From a virus, in IMG/VR virus record IMGVR_UViG_3300017773_000008, positions 1 through 60,771 of that record: a stretch of DNA of 60,771 bases; one strand, written 5' to 3'. The position numbers were made by a program, and so were the translations under genes. Numbering within the stretch: the first letter of the stretch is position 1; each line of letters opens with the position of its first letter. Shown here one piece after another: positions 1 to 60,771 of the stretch. The notes beneath the pieces are model-generated. The model saw only the letters and a program-made list of their open reading frames with translations, was not told where the DNA came from and ran no database searches.

Positions 1-51
1 CCGTTTGACCAAAGCGGCTTCTTCTGCTGTCGGTTCCTGCTGATACTGGGC
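1..51. repeat. Left copy of the 51-bp coding overlap between window ends
   Basis: These 51 bp align without gaps to 60721-60771. Eight positions differ (1, 4, 10, 12, 13, 16, 19 and 37). In the terL frame both copies encode AQYQQEPTAEEAALVKR, so all eight changes are synonymous. This is not an exact terminal repeat. It is most simply two strain variants of one terL segment at the two ends of a circular or permuted genome. Confidence 0.85.
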
Positions 52-963
52 ATTCCACTGAAAAACAGGCATTGAAGCCTTAGTTCTGAGTAGTGCTTCA
101 AGGTCAAAAAACTGAGGCCAGAGGGGTTTTTGTTTAGATTCTCCCGTTTTTTTGTCTGTTACATCTAATATAGCAGGAAACTCAACCACCTCGTACTGGT
201 CTGACCTCTCATTCTGGGTCATATCTCTTACAACACGCCCTGTCAGGTCATCCATATGCCATCTGGTTTGTATTATGGCAACTCTCCCTCCAGGCATAAG
301 ACGAGTTCGCGCTCCGAATGTAAACCAATCGTATGCTTTTTCAAACACTTCGAAGTTTCCATTGATAACATCCTGTTCTGAGTGGGGGTCGTCCACAAGT
401 AAAAGGTCAGCACCACGACCAGCAATAGAAGAACCAATACCACACGCATAATATTCACCTCCTGAATTAGTATTCCAACGCCCTGCCGACTTAGAATCTA
501 TTGCCAAAGCCACAGTCGGAAAGATAGCTTGGTAAGTTTCTGTTGCAATAAGGTTACGAACCTTCCTACCAAAATCTACAGCGAGGTCTGTAGTGTGCGA
601 AACCATCATAACCTTCTTGTTTGGATTCCTTCCTAGAAACCAAGCGGGGAACATAATAGAAACAAGCTGCGATTTTCCGTGTCTTGGAGGAATATTGACA
701 CAGATGCGATCCTTTTTACCCTGCTCAATTCCCATGAGCATGTCAGCTAAGAGTCTATGATGTTTCCCCACTATGTAATCGGGCTGCATATGCTTACAAA
801 ACGCTATAAGATCATCATATGCTGCCTGATTATACTGTCTGGTGTTCAATTCATCGACCATACGGTCAATCTCAGCAACTTCTTCAGTCGTATATTGGTC
901 TAAATTGTCCAACATGACCTGTATATCGTCTTCGCTGAAGTCTAACACCTGACTATGTACCAT
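1..963 (-). CDS. terL: Terminase large subunit, N-terminal ATPase part (cut by window edge)
   Basis: This is the first 321 codons of the DNA-packaging motor ATPase. The reading frame runs off the left edge exactly on a codon boundary and continues in the piece at the right end of the window. Walker A is PPRHGKS (residues 92-98), Walker B is LLLVDDP (187-193), and IIQTRWHMDDL (230-240) is the usual coupling region. The start chosen is the ATG at 963, which overlaps the end of the upstream small-terminase gene by 11 bp. In the phage family, TerL pumps DNA into the prohead using ATP and cuts the concatemer with a C-terminal RNase H-like nuclease. Joined to the other piece through the shared 17 codons, the protein would be about 517 aa, a normal TerL length. 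Confidence 0.95.
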   Translation of the reverse strand, partial: MVHSQVLDFSEDDIQVMLDNLDQYTTEEVAEIDRMVDELNTRQYNQAAYDDLIAFCKHMQPDYIVGKHHRLLADMLMGIEQGKKDRICVNIPPRHGKSQLVSIMFPAWFLGRNPNKKVMMVSHTTDLAVDFGRKVRNLIATETYQAIFPTVALAIDSKSAGRWNTNSGGEYYACGIGSSIAGRGADLLLVDDPHSEQDVINGNFEVFEKAYDWFTFGARTRLMPGGRVAIIQTRWHMDDLTGRVVRDMTQNERSDQYEVVEFPAILDVTDKKTGESKQKPLWPQFFDLEALLRTKASMPVFQWNAQYQQEPTAEEAALVKR

Positions 964-1555
964 TTTCTTCGTCTAAACCTAGTTCTTTGTCTACATCTAT
1001 AGCTTCGTCACCCATAATAACAGCATTTTCTATCTTTTCGGGTGGATTTACTAGTTTTGCCAGCTTAGAACGCAATTTTTCACGTAAATCATCCGTAGAC
1101 TGATGTGTTATGGTGACTTCAGACTTCTCTGCGAACAATCCCACGTCTGAAATCTTACCAAGAAGCTCTAATGCACGTATTCTGACCCTTGGATCAGGGT
1201 TGTCAGTCTCTAATAACAGTTTATTTGTAACCAAATGCCGTATTTGCACGGCACTTTCTACTACAGAACGTCCAAATTCCTTTAAAATACTGTCTGTTAG
1301 TATCAAAGATGCAGGTGTAAGAGTCGAAAGTTTCTTCTCAGTAACCTTTTTAGAAGTTTTCTCAGGATCATCAGCATAAGCAACAGATATTTTAGCAGCG
1401 ACATCTTTATCTTCCTTATTTGGCTCAACATCCAGCCCATGTTCACCTAATTCTTTTGCAGTATTTGCTGCTGGCTCCACACGATCCTTTAAATCAGGGG
1501 GAGGTTTGGAAGTTTCCAAGGGTACACCAAGCTCTGGCTCTACTACTATTGTCAT
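953..1555 (-). CDS. terS: Probable terminase small subunit
   Basis: This 200-aa protein directly precedes terL and overlaps it by 11 bp, the usual position of the small terminase subunit that recognises phage DNA and loads TerL. The N-terminal half is acidic and probably disordered. Residues around 85-180 are predicted helical, including LLGKISDVGLFAEKSEVTI, a stretch I associate with small-terminase-like proteins of marine phages. No classical HTH is obvious by eye. It is the first gene of the minus-strand late operon and lies just downstream of a near-consensus sigma70 promoter. The role rests mainly on position and general resemblance. Confidence 0.7.
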   Translation of the reverse strand: MTIVVEPELGVPLETSKPPPDLKDRVEPAANTAKELGEHGLDVEPNKEDKDVAAKISVAYADDPEKTSKKVTEKKLSTLTPASLILTDSILKEFGRSVVESAVQIRHLVTNKLLLETDNPDPRVRIRALELLGKISDVGLFAEKSEVTITHQSTDDLREKLRSKLAKLVNPPEKIENAVIMGDEAIDVDKELGLDEENGT

Positions 1556-1584
1556 TTTATCTCGCAGGTCATTAACCGTAACGC

Positions 1585-1614
1585 ATTATATAGTGAAAAA
1601 AATTTTTTTGTAAA
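1585..1614 (-). promoter_or_regulatory. Late-operon sigma70 promoter
   Basis: Read on the minus strand, TTTACA (1614-1609) and a perfect TATAAT (1590-1585) are separated by 18 bp. The spacer contains a symmetrical A7T7 tract. The start codon of terS (1555) lies about 30 bp beyond the -10 box. This is the best promoter candidate for the whole minus-strand late operon. Confidence 0.75.
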
Positions 1615-1621
1615 GAAGTTT

Positions 1622-1666
1622 GGGACTCCTATAGGGGGGTCTTCCTATATAGAGGGGGGTGGGGGG
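1622..1666 (+). other. G-rich tract in the divergent regulatory region
   Basis: Three G6 runs (1634-1639, 1654-1659, 1661-1666) plus GGG at 1622-1624 lie between the two divergent transcription units. Two imperfect direct repeats of CCTATA followed by a G6T run start at 1628 and 1644. Such a tract on one strand could form a G-quadruplex or bind a regulator. No gene is seen anywhere in 1556-1884. Confidence 0.5.
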
Positions 1667-1772
1667 TCAAACTCAGAAAATTGTGATTTATTCGAGTAAA
1701 TTAATATGTATAGAGATGTGGGGTAACATGTCAGTATAAGTGGGTGGTACGGGTACGGTATGCCTCTATCTA

Positions 1773-1801
1773 TTGTAAATAATAACTTGTTTTGGTATGT
1801 T
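1773..1801 (+). promoter_or_regulatory. Possible promoter for the first rightward gene
   Basis: TTGTAA (1773-1778) and TATGTT (1796-1801) are spaced by 17 bp on the plus strand. Both boxes match sigma70 only partly. The first palindrome copy (1835-1851) would lie just inside the transcript, between promoter and gene. Confidence 0.4.
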
Positions 1802-1834
1802 TAACTTATCGGAAGGCAATAACGCCAGCCATTT

Positions 1835-1851
1835 GTTAGGGATTCCCTAAC
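1835..1851. promoter_or_regulatory. Palindromic element, copy 1
   Basis: GTTAGGGATTCCCTAAC is a 7+3+7 inverted repeat, 33 nt before the start of the gene at 1885. It could be a protein operator on DNA or a short hairpin in RNA. It is the first of nine copies found only in the first 9 kb. Confidence 0.8.
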
Positions 1852-1884
1852 ATAACTTTAATCAAACCATGAAAGGGAAAAATT

Positions 1885-2403
1885 ATGGTTAAGAAAATGC
1901 AAAAGACTACAGTATCAAAAGAACTTGCTAAGTTAATACATAATAACGTGGCAATAGATACTGAATTTAAAGCAAGTAATAAATCAGTTCTCAATCAATT
2001 ACGTTCAGAGGATTATAAATGGACTGATTTAGTATCACCTAAATCTAAGGAAAGTACTTGTAATAAGATGTTATGGACTAGCCTAGTCGAGACTGTTGCA
2101 ATAGCATTGCCACAATCAGAGCAAGACTTACTTGCAATGGATACGAAAGAGTTATCCGACTCGGAAAAGCACGACAAGCGACTTGCTAGGCAAAAGATAG
2201 GTAGTAAACTTAAAGACTATAAGAACGCTTTAAAGCGTGACCAAATGCCAAAGCGTGAAAGAGTATTGAAGACTGACATTGAGAAGTTTTCTAACCATAT
2301 CAATACAGCGATTGAGATACTCCAGAATACTGAAGAGGATTTTCCAGAGAATATGGATTTGCCTCTGGCAATCGAGAAGCTAAAAGAATTAGTTATCGAG
2401 TAA
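1885..2403 (+). CDS. Unknown protein, candidate early regulator
   Basis: This 172-aa, charged, probably all-helical protein belongs to no family I recognise. The start is the ATG at 1885, preceded by AAAGGG. The gene stands alone: it has its own candidate promoter (1773-1801), a palindromic element in its leader (1835-1851) and a strong terminator just after the stop (2414-2442). A single gene under its own copy of a repeated operator is a common arrangement for an autoregulated phage regulator, so it is a candidate binder of the palindrome. That role is inferred from layout only; I see no clear helix-turn-helix. The lysine-rich central part (about residues 90-135) would suit nucleic-acid binding. 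Confidence 0.75.
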   Translation: MVKKMQKTTVSKELAKLIHNNVAIDTEFKASNKSVLNQLRSEDYKWTDLVSPKSKESTCNKMLWTSLVETVAIALPQSEQDLLAMDTKELSDSEKHDKRLARQKIGSKLKDYKNALKRDQMPKRERVLKTDIEKFSNHINTAIEILQNTEEDFPENMDLPLAIEKLKELVIE

Positions 2404-2413
2404 ATAATAATCA

Positions 2414-2442
2414 GGGTGACATTAATTTGTCACCCTTTTTTT
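2414..2442 (+). terminator. Rho-independent terminator
   Basis: GGGTGACA (2414-2421) and TGTCACCC (2428-2435) form a perfect 8-bp stem with a 6-nt loop, followed by seven T. It ends the transcript of the 1885 gene and separates it from the iteron region. Confidence 0.9.
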
Positions 2443-2455
2443 GTGCCTAAATTTT

Positions 2456-2472
2456 GTTAAGGATTCCCTAAC
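2456..2472. promoter_or_regulatory. Palindromic element, copy 2 (one mismatch)
   Basis: GTTAAGGATTCCCTAAC matches the palindrome except that the fifth base is A, which breaks one pair. It lies in the gene-free region and starts the first 59-bp repeat unit. Confidence 0.65.
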
Positions 2473-2514
2473 ATTTTTTGAAACCAGTTATTGTAGTTGC
2501 GTGGAGCATAACTT

Positions 2515-2531
2515 GTTAGGGCTTCCCTAAC
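2515..2531. promoter_or_regulatory. Palindromic element, copy 3
   Basis: GTTAGGGCTTCCCTAAC has both 7-bp arms intact and a CTT spacer. It is the palindrome of the second 59-bp unit. No gene start lies nearby downstream, so here it cannot be acting as a gene leader. Confidence 0.75.
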
Positions 2532-2570
2532 ACACATTGAAACCAGTTATTGTAGTTGCGTAGAGCCTAA

Positions 2571-2940
2571 TGTAACACGCTAAGTGTTTGTTTTTATTGC
2601 AATGTTACAGAATACCCCCCTAATGTTACACAATGTTACATTTATTTTGACCAAAATGTTACATTACGTTTTATGGTAGTTCGTGGTATTTCGTGGTAAG
2701 CAATGATTTGTAGTTATGTCAAAACAGTATTATTTATATATATATATATAATGTAACATTTTTAGAAAATTATACGATAACATTTGAGACGCATGACTTT
2801 GCGTATGTTTGTAACTTTTTTCTATCCATCATTTTGACCCCTTCATAATTTCCTTATTTTTGTTACATTGTGACATTGCTTTATTTTCAATAACTTAGCG
2901 ACCCTACATCTGTTACATTATGTTACATTACGTTACATTA
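2571..2940. repeat. TGTTACA iteron array, candidate replication origin
   Basis: TGTTACA occurs at 2603, 2624, 2634, 2657, 2861, 2911 and 2921, with a CGTTACA variant at 2931 and inverted copies (TGTAACA) at 2571 and 2752. Positions 2911-2940 are three tandem 10-mers of the form (T/C)GTTACATTA. TTCGTGGTA occurs twice, 10 bp apart, at 2680 and 2690. A TA-alternating, easily melted stretch lies near 2733-2750. There is no open reading frame of note. Iterons next to an AT-rich melting zone are typical of replication origins or of clustered regulator sites. The whole 2404-3063 stretch is gene-free. Confidence 0.65.
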
Positions 2941-2986
2941 CACTGTTTACCACTACATCTAATTAGAACTAATGAATTTGAGTTAT

Positions 2987-3015
2987 TTGACATAACCTGA
3001 TATCTGTGGTATATT
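2987..3015 (+). promoter_or_regulatory. Strong early sigma70 promoter
   Basis: A perfect TTGACA (2987-2992) is followed after exactly 17 bp by TATATT (3010-3015). It points rightward into the gene at 3064 and probably drives the whole palindrome-punctuated cassette. Confidence 0.8.
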
Positions 3016-3063
3016 AGATAATACTCAGAATTATGTCTTTTATACAACAGAGGAGAACAAGTT

Positions 3064-3294
3064 ATGACAGGGCAGTATATCAATACTTTCGTTAGGGAAT
3101 CCCTAACATGTTCGGAATGTGACGCAGAGGTAAATCCAAAGCGTCATGCACTAGGCTACAACGTGTGTCTAGAGTGTGGAGAGATTATGGCACGTGATGT
3201 AAAGCATTGTGTCGTACCTATGCACAAGTCAAACTATACCGTCATCACTCGCAAGAGTGACCTTATCGGTATCAACAACAAGCAACCTAGTTAG
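3064..3294 (+). CDS. Small zinc-ribbon protein
   Basis: This 76-aa protein has two CxxC knuckles, CSEC (about residues 17-20) and CLEC (35-38), the pattern of a treble-clef or zinc-ribbon fold. Such small phage proteins often contact nucleic acid or RNA polymerase, but no specific function can be read here. AGGAG (3051-3055) supports the ATG at 3064. It is the first gene after the strong promoter. A palindrome copy lies inside its coding region at codons 10-15 and a second one contains its stop codon (TAG at 3292-3294). Confidence 0.75.
   Translation: MTGQYINTFVRESLTCSECDAEVNPKRHALGYNVCLECGEIMARDVKHCVVPMHKSNYTVITRKSDLIGINNKQPS
3091..3107. promoter_or_regulatory. Palindromic element, copy 4 (inside coding sequence)
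   Basis: GTTAGGGAATCCCTAAC lies 27 nt after the start codon of the zinc-ribbon gene and is read as V-R-E-S-L-T. It is the only copy within a coding frame. Confidence 0.8.
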
Positions 3295-3306
3295 GGATTC
3301 CCTAAC
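3290..3306. promoter_or_regulatory. Palindromic element, copy 5
   Basis: GTTAGGGATTCCCTAAC lies 20 nt before the DUF3150-like gene. Its TAG (3292-3294) is the stop codon of the zinc-ribbon gene. The bases after it, ACAATATAAGGAAA, also follow copy 6 after one to two extra bases, so a longer leader module is repeated. Confidence 0.85.
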
Positions 3307-3326
3307 ACAATATAAGGAAAATCATT

Positions 3327-4214
3327 ATGACTGAAGAAAATAAAATTGCAGAAACAATACCGAGCCTTGGTTCAAGTGCTTGGCTCGTAGACGTTGGTGT
3401 ATCTGTCTGGACTGGCAGAAAGCTAGACAAGAAAGCAAGCGAGGAAGTCGAGGCACAGAACAAAGCCAACCCTAATGTGGCGAATGTCCATAAGAAGTTA
3501 TTGGGTAAGTGTGATGAGTTGGTAGCCGTGCAGAAGTTTGTTGCTAATGCTCGTAACATCCATTACTCAATGACATTACCTTGGTCTGATATGGGTATGC
3601 GTCTGGTGACAACACAGATGTTTCCAAAGTATCACAAGCAGATGACCGAGTTTCAACAAGAGTTTGATAACTTGGTTGGTAAGTTCATAGGTGTATATGA
3701 TTGGGCAGTAATCAATGCTCAGACATTACTTGGGGACTTGTACAATTCAGCTAATTACCCAGACAAGAACGAGTTAATACATAAGTTCTCATGGAGAATG
3801 AATTATGTACCTCTGCCAGACGCAGGGGATTTTCGTATTGATATTGGTAACGAAGCACAAGCACAGTTGCAGGAAAGCTACAAGTCTTACTATACAACCA
3901 TGTTTGATAAAGCCAAGTCGGACTTGTCGGATAGACTAATTAAACCTCTGAAGAATATGTCGGAAAGGTTGGACTATGCAGATGATGAGGACAAGAAGAT
4001 ATTTCGTGACACGTTAGTGGATAACGTCATGGATATACTTGACCTCGTTAAGACGTTTGACCACGATACCAAACTGACTGCGACTTGTACGCAGATAGAG
4101 AACGCACTCATGGGTATAACACCTGATGCGTTGCGTGAAGATAGCACACTCCGTGCTGAAACCAAGAAGTCTATTGATGATGCAATCAAGTCGCTCCCGT
4201 CACTCGACTTCTAA
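3327..4214 (+). CDS. DUF3150-like protein, partner of the AAA+/VWA pair
   Basis: This 295-aa soluble, helix-rich protein resembles DUF3150, a family of unknown function that I know as a neighbour of MoxR-type ATPases in phages. It has no signal peptide or membrane segment. The middle region (about residues 85-200) shows long amphipathic helices. The start at 3327 is supported by AAGGAAAA upstream. It is followed after 56 bp by the AAA+ gene, with a palindrome between them. The expected role is as a client, adaptor or third subunit of the AAA+/VWA machine. The family assignment is from memory of its sequence character and gene context, so it is moderate. Confidence 0.65.
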   Translation: MTEENKIAETIPSLGSSAWLVDVGVSVWTGRKLDKKASEEVEAQNKANPNVANVHKKLLGKCDELVAVQKFVANARNIHYSMTLPWSDMGMRLVTTQMFPKYHKQMTEFQQEFDNLVGKFIGVYDWAVINAQTLLGDLYNSANYPDKNELIHKFSWRMNYVPLPDAGDFRIDIGNEAQAQLQESYKSYYTTMFDKAKSDLSDRLIKPLKNMSERLDYADDEDKKIFRDTLVDNVMDILDLVKTFDHDTKLTATCTQIENALMGITPDALREDSTLRAETKKSIDDAIKSLPSLDF

Positions 4215-4232
4215 GACTATACACAATAACTC

Positions 4233-4249
4233 GTTAGGGAATCCCTAAC
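4233..4249. promoter_or_regulatory. Palindromic element, copy 6
   Basis: GTTAGGGAATCCCTAAC lies between the DUF3150-like and AAA+ genes, 21 nt before the AAA+ start, and is followed by the same AATATAAGGAAA leader as copy 5. Confidence 0.85.
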
Positions 4250-4270
4250 ACAATATAAGGAAACTAAACT

Positions 4271-5365
4271 ATGAATACAGCGATACAAATGTATGCACTA
4301 TCACTCAACCAAATTACTAATGCGATTAAGGTGGGTGGCAACAAGCGAACCATACTTGTGCAAGGTGACATGGGTACTGGCAAGTCATCAATACTTAACA
4401 TGTTATCAAGTGAGATGCCGTCACACACACCATGCTACTTTGACTGCACCACGAAAGACTTGGGTGACATACTCATGCCAAAACTCAAAGACCTTGAAGG
4501 CCACGACTATGTGAAGTTTGCAACCAACGAAGAACTTGGGTTACATCTAAATGATACACCCATCATTCTAATGATTGACGAGTTTGGTAAGTCGAACCCA
4601 TCAGTCAAGAACGCACTGTTACGTCTTATCCTAGAACGTAAGATTGGTGGCTACACTATGCACCCAGACAGTCTGGTGTTTGCTACAACCAACAAGGGTA
4701 GCGAAGGTGTTGGTGACTTGTTACCACCTCATGCACGTAATCGTATCACAGTCGTACAGACACGTAAGCCTACAAACATGGAGTGGGTTGAATGGGGTAT
4801 CAACAATGATATCGAACCATCTATCTTGGGTTGGGCGAAGGATAACCCACAGTTGTTTTTCTCGTTTGAAGATGTGAAGAACCCAGAGGACAACCCATAT
4901 ATCTTTCACCCTAACCAACAGAGGAATGCTTTTGTTACACCACGTTCCCTCGAAGCATCAAGCGATTGGGTAAGACAACGTAACGAGTTAGACGATACGT
5001 CACTTACTGGTATTCTCATGGGTACGATTGGTGAACGTGGTGCTATGGACTTGATGGCATACGTAAAACTGATTGACCAGATGCCTACACGTGAAGATAT
5101 TATGACAGACCCCAAGAACGCAAAGATACCAACAAGTAATGGTGCAGTTGTCATGGTGGTGTTTCGGTCATTGGCATCTATGGACAAGGACTACATCAAC
5201 CCATTCATGGACTATCTTGTCAGGCTAGACCCAGAGGCACAAGCTATGTTTGCCAATGGTGTGAGAGCCAAGGGGTATCATGCACAGTCACTCGTTATGA
5301 TGAACAAGAAGTTTACCGAGTGGTCAATGCAGAACCAACATCTCTATCAGGCAGATAAGGTATGA
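4271..5365 (+). CDS. MoxR-type AAA+ ATPase
   Basis: This 364-aa single-domain AAA+ protein has Walker A GDMGTGKSS (residues 32-40), Walker B IILMIDE (98-104) and a sensor-1-like ATTN (138-141). The compact layout fits the MoxR/RavA/CobS-type group, whose members form hexameric rings and remodel partners that carry VWA domains. The next large gene encodes exactly such a VWA protein, so the two probably work as a pair. Phage members are sometimes annotated as CobS of cobalamin synthesis, but no cobalamin gene is present here. The start is supported by ATAAGGAAAC upstream. The stop overlaps the start of a 26-aa membrane microprotein (ATGA). Confidence 0.85.
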   Translation: MNTAIQMYALSLNQITNAIKVGGNKRTILVQGDMGTGKSSILNMLSSEMPSHTPCYFDCTTKDLGDILMPKLKDLEGHDYVKFATNEELGLHLNDTPIILMIDEFGKSNPSVKNALLRLILERKIGGYTMHPDSLVFATTNKGSEGVGDLLPPHARNRITVVQTRKPTNMEWVEWGINNDIEPSILGWAKDNPQLFFSFEDVKNPEDNPYIFHPNQQRNAFVTPRSLEASSDWVRQRNELDDTSLTGILMGTIGERGAMDLMAYVKLIDQMPTREDIMTDPKNAKIPTSNGAVVMVVFRSLASMDKDYINPFMDYLVRLDPEAQAMFANGVRAKGYHAQSLVMMNKKFTEWSMQNQHLYQADKV

Positions 5366-5442
5366 GGTGGGATAAAGACGAACACGTGGTGGCAGGGGTG
5401 AGCCTTGCCGTCATACTAATTGTAATAGTATTTATTAGTTAG
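5362..5442 (+). CDS. 26-aa single-pass membrane microprotein
   Basis: An ATG overlaps the TGA of the AAA+ gene (ATGA at 5362-5365) and opens a 27-codon frame: a charged start, MRWDKDEH, then a hydrophobic stretch to the end (VSLAVILIVIVFIS). Its TAG stop (5440-5442) lies inside the palindrome at 5438. It fills most of the 101-bp gap between the AAA+ and VWA genes. It could anchor the complex at the inner membrane. It is short, so chance cannot be excluded, but the translational coupling and clear membrane segment favour a real gene. Confidence 0.5.
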   Translation: MRWDKDEHVVAGVSLAVILIVIVFIS

Positions 5443-5454
5443 GGTTTCCCTAAC
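5438..5454. promoter_or_regulatory. Palindromic element, copy 7
   Basis: GTTAGGGTTTCCCTAAC lies 12 nt before the VWA gene, the shortest spacing in the set. It contains the stop codon of the microprotein. AGAAAGGAAGAG follows as ribosome binding site, as after copy 8. Confidence 0.85.
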
Positions 5455-5466
5455 AGAAAGGAAGAG

Positions 5467-6657
5467 ATGTTACTAGTTAATACAAAACTATCAGTCGAGC
5501 AGAGATTACAGAAAGCCGTGTCTGATATAATGATGAACCCCAAGTACATTGCACTTGCAGGGTTGATGACGTTGGGTGAGAGAGGTGTCAAAGATGATGT
5601 ACCTACTGCTTGCACTAATGGTAAAGACGAGTGGTATGGTCGTGACTTTGTTGAAAGTCTCAATGACTCAGAGTTGAGGTTCCTCATACTGCACGAAGTG
5701 TATCACAAGTTGTATCGTCATCTGATAACGTGGCAACACCTATACAAGCGAAATGCTTTCAAAGCTAACAAGGCTTGTGACTATGTTATCAATGTGAAGT
5801 TGGTTGACGATAACGAAGATGGCTTTGCTACCATGACTGGTGAACTAGCCAATGGGTGCTTTGATGAAAAGTATCGTGGTTGGGATTCAGCACAAGTGTA
5901 CAATGACTTGTCACCAGATGATGATGAAGGTGAAGGCCCAGGCGGTCAACAACCATTTGACCAACATGATTGGGAAGGTGCAGAGGAACTAACCCCAGAC
6001 CAGAAACGTGAACTTGCCAAGGACATTGACGAGGCCATACGACAAGGTGCGTTGATTGCAGGGAAGTTGGGGTCAGGTGGTGACCGAGACCTTGCCGAAC
6101 TACTACAACCACAAGTAGATTGGCGAGAGGTGTTGCGTGACTTTATCACCGAGACTTGTGCAGGGTCAGACTATTCCACGTATCGCAGACCTAACCGAAG
6201 ATACATAGGTATGGATATAATCATGCCGAGTGGTGTGTCGGAGAAAGTCGAGGAACTGGTATTGGCTATAGACACATCAGGATCTATTGGACAGAGAGAA
6301 CTATCGGTGTTCTTGTCCGAGGTGGGGTCGATATGTGACACAGTAACACCTTCTTGTGTGAGGATACTCTATTGGGATACCGAGGTATGTCGTGAAGAGA
6401 AATACGAGATACACGAACTAGCCAATATAACGAAGTCAACCAAGCCAAGTGGTGGTGGGGGAACTATGGTCGAGTGTGTACCGAAGTACATGGCAGAGCA
6501 TGGTATCAAACCACAAGCGACTATCATTCTAACAGATGGTTACTTGGGTGGTTCATGGGGTAGTTGGACTTGCCCTACACTATGGTGCATCTTGGATAAC
6601 AAAGGCACTAACGCATCAGTCGGCAAGACAGTCCATGTCAAGTCGAGAGAACTATAA
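5467..6657 (+). CDS. VWA-domain protein with HExxH motif (DUF2201-like)
   Basis: This 396-aa protein has two recognisable parts. The N-terminal part carries HEVYH (residues 76-80), a zinc-metallopeptidase-like HExxH, with NKACDYVIN shortly after, as in the N-terminal domain of DUF2201 proteins. The C-terminal part is a VWA-like domain with the metal-ion (MIDAS) motif DTSGS (269-273). A glycine- and acid-rich linker (about 150-175) joins them. Proteins of this kind work with MoxR-type ATPases; the ATPase is encoded just upstream. Whether the peptidase site is active cannot be told from sequence. The target may be a host complex or a phage assembly intermediate (inference). Confidence 0.8.
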   Translation: MLLVNTKLSVEQRLQKAVSDIMMNPKYIALAGLMTLGERGVKDDVPTACTNGKDEWYGRDFVESLNDSELRFLILHEVYHKLYRHLITWQHLYKRNAFKANKACDYVINVKLVDDNEDGFATMTGELANGCFDEKYRGWDSAQVYNDLSPDDDEGEGPGGQQPFDQHDWEGAEELTPDQKRELAKDIDEAIRQGALIAGKLGSGGDRDLAELLQPQVDWREVLRDFITETCAGSDYSTYRRPNRRYIGMDIIMPSGVSEKVEELVLAIDTSGSIGQRELSVFLSEVGSICDTVTPSCVRILYWDTEVCREEKYEIHELANITKSTKPSGGGGTMVECVPKYMAEHGIKPQATIILTDGYLGGSWGSWTCPTLWCILDNKGTNASVGKTVHVKSREL

Positions 6658-6661
6658 ACAA

Positions 6662-6678
6662 GTTAGGGTTTCCCTAAC
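6662..6678. promoter_or_regulatory. Palindromic element, copy 8
   Basis: GTTAGGGTTTCCCTAAC lies 20 nt before the gene at 6699, just after the VWA stop codon, and is followed by the same AGAAAGGAAGA ribosome binding site as copy 7. Confidence 0.85.
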
Positions 6679-6698
6679 ACAAACAGAAAGGAAGAACT

Positions 6699-7745
6699 AT
6701 GGCATATAGATATACAGATTGGAAGATTAACAGTTTTGCAGAAGTTGAAGAGAGGTACAACACAACAAAACCTGTTATCAGCAAGAACCACACAAAGGAG
6801 CAGGACATCAGACCCTATGGTTCAAGGTCACGCAAGTGGGAACGCATAGAAAAGGTAAATGCGAACTGCTACATTATATGGAATGGTGATGATGGCGACC
6901 CATACCAACACCTCTATTGGAATTGGAGTGGTAACTTGAACCCAACACCCAAGCAACAGATGGAACTTGTACCTATCGTGTGGAAACGCAAGGGTAACAT
7001 GGAGAGTATACGCATACGCAATGGTAGTGGTAACTATGCCCATTGTAGCAGATACACTTTCCTTGAGAACACGTTACCAAACACTATGGGGTTTCTCGTT
7101 GACAATGGTAAGCAGTATATAAGTTTATATAGTGATAGGCTCAAGACTGCTTCATACTTATTGCCGAAGAGCATGTATGTTCCTTTTGGTAATCGTAGAC
7201 ATGGCCATAATCATGGTATTGTTGAAACAGATGATAAGAAGTATCTGATGTTTGAACGTAAGATTGGCGAGCCAAATACAACACCTTGGCAAGTGGTCGG
7301 TGCAACGTGGGAATACATTGGTGCAAAGACAAAAGTAGACAAGCAAAGTAAGGCAGACATCAAGCCACATACTGACAAGTTCTATGAATGGATTGTTACC
7401 ATGTATCGTATGCTACCAATAACGGACAGAGATTATCGTAGTAAGATGCGTAATGAGTTTCAGGATTGGGTGTACAACAACAAGACGAACACCTATCAAG
7501 CATACATTACGGAAATCATACGTGATGAAGAACACCCCATGCGATTACACCTTGCAGTAGATTGGTTAACGCGCAGTAACCTGATTCAGTATAAATATAC
7601 CATTGATAGTGGCCGTGAAGAATTTGTAGAGGTTGACAGTGACGTAGCAAAACAAGTTAGGGCGAACTGGAACAGATACATAAACAAACAACTAGGGTTG
7701 ATATCAAAAGCAAGCCCAGAGAAAATAGAAAGGAAGCAGAGATGA
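6699..7745 (+). CDS. Unknown 348-aa protein of the AAA+/VWA cassette
   Basis: I do not recognise this protein. It is soluble and rich in Trp, Tyr, Asn and Arg, without a signal peptide or membrane segment. A region rich in aromatic residues (about 50-120) looks like beta structure, and the C-terminal third is helical and basic. It has its own palindrome and a good ribosome binding site, and is coupled to the next gene by an ATGA overlap. Its position directly after the AAA+ and VWA genes suggests that it belongs to the same pathway, perhaps as substrate or effector (inference). Confidence 0.7.
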   Translation: MAYRYTDWKINSFAEVEERYNTTKPVISKNHTKEQDIRPYGSRSRKWERIEKVNANCYIIWNGDDGDPYQHLYWNWSGNLNPTPKQQMELVPIVWKRKGNMESIRIRNGSGNYAHCSRYTFLENTLPNTMGFLVDNGKQYISLYSDRLKTASYLLPKSMYVPFGNRRHGHNHGIVETDDKKYLMFERKIGEPNTTPWQVVGATWEYIGAKTKVDKQSKADIKPHTDKFYEWIVTMYRMLPITDRDYRSKMRNEFQDWVYNNKTNTYQAYITEIIRDEEHPMRLHLAVDWLTRSNLIQYKYTIDSGREEFVEVDSDVAKQVRANWNRYINKQLGLISKASPEKIERKQR

Positions 7746-8623
7746 GAGATTATATAAACAAACATATAAACCCAAGGGTTAGTGGGTTGACAAGGTATAT
7801 AAATAATGGTGGACATGAACTAGAAAAGTTTACCAAGGCACTAAAGAAACACATACGTGGTGTAGAGTTTGGTGTGAAGAATGGCAGTGTCTCCAAGGTA
7901 TACGTATACATGAAGGATAACGTGTATGCTATGGGGTGGGTTGCCTATGCTGATTATCGTGACAACCCAGAACAAAATACTCTTATGTATACTGTGTGTT
8001 CCCATGCTATACGCAATGGAAAGTATAGTAGTGGCGAACAGATGCACATGAAAATGACAACAAATTTTGACGTGGGTATTAGAAATGCCAAGCGATATCT
8101 ACGCAACCTAACAACTAAGGAGATAGCACTATCTGATAAAGATGCCGTACAAAGTCAATTTCGTAAGGTAAATAGTAGTGCTAATGAAACACTTGAAAAT
8201 GCTATGCAAAATGTCTTACCACGTCGTACAACTTCTGACCGTACAAATATGGAAAGTTTTATGAGTGAACTCAAACACCTAGTAGCTATCGGACATGAGT
8301 GGATAGACCAGAGTTACGGAGCAAAACTTGTGGAGTTTATAAAAGCCTATGACGAAAAACAAACGGCTGATAAACGAACTCTTGATGTTATCTTTGTGCG
8401 TGCATTCAACAAAGCAGAGCAGACCATGTTTGAAACTATGGAGATAAACAATCTGCACGAATGGAATAGTGGTAGTGAGGGCGAAGTAGTTACATACGAT
8501 AACACTACGTTACCCGTAGAGCTGGCAGGTAAGCTATCAACTCTTAACATGTTAGGACAAGGACAGTATGTCGAAGGTGTCGGTCTGTATCATGGGGATT
8601 ATATGTATTATGTCATTAAGTGA
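7742..8623 (+). CDS. Unknown 293-aa protein with C-terminal LNM/GVG motif
   Basis: This 293-aa protein has no recognised family. Its start overlaps the upstream stop by 4 bp (ATGA), with GAAAGGAAG as ribosome binding site. The C-terminal 40 residues (LPVELAGKLSTLNM, then VEGVGLYHGDYMYYV) resemble the C-terminus of the next gene product (LPDWVKGKIAVLNM, then VDGVGYRLGNTYYIG). The two neighbours therefore share a C-terminal module of unknown role. I have the impression that similar endings occur in other marine phages, but this needs a search. Confidence 0.7.
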   Translation: MRDYINKHINPRVSGLTRYINNGGHELEKFTKALKKHIRGVEFGVKNGSVSKVYVYMKDNVYAMGWVAYADYRDNPEQNTLMYTVCSHAIRNGKYSSGEQMHMKMTTNFDVGIRNAKRYLRNLTTKEIALSDKDAVQSQFRKVNSSANETLENAMQNVLPRRTTSDRTNMESFMSELKHLVAIGHEWIDQSYGAKLVEFIKAYDEKQTADKRTLDVIFVRAFNKAEQTMFETMEINNLHEWNSGSEGEVVTYDNTTLPVELAGKLSTLNMLGQGQYVEGVGLYHGDYMYYVIK

Positions 8624-9017
8624 ATACGAGAAAAGGCTCGACCAGTATGTTAAGAAATGGATTTCATTCCGAGAAAGGGCTGTAGACAATGCAGAAAAAT
8701 ATTATGAAATACTCAGAAGGAAAGGTGTGATGAACAAAATTCAAAAACTACAAGATGACTCGTTATATTGTATAAGTGTAGACAATGCCACTGGATGTAT
8801 TATAACTTCATGTATTGGTATACAATGTCTTGACAATCCATTAAAAGACACTTATATGTCTATAGACGAACTACCAGATTGGGTGAAGGGAAAGATAGCC
8901 GTGTTAAATATGGTTGAACTTATTAAGGATACCAACGGACAAGAGTACTCTGAAATCGTTGATGGTGTTGGATATAGATTAGGGAATACGTATTACATAG
9001 GCCCGTTAACACGTTAG
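8610..9017 (+). CDS. Unknown 135-aa protein sharing the LNM/GVG module
   Basis: The start chosen is the ATG at 8610, which overlaps the end of the upstream gene by 14 bp; an upstream in-frame ATG at 8568 would overlap far more. The N-terminal half is helical and charged, and the C-terminal half carries the LPDWVKGKIAVLNM and VDGVGYRLGNTYYIG stretches shared with the preceding product. The function is unknown. It is the last gene of the palindrome-punctuated cassette; a further palindrome (9013-9029) overlaps its stop codon. Confidence 0.65.
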   Translation: MSLSEYEKRLDQYVKKWISFRERAVDNAEKYYEILRRKGVMNKIQKLQDDSLYCISVDNATGCIITSCIGIQCLDNPLKDTYMSIDELPDWVKGKIAVLNMVELIKDTNGQEYSEIVDGVGYRLGNTYYIGPLTR

Positions 9018-9029
9018 GGATTCCCTAAC
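9013..9029. promoter_or_regulatory. Palindromic element, copy 9
   Basis: GTTAGGGATTCCCTAAC lies at the end of the 8610 gene, 61 nt before the VRR-NUC gene. It is the last copy; I found no full copy in the remaining 51 kb. Confidence 0.85.
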
Positions 9030-9032
9030 AAA

Positions 9033-9060
9033 AACGGAGGGCAAAAAAATGTCCTCCGTT
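9033..9060 (+). terminator. Hairpin between cassette and VRR-NUC gene, possible terminator
   Basis: AACGGAGG (9033-9040) and CCTCCGTT (9053-9060) pair perfectly, and two more inner pairs are possible. A run of T follows only after 8 nt (from 9069), so termination may be weak. The GGAGG arm looks like a Shine-Dalgarno sequence held in a stem. Confidence 0.5.
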
Positions 9061-9090
9061 GAAACCAGTTTTTTTGATTAGGAGTTACAC

Positions 9091-9420
9091 ATGGCAATGA
9101 CCCCAGAAAAGAAAGTGAAACAGAAAGTAACCAAACAACTAAAAGAGATTGGCGCATACTACTTTTATCCCATGACAGGTGGGTATGGTAAGAGTGGAGT
9201 GCCAGATATAATTGGTTGCTACGAGGGTAAGTTTTTTGGATTTGAATGTAAGGCAGGTAGCAATAAGCCTACACCACTACAGGAAAAGAACTTAACAGAT
9301 ATACGTGAAGCAGGTGGTGTGGCGGCGGTAATTAATGAAAATAATGTAGACGAGGTAAAAACCATTTTGGGCATGGGAGAAAATCAGCTAGAGTTTGATT
9401 TCCCTGTACAATACGAGTGA
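9091..9420 (+). CDS. VRR-NUC domain nuclease
   Basis: This 109-aa protein is a stand-alone VRR-NUC domain of the PD-(D/E)XK superfamily. The active-site pattern is visible: PD at residues 38-39, ECK at 52-54 and a following Gln at 64. Family members include Holliday-junction resolvase-like enzymes and structure-specific nucleases. In phages they are thought to resolve branched DNA formed in replication and recombination before packaging. Size and motif spacing are normal for the family. TTAGGAG supports the start. It is the first gene of the nucleic-acid block. Confidence 0.85.
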   Translation: MAMTPEKKVKQKVTKQLKEIGAYYFYPMTGGYGKSGVPDIIGCYEGKFFGFECKAGSNKPTPLQEKNLTDIREAGGVAAVINENNVDEVKTILGMGENQLEFDFPVQYE

Positions 9421-9613
9421 GGCAGGTTTCCTACTATCTTTTATTAGATTTTTCAGTAGTAGGGATGCGTAAGCAGAGAGAGCGCAAAAATCCTCTGCAT
9501 CAGGGGTGGGAATATTTCCTATTGGTTTCCCTTTCTTCCCATGACCCTGACGGAGTAGGGTACGAGATAACCTAGACCCCCCTCTTGAAGGGGGGCAACA
9601 GAAGGAAGAGAGA
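9421..9613 (+). other. Gene-free leader with several potential RNA hairpins
   Basis: No gene is seen in these 193 bp, but inverted repeats are dense: CCTACTA with TAGTAGG, GCAGAG with CTCTGC, GGGAA with TTCCC flanked by GGGT and ACCC, and a C6/G6 stem closing the set just before the ribosome binding site of the 9614 gene. This could be a structured 5' leader or a small RNA. I did not compute a fold. Confidence 0.45.
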
Positions 9614-9907
9614 GTGTTTACAGTAACGACTTATAGTTTGTGGCTTATGGTTACACTTCCCAGTATGGATATGTGTAATACGTGGTCGGAGATATCTTAT
9701 GGTAACAAGTACAGTTGCTTTGAACTCGTTGATGAAGATGGATTTAAACAATATGGTCAGTTCTTTATAATGAAATATAAGACGTTAGGAGAATGTAGCA
9801 GGGTGTCTAAAGAAGTAATGGGTGAGAATAATTGTTACGAAAGTTATAGCTACACACTTGAGATGCCAGTGCCTAGACCAGATAAACTAAGGGAGAAACA
9901 GGACTAA
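9614..9907 (+). CDS. Unknown 97-aa protein, GTG start
   Basis: The frame opens with GTG at 9614, with GGAAG about ten bases upstream. The N-terminal 16 residues are hydrophobic (YSLWLMVTLP) and could be a weak membrane anchor or signal. Five Cys residues in the remainder (NTC... SYGNKYSC, GECSR, NNCYES) would suit disulfides if exported. It is not a family I know. It overlaps the next gene by 1 bp (TAATG). Confidence 0.55.
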   Translation: MFTVTTYSLWLMVTLPSMDMCNTWSEISYGNKYSCFELVDEDGFKQYGQFFIMKYKTLGECSRVSKEVMGENNCYESYSYTLEMPVPRPDKLREKQD

Positions 9908-10098
9908 TGACATTATCAAAAGAAAGTAGATATTGTATGATGAAACTGGGGGTTAAGAAAGGTAATTTTTTTGACCACCTAGATAAAGATGAGATTGAAT
10001 GGCTGACAGTGGAAGCTAGTCAAATGAAAACAGATATTGGGGTGGTAGTCGCATCTATTATTAAAGATGTTTACTATGAAGAAAAAGAAGATGAATGA
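9907..10098 (+). CDS. Unknown 63-aa acidic protein
   Basis: This small protein ends in an acidic tail (YYEEKEDE). The start overlaps the preceding stop codon by one base, so translation is probably coupled. No motif is recognised. Its stop lies inside the start region of the next short gene. Confidence 0.55.
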   Translation: MTLSKESRYCMMKLGVKKGNFFDHLDKDEIEWLTVEASQMKTDIGVVVASIIKDVYYEEKEDE

Positions 10099-10237
10099 TA
10101 AATCAGAACCCTTAATTATTCGTAAGAACGATCAAAAAGCCAAAGAAAGGCGAGAGAAGATAGAGGCTAGGAAGAAACAACATGAGCATTTTATGTGGAA
10201 ACGTTTTAACAAGGAGAGTAAAAATGGAAAAAAGTAA
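10091..10237 (+). CDS. Unknown 48-aa basic protein
   Basis: An ATG at 10091 within the end of the previous gene opens a 49-codon frame that is very rich in Lys, Arg and Glu (for example KAKERREKIEARKKQ). It ends by overlapping the start of the DUF6378-like gene by 14 bp. It fills a gap of about 125 bp that would otherwise be empty. The AAGAAAAAGAAG upstream is a modest ribosome binding site. Overlaps on both sides are in keeping with its compact neighbourhood. Confidence 0.45.
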   Translation: MNDKSEPLIIRKNDQKAKERREKIEARKKQHEHFMWKRFNKESKNGKK

Positions 10238-10667
10238 AAAAGGAAAAGTGTGGGAGATATTAGTGGACAACCCATTAATGTCAAATAAAGCTGTAGCAGA
10301 GAGGGCAGGGTGTAGTGTCAACTATGTTAGCATATTAAGGCAAAGCGTAGGCACACCAAAAGAAGTTTTTGAGGAAGAAGAGAACAAAAAACAATTTAAT
10401 AGGTCTAAGATATTACAGAGCGCAGATATCTTAGTATCAAAAGACAGGGCAGATGAGCATGGTGAAGCTATGCACAACTTTGTAGCTATCGGTGATTTGT
10501 GGAACGCATACCTTGGCCTTAATAATTTCATAACACCACAAGATGTACCTATGATGTTAGCCTTACTCAAGATGGCAAGGACAAAAGAGAACCCTGATAA
10601 CGCAGATAACTATCGTGACCTGTGTGGTTATGGTGCGTTGGCAGGAGAAGTGAGTAGGAACAAATGA
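10224..10667 (+). CDS. HTH plus DUF6378-like protein
   Basis: The start at 10224 is preferred to an upstream ATG at 10182 because AAGGAG lies 8 nt before it. The N-terminal 45 residues look like a helix-turn-helix (NKAVAERAGCSVNYVSILRQ). The C-terminal part matches what I know as DUF6378: DRADEHGEAMHNF, WNAYLGL, DVPMMLALLKMAR and DNYRDLCGYGALAGE. That domain occurs in many phages and resembles the all-alpha nucleotide-pyrophosphohydrolase group, though its activity is not established. The fusion could be a DNA-binding regulator with a nucleotide-sensing domain. It is also a second candidate for binding the 17-bp palindromes. Confidence 0.7.
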   Translation: MEKSKKGKVWEILVDNPLMSNKAVAERAGCSVNYVSILRQSVGTPKEVFEEEENKKQFNRSKILQSADILVSKDRADEHGEAMHNFVAIGDLWNAYLGLNNFITPQDVPMMLALLKMARTKENPDNADNYRDLCGYGALAGEVSRNK

Positions 10668-10816
10668 TAGAAGAACCTACTCATATTGCTTTAGCCAAAT
10701 CACGAATATTATCTGATGTTAGGTATTTAAACGAGTGGAGAGCTGTTATGATTAAAATAATTGTAGAGGCCGATAGTGTTGGAGAAGCCTTAAAAAAGAT
10801 ATTAGAGGCTAAGTAA
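10664..10816 (+). CDS. Unknown 50-aa protein
   Basis: A frame of 51 codons overlaps the upstream stop by 4 bp (ATGA) and the polymerase start by 1 bp (TAATG). It encodes a helical protein with a mixed-charge C-terminus ending in LKKILEAK. The perfect chaining between two real genes makes it likely to be translated. No family is recognised. Confidence 0.55.
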   Translation: MIEEPTHIALAKSRILSDVRYLNEWRAVMIKIIVEADSVGEALKKILEAK

Positions 10817-12636
10817 TGGATTTAATTACATTAGACTTTGAAACATACTACGACAAAGACTATTCTTTGAAGAAGTTAACAATGGAAGAGTACGTGCGTG
10901 ACCCACGCTTTGAAGTGATAGGGGTCGCAGTAAAAGTTAATAACGGAGAAACGGAGTGGGCAAGTGGAACACATGAACAACTCAGCAAGTACTTACAGGC
11001 TTTCGATTGGGAAAACTCTATGGTACTTGCTCATAACACTATGTTTGATGGTGCTATTCTTAATTGGCATTATAGTATTATGCCTCGCGTCTATACCGAT
11101 ACTATGTGTATTGCCCGTGCTGTACATGGGGTTGAAAACAGTGCAAGTCTCAGGGCGTTATCTGAAAAGTACAATATCGGCACTAAGGGGCAGGAGATAC
11201 TCAACACGCTCGGAAAGAAACGTGAACAATTTGAAGAGCGTGAACTAGAGAAGTTTGGTGACTACTGTGTTAATGACGTAGACCTAACATACAAACTGTT
11301 CTTGAAGATGGGTAAAGACTTTCCAAAGAAAGAACTCAAGCTGATAGATTTAACACTACGTATGTTTATAGAACCAACATTAGATTTGGATCTAACTCTA
11401 TTAGAAAGCCATCTCACAGAAACACGTCAACGTAAGGAGGACTTATTGACTAGCGCGGCTGTTGAACGTGATGACTTAATGAGCAACCCCAAGTTTGCAG
11501 AGTTACTAAAAGGTCTTGATGTTGAACCCCCAACGAAGATAAGCCCAACGACAGGGAAAGAAACACTTGCATTGGCTAAGTCTGACGAGGGTTTTAAGGC
11601 TCTACAAGAACACCCTGACGAGAGAGTGCAACAACTTGTAGCCGCGAGACTTGGTAACAAAAGTACACTAGAAGAAACTAGGACACAAAGGTTTATAGAC
11701 ATTTCAAAGCGTGGGTTACTACCTGTACCTGTTAGATATTATGCGGCACACACAGGCAGGTGGGGTGGAGATGATAAGATTAATCTACAAAATCTACCAA
11801 GCCGTGGGGTAAATGGTAAGAAGTTAAAGCGTAGTATAATACCCCCTGTGGGCCACACAATCATTGACGCTGACTCGTCACAGATAGAAGCAAGAGTGTT
11901 GGCGTGGCTTGCAGGGCAAGACGATTTGACCAATGCGTTTGCAAAGGGCGAAGATGTATATAAGAAGATGGCATCTAGGATATATGGCGTAGCAGAGAGT
12001 GACGTGACCAAAGACCAGAGGTTCGTGGGCAAGACTACAATCTTAGGTGCAGGGTATGGCATGGGCGCACAAAAGTTCCAAGACCAACTAAAGACATTTG
12101 GCTTTCAACTAGAACTGGGAGAAGCACGAAGGGTTATCAAGATTTATAGAGAAACTAACTACAACATTAACAAGTTATGGCGTGAGGCACAACAAGCCCT
12201 CGTTGAGCTACATTCATTGTCAACAGTATCATTAGGTTTCGGTAATGTCTTGAGGGTAGAAGATGGTAAGATACGACTGCCCTCTGGGTTGCACATAAAA
12301 TACGAGGACTTGCGCTTTGACCAGACGGACAAAGGTGTAGAATTTCACTACAAAACAAGGCGTGGGCGCACACGGATATATGGTGGGAAGATTATAGAGA
12401 ACGTATGCCAAGCCATAGCACGTTGCATAATTGGTGAACAAATGCTACAAATAGCTAAGAAATATAAAGTTGTCCTGACTGTACACGACTCGATTGCGTG
12501 TTGTGTCAAGGATGAAGAGGTAGCAGAAGCACAGGAATTTATAGAGAGTCGTATGCGTTGGACACCAGACTGGGCAAAAGGTTTACCTATAGATTGCGAA
12601 AGCGGAACAGGAAAATCATATGGAGATTGTGAATGA
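10816..12636 (+). CDS. polA: Family A DNA polymerase with 3'-5' exonuclease
   Basis: This 606-aa replicative polymerase has proofreading and polymerase domains but no 5'-3' exonuclease, as is usual in phages. Exo motifs: LDFET (residues 6-10), AHNTMFD (72-78) and YCVNDVD (150-156). Polymerase motif A is DADSSQIEAR (351-360). In motif B, R402 and K406 are followed by Leu410 at the position of Phe762 of E. coli Pol I and by Tyr414. Motif C is VHDS near residue 554. It would copy the phage genome together with the primase-helicase and SSB encoded downstream. It is translationally chained at both ends. Leu at the 762 position is a natural variant known from marine phages and has been linked to slower or temperate replication styles. 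Confidence 0.95.
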   Translation: MDLITLDFETYYDKDYSLKKLTMEEYVRDPRFEVIGVAVKVNNGETEWASGTHEQLSKYLQAFDWENSMVLAHNTMFDGAILNWHYSIMPRVYTDTMCIARAVHGVENSASLRALSEKYNIGTKGQEILNTLGKKREQFEERELEKFGDYCVNDVDLTYKLFLKMGKDFPKKELKLIDLTLRMFIEPTLDLDLTLLESHLTETRQRKEDLLTSAAVERDDLMSNPKFAELLKGLDVEPPTKISPTTGKETLALAKSDEGFKALQEHPDERVQQLVAARLGNKSTLEETRTQRFIDISKRGLLPVPVRYYAAHTGRWGGDDKINLQNLPSRGVNGKKLKRSIIPPVGHTIIDADSSQIEARVLAWLAGQDDLTNAFAKGEDVYKKMASRIYGVAESDVTKDQRFVGKTTILGAGYGMGAQKFQDQLKTFGFQLELGEARRVIKIYRETNYNINKLWREAQQALVELHSLSTVSLGFGNVLRVEDGKIRLPSGLHIKYEDLRFDQTDKGVEFHYKTRRGRTRIYGGKIIENVCQAIARCIIGEQMLQIAKKYKVVLTVHDSIACCVKDEEVAEAQEFIESRMRWTPDWAKGLPIDCESGTGKSYGDCE

Positions 12637-13133
12637 TTGATGAATATGAACTAGCGATAGGGTACTCTGATTCTGGAGAACACCATAACCAAGACTTAAC
12701 CGTTAAAGATGAGCACATATGTTGCCCTAGATGTGAGTCAATACACCTGCTTATGGGTAAAATTTCTACACCTAATAAACTATCATCTTTTTTTCCTGAA
12801 CTAGAATGTGTTATTATAGAGTTCACTTGTAAAGAGAAAGAGTGTTCAGCAGAATTATCATTAGCTCTATTTAATGACAGTACGTGGCATTCACATATAA
12901 ATTGGGTGGAAAAAGTAGTTCCGTATGTAGAGGATACTATTGACGAATTAGAATCGTTTTCCCTAACAGGGCAAAGTAAAAAACTTAAAAGTCACGTAGA
13001 AAAACACAACCTATGGGATTTAAAGTTAGGTGAGGAGTTACCAGAAGGTGTTCCACCATACAGAAGCGAAGATTATGACAAGGGTGGAAACGATAAAGTT
13101 GTGAACATAAAAGATAAGAAAAACCCTTTATGA
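12633..13133 (+). CDS. Unknown zinc-binding 166-aa protein
   Basis: The start overlaps the polymerase stop (ATGA) and the end overlaps the next gene in the same way. Two cysteine pairs, CCPRC near residue 30 and C-x4-C in CKEKEC about residues 65-70, suggest a zinc-ribbon fold. The rest is acidic. No family is recognised. Its place between polymerase and nuclease suggests a role in DNA metabolism (inference). Confidence 0.65.
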   Translation: MIDEYELAIGYSDSGEHHNQDLTVKDEHICCPRCESIHLLMGKISTPNKLSSFFPELECVIIEFTCKEKECSAELSLALFNDSTWHSHINWVEKVVPYVEDTIDELESFSLTGQSKKLKSHVEKHNLWDLKLGEELPEGVPPYRSEDYDKGGNDKVVNIKDKKNPL

Positions 13134-13795
13134 GCATAACCCCTTGGTCATTTAGTAGAATTAAGGCATTTGAACAATGCCCCAAGCAGTTCTATCATAT
13201 GAAGATAGCAAAGGACTACAAGGAAACATACACAGAAGCCATGCGTTATGGTACGGAGGCTCATCTTGTTGCTGAAGAATACATACGTGATGGGAAGCCA
13301 ATACCAGATAAGTTTACTTACCTGCGCGGCCCCCTGGAATCACTTAGTAGAAGACGTGGTAAGAAGTTTACAGAGATAAAGATGGGTTTGACAGCTGAGT
13401 TTGAGGTTTGTGACTTCAAAGCTGAAGATGTTTGGTGGCGTGGGATTGCTGACCTAGTTATTGTAGATGGTGACAAGGCATGGGTGGTGGACTACAAAAC
13501 AGGCAAGTCTGCCCAGTATGCTGATAAGAGCCAACTGGAACTTATGGCTATGGCTACCTTCAAATACTTCCCAGAGGTTAGAAAAGTAAACGCGGCTTTG
13601 ATGTTTGTAGTCGCTAAAAAATTCATAAAACAAAAATATAGTGATGACATGCTACCTGCATTGTGGGATAAATGGGTATCAAGTTATAAACGCATGGAGA
13701 CTGCATACGATAACGACATATGGAACGCACGACCAAGTGGGCTATGTAAAAGACACTGTGCAGTAATTGAATGTGTATACAATGGGAGTAATTAG
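13130..13795 (+). CDS. PD-(D/E)XK exonuclease, Cas4/RecB-like
   Basis: This 221-aa protein matches the stand-alone RecB/Cas4-type nuclease family. H45 in the GTEAHLVAE helix, D108 in GIADLVI, the catalytic D121-Y-K123 in VVDYKTG, and Q135 make up the active site. Cys17 near the N-terminus and C206, C210 and C215 near the C-terminus have the arrangement of the four-cysteine iron-sulfur cluster of Cas4 and AddB enzymes, with slightly different spacing. The expected activity is DNA end resection during phage recombination. It lies between the polymerase and an SNF2-type helicase, a common recombination set. Confidence 0.85.
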   Translation: MSITPWSFSRIKAFEQCPKQFYHMKIAKDYKETYTEAMRYGTEAHLVAEEYIRDGKPIPDKFTYLRGPLESLSRRRGKKFTEIKMGLTAEFEVCDFKAEDVWWRGIADLVIVDGDKAWVVDYKTGKSAQYADKSQLELMAMATFKYFPEVRKVNAALMFVVAKKFIKQKYSDDMLPALWDKWVSSYKRMETAYDNDIWNARPSGLCKRHCAVIECVYNGSN

Positions 13796-14050
13796 ATGCC
13801 ATATACAAAATCACCTAGACCTTACAAGAAAGAATATAAGAAACAAAAAGAACGTGGGGAGCATCCTGATAGGATGGATCGCCAACGTGCCAGACGTGCC
13901 TACGATAAGAAAGGCGTAAACCGCAAAGGTAAAGATGTGTCACACAACAAGATGTTAAGTAAAGGTGGCACAAACAAGGATGGAACTAAACTAGAAAGCC
14001 CTTCAAAGAACCGTGCTAGGAACGGTCAAAAAAAGGGAAAGAAAAAATGA
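13796..14050 (+). CDS. Small highly basic protein
   Basis: This 84-aa, Lys/Arg-rich protein starts immediately after the nuclease stop. The stretch SHNKMLSKGGTNKDG followed by LESPSKNRARNG recalls a short conserved protein, remotely like an HNH fold, found near replication genes in other marine phages. Only one clear His is present, so nuclease activity is doubtful. Nucleic-acid binding is the safest guess. Confidence 0.6.
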   Translation: MPYTKSPRPYKKEYKKQKERGEHPDRMDRQRARRAYDKKGVNRKGKDVSHNKMLSKGGTNKDGTKLESPSKNRARNGQKKGKKK

Positions 14051-14062
14051 GTGGAGAGATGA

Positions 14063-15598
14063 ATGCAAATAATAGACAACAAGGCTTTACTTCTAAAGTT
14101 ACGTGACCCTAGCAAGGTTGTTGCTAATATACCTAAGAGTAAAACTGTTGGTGATAACCAAGTGGTTGTTAACTGGGGTCTTGATGAAGCACAGAGCCTT
14201 AGACAGTTAGATATAAAAGTACCTTCTCCTATTGAAGGGCAGTACAAGTGGACAGGTAGATATAAACCTTTTCAACATCAGATAACCACAGCATCATTTA
14301 TGACGATGAACAAGAGAGGTTTTTGTTTTAACGAGCAAGGCACAGGCAAGACTGCTAGTGCTATATGGGCATCAGACTACTTATTAAAGAAGGGATATAT
14401 AAATCGTGTGTTAGTAATATGCCCGCTATCAATCATGGATAGCGCATGGCGTGATGACTTGTTTACATTTGCTACACACAGAACGGTGTCTGTAGCTCAC
14501 GGTTCTGCTGATAAAAGAAAAGAGATAATAGCGCAAGGCTCTGAGTATGTTGTTATAAACTATGATGGTATAGGTATAGTTCTAGAAGAACTGCAAAAAG
14601 GTGGCTTTGATCTTATTATTGTTGATGAAGCTACACACTATAAGAATGCACGGACTACACGTTGGAAGAACCTATTTAGATTGATGAAAGAAGACACATG
14701 GTTGTGGATGATGACAGGTACACCTGCCGCACAGAATCCCACAGATGCGTATGGACTTGCAAAACTCATAAACCCATATGGTGTACCAAGGTTTTTTGGT
14801 GCGTTTAAAGATCAAGTTATGTTTAAAGTATCTCAGTTTACTTGGAAGATAAAACCAACTGCTACAGATACGGTGTTCAAAGCACTGCAACCTGCAATAA
14901 GATTTACCAAAGATGAGTGTTTGGACTTACCCCCAATGGTGTACTTGAAACGACAGATAGAACTTACTGCACAACAAAAGAAGTATTACAAACAACTAAA
15001 AACTAAACTTGTTATGGACATAACAGGGGAGCAAATCACTGCTATAAATGCAGCTGTGAGCCTTAACAAGTTACTGCAAATCTCAGCAGGGGCTATCTAC
15101 ACAGACGAGAAAGAAGTATTAGAGTTCGATATAAAGAATAGGTATAAAGTTTTACGAGAAGTCATAGACGAGTCAAGCCAAAAGGTGTTAGTGTTTGTAC
15201 CCTTTACTCACGTGATAAATATATTAACAGATAAATTAAGAGCAGAGGGCATAACAACTGAGATTATAAGGGGTGATGTACCTGCACATAAACGGACTAG
15301 CATATTTAAACAGTTCCAAGAGAGTGCTGACCCACAGGTACTCGTGATACAACCACAAGCAGCAGCACATGGTGTCACGTTAACAGCCGCCAATACAATC
15401 GTATGGTGGGGGCCTACAAGTTCTTTAGAAACCTACGACCAAGCTAATGCCAGAGTACACAGGTCAGGACAGAACCACAAATGCACAGTCGTACAACTGC
15501 AAGGTTCTGACGCAGAAAGACACGTTTACAAGTTATTAGATAGAAGAATAAACGTACACGCAAAACTTACCGATCTTTACAAAGAAATACTTGACTAA
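14063..15598 (+). CDS. SNF2-family DEAD-like helicase/ATPase
   Basis: This 511-aa superfamily 2 protein has the SNF2 motif series: motif I NEQGTGKT (residues about 89-96), motif II DEAT (about 187-190), motif III MMTGTP (about 215-220), and in the second RecA-like domain HGVTLTAANTIVWW and ARVHRSGQ (motifs V and VI). Family members translocate on double-stranded DNA and remodel protein-DNA complexes. In phages they are common near recombination genes. GTGGAGAG supports the ATG at 14063. It has the length of a bare helicase core with no extra domains. Confidence 0.9.
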   Translation: MQIIDNKALLLKLRDPSKVVANIPKSKTVGDNQVVVNWGLDEAQSLRQLDIKVPSPIEGQYKWTGRYKPFQHQITTASFMTMNKRGFCFNEQGTGKTASAIWASDYLLKKGYINRVLVICPLSIMDSAWRDDLFTFATHRTVSVAHGSADKRKEIIAQGSEYVVINYDGIGIVLEELQKGGFDLIIVDEATHYKNARTTRWKNLFRLMKEDTWLWMMTGTPAAQNPTDAYGLAKLINPYGVPRFFGAFKDQVMFKVSQFTWKIKPTATDTVFKALQPAIRFTKDECLDLPPMVYLKRQIELTAQQKKYYKQLKTKLVMDITGEQITAINAAVSLNKLLQISAGAIYTDEKEVLEFDIKNRYKVLREVIDESSQKVLVFVPFTHVINILTDKLRAEGITTEIIRGDVPAHKRTSIFKQFQESADPQVLVIQPQAAAHGVTLTAANTIVWWGPTSSLETYDQANARVHRSGQNHKCTVVQLQGSDAERHVYKLLDRRINVHAKLTDLYKEILD

Positions 15599-15619
15599 TA
15601 CATTTTTAGTCATTATATG
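15591..15619 (+). promoter_or_regulatory. Candidate promoter with inverted repeat over the -35 box
   Basis: TTGACT (15591-15596) and TATATG (15614-15619) are spaced by 17 bp and would drive the operon of 15649-20038. TGACTAA (15592-15598) and TTAGTCA (15606-15612) form a perfect inverted repeat over the -35 box and spacer, suitable for a repressor or a small hairpin at the end of the SNF2 gene. Confidence 0.45.
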
Positions 15620-15648
15620 TAATGTTCTGATAGGAAGAGGAGATAACA

Positions 15649-16041
15649 ATGGGTGAGATAACCCCTGATAAACTAACTAAGACGTTTTTAAAAATACGAG
15701 CAAAGCGATCTTTAATGACTGCTGAATTTAAAAAAGAAGACGATAAACTACAGCAACAACTAGATCGTGTTAAACAGGCCATGCTAGATCATTGCGAGAG
15801 GCACAATGTTCAAAGCGTTAAAAGTTCTGAAGGATTGTTCTTTACGTCTAATAAAACGAAGTATTGGGCAAGCGATTGGGATGCTATGCACACTTTTATA
15901 AAAGAGCATAATATACCAGAGCTGTTGGATAAACGTATTAATCAGACTAACATGAAGGATTTTTTAGAAGACAACCCTGATAAAGTTCCTGATGGGCTTG
16001 AGATAAGTCAGGAAACATCAATATCTGTGAGGAAAAGATGA
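15649..16041 (+). CDS. Unknown 130-aa protein upstream of the SSB gene
   Basis: The N-terminal half is a coiled-coil-like helix (about residues 10-50) and the C-terminal half is compact (W-ASDWDAMHTFIKEHNIPELL, then a predicted loop). It vaguely recalls Gam- or Gp157-type nuclease-inhibiting or recombination-associated proteins of phages, based on length, N-terminal coiled coil and position, but I cannot assign it. AGGAAGAGGAG gives a strong ribosome binding site. The end overlaps the next gene by 4 bp. Confidence 0.6.
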   Translation: MGEITPDKLTKTFLKIRAKRSLMTAEFKKEDDKLQQQLDRVKQAMLDHCERHNVQSVKSSEGLFFTSNKTKYWASDWDAMHTFIKEHNIPELLDKRINQTNMKDFLEDNPDKVPDGLEISQETSISVRKR

Positions 16042-16289
16042 ACGAACCTTTTGTACCAATAGAAGATGTAGCCAAGCACTTTAGTGTTTCTATATCTACT
16101 GTCCGTGCATGGGTACGTCAAAAGCACATACCAGAGGATGCTTATTTTAAGATAGGCAAGACCTACAGGTTTCGTGTTGGTGATGTAGCCAATGCACTTA
16201 CTAAAGTCACCAGTGAGGATACATCTAGTAATAAAGATGACCTTGTTGATGAACTACCAAGTCTAGATGATCTAGATGAAGACCTATAA
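16038..16289 (+). CDS. MerR/excisionase-like HTH protein
   Basis: This 83-aa protein has an N-terminal winged-helix DNA-binding domain of the HTH_17 type: IEDVAKHFSVSISTVRAWVR (residues 7-26), then a wing with KIGKTYRFRVGDV (about 40-52). The C-terminal tail is acidic. Such proteins act as excisionases, regulators or accessory replication proteins. No integrase is present in the window, so a regulatory role is more likely. It is coupled to the upstream gene by ATGA and lies just before the SSB gene. It is the clearest HTH in the window and another candidate binder of the repeated sites. Confidence 0.75.
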   Translation: MNEPFVPIEDVAKHFSVSISTVRAWVRQKHIPEDAYFKIGKTYRFRVGDVANALTKVTSEDTSSNKDDLVDELPSLDDLDEDL

Positions 16290-16310
16290 CTGCGGAAGAA
16301 GGAGACGCGA

Positions 16311-16973
16311 ATGGAAACTTATATAATAAAAAACGTAGAAGCCTTATGGCCTAAAATAAATCGTACCTATCATTTTGATAGTAATGAGGGTCGGTCTATG
16401 CCATGTGACCCTAAAGATGCTAATGCAGAATACTCTATACAGTTTCGTATGGACAATGATACTGCAAAAAATCTTTATACTGAGATGGCTAAATCATACC
16501 AAGCTAATCGTAAAGATAAGTGGGCTGAAAAATTAGAACGCCCGTTTGTTAAAGATGACAATGGTATGTTTACGCACAAGTCTAACTTGAAAGGCGCATA
16601 CAAGAACGAGGTAACAAAGAAACCTCTACAGGTTGATGCGAAAGGTACGAAACTACCTGATGACTTCTTACTGACTACAGGAAGTGTGATTAATGTAGCT
16701 GTACAGTTTATACCTTATGACATGGGGGGTAAACAAAACATATCCCTACGATTAAAAGGTGTACAGGTTATCAAGTACGTGCCTATTGAAGAAAGAAATC
16801 CTTTTGCAGCAGAGGAAGGATTTACTATGGATGCGGACAACCCTTTTAGTGCAGATGCACCTGTTAAAGAGGAAGCTGTCCCAGAACCAAAGAAAGTTGT
16901 TAACAAACCCGCAAATCCACCTAAAGCGGCTGATGACGACTTGAGTGCTATTGTTGATGACTGGGATGACTAG
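16311..16973 (+). CDS. ssb: Single-stranded DNA-binding protein (DUF2815-like)
   Basis: This 220-aa protein resembles DUF2815, the T7 gp2.5-like group of phage SSBs with an OB fold (about residues 1-160). A proline/lysine-rich linker leads to an acidic C-terminus ending in DDWDD, the usual tail by which SSBs recruit polymerase and helicase. It would coat the single strands formed by the primase-helicase encoded next. GAAGGAGA is a strong ribosome binding site. A 12-bp palindrome, ATGACTAGTCAT, covers the end of the gene. Confidence 0.8.
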   Translation: METYIIKNVEALWPKINRTYHFDSNEGRSMPCDPKDANAEYSIQFRMDNDTAKNLYTEMAKSYQANRKDKWAEKLERPFVKDDNGMFTHKSNLKGAYKNEVTKKPLQVDAKGTKLPDDFLLTTGSVINVAVQFIPYDMGGKQNISLRLKGVQVIKYVPIEERNPFAAEEGFTMDADNPFSADAPVKEEAVPEPKKVVNKPANPPKAADDDLSAIVDDWDD

Positions 16974-16984
16974 TCATTTTTGCC

Positions 16985-17068
16985 TGCTGCTCTAATAGTA
17001 GCACTCCACCACGACTAGGCATTGCCGAAACGAGTAACGTGCCGTACTCTGTCGTGGTGTCTTCGGCA
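16985..17068 (+). ncRNA. Pseudoknot-like structured leader of the primase gene
   Basis: Hairpin A pairs TGCTGCT (16985-16991) with AGTAGCA (16997-17003), including one G-U pair. Stem B pairs CACCACGAC (17007-17015) with GTCGTGGTG (17051-17059) perfectly, and holds an inner GAGTA/TACTC stem (17032-17036, 17045-17049). TGCCGAA (17023-17029), inside the loop of stem B, is complementary to TTCGGCA (17062-17068) just after it, which makes a pseudoknot. A rival pairing is GTGCCG (17039-17044) with CGGCAC (17064-17069). The structure ends about 20 nt before the chosen start codon, so it could control translation of the primase-helicase. Confidence 0.6.
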
Positions 17069-17088
17069 CACCAAATATGGGTGGGATT

Positions 17089-19836
17089 ATGGAAACGAAA
17101 CAATTTTTGCAAAGGGTATTAGGAGATGGTTTTTACTGCGTACTAGCATTAGGTAAAGACCGTAGAATACAAAAGTTTTATAGCTCTGTAGATGAAGTTA
17201 TTAACAGTGCTAATAGTTTAGATGAGCAAGGATACGATACATACTTTGGGTTAGCCACGTTTGAAACAGGTGAGTCCAGAAAAGTTCCAAATGTAAAAAG
17301 CCTTAGTTCTTTCTTTTTAGATTTAGATTGTGGTGTAGGTAAAGACTACGAAAGCCAGAACTTGGCGGTCAAAGACCTACGCGCATTCTGTGATAAGTTA
17401 GATTTACCAAAACCTATCATGGTAAACTCTGGATATGGAGTCCATGTATACTGGGTTTTACAGGAAAGCGTAGCGTATGATGAGTGGTTGCCTGTAGCCC
17501 AGGCGCTCAAAGATAAGTGTACACAGCATAAGTTGTTAGCAGATATAGCAGTAACTGCGGACGCGGCCAGGGTACTTAGGATACCCAATACACACAATCA
17601 CAAGAAAGGCTTGTTAAAACCTGTAGAGTTTTTTGGTACAGGTGAGATGAACATAGTTAACTTTGAAGAGTTCTCTCGTCTGCTTGGTGGAGGACTGATG
17701 CCAGTGCCTGTCAAGATGGACAACCAAGAGAGTGCATTTAGAGAAGCTATTATGTCTAACTCTGAGCATTCTTTTAAGAATATAATAATGAAAACCAAAG
17801 AAGGTAAGGGGTGCTTTCAGTTAAAGAATATAATAAAGAACCAACAAGATGTAAGCGAACCCTTGTGGAGGGCAGGACTATCCATAGCGAAGTTTTGCAC
17901 TGATGCTAAACAGGCAGTGCATATTATGTCTAAAAACCATGAAGGGTATGATGAGAAGTTAACAGAAGAGAAGGTAAATCTTATAAAGGGGCCGTATCTT
18001 TGTTCATCATTTAACGAACACAACCCTGATGTATGTGAACATTGTCCACACTGGGGTAAAATATCTTCTCCTATAACACTTGGTAAGTTGATAAAAAGAG
18101 CAGGAGAGAGTAAAGAAATACCAAAATATCCAGAACCCTACTTCCGAGGTGCAAATGGCGGTGTGTACACTCAAATTCGCTCCGCTGATGGGGATATAGA
18201 AGAACGAATGATATACCAGAACGACTTATATGTTGTGAAACGTATACATGACGTAGAGACAGGTGAAGCAATAGTGATGCGTTTGCACCTACCTAAAGAC
18301 GGTGTAAGGGAGTTTACAGTTCCGCTAACTGCTGTAACATCAAAAGAAGAACTGAGAAAACAACTATCTATGCAAGGCATAGCAGTATTAAGGATGGATG
18401 AAATTATGACATACACAACAACATGGGTCACTCAACTACAGGCTCAAAGCGTTGCTGATGAAGCACGTAGGCAGTTTGGGTGGACAGGTGACGAGTGCGA
18501 TAGTTTTGTGCTTGGTAACGAAGAAATATGCAAAGATGAGATAAAGTTTAACCCACCATCAACACAGACTACAAGTTTGTTCCCCTCATTTGAACCCAAA
18601 GGTACGTTGGAGGATTGGAAAGATACGATTAACTTCTACAATCGTGATGGTTTTGAACTGCATCAGTTTGTAGTTGGCACGTCTTTCGGGTCACCACTAA
18701 TGAGCTTATCTCCTATAAAGTGTGCCGCACTACATATATACAGTAAGGAGTCTGGTGTAGGTAAAACTACAGCTATGGCGGCAGGTGCATCTGTGTGGGG
18801 TGACCCTGATGACCTAATCATACATGAGCGAGACACGTACAACACCAAGATGAACAGAGGTGAGGTATACCATAACTTGCCATTATACATGGATGAGCTT
18901 ACCAACACGTCAGGTAAAGAACTATCTAATCTTGCGTATCAGCTTACAGGTGGTAGGCAGAGGGGTAGAATGTCTGCAAACAGTAACACAGAACGACACA
19001 GAGGTGACTCATGGAAACTTCTTGCTGTGACTACAGGTAATACAAGCATGGTAGAACGTATAAGTATTATCAAGGCTATGCCCAAAGCTGAAGCTCAGAG
19101 GATTATGGAGTGCAGAGTAAGCCGTATACACTTTGAAACAAAAGAAGAGACTGATGTATTTAGCTCTTGTCTACAGAATAATCATGGGCATGCGGGCAAG
19201 GAGTATATCAAATATATCATTAATAATAAAGAAGAAGTTGCAAAAGTATTAAAGACTGTACAAGAAAAAGTAGATGCCAAGGCAGGGTTAACTGCGGAGA
19301 ACAGATATTGGTCAGTCCTCGTAGCATGTACCATAACAGGTTTGATGTTAGCAAAGAAAGCAGGACTTATAGATTATGACGTGCGTAGGGTATTTTCTTG
19401 GGCGATAGATCGTTTGAAAGAAAACAAACGTCAGGTAGAAGATATGAGCATATCTGTGGAAGAGACTTTAAATGACTACATACATGAGCATTGGAGTAAC
19501 GTGCTGTGGATAAAGAGTACAGATGACCTAAGAAAACAAGAAGGTGATGTTGTATCTCTAGTAATACCAGAAGCAACACCTAGAGGTAAGTTTGTTGCCC
19601 GATATGAAACAGACTTAAAACGTGCATATCTTATACCTAAACCTCTGAAGGCATGGTGTGGAGAACAACAGATAAACTACAGTGCTTTCGTGCATGATTT
19701 AAAAACTAAACTTGGCGCAACAAATACAACCATGCGGTTGAGTAAAGGCACACATATGGCTCTGCCTGTGACACGTGTGATAGTCGTAGATTGTTCAATA
19801 GAAGATGAGAATAAGACAGGGAATACTGAAGACTGA
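17089..19836 (+). CDS. Primase-helicase (AEP-like primase plus DUF927-like ATPase)
   Basis: This protein of about 915 aa fuses two activities. The N-terminal region resembles archaeo-eukaryotic-type (prim-pol) primases: FFLDLD (about residues 74-80), SGYGVHVYW and RVLRIPNTHNHK (about 161-172). The C-terminal region resembles DUF927-type helicase ATPases, with Walker A SKESGVGKTT (about 551-560) and a following Walker B-like LPLYMDEL. It would unwind the fork and prime synthesis for the family A polymerase. The ATG at 17089 is preferred to the one at 17077 because GGTGGG precedes it; the difference is four residues. The structured leader just upstream suggests post-transcriptional control. Confidence 0.85.
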   Translation: METKQFLQRVLGDGFYCVLALGKDRRIQKFYSSVDEVINSANSLDEQGYDTYFGLATFETGESRKVPNVKSLSSFFLDLDCGVGKDYESQNLAVKDLRAFCDKLDLPKPIMVNSGYGVHVYWVLQESVAYDEWLPVAQALKDKCTQHKLLADIAVTADAARVLRIPNTHNHKKGLLKPVEFFGTGEMNIVNFEEFSRLLGGGLMPVPVKMDNQESAFREAIMSNSEHSFKNIIMKTKEGKGCFQLKNIIKNQQDVSEPLWRAGLSIAKFCTDAKQAVHIMSKNHEGYDEKLTEEKVNLIKGPYLCSSFNEHNPDVCEHCPHWGKISSPITLGKLIKRAGESKEIPKYPEPYFRGANGGVYTQIRSADGDIEERMIYQNDLYVVKRIHDVETGEAIVMRLHLPKDGVREFTVPLTAVTSKEELRKQLSMQGIAVLRMDEIMTYTTTWVTQLQAQSVADEARRQFGWTGDECDSFVLGNEEICKDEIKFNPPSTQTTSLFPSFEPKGTLEDWKDTINFYNRDGFELHQFVVGTSFGSPLMSLSPIKCAALHIYSKESGVGKTTAMAAGASVWGDPDDLIIHERDTYNTKMNRGEVYHNLPLYMDELTNTSGKELSNLAYQLTGGRQRGRMSANSNTERHRGDSWKLLAVTTGNTSMVERISIIKAMPKAEAQRIMECRVSRIHFETKEETDVFSSCLQNNHGHAGKEYIKYIINNKEEVAKVLKTVQEKVDAKAGLTAENRYWSVLVACTITGLMLAKKAGLIDYDVRRVFSWAIDRLKENKRQVEDMSISVEETLNDYIHEHWSNVLWIKSTDDLRKQEGDVVSLVIPEATPRGKFVARYETDLKRAYLIPKPLKAWCGEQQINYSAFVHDLKTKLGATNTTMRLSKGTHMALPVTRVIVVDCSIEDENKTGNTED

Positions 19837-19882
19837 TGATTTGAACCCTGATGGGGTACGTATCATAGTAAATTGGGATAAC

Positions 19883-20038
19883 ATGGTAACAAGTTCTTCT
19901 GTGTTTATCTTGTGTATAAATGTTACATTAGCAGTGGAGCAAGTTTATAATGTAGCAAAACGCAGAAATTGGCAGATAAAAACACAAATTAGGGTAGAAA
20001 ACAAAAAATTAGGTGTTCGTGTTTGGCGAATTGTGTGA
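19883..20038 (+). CDS. Small conserved phage protein ending in RVWR
   Basis: This protein of about 51 aa has the pattern VFILCINVTLAVEQVYNVAK, then IRVENKKLGVRVWRIV. I associate it with a short conserved protein of T7-like and marine phages (function unknown). The ATG at 19883 fits that homology and lies beyond the end of the primase gene. A longer in-frame start at 19805 would overlap it by 32 bp. It is the last rightward gene, before the terminator. Confidence 0.55.
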   Translation: MVTSSSVFILCINVTLAVEQVYNVAKRRNWQIKTQIRVENKKLGVRVWRIV

Positions 20039-20082
20039 TATGGGTGAAGAGACAGATGAACTCTGTCATTCTCTCCCTTCCT

Positions 20083-20111
20083 AGTGGCTACTTTCGGGTA
20101 GCCACTTTTTT
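20083..20111 (+). terminator. Rho-independent terminator ending the rightward arm
   Basis: AGTGGCTAC (20083-20091) and GTAGCCACT (20098-20106) form a perfect 9-bp stem with loop TTTCGG, with six T at 20106-20111. It ends the early and replication transcripts where they meet the oncoming late operon. A smaller hairpin, GACAGA/TCTGTC, lies just upstream (20051-20067). Confidence 0.9.
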
Positions 20112-23100
20112 AATCAAAGAAGGTATAGTCGTCATTAAAAGAAGAACTTATTTCGTTTATTATATTTTTGTTACGTACAAATACACCGTTATGCTTTGCA
20201 ATGTTTTCAGATGTTTTAATGTGTCGTTTTACAGACCTTTCAATACCTTTTGGAGTTATAATAAGTTTAGGATCTCTTGCACCAAAAGTCCTGTTCCACT
20301 CTACCATTTTTTGTAGTGCTTCTGCCATACCACTTGCATCACCTGTTCGATACGCTCTGTAGTATTGTGTAGTTAAAGTAGTCTTCTTTTTACTAATAGA
20401 CTTGTCAATTCTATTTTTAATATCGTTCTTCTCCATAGTATTAGTATATTCCACAGGAGGAAAACCAAACAACAACCCTGCTAAATCTCCTGTTGTCACG
20501 TCATCAAATATAGGATCGCCACGCCTTGTTTTATACCCCTCTTCTCTTACTCTACCTAGTGCTTTATATACGTTTGCTATACCTGCAGGGAGAAAACTCT
20601 CAATAGCTCGTTGTACATTTATAGTGTCTTTACGTTCACCAAAAGCAGGTAAACCTAAATCTAACGCTCCTCTGTTTATTCTATCTAATGTACCGAAAGC
20701 AGGCCCACCTGCATAATGAAAAAATGATTCTTCAAGTGAAGCATCGCGGTTAAACCTGTTTTCTTGTATTAATAACCCAGTGAGACGTATACGAGTCGCT
20801 ACATCTACACCTGTCATATAATTAACAAGACCCTTATACGTGGGTTCACGGAACTGCCCACGAACTATTGAATCAAAATCCTCATCATCTTCCCCTAAGA
20901 AAGCGTTTGCTATCATCTCTATTGCTCCATAAAGGGGTAGACCTTGAACTCCTGCAAATAACAACGCACTCACATGCACCCCTGCTAACTGTTTAAAAGC
21001 TATGTATCTATCCTCTGGAGGTAATGACTTATCCATAAGTTCTTTTGTAGATTTAAGCATAGTAGAATACATACGCAGTCCATATGTTTTATACATAAAA
21101 GCTACACGACCAAGGTTTTGCTGTGAGTATCTAGGCCCTGTTTCTAAAACTGCACCGCCATTCGTTTCTTGTGTCTGTCTAAGAGCTTTTTCTGCGGCTC
21201 GTTCTGTAGCACCTTCAATTTTGCTTGCAGCTTTAGATACGTCCGCAAAACTTTTCATTTTACCTTTTGGATCTACCTCTTGTCGTAGCGCAAGCTGATA
21301 AGAGGTTAGCAAGGTAACCTGTCTGTTAAAACGTTCCGCCTGATTAAACATCACAGCAGAAAGACTTGTTAGGTTGTCAAGACTCAACACATCCATAACT
21401 CTATCTTTTTTATCTTTTCTACGAGATAAAGCTCCTCCTTCTTCGCCTAAACCTAAAGCGTCTGCTAAGAAAGTTCTTGTTAACTGCCCTCTTTGTGAAG
21501 CTAACTTAATCAAAGGCAATACGGAGTCAGCTATTTCTTTTTGTCTTGGAGATAAATCTCTTTTTACACCATAAGTTTCTATAGAGTCTTTTATTTTGTA
21601 TGTTCTATTTACAGGATCAAAATCAAATAGCTGATCTATATTATTACCTGAGTTTGTAACTATTCTAGTAGCATTGCCTAACGCTCTGCTTGTTTTTACA
21701 AATCCATATTCAGCGCCAAGATAAGGGTAAACAAACAAAGGGACTTGAGATAAGTTAACTAATGCAGAGGAGGCATTAGCACCTATGGTATACACAAATG
21801 CTAACTGATTAGCAGTTTTTACAAATTGCTCTATGCCTTTATAATCTGCTCCCTGTGTAGCAAACTTTGCTCTTCTGTTAAGTTCTTCAGTAATTTTAGA
21901 TATTGCGGGTGCAATTTTTGGGTTTGTTACCTCTAATTCTTTTGCTTTCTTAGTCATGTCTTTTACTATGGCTCGTATATTAGCATTATTTTTTAACTGT
22001 GCTACCTGTCTTCCCAGAGCAAGACCTTTTTTATTAAAAGCAAAAACAGAATCAGGTATGTAACCTTTAACACCTTCTCGTCTTGATAATGATTTTGCAA
22101 AAGAAGTTTCTGGTAACGTGTTTATAAACAACTGCACAATGTCACTTTGTAAATCATCTTTTACTGTTTTATCTAACCCTTGAGCTGCATTGAGTATGTC
22201 CATTACTTGACCAACAAAAGATGTAGGGGGCGCGGTTCTAAAAATCTCTTTTGTTTTGTCAGCGGTGTCAGCCATTTGTATAGTAGTTTGGTCTACATCT
22301 GGATTTTCTTTTAATTCTTCAGCTCTTGTTACTTGTTCTGCTTGCGTGCTTACTAATTCGTATACTCTTGGGTCACCAATGTCTTCACCAGCATCTTTTC
22401 TCTTTTTCATAATTTCTGGTTTTATATTATAAGCCACCACATAATTACCCTCACGAACAAGAGGGAAGTATACATCCAAAGCCTTATTATCAAATATTTT
22501 TTTAAATACGCTTTGTAATCTTTCTGATACTTTTACACCATCCGCGTCAACCTCACCACCTACTGCTTTATCTGCCTGAAGTCCTAGAGCTTCTTGCAGT
22601 TGAGTAAAGTATCTTTTATAGTAGTTACGCATCTCATCAAATGCGTCTCTACCCTGTTGCCCAAAGTCAGGGTTATTCTTCCATATTTTCTGTTGGTCAT
22701 CCCATACTTCTTCTAACTTCCTGTCGCCTATATTTTTATTTTCGTATTCTTTTCTTGGTTTTGTGGGGTCTACCTGATAGATAGTAGCACCGAAACTACG
22801 GCTATATATAAGCTCATCAAGTAAATCTCTTCGTTTTGTATTGTCTTTTAACTTTCGCATAACCTTTGTTTTAACGTCCTCAAAGTCACGCCCTGCAGCA
22901 TCCATGTCTCCACGTTGGTCGTTAAATGCGTTTAATAGCTGCTCTCCAAACCCTACATTGTTGTCATCTACCAAACCTGTTTCGTTAGCCATATTACTAA
23001 CCGTTAACATGTCAGAGAGTCCTGTAAGTATATTTTTAGCCACTGTACCCACTTTAGTATCACCTAAGAAAGATATAGAATCTAATATAAAACCCCTACC

Positions 23101-25938
23101 TTCTTCTTTAGTAAGCTGCCCCTGATCTCTACTATCTTCTGCAATATTCTGTAACGTGTTAGCAGCACCTTCAGGATCAGACGTAGATATTAACGCACCC
23201 GTGCCTACAGCATCTTCGGTGGGAGCTAATAGCTGTGCTATATCCATACTTGCAGACTCAAGAGCTGTAAGAGGTGTAGTGGGTTTACCTATAAGCTGTC
23301 TAAAGAAGTTAACAACTGTATTAGTAAATCGCTGTAAGGCGCTAACAGGTTGTCCTTTAATATTTATACCTGCAAGCATCTTTTGAAACTGTGGATTACT
23401 AAATGTCTCTGATACAAACTCTTGTAAAGACTGTGCGCCATAGGCAGTTCCTAGATTATCTTTAACCTCTTCGAACAACGTGTTAAGTTGTTTTGTTGTG
23501 GGGTGGGACTTGTTAGCCAGGTTAGCAAAGGTAACAGCGTGCGCTGCTTCGTGCATAAGAACATGTGCGTTCATACCACTTTCTGGGTTAATCTCTATTG
23601 TATTTGTAGCACTATCAAACCGACCTGCTAAATTACCAAGATCTTTAACTACTATCTTAACATCTTTCAATACCTCAGACATTTTTTTAGATAGTAGAGA
23701 AAGCGGTTCTGGTAGTTGTGTATCTTCACTTAATTTATTTAATGCACCTTTTGCATCACCCTGTTCTATTAAAGTGTTAACTTCAGGATCTAGACCTATA
23801 GTAAGAGAGGTAACTTCAGAAGAAGGTATAGCTAAATTAACGTCTTTAGCTTTTATTTTTTTATCTACTGCTTTAAATTGTTGTGTTACTTTATTTTTTA
23901 ACTCTTTAAAAGCCGCCTCTTTTTCTTTTATATTTTTAGTTTTGTCCCATCTTGCCTGTAATTTCTCTCGAACTTCAAGATTATCTAAATTATCAATAGC
24001 CGCAAACCAGTTAGAGTTTAACTCATCTATGCTTGCTTGTTCTGCAGTTTTAGTCGGTCTACCTATTATTGTATCTGCACGCTCAGAAAGCTGTTTATCG
24101 GTCATTCTACCTGACCTTGCTTTTGCTATTGCATCGGTCAAATATGTTTTAACATCATCATTTAAATTAGCGTCTACCCATTTTTTAGCCTCTAGTGCAG
24201 CTTCTTTTCCTGTCCCTGCCATTACTGCCGTATATGGACTATCAGCAGCTATTTCGTCAGGACTTCTTTTAAACCCTTTGCTTTCTTGTCCTATATCAAA
24301 AGCTATGGCATCTAGTGCAGCTTGGGGAGTTGGCCCAAAACCTTTAAAATAAATTAGTGCTTTCTCTACAGGTTTTATTATCTGTGTTTTATTTTTTACT
24401 TTTTTTGATTTAGGTACTTTACCCTCTATTAGATTAGTTAAAGCCTTTTTATCTTCTACAGTTGTTTTATCATCTTGTAACACGTCTCCCTCTGCCACCG
24501 TCACTGCTTCTGGACTAGCATTGGTTTCAAATGCAACTCTATATTCTTCTAGTGCATCTGTGTCTCTTTTAGCGCCTACTTCACCTGTTAAAGTATTCAT
24601 TAGCTCCGATAATGGGTTTGTTTCGGTGTCTTTCACTACAGGTTTAGGCTCTTTTAAAGCATCTGCTTTCTCTCTTGCGTAACGCCCTAGTATTTGTTGT
24701 CTTTCACTTCTTTTTTCTTCTGTTAACTTTCTTTTTTCTTTTGTATCTGCCGCAGCAAAAAGTGGCTTATATTTTTCTTCTATAGCATCTAGCTCTGCGG
24801 ATTCTTTAGCCTTTAAATCTGCTGTTATAGGTTTAAGCTCATCTACTTTAGCAACTTCAACCTTAGATGGTTCAGGGCCAACTTCTACACTATCTGTAGC
24901 AGCGAGCGTAGTGTCTTTACCTGCTACCTCATCTGCGGCTTTACGAGCTTCTTCAGTAACGGGTGCATCAGTAGTTATTTTTTCTATATCATCTACTATT
25001 TTATCTGCTGCTACATCAGACTCCACAGGTGCAACAGTCGTAGGTGCGCTGCCTCCACGAGTTCGTGGGGTAATCATTTGTATGGCTCTATAGATTTCAT
25101 CAGCTAGTTTGGCTGTAAAACCAACTGCACTGCCATATGCTGCAGGCTCTCCTGTCTCCTCAAGTAATGTTTGTTCTAGATTATACCCTCGCTCAACTGC
25201 ATTTTGTGCTACAGCTGCAGCAAATTCTTGCGCTCCTTCTACACCAGCCTCAGTAAGCACCCGCCTGCCTCTGGCTAATATACCACCTGCTGTTTCATCA
25301 CCAAAAAAGTTACCCGCTTTATTTAAAAGAGGAAATTTTCTAAGTAGTCTTAATGGAGTTATAATTTCAGAAAGTCCTATTGCAGCTCCAAATTTTGCAG
25401 CTCTATTTCTTTCTTCTTGTGTTGCATCTTCTTCTCTTGCACGTTCACTAGCCTCACCTGCACCTGCACCTACAGCTAACGATGCTGCAATACCTGGCCC
25501 TACAAAAGGAATTGCCGCGGGAGCAAGAATACCTGCAAAAGAACCAAGTGCTTCACCAAACTTACGAGGTACAGCTGATGCCCCTATACCTATATTTGCA
25601 TCAGGTGCAACAGCTTCTTGTACAACATCTCCAACACTTTGTATTTTTTCTCTTAGTGCAAGTTCTGTTTCTTCCCCAAAAGGAGTAATAGCACCAAGAG
25701 CCGCAGTTTCAACTAACCCTGCAAGTCCACCTACTGTACCTTTACCAAGCTCTTGTATCTGGTCTATTATAGTTCCAGGTCTAGCCATAGCTTGCAGCTC
25801 CCCAGCCCGTGCTAAAGCAGCATAGGGGTCTTGTTTTTTAGCTAGATGTATATCAACAAGTTCTCTTGTAGTGGCCCCCTCTGGCCCTTCTACTTGTACT
25901 GGTGTGCCATCTTTTTTGTATATCGTATATGTACGCAT
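20110..25938 (-). CDS. Giant internal virion (polyvalent) protein with HExxH motif
   Basis: This 1942-aa protein is the last gene of the late operon. The N-terminal 300 residues include long Gly/Ala-rich hydrophobic segments that could insert in a membrane. The middle is helical and charged. HEAAH (residues 796-800), inside NAHVLMHEAAHAVTFAN, is a zinc-metallopeptidase motif. The C-terminal third resembles the PLxRFG-type large polyvalent proteins of phages, which are packaged in the head and injected with the DNA. Likely roles are protection or passage of the DNA on entry and local proteolysis. Its length is extreme but not unique for podovirus ejection proteins. The stop overlaps the convergent terminator. 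Confidence 0.75.
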   Translation of the reverse strand: MRTYTIYKKDGTPVQVEGPEGATTRELVDIHLAKKQDPYAALARAGELQAMARPGTIIDQIQELGKGTVGGLAGLVETAALGAITPFGEETELALREKIQSVGDVVQEAVAPDANIGIGASAVPRKFGEALGSFAGILAPAAIPFVGPGIAASLAVGAGAGEASERAREEDATQEERNRAAKFGAAIGLSEIITPLRLLRKFPLLNKAGNFFGDETAGGILARGRRVLTEAGVEGAQEFAAAVAQNAVERGYNLEQTLLEETGEPAAYGSAVGFTAKLADEIYRAIQMITPRTRGGSAPTTVAPVESDVAADKIVDDIEKITTDAPVTEEARKAADEVAGKDTTLAATDSVEVGPEPSKVEVAKVDELKPITADLKAKESAELDAIEEKYKPLFAAADTKEKRKLTEEKRSERQQILGRYAREKADALKEPKPVVKDTETNPLSELMNTLTGEVGAKRDTDALEEYRVAFETNASPEAVTVAEGDVLQDDKTTVEDKKALTNLIEGKVPKSKKVKNKTQIIKPVEKALIYFKGFGPTPQAALDAIAFDIGQESKGFKRSPDEIAADSPYTAVMAGTGKEAALEAKKWVDANLNDDVKTYLTDAIAKARSGRMTDKQLSERADTIIGRPTKTAEQASIDELNSNWFAAIDNLDNLEVREKLQARWDKTKNIKEKEAAFKELKNKVTQQFKAVDKKIKAKDVNLAIPSSEVTSLTIGLDPEVNTLIEQGDAKGALNKLSEDTQLPEPLSLLSKKMSEVLKDVKIVVKDLGNLAGRFDSATNTIEINPESGMNAHVLMHEAAHAVTFANLANKSHPTTKQLNTLFEEVKDNLGTAYGAQSLQEFVSETFSNPQFQKMLAGINIKGQPVSALQRFTNTVVNFFRQLIGKPTTPLTALESASMDIAQLLAPTEDAVGTGALISTSDPEGAANTLQNIAEDSRDQGQLTKEEGRGFILDSISFLGDTKVGTVAKNILTGLSDMLTVSNMANETGLVDDNNVGFGEQLLNAFNDQRGDMDAAGRDFEDVKTKVMRKLKDNTKRRDLLDELIYSRSFGATIYQVDPTKPRKEYENKNIGDRKLEEVWDDQQKIWKNNPDFGQQGRDAFDEMRNYYKRYFTQLQEALGLQADKAVGGEVDADGVKVSERLQSVFKKIFDNKALDVYFPLVREGNYVVAYNIKPEIMKKRKDAGEDIGDPRVYELVSTQAEQVTRAEELKENPDVDQTTIQMADTADKTKEIFRTAPPTSFVGQVMDILNAAQGLDKTVKDDLQSDIVQLFINTLPETSFAKSLSRREGVKGYIPDSVFAFNKKGLALGRQVAQLKNNANIRAIVKDMTKKAKELEVTNPKIAPAISKITEELNRRAKFATQGADYKGIEQFVKTANQLAFVYTIGANASSALVNLSQVPLFVYPYLGAEYGFVKTSRALGNATRIVTNSGNNIDQLFDFDPVNRTYKIKDSIETYGVKRDLSPRQKEIADSVLPLIKLASQRGQLTRTFLADALGLGEEGGALSRRKDKKDRVMDVLSLDNLTSLSAVMFNQAERFNRQVTLLTSYQLALRQEVDPKGKMKSFADVSKAASKIEGATERAAEKALRQTQETNGGAVLETGPRYSQQNLGRVAFMYKTYGLRMYSTMLKSTKELMDKSLPPEDRYIAFKQLAGVHVSALLFAGVQGLPLYGAIEMIANAFLGEDDEDFDSIVRGQFREPTYKGLVNYMTGVDVATRIRLTGLLIQENRFNRDASLEESFFHYAGGPAFGTLDRINRGALDLGLPAFGERKDTINVQRAIESFLPAGIANVYKALGRVREEGYKTRRGDPIFDDVTTGDLAGLLFGFPPVEYTNTMEKNDIKNRIDKSISKKKTTLTTQYYRAYRTGDASGMAEALQKMVEWNRTFGARDPKLIITPKGIERSVKRHIKTSENIAKHNGVFVRNKNIINEISSSFNDDYTFFD

Positions 25939-25947
25939 GATGCACTT

Positions 25948-27678
25948 TTAGTCAGGATCTCTATTTAAATCAAACTCGGATTCTTCTTCTTTTTGTTTCG
26001 TTATATCTATACCAAACACGCTTTTTAATCTTCTAGCATAAGCATCGTACCTAGCATACTCTTCTGTATATTTAGATTTAAAATTAAGTTCAAATGCCCT
26101 TTCTAATTCTGCAACTCCCCTTGCTTGAGTATTATACGCATCAGTGCCTGACTCTAGTCCAGCTAAAACTTGCCGTGCAGCCATTAGTTCTGTACCAAAA
26201 GTAGAAGTTTCATAATCTGTTGCTCTAGCCTCTGCAAGATTAGTAGATATGGTGTCTAAACCCCTTCTTAGAAAATCTAATAGGTTACCTTCTCTAGTTA
26301 CATCTACCATTTCTTCTTGCACTTTTACAGATCGTCTTCGTATTTTTAACTCTGCAGCTTTGTTTAAACGATCATTTATCATTTGAGTATATTCAATATC
26401 TCTTCTGGTGGCTTGTCCTCGTCCAAAACCAGACGATAACGCATAGGCTAATCTTTCTAGAGCATTGTTGTAGGTGTCTATTTTACTGTCAACTACTCTT
26501 GGTTCATCACTTGAATTAACCTCTGTATTCAAAGCATTATTTATCTCTTCATCTAATTGTTGATCTGCTATTTCATCAGTCTCACCATCTATAGCAGGCC
26601 CTTTAGTATCTAATTCTTGATCTACTAACTCTGGTGTTGTATCATCTTTTCGTTTTTCTTCAGATATTAAAGCGTAAGGATTATCAACACTAGATAGATC
26701 TTTAAGTTTATTTAATATTCCAGAAATACCACCTATTTTACTAACCACACTAGGTTCACTATCACCTCCATAACCTAAATCTTGCTCAGTAAAATTTAAG
26801 TCTGAACCTGGAAAACGATTTTTTGGGTCAGTTTGATCTCCAAACCCTGTATCTCGACTTGCAGTTAAATTATTTATTGCTGATGCTAACTCAGGAGTTT
26901 CTACACTAGAGTCTTGTGCCTGTCTTAACAAGTTAAGTTGCTTGTCTGTACCTCTTTGTTGTTTCTCTGCTGCTCTTCTAGCAAGAGATTCTTTAGCTGA
27001 TTCACCTGTATTTATTGGTACAAACGGTCTTATATTACTAACTATACCTTCATTATTAGCGGGTGCAGGTCTGTTTTCTGGCTTTAACATGCCACCTTTT
27101 AGTATGTTCTTTAACAAAGTTATTAGTGACCTATCTTGGTTTGTTGAATAATCAAATCTGGGTATACCTAACTCCCCTAACGCACCAATGCCATAGGGGT
27201 CGTTTACAGATCCACCATTTGCTAGTTTTACTATACCACCTTGTGCTGATCGTTGCATGGGCATCTGTCTAGGCATTTGTCTGGGTTTTTGCCCTAATCG
27301 TTTTAAAACATTAGCATCTAATTTACTTATTGCCTGTTGTGCTTTGTTCTTTTTATTTTGTCTGTTTGTTAATATTTTTCCTACACTATCCACCATATCC
27401 TTTTGGGTTCTACCCTCTAACTCCTGATCTATTTGAGATACAACAGTATTAGGGTCTTGCTCCATAGCAGCGTACATACTTGCTTCATACGCTTGTTTTT
27501 CCTTTAAAAGTTTTTGTGCTGCTAGAGCTTTAAGGAGGTCAGGTGTAATACCCTTTGTAGGATTAGGGCGCATTTGTTGCATGGGGTTTGCTATTTGTGT
27601 CAACTGTTGAGGAGACATACCACTAAATGCCTGCTTCTGTCTTTTAAAATCTGCGTCTAAAGAACCTAAACCTAACAT
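25948..27678 (-). CDS. Large internal virion protein, Gln/Met-rich N-terminus
   Basis: This 576-aa protein has an N-terminal helix rich in Gln and Met (about residues 20-140). A QGGIVKLANGG stretch (about 145-155) is of a kind seen in other late products of this phage, such as GGIA in the 28521 and 59225 products. A disordered acidic middle and a long helical C-terminus follow. It is chained to its neighbours by a 1-bp overlap and a short gap, in a block of five genes that look like ejection proteins. No enzymatic motif is seen. The virion role is inferred from position and composition. Confidence 0.65.
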   Translation of the reverse strand: MLGLGSLDADFKRQKQAFSGMSPQQLTQIANPMQQMRPNPTKGITPDLLKALAAQKLLKEKQAYEASMYAAMEQDPNTVVSQIDQELEGRTQKDMVDSVGKILTNRQNKKNKAQQAISKLDANVLKRLGQKPRQMPRQMPMQRSAQGGIVKLANGGSVNDPYGIGALGELGIPRFDYSTNQDRSLITLLKNILKGGMLKPENRPAPANNEGIVSNIRPFVPINTGESAKESLARRAAEKQQRGTDKQLNLLRQAQDSSVETPELASAINNLTASRDTGFGDQTDPKNRFPGSDLNFTEQDLGYGGDSEPSVVSKIGGISGILNKLKDLSSVDNPYALISEEKRKDDTTPELVDQELDTKGPAIDGETDEIADQQLDEEINNALNTEVNSSDEPRVVDSKIDTYNNALERLAYALSSGFGRGQATRRDIEYTQMINDRLNKAAELKIRRRSVKVQEEMVDVTREGNLLDFLRRGLDTISTNLAEARATDYETSTFGTELMAARQVLAGLESGTDAYNTQARGVAELERAFELNFKSKYTEEYARYDAYARRLKSVFGIDITKQKEEESEFDLNRDPD

Positions 27679-28511
27679 TATGTTTGTACCCCTTCTGCAC
27701 TGCTAACATCCGAAAGTCTTTGTAGTAATGTTAAAATATCAGAAAAACTAGCCGCCCCCGAACTTAAAGCACTAGGATCTGCAAAAGAAATATCCGTAGC
27801 GGATAATGGTAGTTCCTGTAACAACGACTGTAAATACACAGGCATTTTGTAAGCAAAATCTCTTTCTTCTTCAAATTGTAGTCTATCTGCTTCTATACCT
27901 TCAGCATCAATATCTCTTTCTGTTGCACCTGCTGTACCCATCCTGTCTAGTGCTGCAAGCCCATACTGTCTATCTCCTTCTTGAGTATCTCTATCAAATC
28001 CCATACCCTCTCGTGCTTCGCCAAAGGCTTTATAGTAACCTTCTCCTAAAGTCTTATCTAGTTGGTCTAATAGGTTTCTTCTTCCCTCTGACTCCATAAC
28101 AGCTTGCCTACTACCCCCAAATGCTCCTGCCTGTGTAAGTCTAGAAGCATCTGCTACTCTTGATATATCAGCCTGTCTTCTTAATTCTTTTAATTGTGGG
28201 TCTAATACATTTTGTAAATAAGGGTTCATGTAACTTGCTACAGAAGCAGGGTCTGCCATTGACCCTGTAAATGATGTCATACCCTCTGTAGGTATTGTAA
28301 GCCCTGCAAGCCCTTCAAACTGTTGTGTTTGTAAATCAGACTTTCCTGCTGTCAATGGCCCTGTGTACGCTTCGTAAGGTAAAGCAGCTGCTGCTAAACC
28401 TTGACCTAACATTTCTGTAGCATACGGGCCTATATAAGGCGATAAACTACTGGCTACACCTGTTTGAGTGCTTAAATCTGTACCGTCATCATTTAATGGA
28501 TCTGTTGCCAT
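27678..28511 (-). CDS. Internal virion protein with AFGGSRQA motif
   Basis: This 277-aa, mostly helical protein carries AGAFGGSRQAVMESEGRR (about residues 145-162), a pattern I associate with internal proteins of marine podoviruses. It has no membrane segment or signal. The gene overlaps the next one by a single base, so the two are translated together. It is likely part of the internal core or ejection complex. Confidence 0.65.
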   Translation of the reverse strand: MATDPLNDDGTDLSTQTGVASSLSPYIGPYATEMLGQGLAAAALPYEAYTGPLTAGKSDLQTQQFEGLAGLTIPTEGMTSFTGSMADPASVASYMNPYLQNVLDPQLKELRRQADISRVADASRLTQAGAFGGSRQAVMESEGRRNLLDQLDKTLGEGYYKAFGEAREGMGFDRDTQEGDRQYGLAALDRMGTAGATERDIDAEGIEADRLQFEEERDFAYKMPVYLQSLLQELPLSATDISFADPSALSSGAASFSDILTLLQRLSDVSSAEGVQT

Positions 28512-28520
28512 GTCTATCTC

Positions 28521-29705
28521 CTACGCAGGTAAAAATTCTTTTGAGTTTATTTCTGGAGCTTGTTCTGTCTCTCCAGTTCTTGCTTCTCTTACACGTGATA
28601 ACATCTCATCAAGTACCTTTGCACCTGCGTCTGAGTTACCGTTACCTAAATGACTAACTACATCTGCAGGTATTACATATTCACCATCACTCAAAGCTGC
28701 AGGATCTTCGTTGTCTATGGTAGCAGGCACTTTATCTGCCATGCCATCAGTCTCACCATCTAGGTATCTTTGTTTTCTTGAGCCTAACTCAGCTATACCA
28801 CCTGTAGCGTACCCTCTTCTTCTAGAACCTTTTGGCCCTGCTCTATCTATGTAATCAGTTCCAAACATCCTTAAAAATTCTGCTTCTTCTTTTGGAGTCA
28901 AAGGTGGTTCTTCTTGACCCACCATTCTGTTAAATGCTCCATACGCTCTATAGTTTGGATCTTTCATGCCTAAATCTATTTCGGTAAACGAAGGACGTTC
29001 TTTTATTTTAGGCCCTTGTTTTTTAATTCCTAATAACCCTAACAAACCACCTACTGTTCCTGGGTCATAATTCATAAGAGCTTTTTCTATAGTAGATAAA
29101 GAATTATCTACTTTTCTCCCTTGTTTGTAAGGAGTCACTTGTAAAGGGCTAGTGGGATCATCTTGTATAGATTGATAAGGACTTGTAAATGGACTTGTTT
29201 CTTCTGAAGGTGACATGTTTTGACTTAATACAGACTGTGCTGTGGGTACAGCTGCAAAACTGGGTTGAATTAAAGGATCTTCAACAGACGTTTCTACAGC
29301 AGGTGTATCAACAATAGCACGTATTTGGTTAGCAGGATTAGCAAGATTAGAAGCCGCTAGTGACGTTGCTTGTGTTCCTGCTGCAGATACTGCGTCTGCT
29401 AAACTTTGTGTTGCGCCTTCTTTATCCATATCTACATAAGTTGCGTCAGTAAAGTACCTTCTTCCACCACTTCCTGGCCTACGATCAGGATCAAACGTAT
29501 TTGGCACACGCCTCCTAACAGCCTTATAGTTGGGTATGCTACCTTGATATCCAGTTGGGTTTATTGTAGGATCAAAAACTCCCGCTGCACCGCCACCAAC
29601 ACCAAGTATGGCTGCTAACCCCAAAGCTGTATCATTTAATGTTCGAGTGGTTTTTGTTGGATCTTTTGGATCTGTGACAGTATTAAATAAAAAATCTAAA
29701 TTCAT
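28521..29705 (-). CDS. Virion protein with conserved SDGEYVIPADVV module
   Basis: This 394-aa protein has a low-complexity N-terminal two thirds and a conserved-looking C-terminal module: RRRGYATGGIAELG (about residues 298-311), then ALSDGEYVIPADVVSHLGNG and a helical end. I recognise this module as frequent in uncultured marine phages, where its function is unknown. The gene abuts its upstream neighbour with no gap. It probably encodes a component of the internal head or ejection assembly. Confidence 0.65.
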   Translation of the reverse strand: MNLDFLFNTVTDPKDPTKTTRTLNDTALGLAAILGVGGGAAGVFDPTINPTGYQGSIPNYKAVRRRVPNTFDPDRRPGSGGRRYFTDATYVDMDKEGATQSLADAVSAAGTQATSLAASNLANPANQIRAIVDTPAVETSVEDPLIQPSFAAVPTAQSVLSQNMSPSEETSPFTSPYQSIQDDPTSPLQVTPYKQGRKVDNSLSTIEKALMNYDPGTVGGLLGLLGIKKQGPKIKERPSFTEIDLGMKDPNYRAYGAFNRMVGQEEPPLTPKEEAEFLRMFGTDYIDRAGPKGSRRRGYATGGIAELGSRKQRYLDGETDGMADKVPATIDNEDPAALSDGEYVIPADVVSHLGNGNSDAGAKVLDEMLSRVREARTGETEQAPEINSKEFLPA

Positions 29706-32700
29706 TTATACACCTCCAAACACTTGTAAAAATTCTCTGTCTTCATCATCATCTTTATCGTCTTCATCCGTGTCTTCTTCTTTTGGTTTTAAAGAATCTA
29801 AATATTCTTCTAAAGAGAGAACACCAAGCCCCTGTTTAAGAGGATCATATTCACCAGTAGTATACTGTTGGAAGGGTTTAGTAAACGTTTTTTCTTCTTG
29901 TTGAGGAAAAATGCTACCAAAATCATAAATATAGTCTAAATCCCCACCTTCTTCATTTACAGCTCTGCCCATACCACCAGCCTGTCTTTGTCTAAAATCT
30001 AATAATTGTGCTAAACCCCGAAGTTGTGGGTCAGGTTGAGTGGTGACTGCTGTACTTATTGTTGTATCTACTGCTGTGTCAGCGGTGGTATCTGCTTCCG
30101 TGCCTAATGTAGCATCTATCACTGTGTCTACAGGTGTTACCTGTGTGCTTATATCTTCTTCTATAAGATTAATAACGTTGTCTACTTGAGTCACATCGTC
30201 ATCAGTTAATGAGTCTATATCTGTACCCAATATATTAGCATAGATATTAGAAGTTTCGTCATCTAAAGAAGAAGTTACAGGATCTTTAGGAGTAAATTCT
30301 ACTACGTTCTCACTTAAAGTTTCTTCTAATGGTTGAGTTAATAGTGTTTCAGTTTCAAGTCCTGTTTCAGGCCCTACTGGAGGTTTAATAGCGTCACCTT
30401 CAAAAGCATCAACCTCATCAAACTGTGACAAATAATCTTTATCTACTGTAGGTTGATCTGTTGTAGTATCAAAAGTAGGCGTTGTATCGTCATCTATTGC
30501 AGGTTCATCAAAAGTTACTGGGTCTAACGCTTCTGGAACTGTATCTTTATTAGAGATTTCTAACACGTTATCTACATTGTCTTGTATATCTTCTGGAGTT
30601 ACAGGTGTTTCTATTATTTCTAGACCTGTGCCTCCAAATGCACCGTCAGGATCTAAAAGATTTTTTTCCACATAAGTAGCTACATCAGAAGATAAATCTC
30701 CATTATCATATTTAGATATTAGTGCATCTTTAATTTCTTGTGCAGTGTTAGCTACAGTTACAGCCCCACCTTGCCCAGCCACACCTAATAAAAATGCGCC
30801 TCCTGTTTCACTTCCTGGGTCAATACCAAAATCACGAAGCGCTTTTTCTGTAATTGCAGTTTGCCCTGCCTCTGTAAGTCCTCCCGATATACCAGCTACG
30901 CTAATATTTATAGGTATACCTAGTGCTTTTCTTTGTCCTGGGGATAGTTTGGTGTATATATCTTGTATAGTTTTTATACCTAACGTTCCCACAGCCGCTT
31001 TAGCGGTAATAAAGTCTCCAATACCTTCTAAACTACCAGCCGCAAGTGCTGATCCATAAAATTTATCTTGTAGTTGCTGTGTTGCTTTTTCTACGTCACC
31101 ATCTGCATCCGCAACAAGTGTCTGCCATAAAAGGTTGTCATCTAACTCACCACCATCTACAGCTCTTTTTACATGGGCATCTATCTCTTCTTTCGCTGCC
31201 CCATAACCCTCTAATGCTCCAAGGCTTACGGTTAAAAGTGGGCCAACATAAGGAATTAACGTTACAAGAACATCTGTAGCAACATCTCCAAACTCTTCAG
31301 AGGCATTTAAAAAAGTAGCAAACTTATCTGTGCCATAAGGTCTACCCAACTGATCTAAAGCTACTTCTCCTCCAGGAAGAGCAGTTGTAAAATCCATTGA
31401 AGCTGGTAAAGCGTGTAATTGCCTTAGTAAAAGATCACCACTAATTTTTTGTTTTAAATTATTACTAGTTCCATCTAACCAATTTACGAAACCTCCTGTA
31501 GCATCCCTTAAAAATCTAGTATCATCCTCTTGAACTCTATTTAAAAATTCTTCTTCTAACTGTAATGCTTTAGTAAGGTCTAACTCTCCACCCTCACCAT
31601 AAACTTTTCCAAGTTCAGTATCAAGCACGTCTCCAAGATCAGCAGCACCTTTTACTTGGAATGCTAACGCTTCTAATAGCCCAGAACTTACATTATACCC
31701 TAGTGCAGCTAAGTTCTTTTTAGCTATATCAATAAAACTTTCTTCTTCTGCCTCTTCAAGAGCTTCTTCTCTTAGAGCCTCACCTTCTTCAAAATATCCT
31801 TCGTAGAAGTCAGGTTGCTCTACTGTTTCTTCCCCTACTATATCTTTAAGTACCTCTTCTGCAGTATCTATAACAGGGGGTTTATCAATAACATCGTCTG
31901 GTGCTTCTATGACAGGGGGGTCTTTTATTTCTGGTCGTTCTTCTTCACCTTCTGGTAACGTCTCAGTAGGTCTTTCTTCAACAGCCTCGTCATCTAGGAC
32001 AGGTATTTGTGGAGCTGTTGTATCTACTTCAGGTGCTACATCTGTGCCTATCTCTTCAAACTGATCTTGGTACTCTAAAAGGTCATCCTTTTCACTAACT
32101 GGTATCTTCATATTGTCTTTTTGAGCAAAAAAATGGTCAGTTATATTTTCATCTTCAGATAATTCATATTTTTCTCTGTAGTATTCTTCATCAAAATTGG
32201 GTCTAAGCGTAAGAAGTGCTTGCCTATCCATTTCGTCATATAAAGGTTTAAAACTATCACCAAGGTTGTCTACTTCAGATAACACATACCCTAAGTTGTT
32301 TTGATACGTTTCTTGTCTGTCGTTTAATAATTTTTTGTTTTTATCGTAAGACTCTTTAGCCCTATTAAGGCCAGGTAGGTAAGTATTTTCATAATTGGAC
32401 TTAAAATTATTTGCATAACTTTCTAACGCTACGGCAGCGTTATTTACAGCATTTGCATTTGCTTCGTTTTTGTTACTATTATAATTATTTAAAGCGTTTT
32501 GATATGTAGAATAAAGAGCATCTTGTTCCGCTACCCCATTGTTTATTAAATCTCTAAACTTGTTATACTCTTTTGCATCTCCTGTTAATGTAGCTTCAGC
32601 CTCTTGTAAAGCTGTTGCAGACGATTGCGTGTCATCATAAGCACCACTAAGTTGATCTATGGTTTTAAATACAGGTTTATTTATAATTTCTTTTAAGTCA

Positions 32701-33644
32701 TCAAACGCTTGTTCTCTAAATGTACCAAAGAAAGCCTCTCCTGAAAGTTCAGGATTGTTGTATAGTGCTGTTGTAAAACTGTTAGATACTGCGTCAGTTA
32801 GAACCGCTATCTGTGCGTCATTAAGATCACCAAAAACATTGTCTTCTAAAAATTTATTTACGGTAACACCTACATTGGCATATTTATCTATAATAGAATA
32901 TAATGCTCCTGCTGGATCTGCTGCTGTTAAAAATGCTGCACCTGATAAATCGTCCCCACCTAATTCAGCACCAAGAGCAGCAAAAATACTATTTTGTACT
33001 CCTTCATCTAAACCTTCAAACCCTGTTAGTTGATCTTCTGCAACATTAAAAGTATCTCTGGCTATGGTGTCTACTTTATCAGATACTGCGCCCATAGCTG
33101 CGCCAACACCTGCCTGTAGTCCGCCATTTTTAAACGCTTCTATAGGATCTTGCCCATATACAACTGCTGTTGCTGCACGTTTACTACCAGCCCCAATAAT
33201 TTGTGCTGTTATATTCGACCCTGTTGCCTGCGATACTGCTGTCTGTGCATACTGACCTGCAAATTTTCCTGCAGTAGTCCCTGCATAAGATAGAGCAGCT
33301 GCTTTTATTGCGTCCTCTATATCCCCACCTTTAGCAAGAGTATTTGCTCCAGATGCTAAAGGTATAGCCCAAGTAGCAGCCGCAGTTACTGCTGTAGTAG
33401 TAGTTCCAAGTAACGCTGCGGTAGGGCCTGCCAATACGGTTGTAGCTAACATAGCTATAGCTTCAATAGGATTATCTAACGCATAGTCTACAATATCTCC
33501 TACGCCATCTATAACTGGGTTTATAATTTCATCTACAACCCACTCACCTGCATCTAATACAACATCAATAACACCTTCAACAAGATCCACAGCTCCATCA
33601 AATACATCACCTACAAAATCAAATATATCTCTAATTATTTTCAT
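29706..33644 (-). CDS. Very large internal virion protein, membrane-active N-terminus
   Basis: This 1312-aa protein starts with about 60 residues of strongly amphipathic acidic helix (repeated V-D-x-V patterns). Long Ala/Gly-rich hydrophobic stretches follow (about 65-200) that could span or perturb a membrane. A charged coiled-coil part (about 340-480) and a Thr/Asp-rich low-complexity C-terminus come next. A tape measure is not expected in a podovirus, so an ejection protein forming a channel or core is more likely. It overlaps the upstream gene by 1 bp. No enzymatic signature was seen by eye. Confidence 0.7.
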   Translation of the reverse strand: MKIIRDIFDFVGDVFDGAVDLVEGVIDVVLDAGEWVVDEIINPVIDGVGDIVDYALDNPIEAIAMLATTVLAGPTAALLGTTTTAVTAAATWAIPLASGANTLAKGGDIEDAIKAAALSYAGTTAGKFAGQYAQTAVSQATGSNITAQIIGAGSKRAATAVVYGQDPIEAFKNGGLQAGVGAAMGAVSDKVDTIARDTFNVAEDQLTGFEGLDEGVQNSIFAALGAELGGDDLSGAAFLTAADPAGALYSIIDKYANVGVTVNKFLEDNVFGDLNDAQIAVLTDAVSNSFTTALYNNPELSGEAFFGTFREQAFDDLKEIINKPVFKTIDQLSGAYDDTQSSATALQEAEATLTGDAKEYNKFRDLINNGVAEQDALYSTYQNALNNYNSNKNEANANAVNNAAVALESYANNFKSNYENTYLPGLNRAKESYDKNKKLLNDRQETYQNNLGYVLSEVDNLGDSFKPLYDEMDRQALLTLRPNFDEEYYREKYELSEDENITDHFFAQKDNMKIPVSEKDDLLEYQDQFEEIGTDVAPEVDTTAPQIPVLDDEAVEERPTETLPEGEEERPEIKDPPVIEAPDDVIDKPPVIDTAEEVLKDIVGEETVEQPDFYEGYFEEGEALREEALEEAEEESFIDIAKKNLAALGYNVSSGLLEALAFQVKGAADLGDVLDTELGKVYGEGGELDLTKALQLEEEFLNRVQEDDTRFLRDATGGFVNWLDGTSNNLKQKISGDLLLRQLHALPASMDFTTALPGGEVALDQLGRPYGTDKFATFLNASEEFGDVATDVLVTLIPYVGPLLTVSLGALEGYGAAKEEIDAHVKRAVDGGELDDNLLWQTLVADADGDVEKATQQLQDKFYGSALAAGSLEGIGDFITAKAAVGTLGIKTIQDIYTKLSPGQRKALGIPINISVAGISGGLTEAGQTAITEKALRDFGIDPGSETGGAFLLGVAGQGGAVTVANTAQEIKDALISKYDNGDLSSDVATYVEKNLLDPDGAFGGTGLEIIETPVTPEDIQDNVDNVLEISNKDTVPEALDPVTFDEPAIDDDTTPTFDTTTDQPTVDKDYLSQFDEVDAFEGDAIKPPVGPETGLETETLLTQPLEETLSENVVEFTPKDPVTSSLDDETSNIYANILGTDIDSLTDDDVTQVDNVINLIEEDISTQVTPVDTVIDATLGTEADTTADTAVDTTISTAVTTQPDPQLRGLAQLLDFRQRQAGGMGRAVNEEGGDLDYIYDFGSIFPQQEEKTFTKPFQQYTTGEYDPLKQGLGVLSLEEYLDSLKPKEEDTDEDDKDDDEDREFLQVFGGV

Positions 33645-34111
33645 TACAATGCGCCCTTTTGTGAAAATTTAAAAAGTACGCGGACATATTTGTTATCTTT
33701 AGAGTTTACCATGTACCCTTTAGTCCCAGTGCCTTTAAAAGTTTGCCCCACAGCTTTTGCAACAGGTTCAAGTGTACCTGCTCTAAAATCAGCAGAATAA
33801 TGAGTTATACCTTTTTGTTGTAAAACATTAAAATATTTTACAGTATTATTAACAAGATTACGGGCTGTATCTACATTAAATAACCTACCGTGCAGTTTAT
33901 TTTTATCTTCACCTTTATGGGCTACAAATACAGTATTACCAACTTGCGCAACATCTACACTAGGCATGGTAAGTTCTTTAGTTATTCCCGCAAGGGTGGC
34001 TGCTGGAGTTATCTCTGATTCTCCAGAAATAGCATCTTGTTGTTCTAAAGCCATAGAAATAATTGTTGGTGCAGGAAGTGGTTTCTCTTTACTGTCTACT
34101 ACTTCTACCAT
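33644..34111 (-). CDS. Unknown 155-aa late protein
   Basis: The C-terminal two thirds (from GNTVFVAHKGED on) alternates strands and helices in a way that recalls small acetyltransferase-like phage proteins near internal-protein genes, but no clear GNAT signature can be shown. It overlaps both neighbours by 1 bp and lies at the head of the internal-protein block. It is annotated as unknown, probably virion-associated. Confidence 0.6.
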   Translation of the reverse strand: MVEVVDSKEKPLPAPTIISMALEQQDAISGESEITPAATLAGITKELTMPSVDVAQVGNTVFVAHKGEDKNKLHGRLFNVDTARNLVNNTVKYFNVLQQKGITHYSADFRAGTLEPVAKAVGQTFKGTGTKGYMVNSKDNKYVRVLFKFSQKGAL

Positions 34112-34431
34112 TACGTTATCTCCAACACACTAGCTACAACATGTAATCTATTTGCTGTACCTGCTGTAACTTTTAATATTTCGGTTGCTTGTAAAACCAA
34201 AGGTGCAGTCAATAACTCTACAGTTCCTTTTGCTCCCACTGCTTTATCTTTAAATAAACTAAAAACATCTGACCCATTCGTAAGCGTAAGAGTTATTGTA
34301 TCTGCATTGTTACTATCCTCAGATACAAGTATAGACTTTACAATAGTTGTAGTAGAAGCTGCACAAGTATAAAGTGTCGTTGCACTAGTTGAGGTTAAAT
34401 CTACCTTTGCATTTGTATATGTATTAGCCAT
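34111..34431 (-). CDS. Small beta-rich structural protein
   Basis: The ATG at 34431 overlaps the upstream stop by one base and is preferred to an in-frame start at 34446. The 106-aa product is Ser/Thr-rich with alternating strands (TTLYTCAASTTTIVKSILV), typical of a small decoration, fibre-attachment or tail-spike-base protein. No catalytic motif is present. Confidence 0.6.
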   Translation of the reverse strand: MANTYTNAKVDLTSTSATTLYTCAASTTTIVKSILVSEDSNNADTITLTLTNGSDVFSLFKDKAVGAKGTVELLTAPLVLQATEILKVTAGTANRLHVVASVLEIT

Positions 34432-34619
34432 TAACCCATAAACCACCCAAAAGCATCAGATTTTTGTTGTGGTGAAGTATCTCGCACAACATTGTCTAAT
34501 TGGTTAAAATACAACCTTAATACATTGTTAAGTTGATTAAAATGCACTTCTTCATACTCTTTAGGAGCATATGGCAACGCAGGTGCGCGAAACTCTACTG
34601 TGTATGAATCTTCAGCCAT
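34431..34619 (-). CDS. Unknown 62-aa protein after the nozzle gene
   Basis: This short protein has a repeated helical pattern, FNQLNNVLRLYFNQLDNVV (about residues 27-45), in which two near-identical halves (FNQLNNV and FNQLDNV) suggest a small coiled coil. It overlaps both neighbours by 1 bp. It is likely a virion assembly cofactor. Confidence 0.6.
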   Translation of the reverse strand: MAEDSYTVEFRAPALPYAPKEYEEVHFNQLNNVLRLYFNQLDNVVRDTSPQQKSDAFGWFMG

Positions 34620-36760
34620 TACCTTCTTCCATCTGGACGCATATCAATTCTTGGAGTGCCAAACTGCCATTGTACGCCTGTAGCACTAGATTCTACCTTT
34701 ACTGATAATTGTCGCCCTCTAACTCTAGTATGTATTTGATTTGTATAAGCCTCTACAGGTGATGTAGCTGTCCGTGTAACAGTGCCTGTATTTGTACCAC
34801 TTTCTGAAGCAGTAGCATTTCTGCCAGAACCAGAAGAAGCATGAGGAAACAAAGTCATATCTATGGCAGGACTATTTGCTGTAGAACCCTCAAAATTTAT
34901 ATCTGGTAACATACGAGATATTAACATAAATTTATGCCCGTCATCTAAGTCAAAATCTGCTGAAAGTATAAAAGCATCTATTGCTGCGGTAGTGCCTGTC
35001 TCGTTATCGTCTATACCGTTCTCATGGTCTACCAATACTCCATTATAAGTAGTGGCTAGTGGAAAAGACCTTAACCCAGAGTCTAACCATGCAGTTCGTG
35101 CCATAGATCCGTAATACCATATGTCATCTAAAAAGTTATAAATAACGTATCTATCTATGTTAGCTGAATTTGCAGAACAATAAAACCACCACACTTCGTG
35201 AAACGCTTCGTTACCACCTGCAAACACTTGTGTAAACTGGTCAGTATTAAAATCTGTAAACACATATTTACGTAGGTCACAAGGCAAAGGTTTTGTTCTA
35301 CCATCATACATATAAAATTTATCTTTACCCATCCAGTATGCAACACCATTTGTATACGCTACTGCATTTTGAGAAGCTATTGATATATTTTCGCCAACTA
35401 TTGTAGCACCCCACACACCAGATCCTGCACCCACATACTGTAAAGAATATAATGAAGAATCAGACCAAACAAGAACCTCCTGCCTAGCTTGAGATGCGGC
35501 TACTATTTCTGTACCACGTGATAAACGTAAACTCCCTGCTTGGTTTGTAGCCGCTGGAGTCCAGTTCACAGCACTATCTTGGTCAGACCAACGTATAAGC
35601 ATAGGATCTAAAACGCTAGTGCCTAAAGGGTTAGTCCCAAAACAAAAAACAAAACGATTGATATCAGATATAGCCATGACATTTTGTATTATAGGTACGT
35701 CAGATGCGCCAGTACGACCTGTTAAAGCAACGGCTCTGTTGTTGAGAGAATCTTCAACACTAGCATCCCAATAATATAACCTATCTCCTCTAAAACCAAA
35801 AATTAAATCTTCTCCAAAGTTTTGTTGTGACCATATACGAAGTTCTTCTTGACTAGTTTGTCCAGTATTCCAAGGCCCTGCACCCCAACCACTAGCTCCC
35901 CAACCTGCAATTTCTGAAGAAGATGTTGCGCCAGAAACTATTTGATATGCTGCAACACTACTACTTTGGGATACGCTACCTGTGTTATCATCTGCAGAAG
36001 AAGCTATATTAGTAAAAGTTAACGTAGTATCACTAAAACTCTTAGCATTAATTGTATAAACATTTGCAGATTCTACAGTTTCTATTTGATATTCATTATT
36101 TAAAACAGCAGTTGTAAAATTACCTGATAATGTGCTTGTACCACTAAATGTTACAAAATCTCCTTCTGTAGCCTCATGGTCATTATCTGTTACGAGTATT
36201 GTAAAGAAAAAAATTGTAGCCCCCGAACTATGCGTAGCGGCTGTTGTGCTTGTAGAAACACCAGATACTAATCGTGACGCACCTCTAGTACAACCTGTTA
36301 ACGTGTTATCAGTTATACCTGTATAATCTATAACTTCACTATCAATTAACGCTTTTCCTGCTACAGGAAATCCTGTGGTGTCGGTAAGAGCTATTGTAGT
36401 AGCACTTGTAGAAGTCACAGCAGCACTTAATGTGGTTCTGAATGCTTTAAAAGTAATATCTCCTGCACTAGTTGTATTTCTAACGGGAGTTATATCGTTA
36501 AAATTACCTCCAGCTTCTATATAAAATTTAAGATGTGTGCCTATACCTATTAAATTTTGTTGTCCTAAAGTTATCCAGTTAAATATAGATCTTGCTGTCC
36601 CTAAAAATGTAGTTGTAGTTGTACGTGTCCATCCACCTATTTTTTCAGGTGTGCCTTGTCTAAACCGTACATTATCACATTCATACCAACCACCTTCAGA
36701 CGCATAGCGTGTGTTCTCACGGTTTACTCCAGGTTTAAAAGATAACTTCTTTAGAGGCAT
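34619..36760 (-). CDS. Tail nozzle / stabilisation-like protein
   Basis: This 713-aa protein begins with PGVNRENTRYASEGGWYECDNVRFRQGTPEKIGGW (read in two stretches, about residues 12-46). I associate such a start with P22 gp10-like stabilisation and nozzle proteins of podoviruses, which form the lower tail tube. The rest is beta-rich, with Ser/Thr-rich insertions between about 110 and 280. It follows the lysozyme gene by 1 bp. The long Ser/Thr-rich insertion could be an added beta domain exposed on the tail. Confidence 0.7.
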   Translation of the reverse strand: MPLKKLSFKPGVNRENTRYASEGGWYECDNVRFRQGTPEKIGGWTRTTTTTFLGTARSIFNWITLGQQNLIGIGTHLKFYIEAGGNFNDITPVRNTTSAGDITFKAFRTTLSAAVTSTSATTIALTDTTGFPVAGKALIDSEVIDYTGITDNTLTGCTRGASRLVSGVSTSTTAATHSSGATIFFFTILVTDNDHEATEGDFVTFSGTSTLSGNFTTAVLNNEYQIETVESANVYTINAKSFSDTTLTFTNIASSADDNTGSVSQSSSVAAYQIVSGATSSSEIAGWGASGWGAGPWNTGQTSQEELRIWSQQNFGEDLIFGFRGDRLYYWDASVEDSLNNRAVALTGRTGASDVPIIQNVMAISDINRFVFCFGTNPLGTSVLDPMLIRWSDQDSAVNWTPAATNQAGSLRLSRGTEIVAASQARQEVLVWSDSSLYSLQYVGAGSGVWGATIVGENISIASQNAVAYTNGVAYWMGKDKFYMYDGRTKPLPCDLRKYVFTDFNTDQFTQVFAGGNEAFHEVWWFYCSANSANIDRYVIYNFLDDIWYYGSMARTAWLDSGLRSFPLATTYNGVLVDHENGIDDNETGTTAAIDAFILSADFDLDDGHKFMLISRMLPDINFEGSTANSPAIDMTLFPHASSGSGRNATASESGTNTGTVTRTATSPVEAYTNQIHTRVRGRQLSVKVESSATGVQWQFGTPRIDMRPDGRR

Positions 36761-36761
36761 A

Positions 36762-37262
36762 TTACTGTACCATACTTAGAGATGCTTGCGTTGTTTCTTT
36801 GTTTCTTCTAGTCCAACCTCTACCAAAAGTTTTAAACGTGGATAAGTTTTCATAAAAGTCTTGTCGTAGTTTACCAAACTCTTCAACCATATATTTAGGG
36901 TTCTGTCCGTTTATCAAAGCAAGCGTCTTAGGGCCTATTGCTCCGTCTTGAGTTGCACCTACAATTTTTTGTAATGCTTTAGCTGCACGACCTGTTCCGC
37001 TATTTACACCCCAATCAAACGCGCAAAAATCTAAACCACTAGGGAGATCATCACATTTGAGCCGATTCCAGTAGTTCTCTCTATAAATAGGGGCTACATC
37101 GTCTGGAGTAAGATCTTTCATATTCTTCTCTCCTCCCCACTCGTCATATACTCTTTTAGTAACTCCTAGATTAGTTTCTCCACCTGGGTCTTCAGGGTGG
37201 TTAACGTACCCACCTTCGTGATGGAGCAGCATAGCTAAACTATTTGTAAAATTTTTTTTCAT
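36762..37262 (-). CDS. Endolysin, GH108-type lysozyme
   Basis: This 166-aa muramidase matches the GH108 family. The catalytic Glu16 lies in HHEGGYVNHPEDPGG, the second typical stretch is TNLGVTKRVYDEW, and a C-terminal peptidoglycan-binding region follows (about residues 90-166, with DGAIGPKTL). It would cut the glycan strands of the host wall at lysis. No signal peptide is present, so it depends on the holin encoded just upstream, with which it overlaps by 4 bp. Its length is normal for the family. Confidence 0.9.
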   Translation of the reverse strand: MKKNFTNSLAMLLHHEGGYVNHPEDPGGETNLGVTKRVYDEWGGEKNMKDLTPDDVAPIYRENYWNRLKCDDLPSGLDFCAFDWGVNSGTGRAAKALQKIVGATQDGAIGPKTLALINGQNPKYMVEEFGKLRQDFYENLSTFKTFGRGWTRRNKETTQASLSMVQ

Positions 37263-37660
37263 TTAGTTAATCCTTTTGTCTTTTCATAGCTACGCAATCC
37301 TCCGATTCCGAGCATACCGCCCAAAACAGGAAGAAGCGTACCGACATCAAATTCAGGTAAATCGGGTGTTTCTAAGCCAATGTAGGCAAAAACAAATATT
37401 AAAAGCGGCTGAAACACGAAATGATATGCAAAAGCAATACCGCATGTCCAGCCAACAAATGGCCGCCAGCCGCCCTTAAATAACGATCCTGAAGCCGCTT
37501 CAGCTTTATTTATCTCTAATTGTGCAAGTAAAGCCTCTTGAGAATGTTTCTCCCCCATAGTGGCTATCTCGTGAGCCAAAGCTGCTTTTTGGTCTTTGTC
37601 CTCAATAAACTTATCTAAAAGACCTGTTACTGGGCCAACTAAACTTGTTAATACACTCAT
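37259..37660 (-). CDS. Holin, three-transmembrane type
   Basis: This 133-aa protein resembles the Holin_3TMs family: an N-terminal amphipathic part, then GWRPFVGWTCGIAFAYHFVF (about residues 63-82), a second hydrophobic stretch (about 83-97) and a third with LLPVLGGMLGIGGLRSYEK (about 108-126). Holins form lesions in the inner membrane that release the endolysin. It overlaps the lysozyme start, giving a holin-endolysin pair. The short gene upstream is coupled to it by ATGA. Confidence 0.85.
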   Translation of the reverse strand: MSVLTSLVGPVTGLLDKFIEDKDQKAALAHEIATMGEKHSQEALLAQLEINKAEAASGSLFKGGWRPFVGWTCGIAFAYHFVFQPLLIFVFAYIGLETPDLPEFDVGTLLPVLGGMLGIGGLRSYEKTKGLTK

Positions 37661-37749
37661 TCTACCCCTCTCTTAACTTGTAATATGTTAAGGTTTTTCT
37701 CCTTCTTCTCGCCATCATACTCCCAAGCATAGTTTTTTTCAACCATCAT
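37657..37749 (-). CDS. 30-aa protein coupled to the holin
   Basis: A 31-codon frame starts by overlapping the stop of the upstream gene by one base (TAATG) and ends in ATGA shared with the holin start. It is hydrophilic and rich in Lys and Glu (WEYDGEKKEKNLNILQ). It fills an 88-bp gap exactly. Chained overlaps on both sides favour a translated gene or a translational coupler for the holin. A second ATG directly follows the first. Confidence 0.5.
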   Translation of the reverse strand: MMVEKNYAWEYDGEKKEKNLNILQVKRGVE

Positions 37750-38033
37750 TAACTTTCCTTTGGTTTTTTGTTTAATACGCTTCCTGTTAGTATAGCACCA
37801 AACGACAAATGGAACAAACCCCCACCCATTAACGTGTACGGACTATGATGATCTGTCATTTTTCTCATTAATTCCATCTGTAGTTGAGCATTTTCCATTG
37901 TATTCATTGTGTCTATAAACCCTGATATCTCTGGTCTATTTACTCCATACCATACGGGAACAAGTACAAAATCAAACAAACATATAAAAAGATACACTCC
38001 TAAAGCTATTGATTGAAAATTAACACTAGCCAT
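37749..38033 (-). CDS. Two-helix membrane protein, possible second holin
   Basis: This product of about 94 aa has two hydrophobic segments, ALGVYLFICLFDFVLVPVW near the N-terminus and LMGGGLFHLSFGAILTG near the C-terminus, joined by a charged loop. Start choice: the ATG at 38033 overlaps the upstream stop by 8 bp; a GTG at 38048 is also possible. In this lysis block it could be an auxiliary holin or pinholin. Confidence 0.6.
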   Translation of the reverse strand: MASVNFQSIALGVYLFICLFDFVLVPVWYGVNRPEISGFIDTMNTMENAQLQMELMRKMTDHHSPYTLMGGGLFHLSFGAILTGSVLNKKPKES

Positions 38034-38349
38034 TTTTTGTAAACGCACTAGATGCTATGAAAGCACCAATAACGCCCATGTTCGAAAGAACCCAAGTACT
38101 ACCAATACTGCTCAAATGATCTAATCTATCCAACGGAACGAGATCTGTCATAAGCACTGCGATATAAGCAGTTACTGAAATTGCACTAAACCACACCATA
38201 TAGCGTTGTTGATCCTGTTTGGCGTTATCGTTCTCCAAACGGATCTTTCTTTCCATAATCTCAAGATCGTCTATTTGCTCGTCTCCGTTAACATCTAGTT
38301 TTGCTGCAAATTCTTTAGCTGCCTTACCTTTGAAAGTTTTCTGTGTCAT
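38026..38349 (-). CDS. EF-hand-like membrane protein
   Basis: This 107-aa protein has a well-formed EF-hand-type calcium loop, DVNGDEQIDDLE (residues 19-30), before a helix and two membrane segments (about 52-68 and 84-102). A calcium-binding loop at the cytoplasmic side of a small two-helix membrane protein is unusual. It could act as a holin or antiholin regulated by a divalent metal (inference). It overlaps both neighbours by 4-8 bp. Confidence 0.6.
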   Translation of the reverse strand: MTQKTFKGKAAKEFAAKLDVNGDEQIDDLEIMERKIRLENDNAKQDQQRYMVWFSAISVTAYIAVLMTDLVPLDRLDHLSSIGSTWVLSNMGVIGAFIASSAFTKNG

Positions 38350-38732
38350 TTAAAAGCATCCTTCATTGCACTCATTAAATCTTTAATTGTAACCCTTTTG
38401 TCTTTTGGGTCGTAAAGGCACACAAGTTCTCTAGGACATGCGTCAATGCTTTCCATAATTTCGATGCCTCCTGATCCGTTAGCTCCCTCGTATAAACACC
38501 AGTATTGTCTTGTTGTTTTCCCTCTAAATGATTCATGTACCTTCTCTACCTTCTTTAATCTGCATATAGTATATCCTCCGTTATCAAGAGTTGGCCTTCT
38601 GTAATGTTCATGTGCGTCTGTCAAGCAAGACGAGACCATAAGTAAGACCAATGAGGAGAGCAAGGCCGATACCAAAGGTACAGATGCCAATAGCCCAGAA
38701 TATAATTTTTTCTTTACGTTCTTGCGCTTCAT
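38346..38732 (-). CDS. Putative lipoprotein overlapping the upstream gene by 125 bp
   Basis: The first 36 residues form a lipoprotein signal: a Lys-rich start, a hydrophobic core, and a lipobox ending VSSC with Cys36. The mature part of about 92 aa has four Cys (TICRL, YWCLY, ACP, LVCLY) and would lie in the periplasm, anchored to the outer or inner membrane. The first 125 bp lie inside the end of the 38608 gene in another frame. Nested membrane protein and lipoprotein genes are typical of spanins, which fuse inner and outer membranes at lysis. The length and cysteines are not typical, so the spanin role is only a possibility. Confidence 0.55.
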   Translation of the reverse strand: MKRKNVKKKLYSGLLASVPLVSALLSSLVLLMVSSCLTDAHEHYRRPTLDNGGYTICRLKKVEKVHESFRGKTTRQYWCLYEGANGSGGIEIMESIDACPRELVCLYDPKDKRVTIKDLMSAMKDAFK

Positions 38733-39096
38733 AAACTTCTTTCTGTCTGCGTTTTCTTATTTGACCTTCCATACCTATAAGTTCATCCCATGCTTTAGTT
38801 CCATGAGTAAACATAATAAATGTTTTAAGTTCGTCACGCTGTTGGTCTAGTTTTTTCTTAGCGGCAAATGCTTCTATGGCCTCCTGTTCTATAGATTGCC
38901 CATTAAAGACTTTTTGAAACATAGAGGGATTTTTACTACGTTTTTCTATATTCGCTACGTCTGATACAGCACCCATCCATTTAGATAGGTCTTGTGTCAT
39001 AGCATCCAGTTCTCTACCTGCCATGAATGCTTTTTTTATTCCCCCGAATGCGGCAGTTGCTGTGGAGATAGCTGCGCTTATTGTAAGGGGATCCAT
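38608..39096 (-). CDS. Helical protein with C-terminal membrane segment
   Basis: This 162-aa protein is coiled-coil-like in its central part (about residues 70-125, highly charged) and ends with a single membrane segment, IIFWAIGICTFGIGLALLIG (about 130-149). A Gly/Ala-rich N-terminus may also be membrane-associated. It belongs to the lysis and membrane block. With the overlapping lipoprotein gene it could form a membrane-disrupting pair, but its anchor is C-terminal, opposite to classical inner-membrane spanins. Confidence 0.6.
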   Translation of the reverse strand: MDPLTISAAISTATAAFGGIKKAFMAGRELDAMTQDLSKWMGAVSDVANIEKRSKNPSMFQKVFNGQSIEQEAIEAFAAKKKLDQQRDELKTFIMFTHGTKAWDELIGMEGQIRKRRQKEVYEAQERKEKIIFWAIGICTFGIGLALLIGLTYGLVLLDRRT

Positions 39097-39097
39097 T

Positions 39098-39295
39098 TTA
39101 CATCCGTATAACTATGCTTATGAGTAGAAGAAGAGTAGCACCAGCAGAGCCAAGCAAGATAGATTCAATGCGCTTAACGCGATTAAAAAGATCCCTGAAT
39201 TGTATATTTGCCTCAGTTTCGAGGCGAGTCGCACGTGAATCAAGACGAGCTATTTCTTTATTAAGGGATGTTAGAGTTACGCCTTGCCTAGCCAT
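39098..39295 (-). CDS. XhlA-like small membrane protein
   Basis: The ATG at 39295, behind GGAAGG, is preferred to the longer frame from 39340. The 65-aa product has a coiled coil (LNKEIARLDSRATRLETEA) and a C-terminal membrane segment, LLGSAGATLLLLISIVIRM. This layout resembles haemolysin XhlA-type proteins, which support holin function. It overlaps the upstream stop by 8 bp. Confidence 0.6.
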   Translation of the reverse strand: MARQGVTLTSLNKEIARLDSRATRLETEANIQFRDLFNRVKRIESILLGSAGATLLLLISIVIRM

Positions 39296-39512
39296 TAGTT
39301 CCTTCCATGTTCCCATCCACTGTTTGTTTAAACGAAGCAAGAAGTTCTGTTCGAAAACTTTCAGATGCGCGTTGTAATTGATCTAATTCTCCACGTAAGG
39401 TATTTGACCTATTTGTCAAGTCTTTTAATTGGTTAATTAAATATTTCTGTTTAGCGTTTAAATCTGTTTCTTTATAGTCTTGTCCATCTATATTTAACAC
39501 GTTATCAATCAT
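39288..39512 (-). CDS. Small coiled-coil protein, DUF6447-like
   Basis: This 74-aa protein has a short N-terminal strand pair (VLNIDGQDYKETDLN), then a long coiled coil (about residues 20-65). The pattern resembles small phage proteins grouped as DUF6447 (function unknown); the match is from memory. It precedes the XhlA-like gene and follows the tail-chaperone-like gene. Confidence 0.55.
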   Translation of the reverse strand: MIDNVLNIDGQDYKETDLNAKQKYLINQLKDLTNRSNTLRGELDQLQRASESFRTELLASFKQTVDGNMEGTNG

Positions 39513-39535
39513 TAGTCATCTCCTTAATATATACA

Positions 39536-40024
39536 TTAACTAGGTTTAGTAGGCCAAGTAACACCTGCAATATCGCAAGAATCACCATCAGCATTATAAA
39601 CTGCTCTAGGATTCCACTTTGAAGTACCTGCCGCAGGTAAATCTCTTAACTCTTGTCTATAAGTTTTCCACGCATCAGGTACAGCACTACTAGATTCTAA
39701 TGCTTTAATTGCTACCCAATCTGAACCACGCAAAAAAGTATTTCTTTCTTCTTTTGCCATATCTATAACTTGCTCGGTGCTTAAAGCATTAACCTTTTCT
39801 TGCGTCCAATTTGATGACTCGGTTACAGGTCTGGTTTTAGTAGCTCGCTTTGCACCTTCTGTAAGAAATGAAGGAGTGTTTCCAGTTTTAGGAGCAAAAT
39901 CATTAACAAGATAATCTAAATCATTTTGTGTCATATCTTCTGTTAAAACAATTTCAGCCCATGAGCCATCAGGGTATGCTACTTTAGCTATACCACTTGT
40001 TATTTTTTCTACTGTGTAATCCAT
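39536..40024 (-). CDS. Tail-assembly-chaperone-like protein
   Basis: This 162-aa protein carries the pattern typical of a family named phage tail assembly chaperone: FLRGSDWVAIKA (about residues 99-110), then VPDAWKTYRQELRDLP (about 117-132). In other phages this domain often sits near fibre genes and helps their folding. Here it follows the fibre-adhesin and 40028 genes, so a fibre chaperone role is likely. It is not the frameshifted chaperone of long-tailed phages. Confidence 0.65.
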   Translation of the reverse strand: MDYTVEKITSGIAKVAYPDGSWAEIVLTEDMTQNDLDYLVNDFAPKTGNTPSFLTEGAKRATKTRPVTESSNWTQEKVNALSTEQVIDMAKEERNTFLRGSDWVAIKALESSSAVPDAWKTYRQELRDLPAAGTSKWNPRAVYNADGDSCDIAGVTWPTKPS

Positions 40025-40027
40025 AAT

Positions 40028-40807
40028 TTACCTCTCTTTACTTCTGTAATGGTCACGATAACAATTTTTAGAATGTGCCTTAAATCTTGCATATGTTTGT
40101 TTTATTTCCTTCGCCTCTTTTTCAGTCTTATAGCTCAATTTCATTTTTGAATTTACTCGTTTGAATGGAATGACTTGAGCGATTAAAGTACCCATTGGAA
40201 CTTCACCTGCAAAATCAGGGTCAACAAGAAAAGGAAGTTGAGGAGCAACGGGGTATATATCTGTATCTACAACACCACCGAATATTTTAACTGGTATATC
40301 ATCTCTATGATATGGAGCAGTAAATAAACAAGACCACCCTTTAGGCGTGGTAATTCTCCAAGGACTAGATAATTTTCTAATTGTTGATGGAAGTTTTAAT
40401 TCATTTAATGTAGTATTTTCTAACTGCATTTTTTTATGACTGCCTAAATTATAAGGCATATCATCATTTGGATTGATAGAATTTTGAGCTGAATCATACG
40501 CTTCACCATTACGAATAAATAAATAATGCCAAAGAGGAATACCAAAGCCTAGCTTCATACAGTCTGTAAATGGCATACATTTTTTTACACTAGGATTAAA
40601 ACCTATATATTCTGAAGGCATTTCTTTTGGAGTTACAGAAAGTTCATGCCCTTTCATTTTGTCAGGAAAAAACTGTGTCATTTTTTTTGGTTTAAAAGCA
40701 ACCTCAAAATCTTCTTCATTAGCTTTATGCCAAATAAACTGAATATCTATTTCTTCATCAGTCTGTTCTGACTGTACTTGCTCTATTGTTTTAAGATGTA
40801 GCACCAT
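40028..40807 (-). CDS. DUF6065-like protein after the fibre adhesin
   Basis: This 259-aa soluble protein has the stretch SCLFTAPYHRDD, then FGGVVDTDIYPVAPQLPFLV and PMGTLIAQVIPFKR, which resembles DUF6065, known next to tail-fibre genes in marine phages (function unknown; the match is from memory). Its start overlaps the end of the adhesin gene by 17 bp. A role in fibre maturation or attachment is plausible. Confidence 0.55.
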   Translation of the reverse strand: MVLHLKTIEQVQSEQTDEEIDIQFIWHKANEEDFEVAFKPKKMTQFFPDKMKGHELSVTPKEMPSEYIGFNPSVKKCMPFTDCMKLGFGIPLWHYLFIRNGEAYDSAQNSINPNDDMPYNLGSHKKMQLENTTLNELKLPSTIRKLSSPWRITTPKGWSCLFTAPYHRDDIPVKIFGGVVDTDIYPVAPQLPFLVDPDFAGEVPMGTLIAQVIPFKRVNSKMKLSYKTEKEAKEIKQTYARFKAHSKNCYRDHYRSKER

Positions 40808-41909
40808 TTACCGTTCCACTATTTGTTACTATGTTTATTGAGCCAGACGAGAAAGATGCCGCTTTACCTGCCGCACCACCTGAACCTCCGCTTCCACCAC
40901 TTGAGCCTCCACTTCCGTTAGATGCGTTTCCATTTGCGCCCGTGCTTCCCGTACTTCCACTTGCTCCACCGCTACCTGCCGCACCATAACTTGCTCCAGC
41001 AGGGCCAGTTCCACCCGATCCACCCGTTCCACCAGTTCCTGCATTTGTTCCACCGCCCGAACCACCACTTCCTCCGCTTCCACTATTGGCTCCTCCTGCG
41101 GATTGTCCATAACCTTGACCTACTGCACCTGCTCCACCTGCTCCTCCGTTTCCACCTGCTCCACCAGATGTACTTGATGATGTTTGAGTCTTTTTTGCAA
41201 CTGAATAATAAATATTTACATTGCTATAACTGTCAGCATTATTTTTATTACCTCTTACATACCTCGGATAATTGCCATTAGGTGACATATTATTACCAGA
41301 ACCACCCATTTCAGTAGGATAATTAAGCCAATTACTATTATTAATATATCCTTGCCCAATACTCCCACCATAAGCAATATTAATTGGATAAGGATATCCA
41401 CCACCTCTAACTATAGACCAACGATAATTAGTATAGTTATAACTATAACCACTTGTGCTAGTTGAGGTAGTAGAACCATTACCACCAGTTCCACCCTGGC
41501 CACCTCCACCTGCACCGCCTGAACCTCCACCACCACCAGAGATTTCTCCAGTATTAATAAGGTTAAAGCTATGTGCTGAAGTTATTGCGTGTCCACCTGC
41601 ACCACCTGCACTACCATTTCCTCCAGTTCCAGAACCACCTGAACCTGCACCACCTGCCGTACCACCTAGACCACGAATAGTGCCTGCGTTATTTATGGTA
41701 AGTGTCCCACCCATACCATCTGGGATGGTTATTGGGCCAAGATCCACACCTTCTGGAACAATTAATGTTTTTGCTAAAGCGCCTTGATAGTCAGAAGTGC
41801 CAAACGCAGTTTGTAAATTTAAACTGGATGCTGCTGAAGCAGTAAAATCTAGTCCAGAAGCCCCTAGAACTACACCAAACCCTAAAACATTATAGCCAAA
41901 ACTTGTCAT
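40791..41909 (-). CDS. Glycine-rich tail-fibre adhesin
   Basis: This 372-aa protein has long glycine-rich stretches in two blocks (about residues 78-160 and 250-345), with GGxGG-type repeats rich in Ala, Ser, Asn and Thr, and an aromatic segment between them (about 160-235). Such blocks can stack as polyglycine-II helices, as in phage adhesins of the T-even gp38 type, whose variable loops contact the receptor. It overlaps the fibre gene by 1 bp, the expected place for a fibre-tip adhesin. It may be a hot spot of variation in host range. Confidence 0.7.
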   Translation of the reverse strand: MTSFGYNVLGFGVVLGASGLDFTASAASSLNLQTAFGTSDYQGALAKTLIVPEGVDLGPITIPDGMGGTLTINNAGTIRGLGGTAGGAGSGGSGTGGNGSAGGAGGHAITSAHSFNLINTGEISGGGGGSGGAGGGGQGGTGGNGSTTSTSTSGYSYNYTNYRWSIVRGGGYPYPINIAYGGSIGQGYINNSNWLNYPTEMGGSGNNMSPNGNYPRYVRGNKNNADSYSNVNIYYSVAKKTQTSSSTSGGAGGNGGAGGAGAVGQGYGQSAGGANSGSGGSGGSGGGTNAGTGGTGGSGGTGPAGASYGAAGSGGASGSTGSTGANGNASNGSGGSSGGSGGSGGAAGKAASFSSGSINIVTNSGTVNGATS

Positions 41910-44900
41910 TATGCATCATTAGCCGCATCAGTTGTAAAAAATAGTTTTATACCCAAAAGCCTAGAATCTCCTGATTGATCGTCAGCAGAAACATCTCTCA
42001 TAACTTGAAAGAAGCACAAGTCCTCTGCGGCAGGCGAACCTGCTATAGTTACGTTACCACTTTCTGCTGTAACATCTAAGTCGTTACTTGTTCCTGAGTG
42101 GGCTTTTGCAGTAGCTACTACCGTAGTACCAAACGCTGTGTTTAAATCTCCGTTGTCAGAGAAAGATCCTCCTGCTAACCCCCAAGCTGTTGTTCCCGTG
42201 TTTGTACCCGTCACTGTGAAATATGCTTTAAACGTAACCGTTCCTTCATCCCACGATTTAGGAAAAGCTATAGTAAATTGTGCATGCTCATCTGACCCTG
42301 TTGCAAAGTCTAAACATTTTAATTCAGGGCCGTTTGCTAGTTCTACTTGAGTAAGATCAGCACATCCATTTGTACTTTCTGGGTACATAGCTGCGGCAGG
42401 TATCCATATTGTTTCTTTTCCTGCAACTTTAACAGCCGCACTAGACACCGTTGGCTGTTGCGTAAAATTAACTACACCATTAGCTGCGATTGCAAGGGCA
42501 TCTGTGTCAGAAGCTGAACCAATATTACCTGTGTCAGGTATTACAATATTTCCACCAGTGGTCATAAGACCGCCACCTGTGTATGTACCACTTACGTCTA
42601 CATTACCGTTAATATCAATTAATGTTGAGTTAAGTTCTATTTCATCATCTGCATTAATATCTAAGTCCCCGTCAGCAGGTGAACCAATATTAATAGCGCT
42701 GTCACGGAATTGAACTACCATTGCAGCATTAAGTAATAACCCTGTATCAGCAACGTGTGTAAGAACAACATCATTGTCAGCACCAAAAGATAATGTTGCG
42801 GCATCGTGTTGTAATTCTAAATCTTGAGTTAGCGTAACATCACCATCAGATCCTATAGCAATAGCATCTGTGTCAGAAGCTGAACCAATATTGCCTGCGT
42901 CAGGTATTACAATGTTGCCACCTGTAGTCATTAAGCCACCGCCTGTATACGTTCCGCTTACATCTAAATTTGCGTTTATATCTGCGAGTGTTGCATTAAG
43001 TTCAATCTCGTCTGTTGCGTTTATGTCTAAAACTGTTGCACTTGGAGCATTGATATACTGTGATGCGTCATTAAACTGAAGTTGCATTGTAGAATTTAAT
43101 AACAGACCTGTATCAGCAACGTGTGTAAGAACAACGTCATTATCAGCACCAAAAGATAATGTTGCAGCATCGTGTTGCAACTCTAAATCTTGAGTTAATG
43201 TAACGTCACCATCAGCACCTATTGCAATCGCATTTGTATCAGAGGCTGAACCTATATTACCTGCATCTGGTATAACAATGTTACCTCCTGTAGTCATAAG
43301 ACCACCACCAGTATATGTGCCACTTACATCTAAGTTTGCATTAACATCCACAAGTGTAGCATTAAGTTCTATTTCATCTGTTGCATTTATATCAAGAACA
43401 GTAGCACTAGGAGCGTTAATATATTGGGATGCGTCATTAAATTGAAGTTGCATTGTAGAGTTTAACAACAGACCTGTATCAGCAACATGCGTTAATGTTA
43501 CGTCTTGATCGTTACCAAACTGTACCGTGCCACCATCTGCGAGAAACAGATCAGAAAACTCTACACTTGCTGTACCTAATGTAGCACCATCAGCACTAGA
43601 GGGAACGATAGATGTACCCACTGTAGCTGTGTTAAGAACAGGGCTTGTTAAGGTTTTGTTTGTAAGCGTATCTGTAGATACGAGAGATACTAATGTTGAG
43701 CTAGATCCTGCAGGAAGTGTAAGTGTATTTGTTACACCTGCAGAGTGAGGTTGTGCAATAACAATTTGACCGTGACTATTATCCTCACAATTAAACTGTA
43801 TAGCACCAGAGTTAGTATCACCTCTAACGGTTACGTGACCTGTTCCTTTTGCCGATAGATCAAGATCAATGTTAGTATCTCCACCTGTAGCAGAAAGTAA
43901 TGGTGGATTGCTTGTTGCAGCATTTGTTATATCAAATTGATTGACCGCACTGCTTGTTGTTTGAAATATGATTTGCTCATTGCCGTTTTCATCTGCTATG
44001 AAGTGTGCATCGTCAATAAGTATATTGTGAGAATTAGTGTCTAAATTACCGCCTAATTGTGGAGTCGAGTCCTCTGATACGTTTGATAAATCACCACTTG
44101 AACCTGTGCCTGCAATAATGGCGCTCCTGGTAATTTTTTTAAGACCTCCCCCTGATGTGTCCACTGCTATAAGAACATCATCATCAGCTGCTGTAGATAT
44201 TTCTGATAACGACCCTACCGCTACAGGATTAAAGTTAGTACCATCTGCAACTAATATGTGTCCTGCTGTATTAGTTCCCATAATAAGATCGTCACCTGTT
44301 ATGGTCAAGTCACCACCCACAACAACATCTCCGTTAAACGTAGCCTTTCCTGCAAGCTCCATATCAATGTCAAGTGCAGTTATAGCACTAGACCCATCTG
44401 TGCCTTTGATAGCAAAGTTTTTGTCAGCGACACTTACGGTAAGTTCAACATCAGAGGAGTTGTTAGCTATATCTAATATAGATGTGCCATTATCTTTAAA
44501 TGTTACATTAGCCCCGTTTGCATCAAGAATAATATCTGCTTCAGCATCAACAGTTAAATTATTAGCTGATATTGTTAAATCTGTACCATCACCTTCAATC
44601 TTTTCACTGTCTCCACCAAAAACGATACCTACATTGTTAGGCACATGTATGTCAGAAGTGGCGGTTAAATTTATTTTAGCGCTAGAGGCTATTGTTAAAT
44701 CTGTACCATCTCCCTCTATTTTTTCGCCATCATCACCAAAAGTTACACCAATACTTGCGGGTATATTAATGTCTCCACCAGACCCAACGCTTATGCTTAT
44801 ATCAGTGCCGTCAGATTCTATCTTCTCATCTCCAGAACCATCAAGTATTAACCCCACGCCCGAAGGTATAACTACATCTGAAGTGGCTGTTAAGTTTATC

Positions 44901-45979
44901 TTTGCCCCAGAAGTTATTGTTAAATCAGTGTTATCCCCCTCTATCTTTTCTCCAGTGCCAAAAGTGACTCCTACATTAGCAGGCACAACCACGTCCGCTG
45001 TGGCAGTTAAATTAATGTTGTTACCTGTTATAGTAAGGTCTGTGCCATCACCCTCAATTTTTTCACCGTCATTACCAAATGTTAATCCTATATCGGCAGG
45101 TATATTAATATCACCACCTGAACCCACAGTGATAGATAAGTCAGTCCCATCCGATTCTATTTTTTCTGCAGTGGCAAAAGTAAGCCCAACACCTGAAGGT
45201 ATATTAACATCAGCTGTAGCAGTTAGATTAATATTATTACCAGTAATGGTTAAATCTGTGCCATCACCCTCTATCTTTTCTCCGTCATCACCAAAAGTTA
45301 AACCAACATTCGCTGGAATGTTAATATCAACTCCAGCCGTTAAATTCATATCTCCATCTGTTACGAGATCTAATGTAGCATCAGCACTTGATCTAATAGA
45401 TATAGCAGAATCTCTAAACTGAACTGCCATACCTGCATTTAATAATAGAGCTGTATCCGCAACATGTGTTAAGCTGACATCTCCATCCGCGCCAAACGAA
45501 AGAACCGCGCCATCTGATTGTAATTTTAAATCATCATCAACAAACAAGTCTGGTATGGCTAAATCTTGAAATAGGTCATAAACTGCAGCACTGCTCTCTC
45601 CACCATCAGTAGCTATCATTTTTACTTGCCCTGCTAAAACAGCTACATTATTCCCTGTGCCTTGGCTAAAGGTTAAAGTAAAACTTGTTTGGTTTTCTAT
45701 TATCCAAACCTTAGATAATGAATTAGGTGCAAGTGTAACTGTACAAGCCTGCCCCCCACCTGTGCATTTTAAATATAATGATCTTGCCTCGTCAGAGGCC
45801 CCATCAGCAACTGTTATGGTATGTGTAGAAGCGTTAGATATTGCTTCTCCAGTTGAACTATAAGAAAAAGCCTCTGCTATAAGTTCTAGGTTGGTGTTAG
45901 TAGTTGTACCCCACGTACCTGTTTGCTCACCTGTGCCTATTTCTTCTAGTCTAAGGTCATTTGTGTAAACGCTTGCCAT
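41909..45979 (-). CDS. Long repetitive tail fibre
   Basis: This 1356-aa protein has three parts. The N-terminal about 140 residues probably attach it to the tail. The middle is built of repeats: several of about 35-40 aa (EKIEGDGTDLTI, then NINLTATADV and IPANVGLTFG), and later three long repeats of 122 aa. The C-terminal about 180 residues (from ETIWIPAAAMYPES on) are non-repetitive and end in a beta-rich domain. I associate this C-terminal domain with other marine fibres. It would form a trimeric beta-helical fibre that carries the adhesin encoded next. It is the longest structural gene outside the internal proteins. Confidence 0.8.
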   Translation of the reverse strand: MASVYTNDLRLEEIGTGEQTGTWGTTTNTNLELIAEAFSYSSTGEAISNASTHTITVADGASDEARSLYLKCTGGGQACTVTLAPNSLSKVWIIENQTSFTLTFSQGTGNNVAVLAGQVKMIATDGGESSAAVYDLFQDLAIPDLFVDDDLKLQSDGAVLSFGADGDVSLTHVADTALLLNAGMAVQFRDSAISIRSSADATLDLVTDGDMNLTAGVDINIPANVGLTFGDDGEKIEGDGTDLTITGNNINLTATADVNIPSGVGLTFATAEKIESDGTDLSITVGSGGDINIPADIGLTFGNDGEKIEGDGTDLTITGNNINLTATADVVVPANVGVTFGTGEKIEGDNTDLTITSGAKINLTATSDVVIPSGVGLILDGSGDEKIESDGTDISISVGSGGDINIPASIGVTFGDDGEKIEGDGTDLTIASSAKINLTATSDIHVPNNVGIVFGGDSEKIEGDGTDLTISANNLTVDAEADIILDANGANVTFKDNGTSILDIANNSSDVELTVSVADKNFAIKGTDGSSAITALDIDMELAGKATFNGDVVVGGDLTITGDDLIMGTNTAGHILVADGTNFNPVAVGSLSEISTAADDDVLIAVDTSGGGLKKITRSAIIAGTGSSGDLSNVSEDSTPQLGGNLDTNSHNILIDDAHFIADENGNEQIIFQTTSSAVNQFDITNAATSNPPLLSATGGDTNIDLDLSAKGTGHVTVRGDTNSGAIQFNCEDNSHGQIVIAQPHSAGVTNTLTLPAGSSSTLVSLVSTDTLTNKTLTSPVLNTATVGTSIVPSSADGATLGTASVEFSDLFLADGGTVQFGNDQDVTLTHVADTGLLLNSTMQLQFNDASQYINAPSATVLDINATDEIELNATLVDVNANLDVSGTYTGGGLMTTGGNIVIPDAGNIGSASDTNAIAIGADGDVTLTQDLELQHDAATLSFGADNDVVLTHVADTGLLLNSTMQLQFNDASQYINAPSATVLDINATDEIELNATLADINANLDVSGTYTGGGLMTTGGNIVIPDAGNIGSASDTDAIAIGSDGDVTLTQDLELQHDAATLSFGADNDVVLTHVADTGLLLNAAMVVQFRDSAINIGSPADGDLDINADDEIELNSTLIDINGNVDVSGTYTGGGLMTTGGNIVIPDTGNIGSASDTDALAIAANGVVNFTQQPTVSSAAVKVAGKETIWIPAAAMYPESTNGCADLTQVELANGPELKCLDFATGSDEHAQFTIAFPKSWDEGTVTFKAYFTVTGTNTGTTAWGLAGGSFSDNGDLNTAFGTTVVATAKAHSGTSNDLDVTAESGNVTIAGSPAAEDLCFFQVMRDVSADDQSGDSRLLGIKLFFTTDAANDA
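42480..43530 (-). repeat. Three tandem 366-bp repeats in the fibre gene
   Basis: Matching landmarks recur exactly 366 bp apart; for example the TCAGA(A/G)GCTGAACC block starts at 42507, 42873 and 43239. Each unit encodes about 122 aa. The copies are similar but not identical, so they are old or diverging duplications. They allow in-frame change of fibre length by recombination. Confidence 0.8.
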
Positions 45980-45992
45980 GTTTTAAACCTTT

Positions 45993-46433
45993 CTATGCAA
46001 TACGTATAATAGCAGTTGTATCAGATGCCGTAGGAAACGCAACTTTAAACGTGCTATTACTTGATGACTTATCTGCTCCAAAGTCTAATACTGCAACTGC
46101 AGGATTAGTGCCTCCAGACTTATAAATTAAAGCCCCCCTCGCTGTTATAGTAGAACTCGACCACGTAGTGTCTGAAAAATCAAGATACGCAATAGTGCCA
46201 GAAGTATCACTTTTAGGTGCTGTACCAATGGTTAACGTGTTACCACCTGCTGTATAACCTGTCCCACTAGTTTCGTTAGTTGTTGAATACACAGTGGTAG
46301 TAGCATCTAAAGTAGCACTAGATGTGTATAACGCTATTTTAAATGATTGAGATGTATCACTACTAAAGTCCATCTCCCCGTTTAAAAGAGCAATTTTAAA
46401 AGAAGTACACAAATAATTACCAGTAAACGCCAT
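45993..46433 (-). CDS. Small beta-rich tail or collar protein
   Basis: This 146-aa Ser/Thr-rich, beta-strand protein (FKIALYTSSATLDATTTVY) lies between the adaptor and fibre genes. In podoviruses with SU10-type adaptors, a collar or decoration protein often occupies this place. Regular strand alternation and lack of charge patches fit a structural role. It overlaps the adaptor gene by 1 bp. Confidence 0.6.
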   Translation of the reverse strand: MAFTGNYLCTSFKIALLNGEMDFSSDTSQSFKIALYTSSATLDATTTVYSTTNETSGTGYTAGGNTLTIGTAPKSDTSGTIAYLDFSDTTWSSSTITARGALIYKSGGTNPAVAVLDFGADKSSSNSTFKVAFPTASDTTAIIRIA

Positions 46434-47077
46434 TAACCAGCACCTTGTCCCAACGGCCCAGATCTATAACTATCTTGCCTTAATTTACCATCTACAGAAT
46501 TTTTTAATAATGTTATAGAATGTAAATACATTTTTTCATAATTTTGTATAATGTCAGGTTCACCTTTTTGGAATCTTATTGCTTCTACCAATGCTCCATT
46601 TAACAGCGCGGTGTCAAAATTATCCCCTAAATAAGTACCACCTGCGGTGACTATGGAGGTAGGATATTTAGCATATATATGTTCTATTTCATAATTTTGG
46701 TCTGGGGTTGGGGCGAACATTAATTTTACATTAGACCCCGAAGTGCTATGATAAGCATAAAATTTAGGTAGCCCATACTTAGCACTTGTATTTACAGGGT
46801 AAGCATCTCGTAAAAAATTAACATCTTTATTTAATAAATAGTTAGTAGTGCTACTGCTTATTACCGCTATACTATACGTGTGCAAATACCCGTCAGGCGT
46901 TGTATACAGTTTATTAGTGGCTGTAAGAGGGCCACTATCTACAGTACGCATAGATGGTAGTTCAACAGTATTAAATATTTTTTGCTCTGCCTGTTGTGTA
47001 AACATAGCAAGCTGATCGTCTGAAAAACTGGTTTCACATATATCTTCAATATTTGTTTTTAAGTTAGTATAATTCAT
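46433..47077 (-). CDS. Head-tail adaptor, SU10-type
   Basis: This 214-aa protein starts with MNYTNLKTNIEDICETSFSD, then QQAEQKIFNTVELPSMR, the N-terminal pattern I associate with SU10-like adaptor proteins. These form a ring under the portal and connect it to the short tail. The C-terminal part is helical (about residues 165-210). The context, between the zinc-ribbon head-closure-like gene and the fibre block, agrees with this. Confidence 0.7.
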   Translation of the reverse strand: MNYTNLKTNIEDICETSFSDDQLAMFTQQAEQKIFNTVELPSMRTVDSGPLTATNKLYTTPDGYLHTYSIAVISSSTTNYLLNKDVNFLRDAYPVNTSAKYGLPKFYAYHSTSGSNVKLMFAPTPDQNYEIEHIYAKYPTSIVTAGGTYLGDNFDTALLNGALVEAIRFQKGEPDIIQNYEKMYLHSITLLKNSVDGKLRQDSYRSGPLGQGAG

Positions 47078-47424
47078 GTTGTCACCGTTACTTCACCTAC
47101 TGCACTTACAGCTTCTAGTCTGTTGGTTCTTAACCCATAAATATTTTTACCATCTCCAACTGGATCCCAACCCCATTGTGTATTTCTACTACTAGGATAC
47201 CCTGCAAAATCAGGTCGTGGATCACGTACAGCTTGCGGGTCTCTAACAGGATATAAACCTAATTTATTCTGCGGATGGTCTGGACTAAAACATTGCGGAC
47301 AAGCCTTTAAATTTGTATTCCTACCTCTTGTAATTATGTTTCGTAGCTGTCGCAGTTTAAAACGAAACCCACATATATCACATTCGGCTATTACTTTTTT
47401 ACTAGAAGCAAAGGGTACAGTCAT
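47074..47424 (-). CDS. Zinc-ribbon late protein
   Basis: This 116-aa protein has CDIC (residues 15-18) and CPQC (about 42-45), a zinc ribbon, then DPQAVRDPRPDFAGY. I have seen this combination as a conserved small late protein of marine podoviruses, next to the adaptor. Its exact role is unknown; head completion is likely from position. It overlaps the adaptor gene by 4 bp. Confidence 0.65.
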   Translation of the reverse strand: MTVPFASSKKVIAECDICGFRFKLRQLRNIITRGRNTNLKACPQCFSPDHPQNKLGLYPVRDPQAVRDPRPDFAGYPSSRNTQWGWDPVGDGKNIYGLRTNRLEAVSAVGEVTVTT

Positions 47425-47426
47425 TT

Positions 47427-47666
47427 TTACCTCATTTTACACTTTCTTATGCCTTTTTTAGCAACACCTGATCCACGAACTTTACGTCCCTTCTTATACT
47501 TCAAAGCTACACCCTCGGCAAACTCGTTATCAATACCTAATTCTATTAAATCTTTTCTACCTTTTCTCTTTAAATACTCTTCAAAACTTTCGTCCATCCT
47601 AGAGTAACGTTTAAAATCTTCTCTTAAATTTTGAGCGTCTATGTCTAAATCACTAACCCCACCCAT
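47427..47666 (-). CDS. Small protein with KVRGSGVAKKGIRKCKMR tail
   Basis: This 79-aa protein has a helical body with YLKRKGRKDLIELG (about residues 31-44), similar to FLINKGRRDLVKTG in the 49270 product. Its C-terminal 20 residues are nearly identical to the ends of the 48362 and 49959 products. The body and tail appear to be shuffled independently among neighbours. The function is unknown; virion association is likely. Confidence 0.65.
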   Translation of the reverse strand: MGGVSDLDIDAQNLREDFKRYSRMDESFEEYLKRKGRKDLIELGIDNEFAEGVALKYKKGRKVRGSGVAKKGIRKCKMR

Positions 47667-47668
47667 AA

Positions 47669-48358
47669 TTATATCCTCCCTATTCTTGGCACAAAACGTT
47701 CAGATGTCTTTTCTCTGTCTTCACCTGCCGCTAAGTTATACTGCTCATCATAAGTTGCTTTTAGCATTTCTACTCTAGTTACTAGTTCAGGTACTTTCAT
47801 AGCTATATAATATGCTAATCCTGCTACTAAACACGGCAAAAAACGGAAGTTCATATCCGCTGTTTCCACACCATTACCCGCATCTTCTATCCTACGTAAC
47901 CTCCAATATACAAATGTATATGTTTGTGAATCATCAGGCACAGGCCAAAGATTTATACGTGGAGCAGTTAATAACCTTTCAATCCACACCTGAAGAGGTC
48001 TACCCTGTGTTAACTTGTTTGGGATAGCCGCGTAGCTACTCACACCTATACGACTTATGGTAAGATCAGATTGTGTAGAAGTATTACCTGCGTTTGTTCT
48101 AATAACATGGTCTAAAAGGTCTATGGTATCTGCAGGTAAAGTATATTGTGATGTACCTGCTGTAAGAGTTTGAGTGCCACTATCAATAGTCCACAGGTTT
48201 AAACCTCTGTTTTGCCACTCAATAGTTAATAGATTCATAGACCTACGGGCAGTTCTTAGATCGTATCCAGAACGCATTTCACGACCTGCACGCTCCCACG
48301 CTTCTTCAGCGATCTCCGTGAAGTCCATGTCAAATGCTGTTGTACCCGAAGTAGCCAT
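47669..48358 (-). CDS. Tail accessory / head-completion protein (P22 gp4-like)
   Basis: This 229-aa protein has an N-terminal helical part with AWERAGREMRSGYDLRTARR (about residues 19-38), the beta segment TIDSGTQTLTAGTSQYTLP (about 57-75), and a C-terminal helical end. This build resembles P22 gp4-type tail accessory factors, which seal the portal. Its position among head-tail joining genes supports it. Confidence 0.65.
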   Translation of the reverse strand: MATSGTTAFDMDFTEIAEEAWERAGREMRSGYDLRTARRSMNLLTIEWQNRGLNLWTIDSGTQTLTAGTSQYTLPADTIDLLDHVIRTNAGNTSTQSDLTISRIGVSSYAAIPNKLTQGRPLQVWIERLLTAPRINLWPVPDDSQTYTFVYWRLRRIEDAGNGVETADMNFRFLPCLVAGLAYYIAMKVPELVTRVEMLKATYDEQYNLAAGEDREKTSERFVPRIGRI

Positions 48359-48361
48359 GTT

Positions 48362-48862
48362 TTACACCATCTTACACTTTCTTATGCCTTTTCTAGCAAT
48401 GCCTGCCCCTCGAACTTTACCACCTTTTTTAAAATTTCTTTTTAACGTCCCTCTGCCAGCATATGGGCCTTCATATTCTTCTTGGTAGTTAGTCATACCT
48501 CTACCTGGGGTTAACCCACCCATACCTGGTTCTATGGCTCGTGGATCTATATTAAACCTTCTACTTCTCATTAATTCATTGGGATCTTTTTTCTCATATA
48601 TCATACGCTGAACTTCAGCAAAATCATCACCAATTTTATCATCTTTTTTTTCTGCTTGTTGTAGTTTTTTCAAATACGTTTTTGGAAATTTCATAGGATC
48701 CCCATATTTATCTTTACGCATTTTATCAAGCAATGCTAATTCTTCTTTAGTTTCAAGAATACCGCTTTTATCTAAATCCGACTTGTTTCCAAGCCTAGCG
48801 GCTGCTTCAGCTTCAATAATTCTTTCGGCTAAAGATTTTTTCTTTTTATTCTTCTCAACCAT
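48362..48862 (-). CDS. Charged protein with KVRGAGIARKGIRKCKMV tail
   Basis: This 166-aa protein is rich in Lys, Glu and Asp with long helices. It ends with KGGKVRGAGIARKGIRKCKM, almost the same tail as in the 47427 and 49959 products. The bodies are unrelated by eye. The gene lies just after the acidic SAP-like gene in transcription order. The function is unknown. Confidence 0.65.
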   Translation of the reverse strand: MVEKNKKKKSLAERIIEAEAAARLGNKSDLDKSGILETKEELALLDKMRKDKYGDPMKFPKTYLKKLQQAEKKDDKIGDDFAEVQRMIYEKKDPNELMRSRRFNIDPRAIEPGMGGLTPGRGMTNYQEEYEGPYAGRGTLKRNFKKGGKVRGAGIARKGIRKCKMV

Positions 48863-48872
48863 TTCTTAGCTC

Positions 48873-49259
48873 CTATATACTAAAATACCCTTTAAAATAG
48901 CCATCGACCTGCTCTAATAGGTCACCTTTAGACTTACGCCTGTCTAACTCTATACCATGTTCTCTCATAAGAGCTTCTAACTGTGCTTTGGTCATGCTTC
49001 CATAATCAGGCACGTCACTAGATTCTTCTACTCCCTCAATAACTTCTTCTACTTCTTCGATAACTGCTTCTACTTCTTCAATTATCTCTTCTGCTTCTTC
49101 AACAGGAGCTGCTTCAGCTTCAACCCCAGATATCATTGCTAGTGCCTCTGCTTCGGTAAATATAGTAGTTTTTACAAGTTTATCGTTTTCGTCCACAACA
49201 TTATAAACAGGGTTGTCGTGAACATCCGTACCTACTTGAACCATTTTTAAATGCGCCAT
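48873..49259 (-). CDS. Acidic protein with C-terminal HeH/SAP-like domain
   Basis: This 128-aa protein has a small N-terminal beta part, a Glu-rich low-complexity middle (repeats of EE-V/A-E, about residues 55-85) and a C-terminal HeH/SAP-like helical domain: MTKAQLEALMREHGIELD (about 94-111). Such domains bind DNA or proteins and are frequent in phage structural proteins near the capsid genes. AAGGAGATAA is a strong ribosome binding site. Confidence 0.65.
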   Translation of the reverse strand: MAHLKMVQVGTDVHDNPVYNVVDENDKLVKTTIFTEAEALAMISGVEAEAAPVEEAEEIIEEVEAVIEEVEEVIEGVEESSDVPDYGSMTKAQLEALMREHGIELDRRKSKGDLLEQVDGYFKGYFSI

Positions 49260-49269
49260 AATTATCTCC

Positions 49270-49524
49270 TTATGTATATAAAGTCTTTTTGCGTCTGTTT
49301 TCCATTATAGCACCACAACCTCGTGCTACGCTCCTCTTACGTCTAGCAAGACCACCACGGCTAAAGTTATCGTCACCTATTTTCATGGTTTCTCCCCTAC
49401 CCTTACCTGTTTTTACTAAGTCTCTTCTACCTTTATTTATAAGGAATTGAGCTTCACTCATACTATCAGAAGCAGAACCCTCATAGTACTCCTCTAATAA
49501 TTCTTCTAAAGTTTCTTCAGCCAT
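49270..49524 (-). CDS. Small protein with GCGAIMENRRKKT tail
   Basis: The ATG at 49524, behind AAGGAGAAG, is preferred to an upstream TTG at 49542. The 84-aa product has an acidic N-terminal helix, the FLINKGRRDLVKTG motif shared with the 47427 product, and the basic end RSVARGCGAIMENRRKKT. I associate that ending with many small late proteins of marine phages. It overlaps the next gene upstream by 8 bp. Confidence 0.6.
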   Translation of the reverse strand: MAEETLEELLEEYYEGSASDSMSEAQFLINKGRRDLVKTGKGRGETMKIGDDNFSRGGLARRKRSVARGCGAIMENRRKKTLYT

Positions 49525-49792
49525 GTCTTCTTCTCCTTGCAAGCCCGCCTACACGCATTTTTACTGTAGCAGGTTTTGTATTTTTTACTACTGTTTTCCC
49601 TTTTGCTCCAGCCCGTTTCTTTTTCTTAGCAGTGGAGGCCCTCTGCGATTGGCTTAAACTACTGGCTTTACTTCTTGGCAGACACCTGTCTGGGTTCTTT
49701 TTATCTTTAGAAGTCCCACACTTGCCTTTAATTTTGCCGTCCGTACCAATACGAACCCAGTCTTGTTTAACCCAATCTTTAAGAGCGCCCAT
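49517..49792 (-). CDS. Small basic protein, DUF5872-like
   Basis: This 91-aa protein has LKDWVKQDWVRIG (residues 4-16), then KGKCGTSKDKKNPDRCLPRS with two Cys, then a Lys-rich tail ending VGGLARRRRHG. The start resembles small phage and algal-virus proteins known as DUF5872 (function unknown); the match is from memory. It overlaps the upstream gene by one base (TAATG). Confidence 0.6.
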   Translation of the reverse strand: MGALKDWVKQDWVRIGTDGKIKGKCGTSKDKKNPDRCLPRSKASSLSQSQRASTAKKKKRAGAKGKTVVKNTKPATVKMRVGGLARRRRHG

Positions 49793-49956
49793 TACTTTTT
49801 CTTCTTCCCTTTAGCCCCTTTTGCATAGTTAGGGTCTTTGCAGTATTTAGAAGCAGCCATATTAGCATAAGCACTGGGATACGTATCGAAAGTGCGTTTT
49901 GCCCACGCTTTACCTGATGGGCAAATTTTACCACCTTTTTTATAATACCTACGCAT
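49792..49956 (-). CDS. 54-aa conserved basic protein with two Cys
   Basis: A short frame encodes MRRYYKKGGKICPSGKAWAK, then YPSAYANMAASKYCKDPNY and a Lys-rich end. I recognise this pattern as a small conserved protein of marine phages. Its start follows the stop of the upstream gene by 2 bp and its stop overlaps the next start. The two Cys might bind a metal or form a disulfide. The function is unknown. Confidence 0.65.
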   Translation of the reverse strand: MRRYYKKGGKICPSGKAWAKRTFDTYPSAYANMAASKYCKDPNYAKGAKGKKKK

Positions 49957-49958
49957 AA

Positions 49959-50414
49959 CTACCTCATTTTAGTGGGTCTTACACCTTTTTTGGCTATACC
50001 TGAACCACGAACCTTGGCTTTACCTTTTGCCATGCTCTTAGCTTTACCGCCATTTGCCATACCTTTTTTGACCATCTTACCAGCAGCGTAACTTTTTTTC
50101 TTCATCATACCGCCACCAGACATCATTTTAAAATCTTCTCTAGAAATCTTACCATCTTTATTTTTATCTAGTTTAGCCTGATCTCCAACAAGTTTACCTT
50201 TAGAGTAACCTTTCTTAGTCTTACCGCCAGCCATCATTTTCTTAACTTGTTTACCTTTTGCCATACCTTTTTTAACCATCTTGCCAGCAGCCATGCCTTT
50301 TGCCATGCCTTTCTTCTTTACCATTTTACCAGCAGCCATCTTACCTTTACCATCTGCGGCAAATTCAGGAACCATTTTCCCGTCTTTATCCTTAACCATC
50401 TTCATTTTTGCCAT
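49959..50414 (-). CDS. Lys/Met-rich repeat protein with EF-hand-like loop
   Basis: The start at 50414 follows AGGAGCAAGAAG; a longer upstream frame overlaps the previous gene and is rejected. The 151-aa product is built of repeats such as AAGKMVKKGMAKG (at least four, about residues 26-60 and 105-125). It has an EF-hand-like loop, DKNKDGKISRED (about 83-94), and ends in KVRGSGIAKKGVRPTKMR, the tail shared with the 47427 and 48362 products. The strong positive charge suggests contact with DNA, perhaps in the head. Confidence 0.6.
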   Translation of the reverse strand: MAKMKMVKDKDGKMVPEFAADGKGKMAAGKMVKKKGMAKGMAAGKMVKKGMAKGKQVKKMMAGGKTKKGYSKGKLVGDQAKLDKNKDGKISREDFKMMSGGGMMKKKSYAAGKMVKKGMANGGKAKSMAKGKAKVRGSGIAKKGVRPTKMR

Positions 50415-51093
50415 CTTCTTGCTCCTCTTTATATAGATTATTAAAAACACGTTGAGTGTCCCAAACGTATTCGTGATCCTGTTTGGAATGAAAAATATTT
50501 TGATTCGGTCTAAAGTCTGGTGCGCCTTCTCCAGTTTCAAACCACGCAGGGTGTGTAACACGAACCCGATTGTTTGGTAAAGCAACTATGTTACCTGTGT
50601 ATTCTCCTGCGTCTAACAACTCAAGAACATGACTTTGTTTATGTTGGGCAGGATCATCTGCTACTTCACTGTTTGTATAATCAACAGTAAAATAGTATTT
50701 TGCAGGGTAGAACTCTCCATCGACTTTGGCTATCCAAGGAGCAGGAGTTGCTCTGTTTAATACGTAAACTGAGTGGTCGTGTGACATACAATCCCAAGGT
50801 TGTGTCACATGTGTTGGCATGGGTGTAGGCCATTCTTCATAAAACACATCAGCAACTAAAGCAGTTATAGGCATTCTTGCCCACATAGCGCCACCATGAA
50901 CGTTTGGTTCGTCCGTATCATCAGACTCACAGCCAGTAAAAACTACTTGAAAACTGAGACATCTATTCGGCATTGTTGTTACTGCAATCACCATAGCGTG
51001 CAAAAACTCTCCTTGGTAGTCCATAAAATTCTTTGTATATTCTCTTCTTATCCATGCTTTAAAATACGGTATATTACTTTGTAGATACGCCAT
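50392..51093 (-). CDS. Unknown 233-aa late protein
   Basis: This compact protein is rich in aromatic residues (for example PYFKAWIRREYTKNF and GEFYPAKYYFTVDYTNSEV). It has no signal or membrane segment. A beta-rich fold is likely. The composition resembles an enzyme-like or structural protein of marine phages, but I cannot name it. It overlaps its neighbours by about 20 bp on each side. Confidence 0.65.
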   Translation of the reverse strand: MAYLQSNIPYFKAWIRREYTKNFMDYQGEFLHAMVIAVTTMPNRCLSFQVVFTGCESDDTDEPNVHGGAMWARMPITALVADVFYEEWPTPMPTHVTQPWDCMSHDHSVYVLNRATPAPWIAKVDGEFYPAKYYFTVDYTNSEVADDPAQHKQSHVLELLDAGEYTGNIVALPNNRVRVTHPAWFETGEGAPDFRPNQNIFHSKQDHEYVWDTQRVFNNLYKEEQEDGKNEDG

Positions 51094-51205
51094 CCTTCTT
51101 TTCTCTCTCCTTTGCAGCTGCCCGTTTCCTCTTCTGGGAAAGCCTTGAGGCTTTATTGGGCGGGTTTTTAATTTGAGTTGCCATCTGTGCGCGAGTTATT
51201 GCCAT
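51074..51205 (-). CDS. 43-aa basic protein
   Basis: A 44-codon frame starts directly after the stop of the 51206 gene (TAGATG) and overlaps the next start by 20 bp. It begins MAITRAQMATQIKNPPNK and ends with a Lys/Arg-rich helix. The first residues resemble those of the major capsid protein (MAISRAQLLKEL). The function is unknown. Confidence 0.5.
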   Translation of the reverse strand: MAITRAQMATQIKNPPNKASRLSQKRKRAAAKEREKKDGVSTK

Positions 51206-51520
51206 CTAGCATCTCCATCTTCTTCTTGCTTGTCGTAAACGACTATTTGGATCTTTTGCAGCTTTTGGGAATTTTTTCATTTGCCCTGCACTTCTAGCGC
51301 AATATGACTTTCTTCTAGACGCTCTTTTACCCGTAGGTTTCTTTTCAGTAACCGCAGTCTTTAACTTAGACCCAGGATTGTTTCTTCTATACTTAGCAAC
51401 GCCTTTAGCAGTCATACCTGCACCAGATTTAGTGGGTCGCTTGTCCCCACTTTTAATAGACATACCCTTCATGCCCGTATCTTTACGGACTTTACGTCCC
51501 TTCTTGTAGTATTCACGCAT
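51206..51520 (-). CDS. Basic protein with conserved GVAKYRRNNPGSKLKTAVTE core (DUF6321-like)
   Basis: This 104-aa, Arg/Lys-rich protein has GAGMTAKGVAKYRRNNPGSK, then KTAVTE, RRKSYCARSAGQMKKFP and a basic end. The pattern matches a widespread small phage protein known as DUF6321 (function unknown; the match is from memory). A nucleic-acid or capsid-binding role is possible. The start overlaps the upstream stop by 8 bp. Confidence 0.7.
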   Translation of the reverse strand: MREYYKKGRKVRKDTGMKGMSIKSGDKRPTKSGAGMTAKGVAKYRRNNPGSKLKTAVTEKKPTGKRASRRKSYCARSAGQMKKFPKAAKDPNSRLRQARRRWRC

Positions 51521-52115
51521 GAAAAATTGTTATCATATCAGCAACATCTAAAGTGTATTTGATAGATAAACCGTTGGTAAATACAACACCTTCTGAGGGT
51601 ATAGTTCTGTCAATAACCGTGTTAGCCGTTCCTATAGTTCGTGACTTAAACAGTGTTGTGCCATCCTCTGGCGCACCGTTTATAAACTCGACATCTCCTG
51701 CTGTGCCACCAGAAGTTATAGACATACCTTTTAATCGTACTCTATTACTTCCAAGTACGGCTTGAGCGCAAAGTGTGCCTGAACCTACTTTTATATTAGC
51801 CGCATATTGTGCAGAACACTCTACAGCGGTTACAGTTAAAAACAGACTTGTCCCTGCAACTGCTTCGGCAGAACTTGTAGAAGTAATAACCTCTGTCATT
51901 GCATCTCCAAACACATCTGTGCCTGTAATAGTGCAAGTTTTAGCATTATCTCCTGTGCCTGTGGTTGTAACTATAACATTTCTAGCTGCACCGCCAGCAA
52001 AAGTAGTATTAGCCATTGTTGCAGAAGTATCAGGTCTAGCCGCAGTGACTAGCCTATCGTCATCAGAAGCATTCTCATCGTTTATGGTAAGCGCTTGTAC
52101 GTCTGAAAGTCCCAT
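51513..52115 (-). CDS. Beta-rich head or tail structural protein
   Basis: This 200-aa Thr/Ala-rich protein has regular strands (ARNVIVTTTGTGDNAKTCTI) and no catalytic motif. It lies downstream of the capsid genes and is probably a head decoration or tail component. AGGAGATTAAT gives a strong ribosome binding site, shared in form with the capsid genes, as expected for abundant products. Confidence 0.65.
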   Translation of the reverse strand: MGLSDVQALTINDENASDDDRLVTAARPDTSATMANTTFAGGAARNVIVTTTGTGDNAKTCTITGTDVFGDAMTEVITSTSSAEAVAGTSLFLTVTAVECSAQYAANIKVGSGTLCAQAVLGSNRVRLKGMSITSGGTAGDVEFINGAPEDGTTLFKSRTIGTANTVIDRTIPSEGVVFTNGLSIKYTLDVADMITIFHA

Positions 52116-52134
52116 ATTAATCTCCTATTTTGGG

Positions 52135-52156
52135 AAGTGGGGCTTTCACCCCACCT
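52135..52156 (-). promoter_or_regulatory. Intergenic hairpin between two structural genes
   Basis: GTGGGG (52137-52142) and CCCCAC (52149-52154) pair on both strands with a 6-nt loop; two flanking pairs extend the stem. No T-run follows on the minus strand, so it is more likely an RNA-processing or stability hairpin than a terminator. Confidence 0.45.
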
Positions 52157-52162
52157 GATTAA

Positions 52163-53068
52163 TTAGATTTGTAAATTCATCCAAACAAGAGAATATTCCG
52201 TAGTGGCATTAACAACCATAACTTGACCAATATTAACAAGTGTTGACCCTGAACTTGGCTCAACAGCTCCTGCTGTAGAATCTGATCTCATACAGTTATG
52301 TCCAAGAACCAAAGTTCCTTCTGTCAACAACGCCTGTGGACCTGCTACTGTAAGCCAACCATAATAATCGGCTGTCATATCAATAAGAGTCGCCCCAACT
52401 ATAGCACCTGCTTCTGCTGTAGGAGCAACAACAACTTGCGAATATGGGTTATGGATTAAAGAAAGTTGAGAGCTTGTGGTCAATGCAGTCACTAATGGAT
52501 CATAAGTTGTTATAACAACACTAGGATCGTCTGAATGGTCATGTGCAGGGTTAGATTTTACCCTCATTGTCTGACCTTCACCATTAACGTCATTTACATA
52601 AAGATATCCATCTGCATACTCATTTAGTGTTAGATCATTACCACCTGTTTCAACTGAAATAGCGGTTTCACCAGCACTTACTGCAGCGGTTGCGGTCATG
52701 TTTAAATGATTTGAATCTTGAGCTTGGTGTGCAACAAGTTTTCCCGCTGTAATACCAGAACCGCCATTCAAGCCATAACGATACACATTATTACCATACA
52801 CAAGCATAGCACCCAAAGGAAATAGCTGTGTTGAACTTTCTGCGTAAGGGTTTACAGTTCCGTACTGACTACCACCTTTGCCGACAATCAGATCGGCAGG
52901 GCCATAACCTGTAGCGGCTGCGTACTGTAAGTGGCCTCCTGCTGTATTAGTTACATTTCCTGAAGAATTAACTGTAAAATTATTAGTAAAAGCGCCTATA
53001 GCACTCTTAGTAACTTGTATAAATCCGTTTTCGGCACGGACTGACCCATTAAATGTTGTATTAGCCAT
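52163..53068 (-). CDS. Virion structural protein next to the capsid gene
   Basis: This 301-aa beta-rich protein starts MANTTFNGSVRAENGFIQV and is rich in Gly, Ala, Thr and Val without charged clusters, as is typical of virion surface proteins. It lies just after the major capsid gene and its terminator. I associate such sequences with head-fibre or decoration proteins of marine phages. AGGAGATTAAC is a strong ribosome binding site. Confidence 0.7.
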   Translation of the reverse strand: MANTTFNGSVRAENGFIQVTKSAIGAFTNNFTVNSSGNVTNTAGGHLQYAAATGYGPADLIVGKGGSQYGTVNPYAESSTQLFPLGAMLVYGNNVYRYGLNGGSGITAGKLVAHQAQDSNHLNMTATAAVSAGETAISVETGGNDLTLNEYADGYLYVNDVNGEGQTMRVKSNPAHDHSDDPSVVITTYDPLVTALTTSSQLSLIHNPYSQVVVAPTAEAGAIVGATLIDMTADYYGWLTVAGPQALLTEGTLVLGHNCMRSDSTAGAVEPSSGSTLVNIGQVMVVNATTEYSLVWMNLQI

Positions 53069-53126
53069 GTTAATCTCCTTGTCTTGGCTACTGTCAGCTA
53101 CACCATGTAACTGTCAAGGTTAATTT

Positions 53127-53155
53127 AGTATAAAGTAAAAAGGGGCAACCCGCAA
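53127..53155 (-). promoter_or_regulatory. Possible promoter overlapping the capsid terminator
   Basis: On the minus strand TTGCGG (53155-53150) and TATACT (53132-53127) are spaced by 17 bp. The -35 box lies in the terminator loop. It could restart transcription for the structural genes from 53068 on. The -35 match is weak. Confidence 0.35.
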
Positions 53156-53163
53156 GTCGCCCC
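53137..53163 (-). terminator. Terminator after the major capsid gene
   Basis: Read leftward, GGGGC-GAC and GTT-GCCCC form an 8-bp stem (one G-U pair) with loop TTGCGG, followed by five T. It lies 11 bp after the capsid stop codon, so it probably raises the level of capsid mRNA over downstream genes by partial termination. Confidence 0.8.
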
Positions 53164-53173
53164 CTTAATTTTT

Positions 53174-54082
53174 TTAAGCTCCTGGTGAGCCAAAGATCCC
53201 TAGTGGATCTGATACACCGAAAGAGTATCTCTCTCTAGCCTTATATCTGCTATTACCTGTATCAAAGTCAGCATCCATAGATGTTGCCATTGGGCTACGT
53301 GTAAAGTGTTTAAGACCGTTAGGTACATCTGTCATCAAGAACCATGCGTCTGTGTCGGTCAAATAGTGATTAACCGCGAACCCTTCAGGAACAGAACTCA
53401 TGCTGCGAATCGCATTGAGGTCGTTATCTGCAGTTGCCACTCTTCCTTCAGTCTGGAGCAAACGAGTTGCCACAAATTGTAGGTCAGAAGGAATAACCAA
53501 CTTACGAGCTTTTGCCGCAATAAGAAGCCCTCGCTCGTCTGTCCAGTTTCCAATCTGAATGATAGCTGCTTCTAAAGAAGTTTCGTTTAGATCAGCTGCA
53601 GTTGCAGGTTCGTTAGAGTTAGTTCCGCCTGAAACTAATGGGTGTGCAGTAGAACAAAGCTCCACTCCATCTCCATAAGTTGTGCCAGAATCAAAAGCAT
53701 TGTTCAAAATAGAAGCTGCTTTAACCTGTTTTGTGTACGCCATAGCACGAGCAAGCGCTTTAGTATAACGAGATGATAAAGAATCATACAAGTTATCCTC
53801 AATAGCCTCTTCAGTAATTGAAAAGCCCATTGCGATTGTCTCATGGTTGTAGCGAGCTGTGAAAGCCTCTTGAGCATTGTCGTATTCGATGGCAGAGCCT
53901 TCGTCTTTGACTGGTGCTGCGGAGAAGCCTGATAGCTTAGTCTCTTCTTCAAAAGAACGATCAGAAGTTTCTGCTTCAAAAATTTCTGCATGTTCCTCAC
54001 CGTACTTTGCATACTCTAAACCGAATAATGCGTTCAAGCCAGGAAGTAGTTCTTTAAGGAGTTGTGCGCGTGAAATAGCCAT
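53174..54082 (-). CDS. Major capsid protein, Mu gpT-like
   Basis: This 302-aa protein shows the pattern of Mu-like major head proteins: an N-terminal helical region (LLKELLPGLNALFGLEYAKY), then ETKLSGFSAAPVKDEGSAI, RYNHETIAMGFSITEEAIED and a conserved C-terminal YSFGVSDPLGIFGSPGA. It forms the HK97-fold icosahedral shell. It is preceded by scaffold and other head genes and followed by a strong terminator. AGGAGATAAAT is a strong ribosome binding site. Its length without a large N-terminal extension agrees with a separate scaffold protein. Confidence 0.85.
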   Translation of the reverse strand: MAISRAQLLKELLPGLNALFGLEYAKYGEEHAEIFEAETSDRSFEEETKLSGFSAAPVKDEGSAIEYDNAQEAFTARYNHETIAMGFSITEEAIEDNLYDSLSSRYTKALARAMAYTKQVKAASILNNAFDSGTTYGDGVELCSTAHPLVSGGTNSNEPATAADLNETSLEAAIIQIGNWTDERGLLIAAKARKLVIPSDLQFVATRLLQTEGRVATADNDLNAIRSMSSVPEGFAVNHYLTDTDAWFLMTDVPNGLKHFTRSPMATSMDADFDTGNSRYKARERYSFGVSDPLGIFGSPGA

Positions 54083-54094
54083 TATTTATCTCCT

Positions 54095-54730
54095 CTATAT
54101 GCCAACTGGATTACGATAGGCATGTCCACCAATGAACACGTTACTACCATTATCAGTATGTGTGCTAAATATAACTAGCAGTTCTTGAAAGGTATCGCTT
54201 CCAGTCGCTGTGCTATCAACTACATCAATAATATGAAGTGGCAATGTAGAAGTTGTAGCTACACTATTATTAGCAGCTAACTTCGAACTTCCATTAGTAG
54301 TATTTAGTGTATTACTAATGAGAGCTGTTTTATTACCAATCACAGTTCTTCCCAATGTTGCCATTGTTGTACCTGAAGAGCATATAGCTACTTTCATTAT
54401 CAAGTCAGGGTCATCAGCCACAAACGCATGAATATCACTAGCAACAATGCTGGCAGGATATTGATTGTTAAATGTTAACTGACTCGTATTTGGGTCAGTA
54501 TACTGACATCCCATGAAGACACCTAATGTGCCAGTAGCTGGTAACGCTGATGTACTTCCATCACGCTCAATAGTTCCGTCATTTACACGCTTTACTAAAT
54601 CGCCTTTTCCAATAGCTGTGCCGTAGTTACTAGCTATTTTCATTTGTCGAGTAGCACCTGTGTAAGGACGACCACCAATCAAGCCAACGGGAATAAGCCC
54701 ATAAGGGGCATCTATAGTTGGATAAGCCAT
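54095..54730 (-). CDS. Head decoration-like structural protein
   Basis: The ATG at 54730, behind AAAGGAG, is preferred to a TTG at 54736. The 211-aa product is beta-rich (YGLIPVGLIGGRPYTGATRQMK) and lies immediately upstream of the capsid gene. I associate it with a second head or decoration protein of marine podoviruses. No catalytic motif was found. Confidence 0.65.
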   Translation of the reverse strand: MAYPTIDAPYGLIPVGLIGGRPYTGATRQMKIASNYGTAIGKGDLVKRVNDGTIERDGSTSALPATGTLGVFMGCQYTDPNTSQLTFNNQYPASIVASDIHAFVADDPDLIMKVAICSSGTTMATLGRTVIGNKTALISNTLNTTNGSSKLAANNSVATTSTLPLHIIDVVDSTATGSDTFQELLVIFSTHTDNGSNVFIGGHAYRNPVGI

Positions 54731-54753
54731 ATCCAATTCTCCTTTGATCTATA

Positions 54754-55203
54754 TTAATTGCCTTTTCCAAAAGTAACCTTAGATTTCCTGTCGTGAAACA
54801 AGGGCATTCTAGGGTCGTTCTCTCGCATGAGGTTGTTGTCTACAGAATGTATTTGATTGTCCGTTTGCTGTTTGTAGTAATCGGTACGCTCTTCTACTAA
54901 TTCCTGCGGAGCCTTACACAGCATTAAACCACCAATAATAACGTTATCTTTAAAGTTTTCATTCTCTATAGTAACTAATGTTATTTCTGGATGATCTGTT
55001 GCTTTTACAGGTTCCCAACCTTCACGTAATTTTGAAGAAACATTCGTGGGGTCAATCTGTCCTTGATTACTTGTCCGTATCCAACGGTAGGCGTATCCAG
55101 CTTCGGGTGTCGGTGAAGGTAAAACTTCAGGACGTTGCCAAGACTTTTTACGTGGTGTTTTCTCACGGGTTTCAAGTTCTCTGTTTATTCGATTTTCAGC
55201 CAT
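54754..55203 (-). CDS. Unknown 149-aa head-region protein
   Basis: This hydrophilic protein has an N-terminal disordered basic part, the aromatic segment YAYRWIRTSNQGQID (about residues 37-51), and a charged C-terminus ending in RKSKVTFGKGN. It overlaps the scaffold stop by 8 bp. Proteins like it occur between scaffold and capsid genes in other marine phages. The function is unknown; a head-assembly role is likely. Confidence 0.65.
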   Translation of the reverse strand: MAENRINRELETREKTPRKKSWQRPEVLPSPTPEAGYAYRWIRTSNQGQIDPTNVSSKLREGWEPVKATDHPEITLVTIENENFKDNVIIGGLMLCKAPQELVEERTDYYKQQTDNQIHSVDNNLMRENDPRMPLFHDRKSKVTFGKGN

Positions 55204-56257
55204 TTTCTTTCCTCATTTCTTCTGCAACCTTTTGGGCGTATAATTCTATCGGCACTCCTAGCCTTTTCGCTATAGCTACCTGTGTTTGCGTTAATTTCAC
55301 CTTCTTAGGTGCTGTGCTCCGCGTAGCGGGTGCAACCACATTCGCTTGTCGTTTTGGCTTTTCAGCCTCTGGTTTTGCAATTTCTTCCTCAAAATTCTCT
55401 GGGAAGACTTGCCGCATACGAGTATTTATTGCCTCGTAGTATTCATCACTCTGCAGGTTTACACCTTGCTTCGAGAGTTTATTATGTAGGCCCAGTGCCA
55501 GACTTGTCATTTCATCATCTGTACCGAACCAAGTATTCTTTTTAGCCCAATCAACTGCCCGTTGATCTGTTACGGGTGCTGGATTTTGAACTACTTCTTT
55601 TTGTTGTATAGGAGTTTCTTTTTCCTGTAAAGCAGGGATTTTAAAATTATTTAACTTATCAGTCTTAATCTTAGCAGCGGTTAAACTTTCCTGTGCTGTA
55701 ACAACAGCATCTGCATCTCCAGCTTCATACGCTGTTTTATATGCTTTTTTAGCCTGTTCAAGCTCTACAGTTGCTGTTTTCTTTGCTTGTTCAAGCAGTG
55801 CTGTCTGGTTCTTGTTAACACTACCTTTTAGTTTATTATTCTCTTCTTGAACAGATTTAACATACCGTTCTAGTTCTTCTCTTTCCCTGAACGCTGTTTC
55901 TTTTGCCCTTCTTTCATCGTGGTAGCCTTTACTGAAGTGCTGAATACGTTTACGAACTTTTTCGGAATAATCACCAAGTTCTTCATCAGTAAGGTCTTCT
56001 GGAGGCTCAGAAGGTTTACGATTTCGGTCAGCTTTTGGCGTATCATTGACAACTTCAACTTCAACTCCACTCTCAGCCTCAACCTTTTCGACTCTTTTAT
56101 CTTCTGGCTCGCTAACTTTTTGTTCATCTTTTAGACTTTCTTTTTTATCTTTATCACTCGATACATCAATTTCTACTGCACTTGAGTTTTCAACTTCAAT
56201 ATCTGTTTTATCATCCTGCTCATCAGGAAAACTATATTCTACTTTCTGCATTGCCAT
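55196..56257 (-). CDS. Scaffolding protein
   Basis: This 353-aa acidic protein has a disordered N-terminal part rich in Asp, Glu, Lys and Ser (about residues 1-95), a long coiled coil (about 110-205, with EQAKKTATVELEQAKKAYK), and a basic C-terminal helical end (about 300-345). This build and the place before the capsid gene fit a head scaffold that guides shell assembly and leaves the prohead. AAGGAATAC supports the start. Confidence 0.75.
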   Translation of the reverse strand: MAMQKVEYSFPDEQDDKTDIEVENSSAVEIDVSSDKDKKESLKDEQKVSEPEDKRVEKVEAESGVEVEVVNDTPKADRNRKPSEPPEDLTDEELGDYSEKVRKRIQHFSKGYHDERRAKETAFREREELERYVKSVQEENNKLKGSVNKNQTALLEQAKKTATVELEQAKKAYKTAYEAGDADAVVTAQESLTAAKIKTDKLNNFKIPALQEKETPIQQKEVVQNPAPVTDQRAVDWAKKNTWFGTDDEMTSLALGLHNKLSKQGVNLQSDEYYEAINTRMRQVFPENFEEEIAKPEAEKPKRQANVVAPATRSTAPKKVKLTQTQVAIAKRLGVPIELYAQKVAEEMRKENG

Positions 56258-56267
56258 TTTGTATTCC

Positions 56268-56648
56268 TTAAACTGCTCTCGCTACACCGCGAGGATCTGT
56301 TACAACGGCTTCAACCGAATCATCATTCATAAGTCGGTATTCTTTTCCGTCTATCTTAAATCGCGTGCCACTATTAGCACGAAACATTACGTAGTCGCCT
56401 ATCTTGCACCAAGGAGTATCTCCAAACCTATCTGTATCTTGATACGCTTGACCCCCCATATCCACAACAAGACCTATTATAGACATAATATGCTCATTAC
56501 GCATTTCTGTTGTTGTTTTTAAAACTTTAGTATTCTCATAAGTTTCTTCAATTTCAGGTAATGCTACAAGCACCCTATATCCTACAGGTTGTGGTAGTTG
56601 CACTTCTAGTTGTTCGTCTGTTAGTTTTATTACTTCAGTCATCATCAC
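56268..56648 (-). CDS. GroES-like co-chaperonin
   Basis: This 126-aa protein resembles GroES/Cpn10: PVGYRVLVALPEIEETYE at the start of the barrel, the IIGLVVDMGGQAY strand pair, and CKIGDYVMFRANSG for the GD-V-F turn. It would form a ring that caps host GroEL, probably to fold the capsid protein. The mobile-loop region (about residues 35-50) differs from that of bacterial GroES. It overlaps the small upstream gene by 14 bp. The first three codons are ATG repeats, so the exact start is open. Confidence 0.7.
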   Translation of the reverse strand: MMMTEVIKLTDEQLEVQLPQPVGYRVLVALPEIEETYENTKVLKTTTEMRNEHIMSIIGLVVDMGGQAYQDTDRFGDTPWCKIGDYVMFRANSGTRFKIDGKEYRLMNDDSVEAVVTDPRGVARAV

Positions 56649-56832
56649 TTTCCATATAATTGCGCGAGAGGTCTTGTATGTGAGACAGACCAGCTTCTAG
56701 ACCCCGTATCAAGCCAGTCGTTTCCTTGTATTGAGAGAAATCTTTTGCTCCCCCTCCAGCAAGAAAATCTTTTGCAGAAACTATATCAGTTTCGATTCTT
56801 TCTTTAAGCACGTCAAAGACGGTTTTAGCCAT
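56635..56832 (-). CDS. Small conserved protein after portal
   Basis: This 65-aa helical protein has MAKTVFDVLKERIETDI, GGGAKDFSQYKETTGLIRGL and an acidic end, ESDDD. I recognise the pattern as a short conserved protein next to the portal in T7-like and marine podoviruses. The function is not established; a head-assembly cofactor is likely. It overlaps the portal gene by 1 bp. Confidence 0.7.
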   Translation of the reverse strand: MAKTVFDVLKERIETDIVSAKDFLAGGGAKDFSQYKETTGLIRGLEAGLSHIQDLSRNYMESDDD

Positions 56833-59225
56833 TATTTACCTTTATTATTTTGATTTATAGTTTTGAATATTTCCATATCCATTTTGTTATCTTTATCTCG
56901 TTTATCTATCTCAAGTTGTACATTGTTCTTCTGGGCATCTATTTGTACCTCTTGTTCATCTAATCTTAACTTCTCGGCTTTCAACATAGCATCAGCCTGA
57001 TCTTTTTTAGATTTTCTCTGTACTTCCTGTGCCTTAATCTGTAGTTCAGCTTGTTGCATTTGAACAACAGGGTCTTGAGCTTTCTGTTGAGCTTGCTTTT
57101 GTGCCATCTGTTGCATATGTGCCTGAGTAAGCTGTTTACTTGCCGTAGCTACAAGTCTTGACAAGTTAACTTCTACTTCTTCAGGCAACTCTGCGTCAGG
57201 TGTAGGTAATTCAACCCCAAGCCTTTCTTCTACATCTTTACGGTATTTGTATCCAAGATGTTCAGATATATGCGCTTGCAAAGAGGCCATAATTTGTTTT
57301 GCCTGCGGGTTTTGCCCTATCATCTGGGCAACCATAGGATCTTGTAAGAAGGCCATATGTGTTTCTATATGAGCATCGTGGTCTTGATATATAAACGCTT
57401 TCATAGGTTTAGCCATTAATGCAGACATATTTTCACTTATAGGATCTGTTGGCTTTATATCATCCTTAGTTGGAACTATCTTATCAGCGTTCTTCACCCC
57501 TAGTATCTCTATCATTTGCCTATGTAACTGGGGTAGGTCGTATATTTGTGGTGCAGCTTGAGCCATCTGTAAGACCGCTTGATGCTGCACCACTCTCTGT
57601 GCCATAGTAGAACTATTGGGATCCGACACAGGGATAACGTCAATCATCATATAATCAGCCTGACGTGCGCTTACTTCACCTCTTGTTGGCTGATAGGCAT
57701 ATTCTGCTGGTGCGTACTCTGCCATAAGAGCCTTGAGCATTTTAAACTCTTGCTTCATAGCATAGTGGACACGTGCCTGTACTGCTGCCATAGGCTTCAG
57801 GGTACGCTCTAAGAGCGCTAAGGTTGTCCCTACAGGAGCATTAGCAGACATGTCAGATATGTTCATATCACTTATTGCGCCCAGTCTACGGCCTTCCTGA
57901 GTGATCTGATTCAACAATGCAAGCAATGTCTGACTTGGTTCTTTGTATGGTAGGGGCATAATATTCTCACGAATACTGCCTGACGGTACATCTACGTCCT
58001 TCCATTCTCCAGGTTCTATAGGTGCATCATCGCCTTTAATACGTAATCCTCTTGCTTTTAGACCTCCTGGGAGGTTAGCAAGTGTTCCTGCATCTACAAG
58101 CTGACGTATCAAAGAAGTTCCCGCTTTAGCGTATCCACCGATAATATGTATAAGTCCTAGTCCGTAGAATCCAAATCCTGGGACATAGACATAATGTACA
58201 AAGTGCTGTCGTTTTAACGATAATTCATCTTCTTGATCCCAATTACGCCTTATAGATAATACTTCTCCAGACCCACGATCCATAGCCACCACATAGGGTT
58301 TGGCTATATCATTCTCTGAATCATCTATACCATCTATAACCATCTCTGCATGAACTTCGTATATGCTATATCTGTCGTCATCTGTAAGAGAATACCCACC
58401 TTCTTCTGCTTTTCGTTCTTCTATATCACTGTGGTAGGGCTGTGAGTCACCAAGATCTACATCACGATAAAACCCGTTTACCTGTAATTTTCGTAACTCG
58501 TTCTTGGTTTTACGCATAACATGCGTTACACGCTCTGCTGTTTCTATATGCGATGCTCCGTAAGGCACTATCACATCCTCTGCAGGTATAAATACGGACA
58601 TTTGTCTACCCATACTTGGGTCATAATATACCTTTTTGAACGCAGAACCTGCCAAACCAAGGTTATATAGTAGTCTTTCATGCTCAGATCGGTACTCAAC
58701 CATGTTCTCTGTAAGCTGATAATTCATGTCAGACCTCACACGTTCAGAGGCTTCCATCTTCTCTTTAGTCTCCTGACCCAACACTTTTGTCTTTACAGGG
58801 CCTTGAGCAGGGAATGTTTCACTCATAGTCTCTGCTTGGAAACGAATAGCTGCTTCTGCTAACACGTTAGAGTACACTCCACAAGCGCCCTCCCACGGTT
58901 CTGTACGTTCTTCATGCTTAAAACCAAGCACATCCAGACCTTTTACAAACGTATCTGCCCAGTCTTTACGGCTCTCTACATCAGAGTCAATCAACCCTAA
59001 AAGATCGTTGGCTATACCACTTAATTGATTTTCATCTAGGGATTCAGCGATATTCTCGTCAAACTCCCCCATCATAGCACCTTCGGGTTCAGGTATAATA
59101 GTAACTTCCATGCCCCCATCATCAAGGGTAACCATGTCAGGATTGACTATTTCTACCTCTAAAGCAGAAACATCCTCGCCATTTATACCTTGAGGTGCTT
59201 GGTACATACCTTTTTCTATTGCCAT
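56832..59225 (-). CDS. Portal protein
   Basis: This 797-aa protein fits podovirus portal proteins of the P22-like group: an acidic N-terminal part, then KDWADTFVKGLDVLGFKHEERTEPW (in two stretches, about residues 86-111), MSETFPAQGPVKTKVLG (about 138-154), and a long helical C-terminal part rich in Gln and Lys (about 690-797), which in P22 forms the barrel in the head. It builds the 12-fold ring through which DNA enters and leaves. Its length and position next to the terminase are typical. Confidence 0.85.
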   Translation of the reverse strand: MAIEKGMYQAPQGINGEDVSALEVEIVNPDMVTLDDGGMEVTIIPEPEGAMMGEFDENIAESLDENQLSGIANDLLGLIDSDVESRKDWADTFVKGLDVLGFKHEERTEPWEGACGVYSNVLAEAAIRFQAETMSETFPAQGPVKTKVLGQETKEKMEASERVRSDMNYQLTENMVEYRSEHERLLYNLGLAGSAFKKVYYDPSMGRQMSVFIPAEDVIVPYGASHIETAERVTHVMRKTKNELRKLQVNGFYRDVDLGDSQPYHSDIEERKAEEGGYSLTDDDRYSIYEVHAEMVIDGIDDSENDIAKPYVVAMDRGSGEVLSIRRNWDQEDELSLKRQHFVHYVYVPGFGFYGLGLIHIIGGYAKAGTSLIRQLVDAGTLANLPGGLKARGLRIKGDDAPIEPGEWKDVDVPSGSIRENIMPLPYKEPSQTLLALLNQITQEGRRLGAISDMNISDMSANAPVGTTLALLERTLKPMAAVQARVHYAMKQEFKMLKALMAEYAPAEYAYQPTRGEVSARQADYMMIDVIPVSDPNSSTMAQRVVQHQAVLQMAQAAPQIYDLPQLHRQMIEILGVKNADKIVPTKDDIKPTDPISENMSALMAKPMKAFIYQDHDAHIETHMAFLQDPMVAQMIGQNPQAKQIMASLQAHISEHLGYKYRKDVEERLGVELPTPDAELPEEVEVNLSRLVATASKQLTQAHMQQMAQKQAQQKAQDPVVQMQQAELQIKAQEVQRKSKKDQADAMLKAEKLRLDEQEVQIDAQKNNVQLEIDKRDKDNKMDMEIFKTINQNNKGK

Positions 59226-60133
59226 TATGCTGCCTTTCTAATTGAAGCTATACCGCCTTGTGCGTATCCACGTCTACGTATTAATTCTTGTCTTGCTAAT
59301 TCAGCGTAATTAAGACCTTTTTCTCCAAGCTCAGAGTCTTCATCTAACGCATCTGTGTAATGTTCATGTTCGTGATATCCTTGATATTGTATTGGTTCTT
59401 CATTTTCTATATCTTCTCCTAAAGCTCTTAACACATCAAAACCAAAATGATCTAATTCATGGCGAGTTGTTAACCCTGTCCCTTGATCCCTTCGTAACCG
59501 TTCCATATCAGCTGCAGTGGGCATTGACCCTTCTTCCCGCAGCTGGGAAAGAGATTTTTTGGGAGGGACTGGTTTATCCATTACACCTATAATCCTCATT
59601 AATCTTTCAAAAAAACTAGGGTCATCAGGTGGGGGAGCTTTAGTTGGGACATTTCTTTTATCGTAATCAGCGCCAAACTGGTCAATATAATCTATGGTAT
59701 TTACGAGTATTTGAGGTAAACCTGTTGGGTTATCTGGAGACGTTACAGGAGAATAAACGCCACGCAAATTCGTATCATATATGCCTGGTAAATAAGCATG
59801 ATCTTTTATAAGAGCTTTTTCTACAGGAGTTTGTGCTTCGCGTTGTGTTACGGCCTTTATCACCTGCCCGTAATCTCCACCTGTTAAACGTTCGATCTCA
59901 TTTAATGCTAGTAGCGCTAGGGGGTCATCTTTTACATAACGATCCATACTAGCTCTATACTCAACATCCCCTAGACTATAAGCAGGAGCAGGGGTAAGGG
60001 TTCGTGTTTGACTGGGTTTAACCTCTTTTTTTGTTTCTCCTGCCAAATCAGTAGTAAAACGTTTACCATCATACTCAAACTCTGGTAACCCTGCTGCTCT
60101 GGCAGCTGCGAATGCTTCCCCAAAAGTCATCAA
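59225..60133 (-). CDS. Unknown late protein with HExxH motif
   Basis: This 302-aa protein sits between terL and portal. It carries HELDH (about residues 225-229, in TTRHELDHFGFDVLR), followed by GYHEHEHYTDALDEDSELG, which offers further His and Glu ligands. This suggests a zinc metallopeptidase-like protein, perhaps a head-maturation protease; alternatively it may be a structural relic. It ends in RRGYAQGGIASIRKAA, like the tails of other late products. It overlaps terL by 4 bp (ATGA) and the portal gene by 1 bp. Confidence 0.65.
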   Translation of the reverse strand: MMTFGEAFAAARAAGLPEFEYDGKRFTTDLAGETKKEVKPSQTRTLTPAPAYSLGDVEYRASMDRYVKDDPLALLALNEIERLTGGDYGQVIKAVTQREAQTPVEKALIKDHAYLPGIYDTNLRGVYSPVTSPDNPTGLPQILVNTIDYIDQFGADYDKRNVPTKAPPPDDPSFFERLMRIIGVMDKPVPPKKSLSQLREEGSMPTAADMERLRRDQGTGLTTRHELDHFGFDVLRALGEDIENEEPIQYQGYHEHEHYTDALDEDSELGEKGLNYAELARQELIRRRGYAQGGIASIRKAA

Positions 60134-60771
60134 TAATACCCAGTTCTTCTTCTAAAATACTGTGTTTCTTCAGGTTCATCGCTTGGTAGACGTATAAACC
60201 CACCCTGTCTGAAGCGCATCAGTGCCATCACGGTAGAGTCAACTAGGTCATCATGGCTCATAAACGGAAATCCTGCTATTTCTTCTACTACTTCTTCTGC
60301 CCATCGTGTTTCTGGAACCCATACAAGACCAGAGGAAACTATGTCGGTGACTGAATTAAGACGTGCTAACTTATCACCAGAACCTCTATGTGGCGTGTAC
60401 TCCTGTATCGGTATTCCCATCCTCCTCATCTCTTGGTAAAGAGCCGTTCCCGCACTCTTTTTCTCCACAATAAACGAATCTGGCTCCCATTCTCCGTATT
60501 CTTCCATAGCCAAAGCCTTCAGTTCTGGGAACTCTAATCGCTTTTTAATGCTATTTAACAGAATAATGTTGTAGTTGTCCACATCTTCGTTCAAAAATAC
60601 GCCCCAAGTCGTCAAAGCCGTGAAGTCTGCACGGTTGTGAGTTTCTGCCGCTGCGTCCAAAGACATGATAACATACTCGCATGAGGGTGGACTTTCCTGT
60701 TTCCATATCTGCCACCACTCTCGCTTGACAAGTGCAGCCTCTTCTGCTGTCGGTTCTTGCTGATACTGGGC
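60130..60771 (-). CDS. terL: Terminase large subunit, C-terminal nuclease part (cut by window edge)
   Basis: The frame is open from the right window edge (213 codons before the stop). It carries the RNase H-like nuclease triad: Asp in SLDAAAETH, Glu in VEKKSAG and Asp in SHDDLVD. The first 17 codons repeat the last 17 codons of the left-hand piece in amino-acid sequence. With the left piece they give a complete TerL. The stop overlaps the next start by 4 bp. Confidence 0.93.
   Translation of the reverse strand, partial: AQYQQEPTAEEAALVKREWWQIWKQESPPSCEYVIMSLDAAAETHNRADFTALTTWGVFLNEDVDNYNIILLNSIKKRLEFPELKALAMEEYGEWEPDSFIVEKKSAGTALYQEMRRMGIPIQEYTPHRGSGDKLARLNSVTDIVSSGLVWVPETRWAEEVVEEIAGFPFMSHDDLVDSTVMALMRFRQGGFIRLPSDEPEETQYFRRRTGYY
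60721..60771. repeat. Right copy of the 51-bp coding overlap between window ends
   Basis: This segment aligns to 1-51 with 43 of 51 bases identical and an identical peptide. The longest exact run is 17 bp (60740-60756), and the last 14 bp of the window are also exact. Confidence 0.85.

Follow-up and report, generated by a model that had tools for sequence, protein, structure and literature searches.

Pseudoknots placed beside or over the Shine-Dalgarno sequence control translation initiation in the preQ1 and SAM-II riboswitches and in the S15 operator. The int-alpA RNA (RF02996), typed as «Gene; sRNA» by Rfam, is a catalogued RNA without known function which is now linked to the conserved leader of abundant uncultured marine phages. 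In phage T4, gp32 binds a pseudoknot located 67 nt 5' of its own start codon and blocks translation (PMC3014915).

The DNA analysed here, referred to as the window, is a stretch of 60,771 nt corresponding to positions 1 to 60,771 of the IMG/VR virus record IMGVR_UViG_3300017773_000008. A leader element is present on its + strand in the 115-nt gap separating the gene of a single-stranded DNA-binding protein (SSB) from that of a primase. Judged by comparison with its relatives, this leader RNA is a divergent variant of the int-alpA RNA, occurring in uncultured marine phages that form a large family.

The SSB-primase junction

The upstream gene (16311..16973, + strand) encodes a gp2.5-like ssDNA-binding protein (PHROG 112, E 4e-18; Pfam Enc34_ssDNA-bd, 4e-6), whose acidic tail ends in DDDLSAIVDDWDD before the stop codon at 16971-16973. 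The downstream gene (17089..19836, + strand) encodes a DUF927 primase-helicase (Pfam DUF927, 2e-28; PHROG 8841 primase/helicase, 1e-48). Its ORF opens earlier, with a first ATG at 17077, and the start at 17089 (METK) is the one conserved among relatives. The motif GGTGGG (17080..17085, + strand), 4-9 nt 5' of this ATG, is the probable Shine-Dalgarno sequence of the primase gene. Two genes 5' of the primase, positions 16038-16289 (+ strand) encode an HTH_17/excisionase-like small protein, of a broad kind that includes AlpA-like regulators. Elsewhere in the window, the Rfam family RF03012 (Mu-gpT-DE RNA) matches positions 53066-53119 of the - strand with 67.7 bits, where the ORF 52163-53068 begins.

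Marine IMG/VR contigs often carry members of the primase family: one scan confirmed 191 relatives, another 565. No close relative was present in the phage-record collection, where the best match has 28% identity, and a protein scan of genome contigs gave none. The RNA is absent at the distant primase homologues of Pseudomonas phage Rollin and of one Rhizobium phage, as well as at the DUF1376 loci of six phages that have been isolated or sequenced. A DNA-pattern search of genome contigs returned 12 matches, all of them without the fold on inspection, and several viral pattern matches (e.g. L323, L336, L350, L440-L445) were attributed to chance.

A first-pass annotation of the window had described, in front of the primase gene, a hairpin followed by a 9-bp stem whose loop pairs with the 3' flank, and had interpreted this layout as an H-type pseudoknot with a rival helix and a possible switch. 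All the segments it named are present in the sequence: the perfect 9-bp stem CACCACGAC (17007-17015) / GTCGTGGTG (17051-17059), which is P1 of the conserved fold; TGCCGAA (17023-17029), complementary to TTCGGCA (17062-17068); and GTGCCG (17039-17044), complementary to CGGCAC (17064-17069). The preceding hairpin (TGCTGCT, 16985-16991 / AGTAGCA, 16997-17003, + strand) also exists, but it had been counted as part of the element and is found only in the closest relatives of the window (L001 and L003, shortened in L002); from its distribution, the hairpin at 16985..17003 is clade-specific and probably external to the conserved RNA. On one sequence, the geometry of a stem with a loop-to-flank match is at chance level: a perfect 9-bp stem with a 6-bp match between loop and 3' flank occurs at 4 places in the window (both strands), and 1-2 times per strand in simulated sequences (Markov, matched dinucleotide content). 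The nested fold of the single sequence has a z of -2.55. The element is considered as above chance because a covariance model built without the window finds it (59 bits, E 3e-14) and because its helices covary.

Conserved fold and pseudoknot

Leaders came from the primase homologues and from IMG/VR matches to a DNA pattern, and two covariance models were used: R1, a model of P1-P3, and R2, built from 20 primase-family leaders only, the window being left out. A search of 92 sources with R1 yielded 82 matches, almost without exception a single one per locus and, within the family, in the SSB-primase gap; 13 of 17 phage records carry one RNA copy. Relatives share the order P1 (9-10 bp), UA, P2 (GGN-loop-NCC), GAA(A), P3, 3' strand of P1, UCUYU, pseudoknot strand, Shine-Dalgarno sequence and AUG, in which the conserved motifs are CUAGG, GAA and the pyrimidine-rich tail.

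In the window, the int-alpA-like RNA matched by the models extends from 17004 to 17076 on the + strand (R2, 59 bits, E 3.4e-14; R1, 57 bits). The 5' strand of P1 (17007..17015) belongs to a helix with two-sided changes in 8/9 pairs and 96.9% of cells paired, and its 3' strand (17051..17059) was assigned from the pair counts. The P1 5' strand is followed by the UA junction (C-UA-GG, 17016..17017), invariant in alignments A3/A5 and in the RF02996 consensus, and by the P2 mini-hairpin GGC-ATT-GCC (17018..17026), in which 98.1% of cells are paired and the third pair varies (UA/CG/AU/GC/UG). A GAAAC linker (17027..17031) holding the conserved GAA, and corresponding to GAAAAG in the RF02996 consensus, leads to the P3 hairpin GAGTA / TACTC (17032..17049), which has an 8-nt loop and two-sided changes in 7/7 modelled pairs. 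The conserved pyrimidine tail UCUU (17060..17063, alignment A4) comes directly after P1. All these features are on the + strand, as are the two strands of the pseudoknot, GTGCCG (17039..17044) within the P3 loop and CGGCAC (17064..17069).

In the R1 alignment, 92.6% of cells are paired and 17/19 pairs show two-sided changes, a pair count biased in favour of the modelled structure. Covariation scores 0.461, compared with 0.218 for shuffled and 0.06-0.18 for slid alignments. Many of the sequences are close relatives and the permutations take no account of the tree; given the sliding control and the effect size, a chance origin of the covariation is unlikely. G.U pairs outnumber A.C mismatches on the + strand by 37:5 in P1 and 22:1 in P2 (59:6 together), an excess that points to selection on the coding-strand RNA.

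For the pseudoknot, the best contiguous pairing of the P3 loop, or of the P2-3'/GAAA stretch, with its own tail was compared with the pairing obtained with tails taken from other sequences. The P3 loop favours its own tail (13.89 vs 11.90 permuted, z 8.2, 0/20000, 64 distinct sequences), and this preference is retained with one row per distinct P3 loop (z 6.0, 0/20000); part of the signal may come from shared ancestry, the permutations being tree-blind. Examples of loop/tail pairs are GTGCCG/CGGCAC, GTGTCA/TGACAC, ACCGA/TCGGT and GCACC/GGTGT, as well as CTTCACC/GGTGAAG vs CGTTACC/GGTAACG. On these comparisons, the covarying pseudoknot is that of GTGCCG in the P3 loop with CGGCAC 3' of P1, so that the pairing described in the first-pass annotation as a rival is the conserved helix. 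The H-type pseudoknot TGCCGAA/TTCGGCA, which had been put first, shows neither covariation nor own-tail preference (cognate 13.75 vs permuted 13.81, z -0.2) and was rejected as the conserved pairing; its apparent strength arises because the CCGAA and UUCGG/UCGG segments are conserved. In some leaders (e.g. L005, L013, L022, L024) the helix of this type is interrupted and the loop-tail pairing is kept. Covarying pairs, which had been proposed as the check on both helices, are thus found in P1 and in GTGCCG/CGGCAC but not in TGCCGAA/TTCGGCA, and the switch imagined between the two loop helices is left unsupported. What stands of the original description is a pseudoknotted leader RNA 5' of the primase gene, with compensatory changes across relatives: its segments, P1 and the existence of the leader RNA were right, P2 and P3 were missed and the wrong pseudoknot helix came first, and the interpretation was borne out in part.

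Two further helices were tried. A pairing AAAG/CUYU of the linker with the tail was dropped, A:C combinations being common in it by eye, and an outer helix P0, joining the spacer that separates SSB and P1 to the RBS region, was not significant family-wide (z 0.8). Within one clade (L059, L060, L067, L105, L138, L147), P0 changes in step (CACCAUA/UAUGGUG, CACCAAAA/UUUUGGUG).

Absence of the leader at homologous primase genes had been named as an observation that would speak against the element, and it applies to some relatives: 57 unique leaders have the full fold and in roughly 30 (about a third) a simpler hairpin alone occupies this position. In the distant primase-family leaders L107-L125, L135 and L151, the junction holds only a simple GC-rich hairpin, and the tails (TTTTCT, CTCTC) are rich in pyrimidines. 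The pseudoknot is absent in L394/L364/L413 and shifted or lost in L038/L148. These clades, together with the plain-hairpin leaders, indicate that the full fold is not indispensable. Two leader types without P2 and P3 retain the loop-tail pairing (L032, UGUUUAAA/UUUAAACA; L065/L069, AYACUG/CAGUGU). A copy with a ~40-nt insertion in P2 was observed in L241 (1821-1934).

Relation to the int-alpA RNA

Searching the leader (16900-17160) against Rfam 15 gave no family, riboswitch classes included, at E<=10, and RF02996 gave nothing on the window either at its gathering threshold or at E<=10. The earlier remark that the leader is not a known riboswitch class was therefore right, yet the RNA is a relative of int-alpA. 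Four pattern matches outside the primase family (L333, L339, L342, L389) exceed the RF02996 gathering score, and the best primase-family copy tested, leader L378, reaches 31.9 bits (E 0.008) for a cut-off of 35.8. In the other direction, R2 was run on a target set of 199 kb including copies located in genomes by RF02996; besides the window, it matches, at E<0.02 (best 1e-7), 17 genomic and 4 viral int-alpA copies, with hardly any further match. The helix order P1, UA, P2, GAAA(A)G, P3, P1' of RF02996 is present in the window according to the R2 alignment, the pair counts and the consensus, and a P3 loop complementary to the post-P1 sequence is found in the primase family and in int-alpA copies. 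The integrase/alpA neighbourhood of int-alpA was not found at this locus, the window RNA being flanked by SSB and primase. From these model matches, we take the window RNA to be homologous to int-alpA, or at least of the same structural class; it is named int-alpA-like, and not a member of RF02996, because the Rfam cut-off is not reached and the gene context is different.

Copies of int-alpA usually lie 3' of one gene's stop codon and 5' of the following start codon. In genomic copies, P1 often starts within ~10 bases of the upstream stop codon, the upstream gene is an integrase in 6/10 proteins tested by Pfam, and the next ORF usually begins 24-37 nt 3' of P1, the next starts being longest-ORF guesses by script, some of them doubtful. 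The genes downstream of the RNA vary, and include primase genes, DUF1376 genes and genes that Pfam does not match. The upstream gene is not an integrase in L461 and L462 (NYN domain; Rce1-like), contexts which suggest that RNAs of this class may not be confined to integrase loci. In L447 (1582-1890, - strand), a YdaS-like gene lies directly 5' of the int-alpA RNA and a DUF1376 gene directly 3'.

The P3 loop of int-alpA copies matches a proximal target, in the first 17 nt after P1 (z 7.4, 0/20000 permutations), and a distal target, in nt 18-45 after P1 (z 5.4, 0/20000 permutations); a composition control using other intervals of the same locus gave combined p values of 2e-15 (proximal) and 5e-11 (distal). 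Complementarity of the loop to targets near the next start codon favours cis action on translation. Primase-family leaders show a weak copy at the distal position, on the RBS side (z 2.3-2.9). Among the genomic int-alpA copies L450-L485, the distal copy is often found within the loop of a small hairpin whose stem varies, immediately 5' of the start codon (e.g. L478, L484, L461, L462, L465), with only a modest excess of such hairpins over a shuffle control; this arrangement suggests a decoy or a kissing-loop switch. A tentative generalization, which we regard as possible and no further, is that int-alpA-like RNAs are broad intercistronic translation switches of phages and other mobile elements, in which the loop would pick either the post-P1 decoy (pseudoknot) or the RBS-hairpin copy (kissing loop), the primase leaders being derived forms that keep the RBS-side pseudoknot. 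If true, joint changes of loop and targets could fit one core RNA to whichever gene lies downstream.

Proposed control of primase translation and known systems

Wherever the start of a primase-family member was identified, the 3' end of the pseudoknot is 11-19 nt 5' of the AUG (19 nt in the window, counted to 17089), a region that lies within the coverage of the 30S subunit. The distance from the SSB stop to P1 is 6-33 nt (median 13; 33 in the window). Starts and distances alike are those of gene predictions. Building on the observed fold, pseudoknot covariation, strand, position and int-alpA relationship, we consider it rather likely that the leader is a cis-acting intercistronic RNA of int-alpA type, which would gate primase translation by means of a pseudoknot next to the ribosome site. 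In its fold, P1 encloses P2 and P3, and the P3 loop pairs with the tail 3' of P1, closing the pseudoknot directly 5' of the primase RBS. In its closed state, the pseudoknot would deny access to the primase start, whether to a 30S subunit or to a ribosome that re-initiates downstream of the SSB stop; in many members, the terminating SSB ribosome would reach P1. Opening would permit higher primase initiation or re-initiation, and primase output would thus be set apart from that of the abundant SSB. Candidate triggers are a protein of the phage or of its host, the ribosome, or a ligand of the CUAGG/GAA core. By analogy with T4 gp32, the SSB would be a natural candidate; the presence of the same RNA class beside integrases speaks against an SSB-specific ligand.

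The best rival explanation is a leaky transcription attenuator or mRNA 3'-end stabiliser, in which P1 and the pyrimidine-rich tail would end or protect most SSB mRNAs, so that SSB would be plentiful and primase scarce, and the pseudoknot would tune read-through. It ranks first because the hairpin is the most widespread feature of the junction and distant relatives (L108-L125) have simple GC-rich hairpins followed by TTTTCT or CTCTC, some of the tails being U-rich and terminator-like; the RF02996 consensus also has a U-rich tail after P1. Such a role is nevertheless unlikely, considering that no terminator-like site (GC hairpin and U-run) was detected on the + strand in 15900-17300, that the family tail is UCUYUCGG, with no U-run, and that a terminator would be expected to show neither the steady distance between pseudoknot and start codon nor the int-alpA loop complementarity at the next start codon. 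Quite improbable is a trans-acting sRNA resembling the C4/CI antisense RNAs, that is, a processed element whose P3 loop pairs with other phage transcripts: the RNA is short and compact, int-alpA is classified in this way by Rfam and the loop-and-target logic is like that of C4, which represses phage genes by pairing, but the loop covaries with cis targets on the same transcript, no promoter-like site was detected on the + strand in 15900-17300, and the P4 CI RNA belongs to RF01695 (C4) and not to RF02996. Less probable still is a riboswitch, with a CUAGG/GAA core binding a small molecule and a pseudoknot coupling this binding to the ribosome site; the compact three-helix pseudoknot, the conserved unpaired residues beside the RBS and the single copy per genome are in keeping with it, whereas the downstream genes (primase, DUF1376, no Pfam match) have no common metabolic theme and the Rfam riboswitches gave no match. 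A structured single-stranded DNA element (origin or primase site), conceivable for a hairpin-rich sequence between SSB and primase genes, is hardly credible for an RNA class also found beside integrases and showing the above G.U excess on the + strand, which points to a coding-strand RNA.

The link to the marine leaders, together with the covariation of the loop with sequences next to the following start codon, makes of an orphan sRNA entry a proposed gate on translation, acting in cis and open to test, for which nature supplies many loop/target pairs suited to compensatory mutants. A way in which phages might separate primase from SSB output in one operon is suggested as well.

Among known systems, the preQ1 and SAM-II riboswitches and the S15 operator share with the window RNA a pseudoknot near the Shine-Dalgarno sequence, and differ from it by their secondary structure, with no Rfam match. 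The P4 phage CI RNA was tried as a member of the same class and scores with RF01695, not with RF02996; the RF01695 covariance model has no match in the window and matches the P4 CI control. The C4 antisense/P4 CI RNA (RF01695) is comparable as a compact phage RNA with a stem around two hairpins and recognition by a loop, but it has a longer P1 and lacks the CUAGG/GAAA core. The T4 gene 32 leader also places a pseudoknot 5' of the RBS of a replication gene, at a compatible position; the T4 element precedes the SSB gene, whereas the window RNA follows the SSB and precedes the primase, and the folds are unrelated. With respect to int-alpA, the window RNA differs by its SSB/primase context in place of an integrase and its neighbour, by its invisibility to RF02996, by a weak or absent RBS-side second loop target, and by another loop sequence and a lower GC. 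Both nevertheless share the succession P1-UA-P2-GAAA-P3-P1'-pyrimidine tail, with model matches in both directions, a P3 loop complementary to the tail, and a location between same-strand genes just 5' of a start codon.
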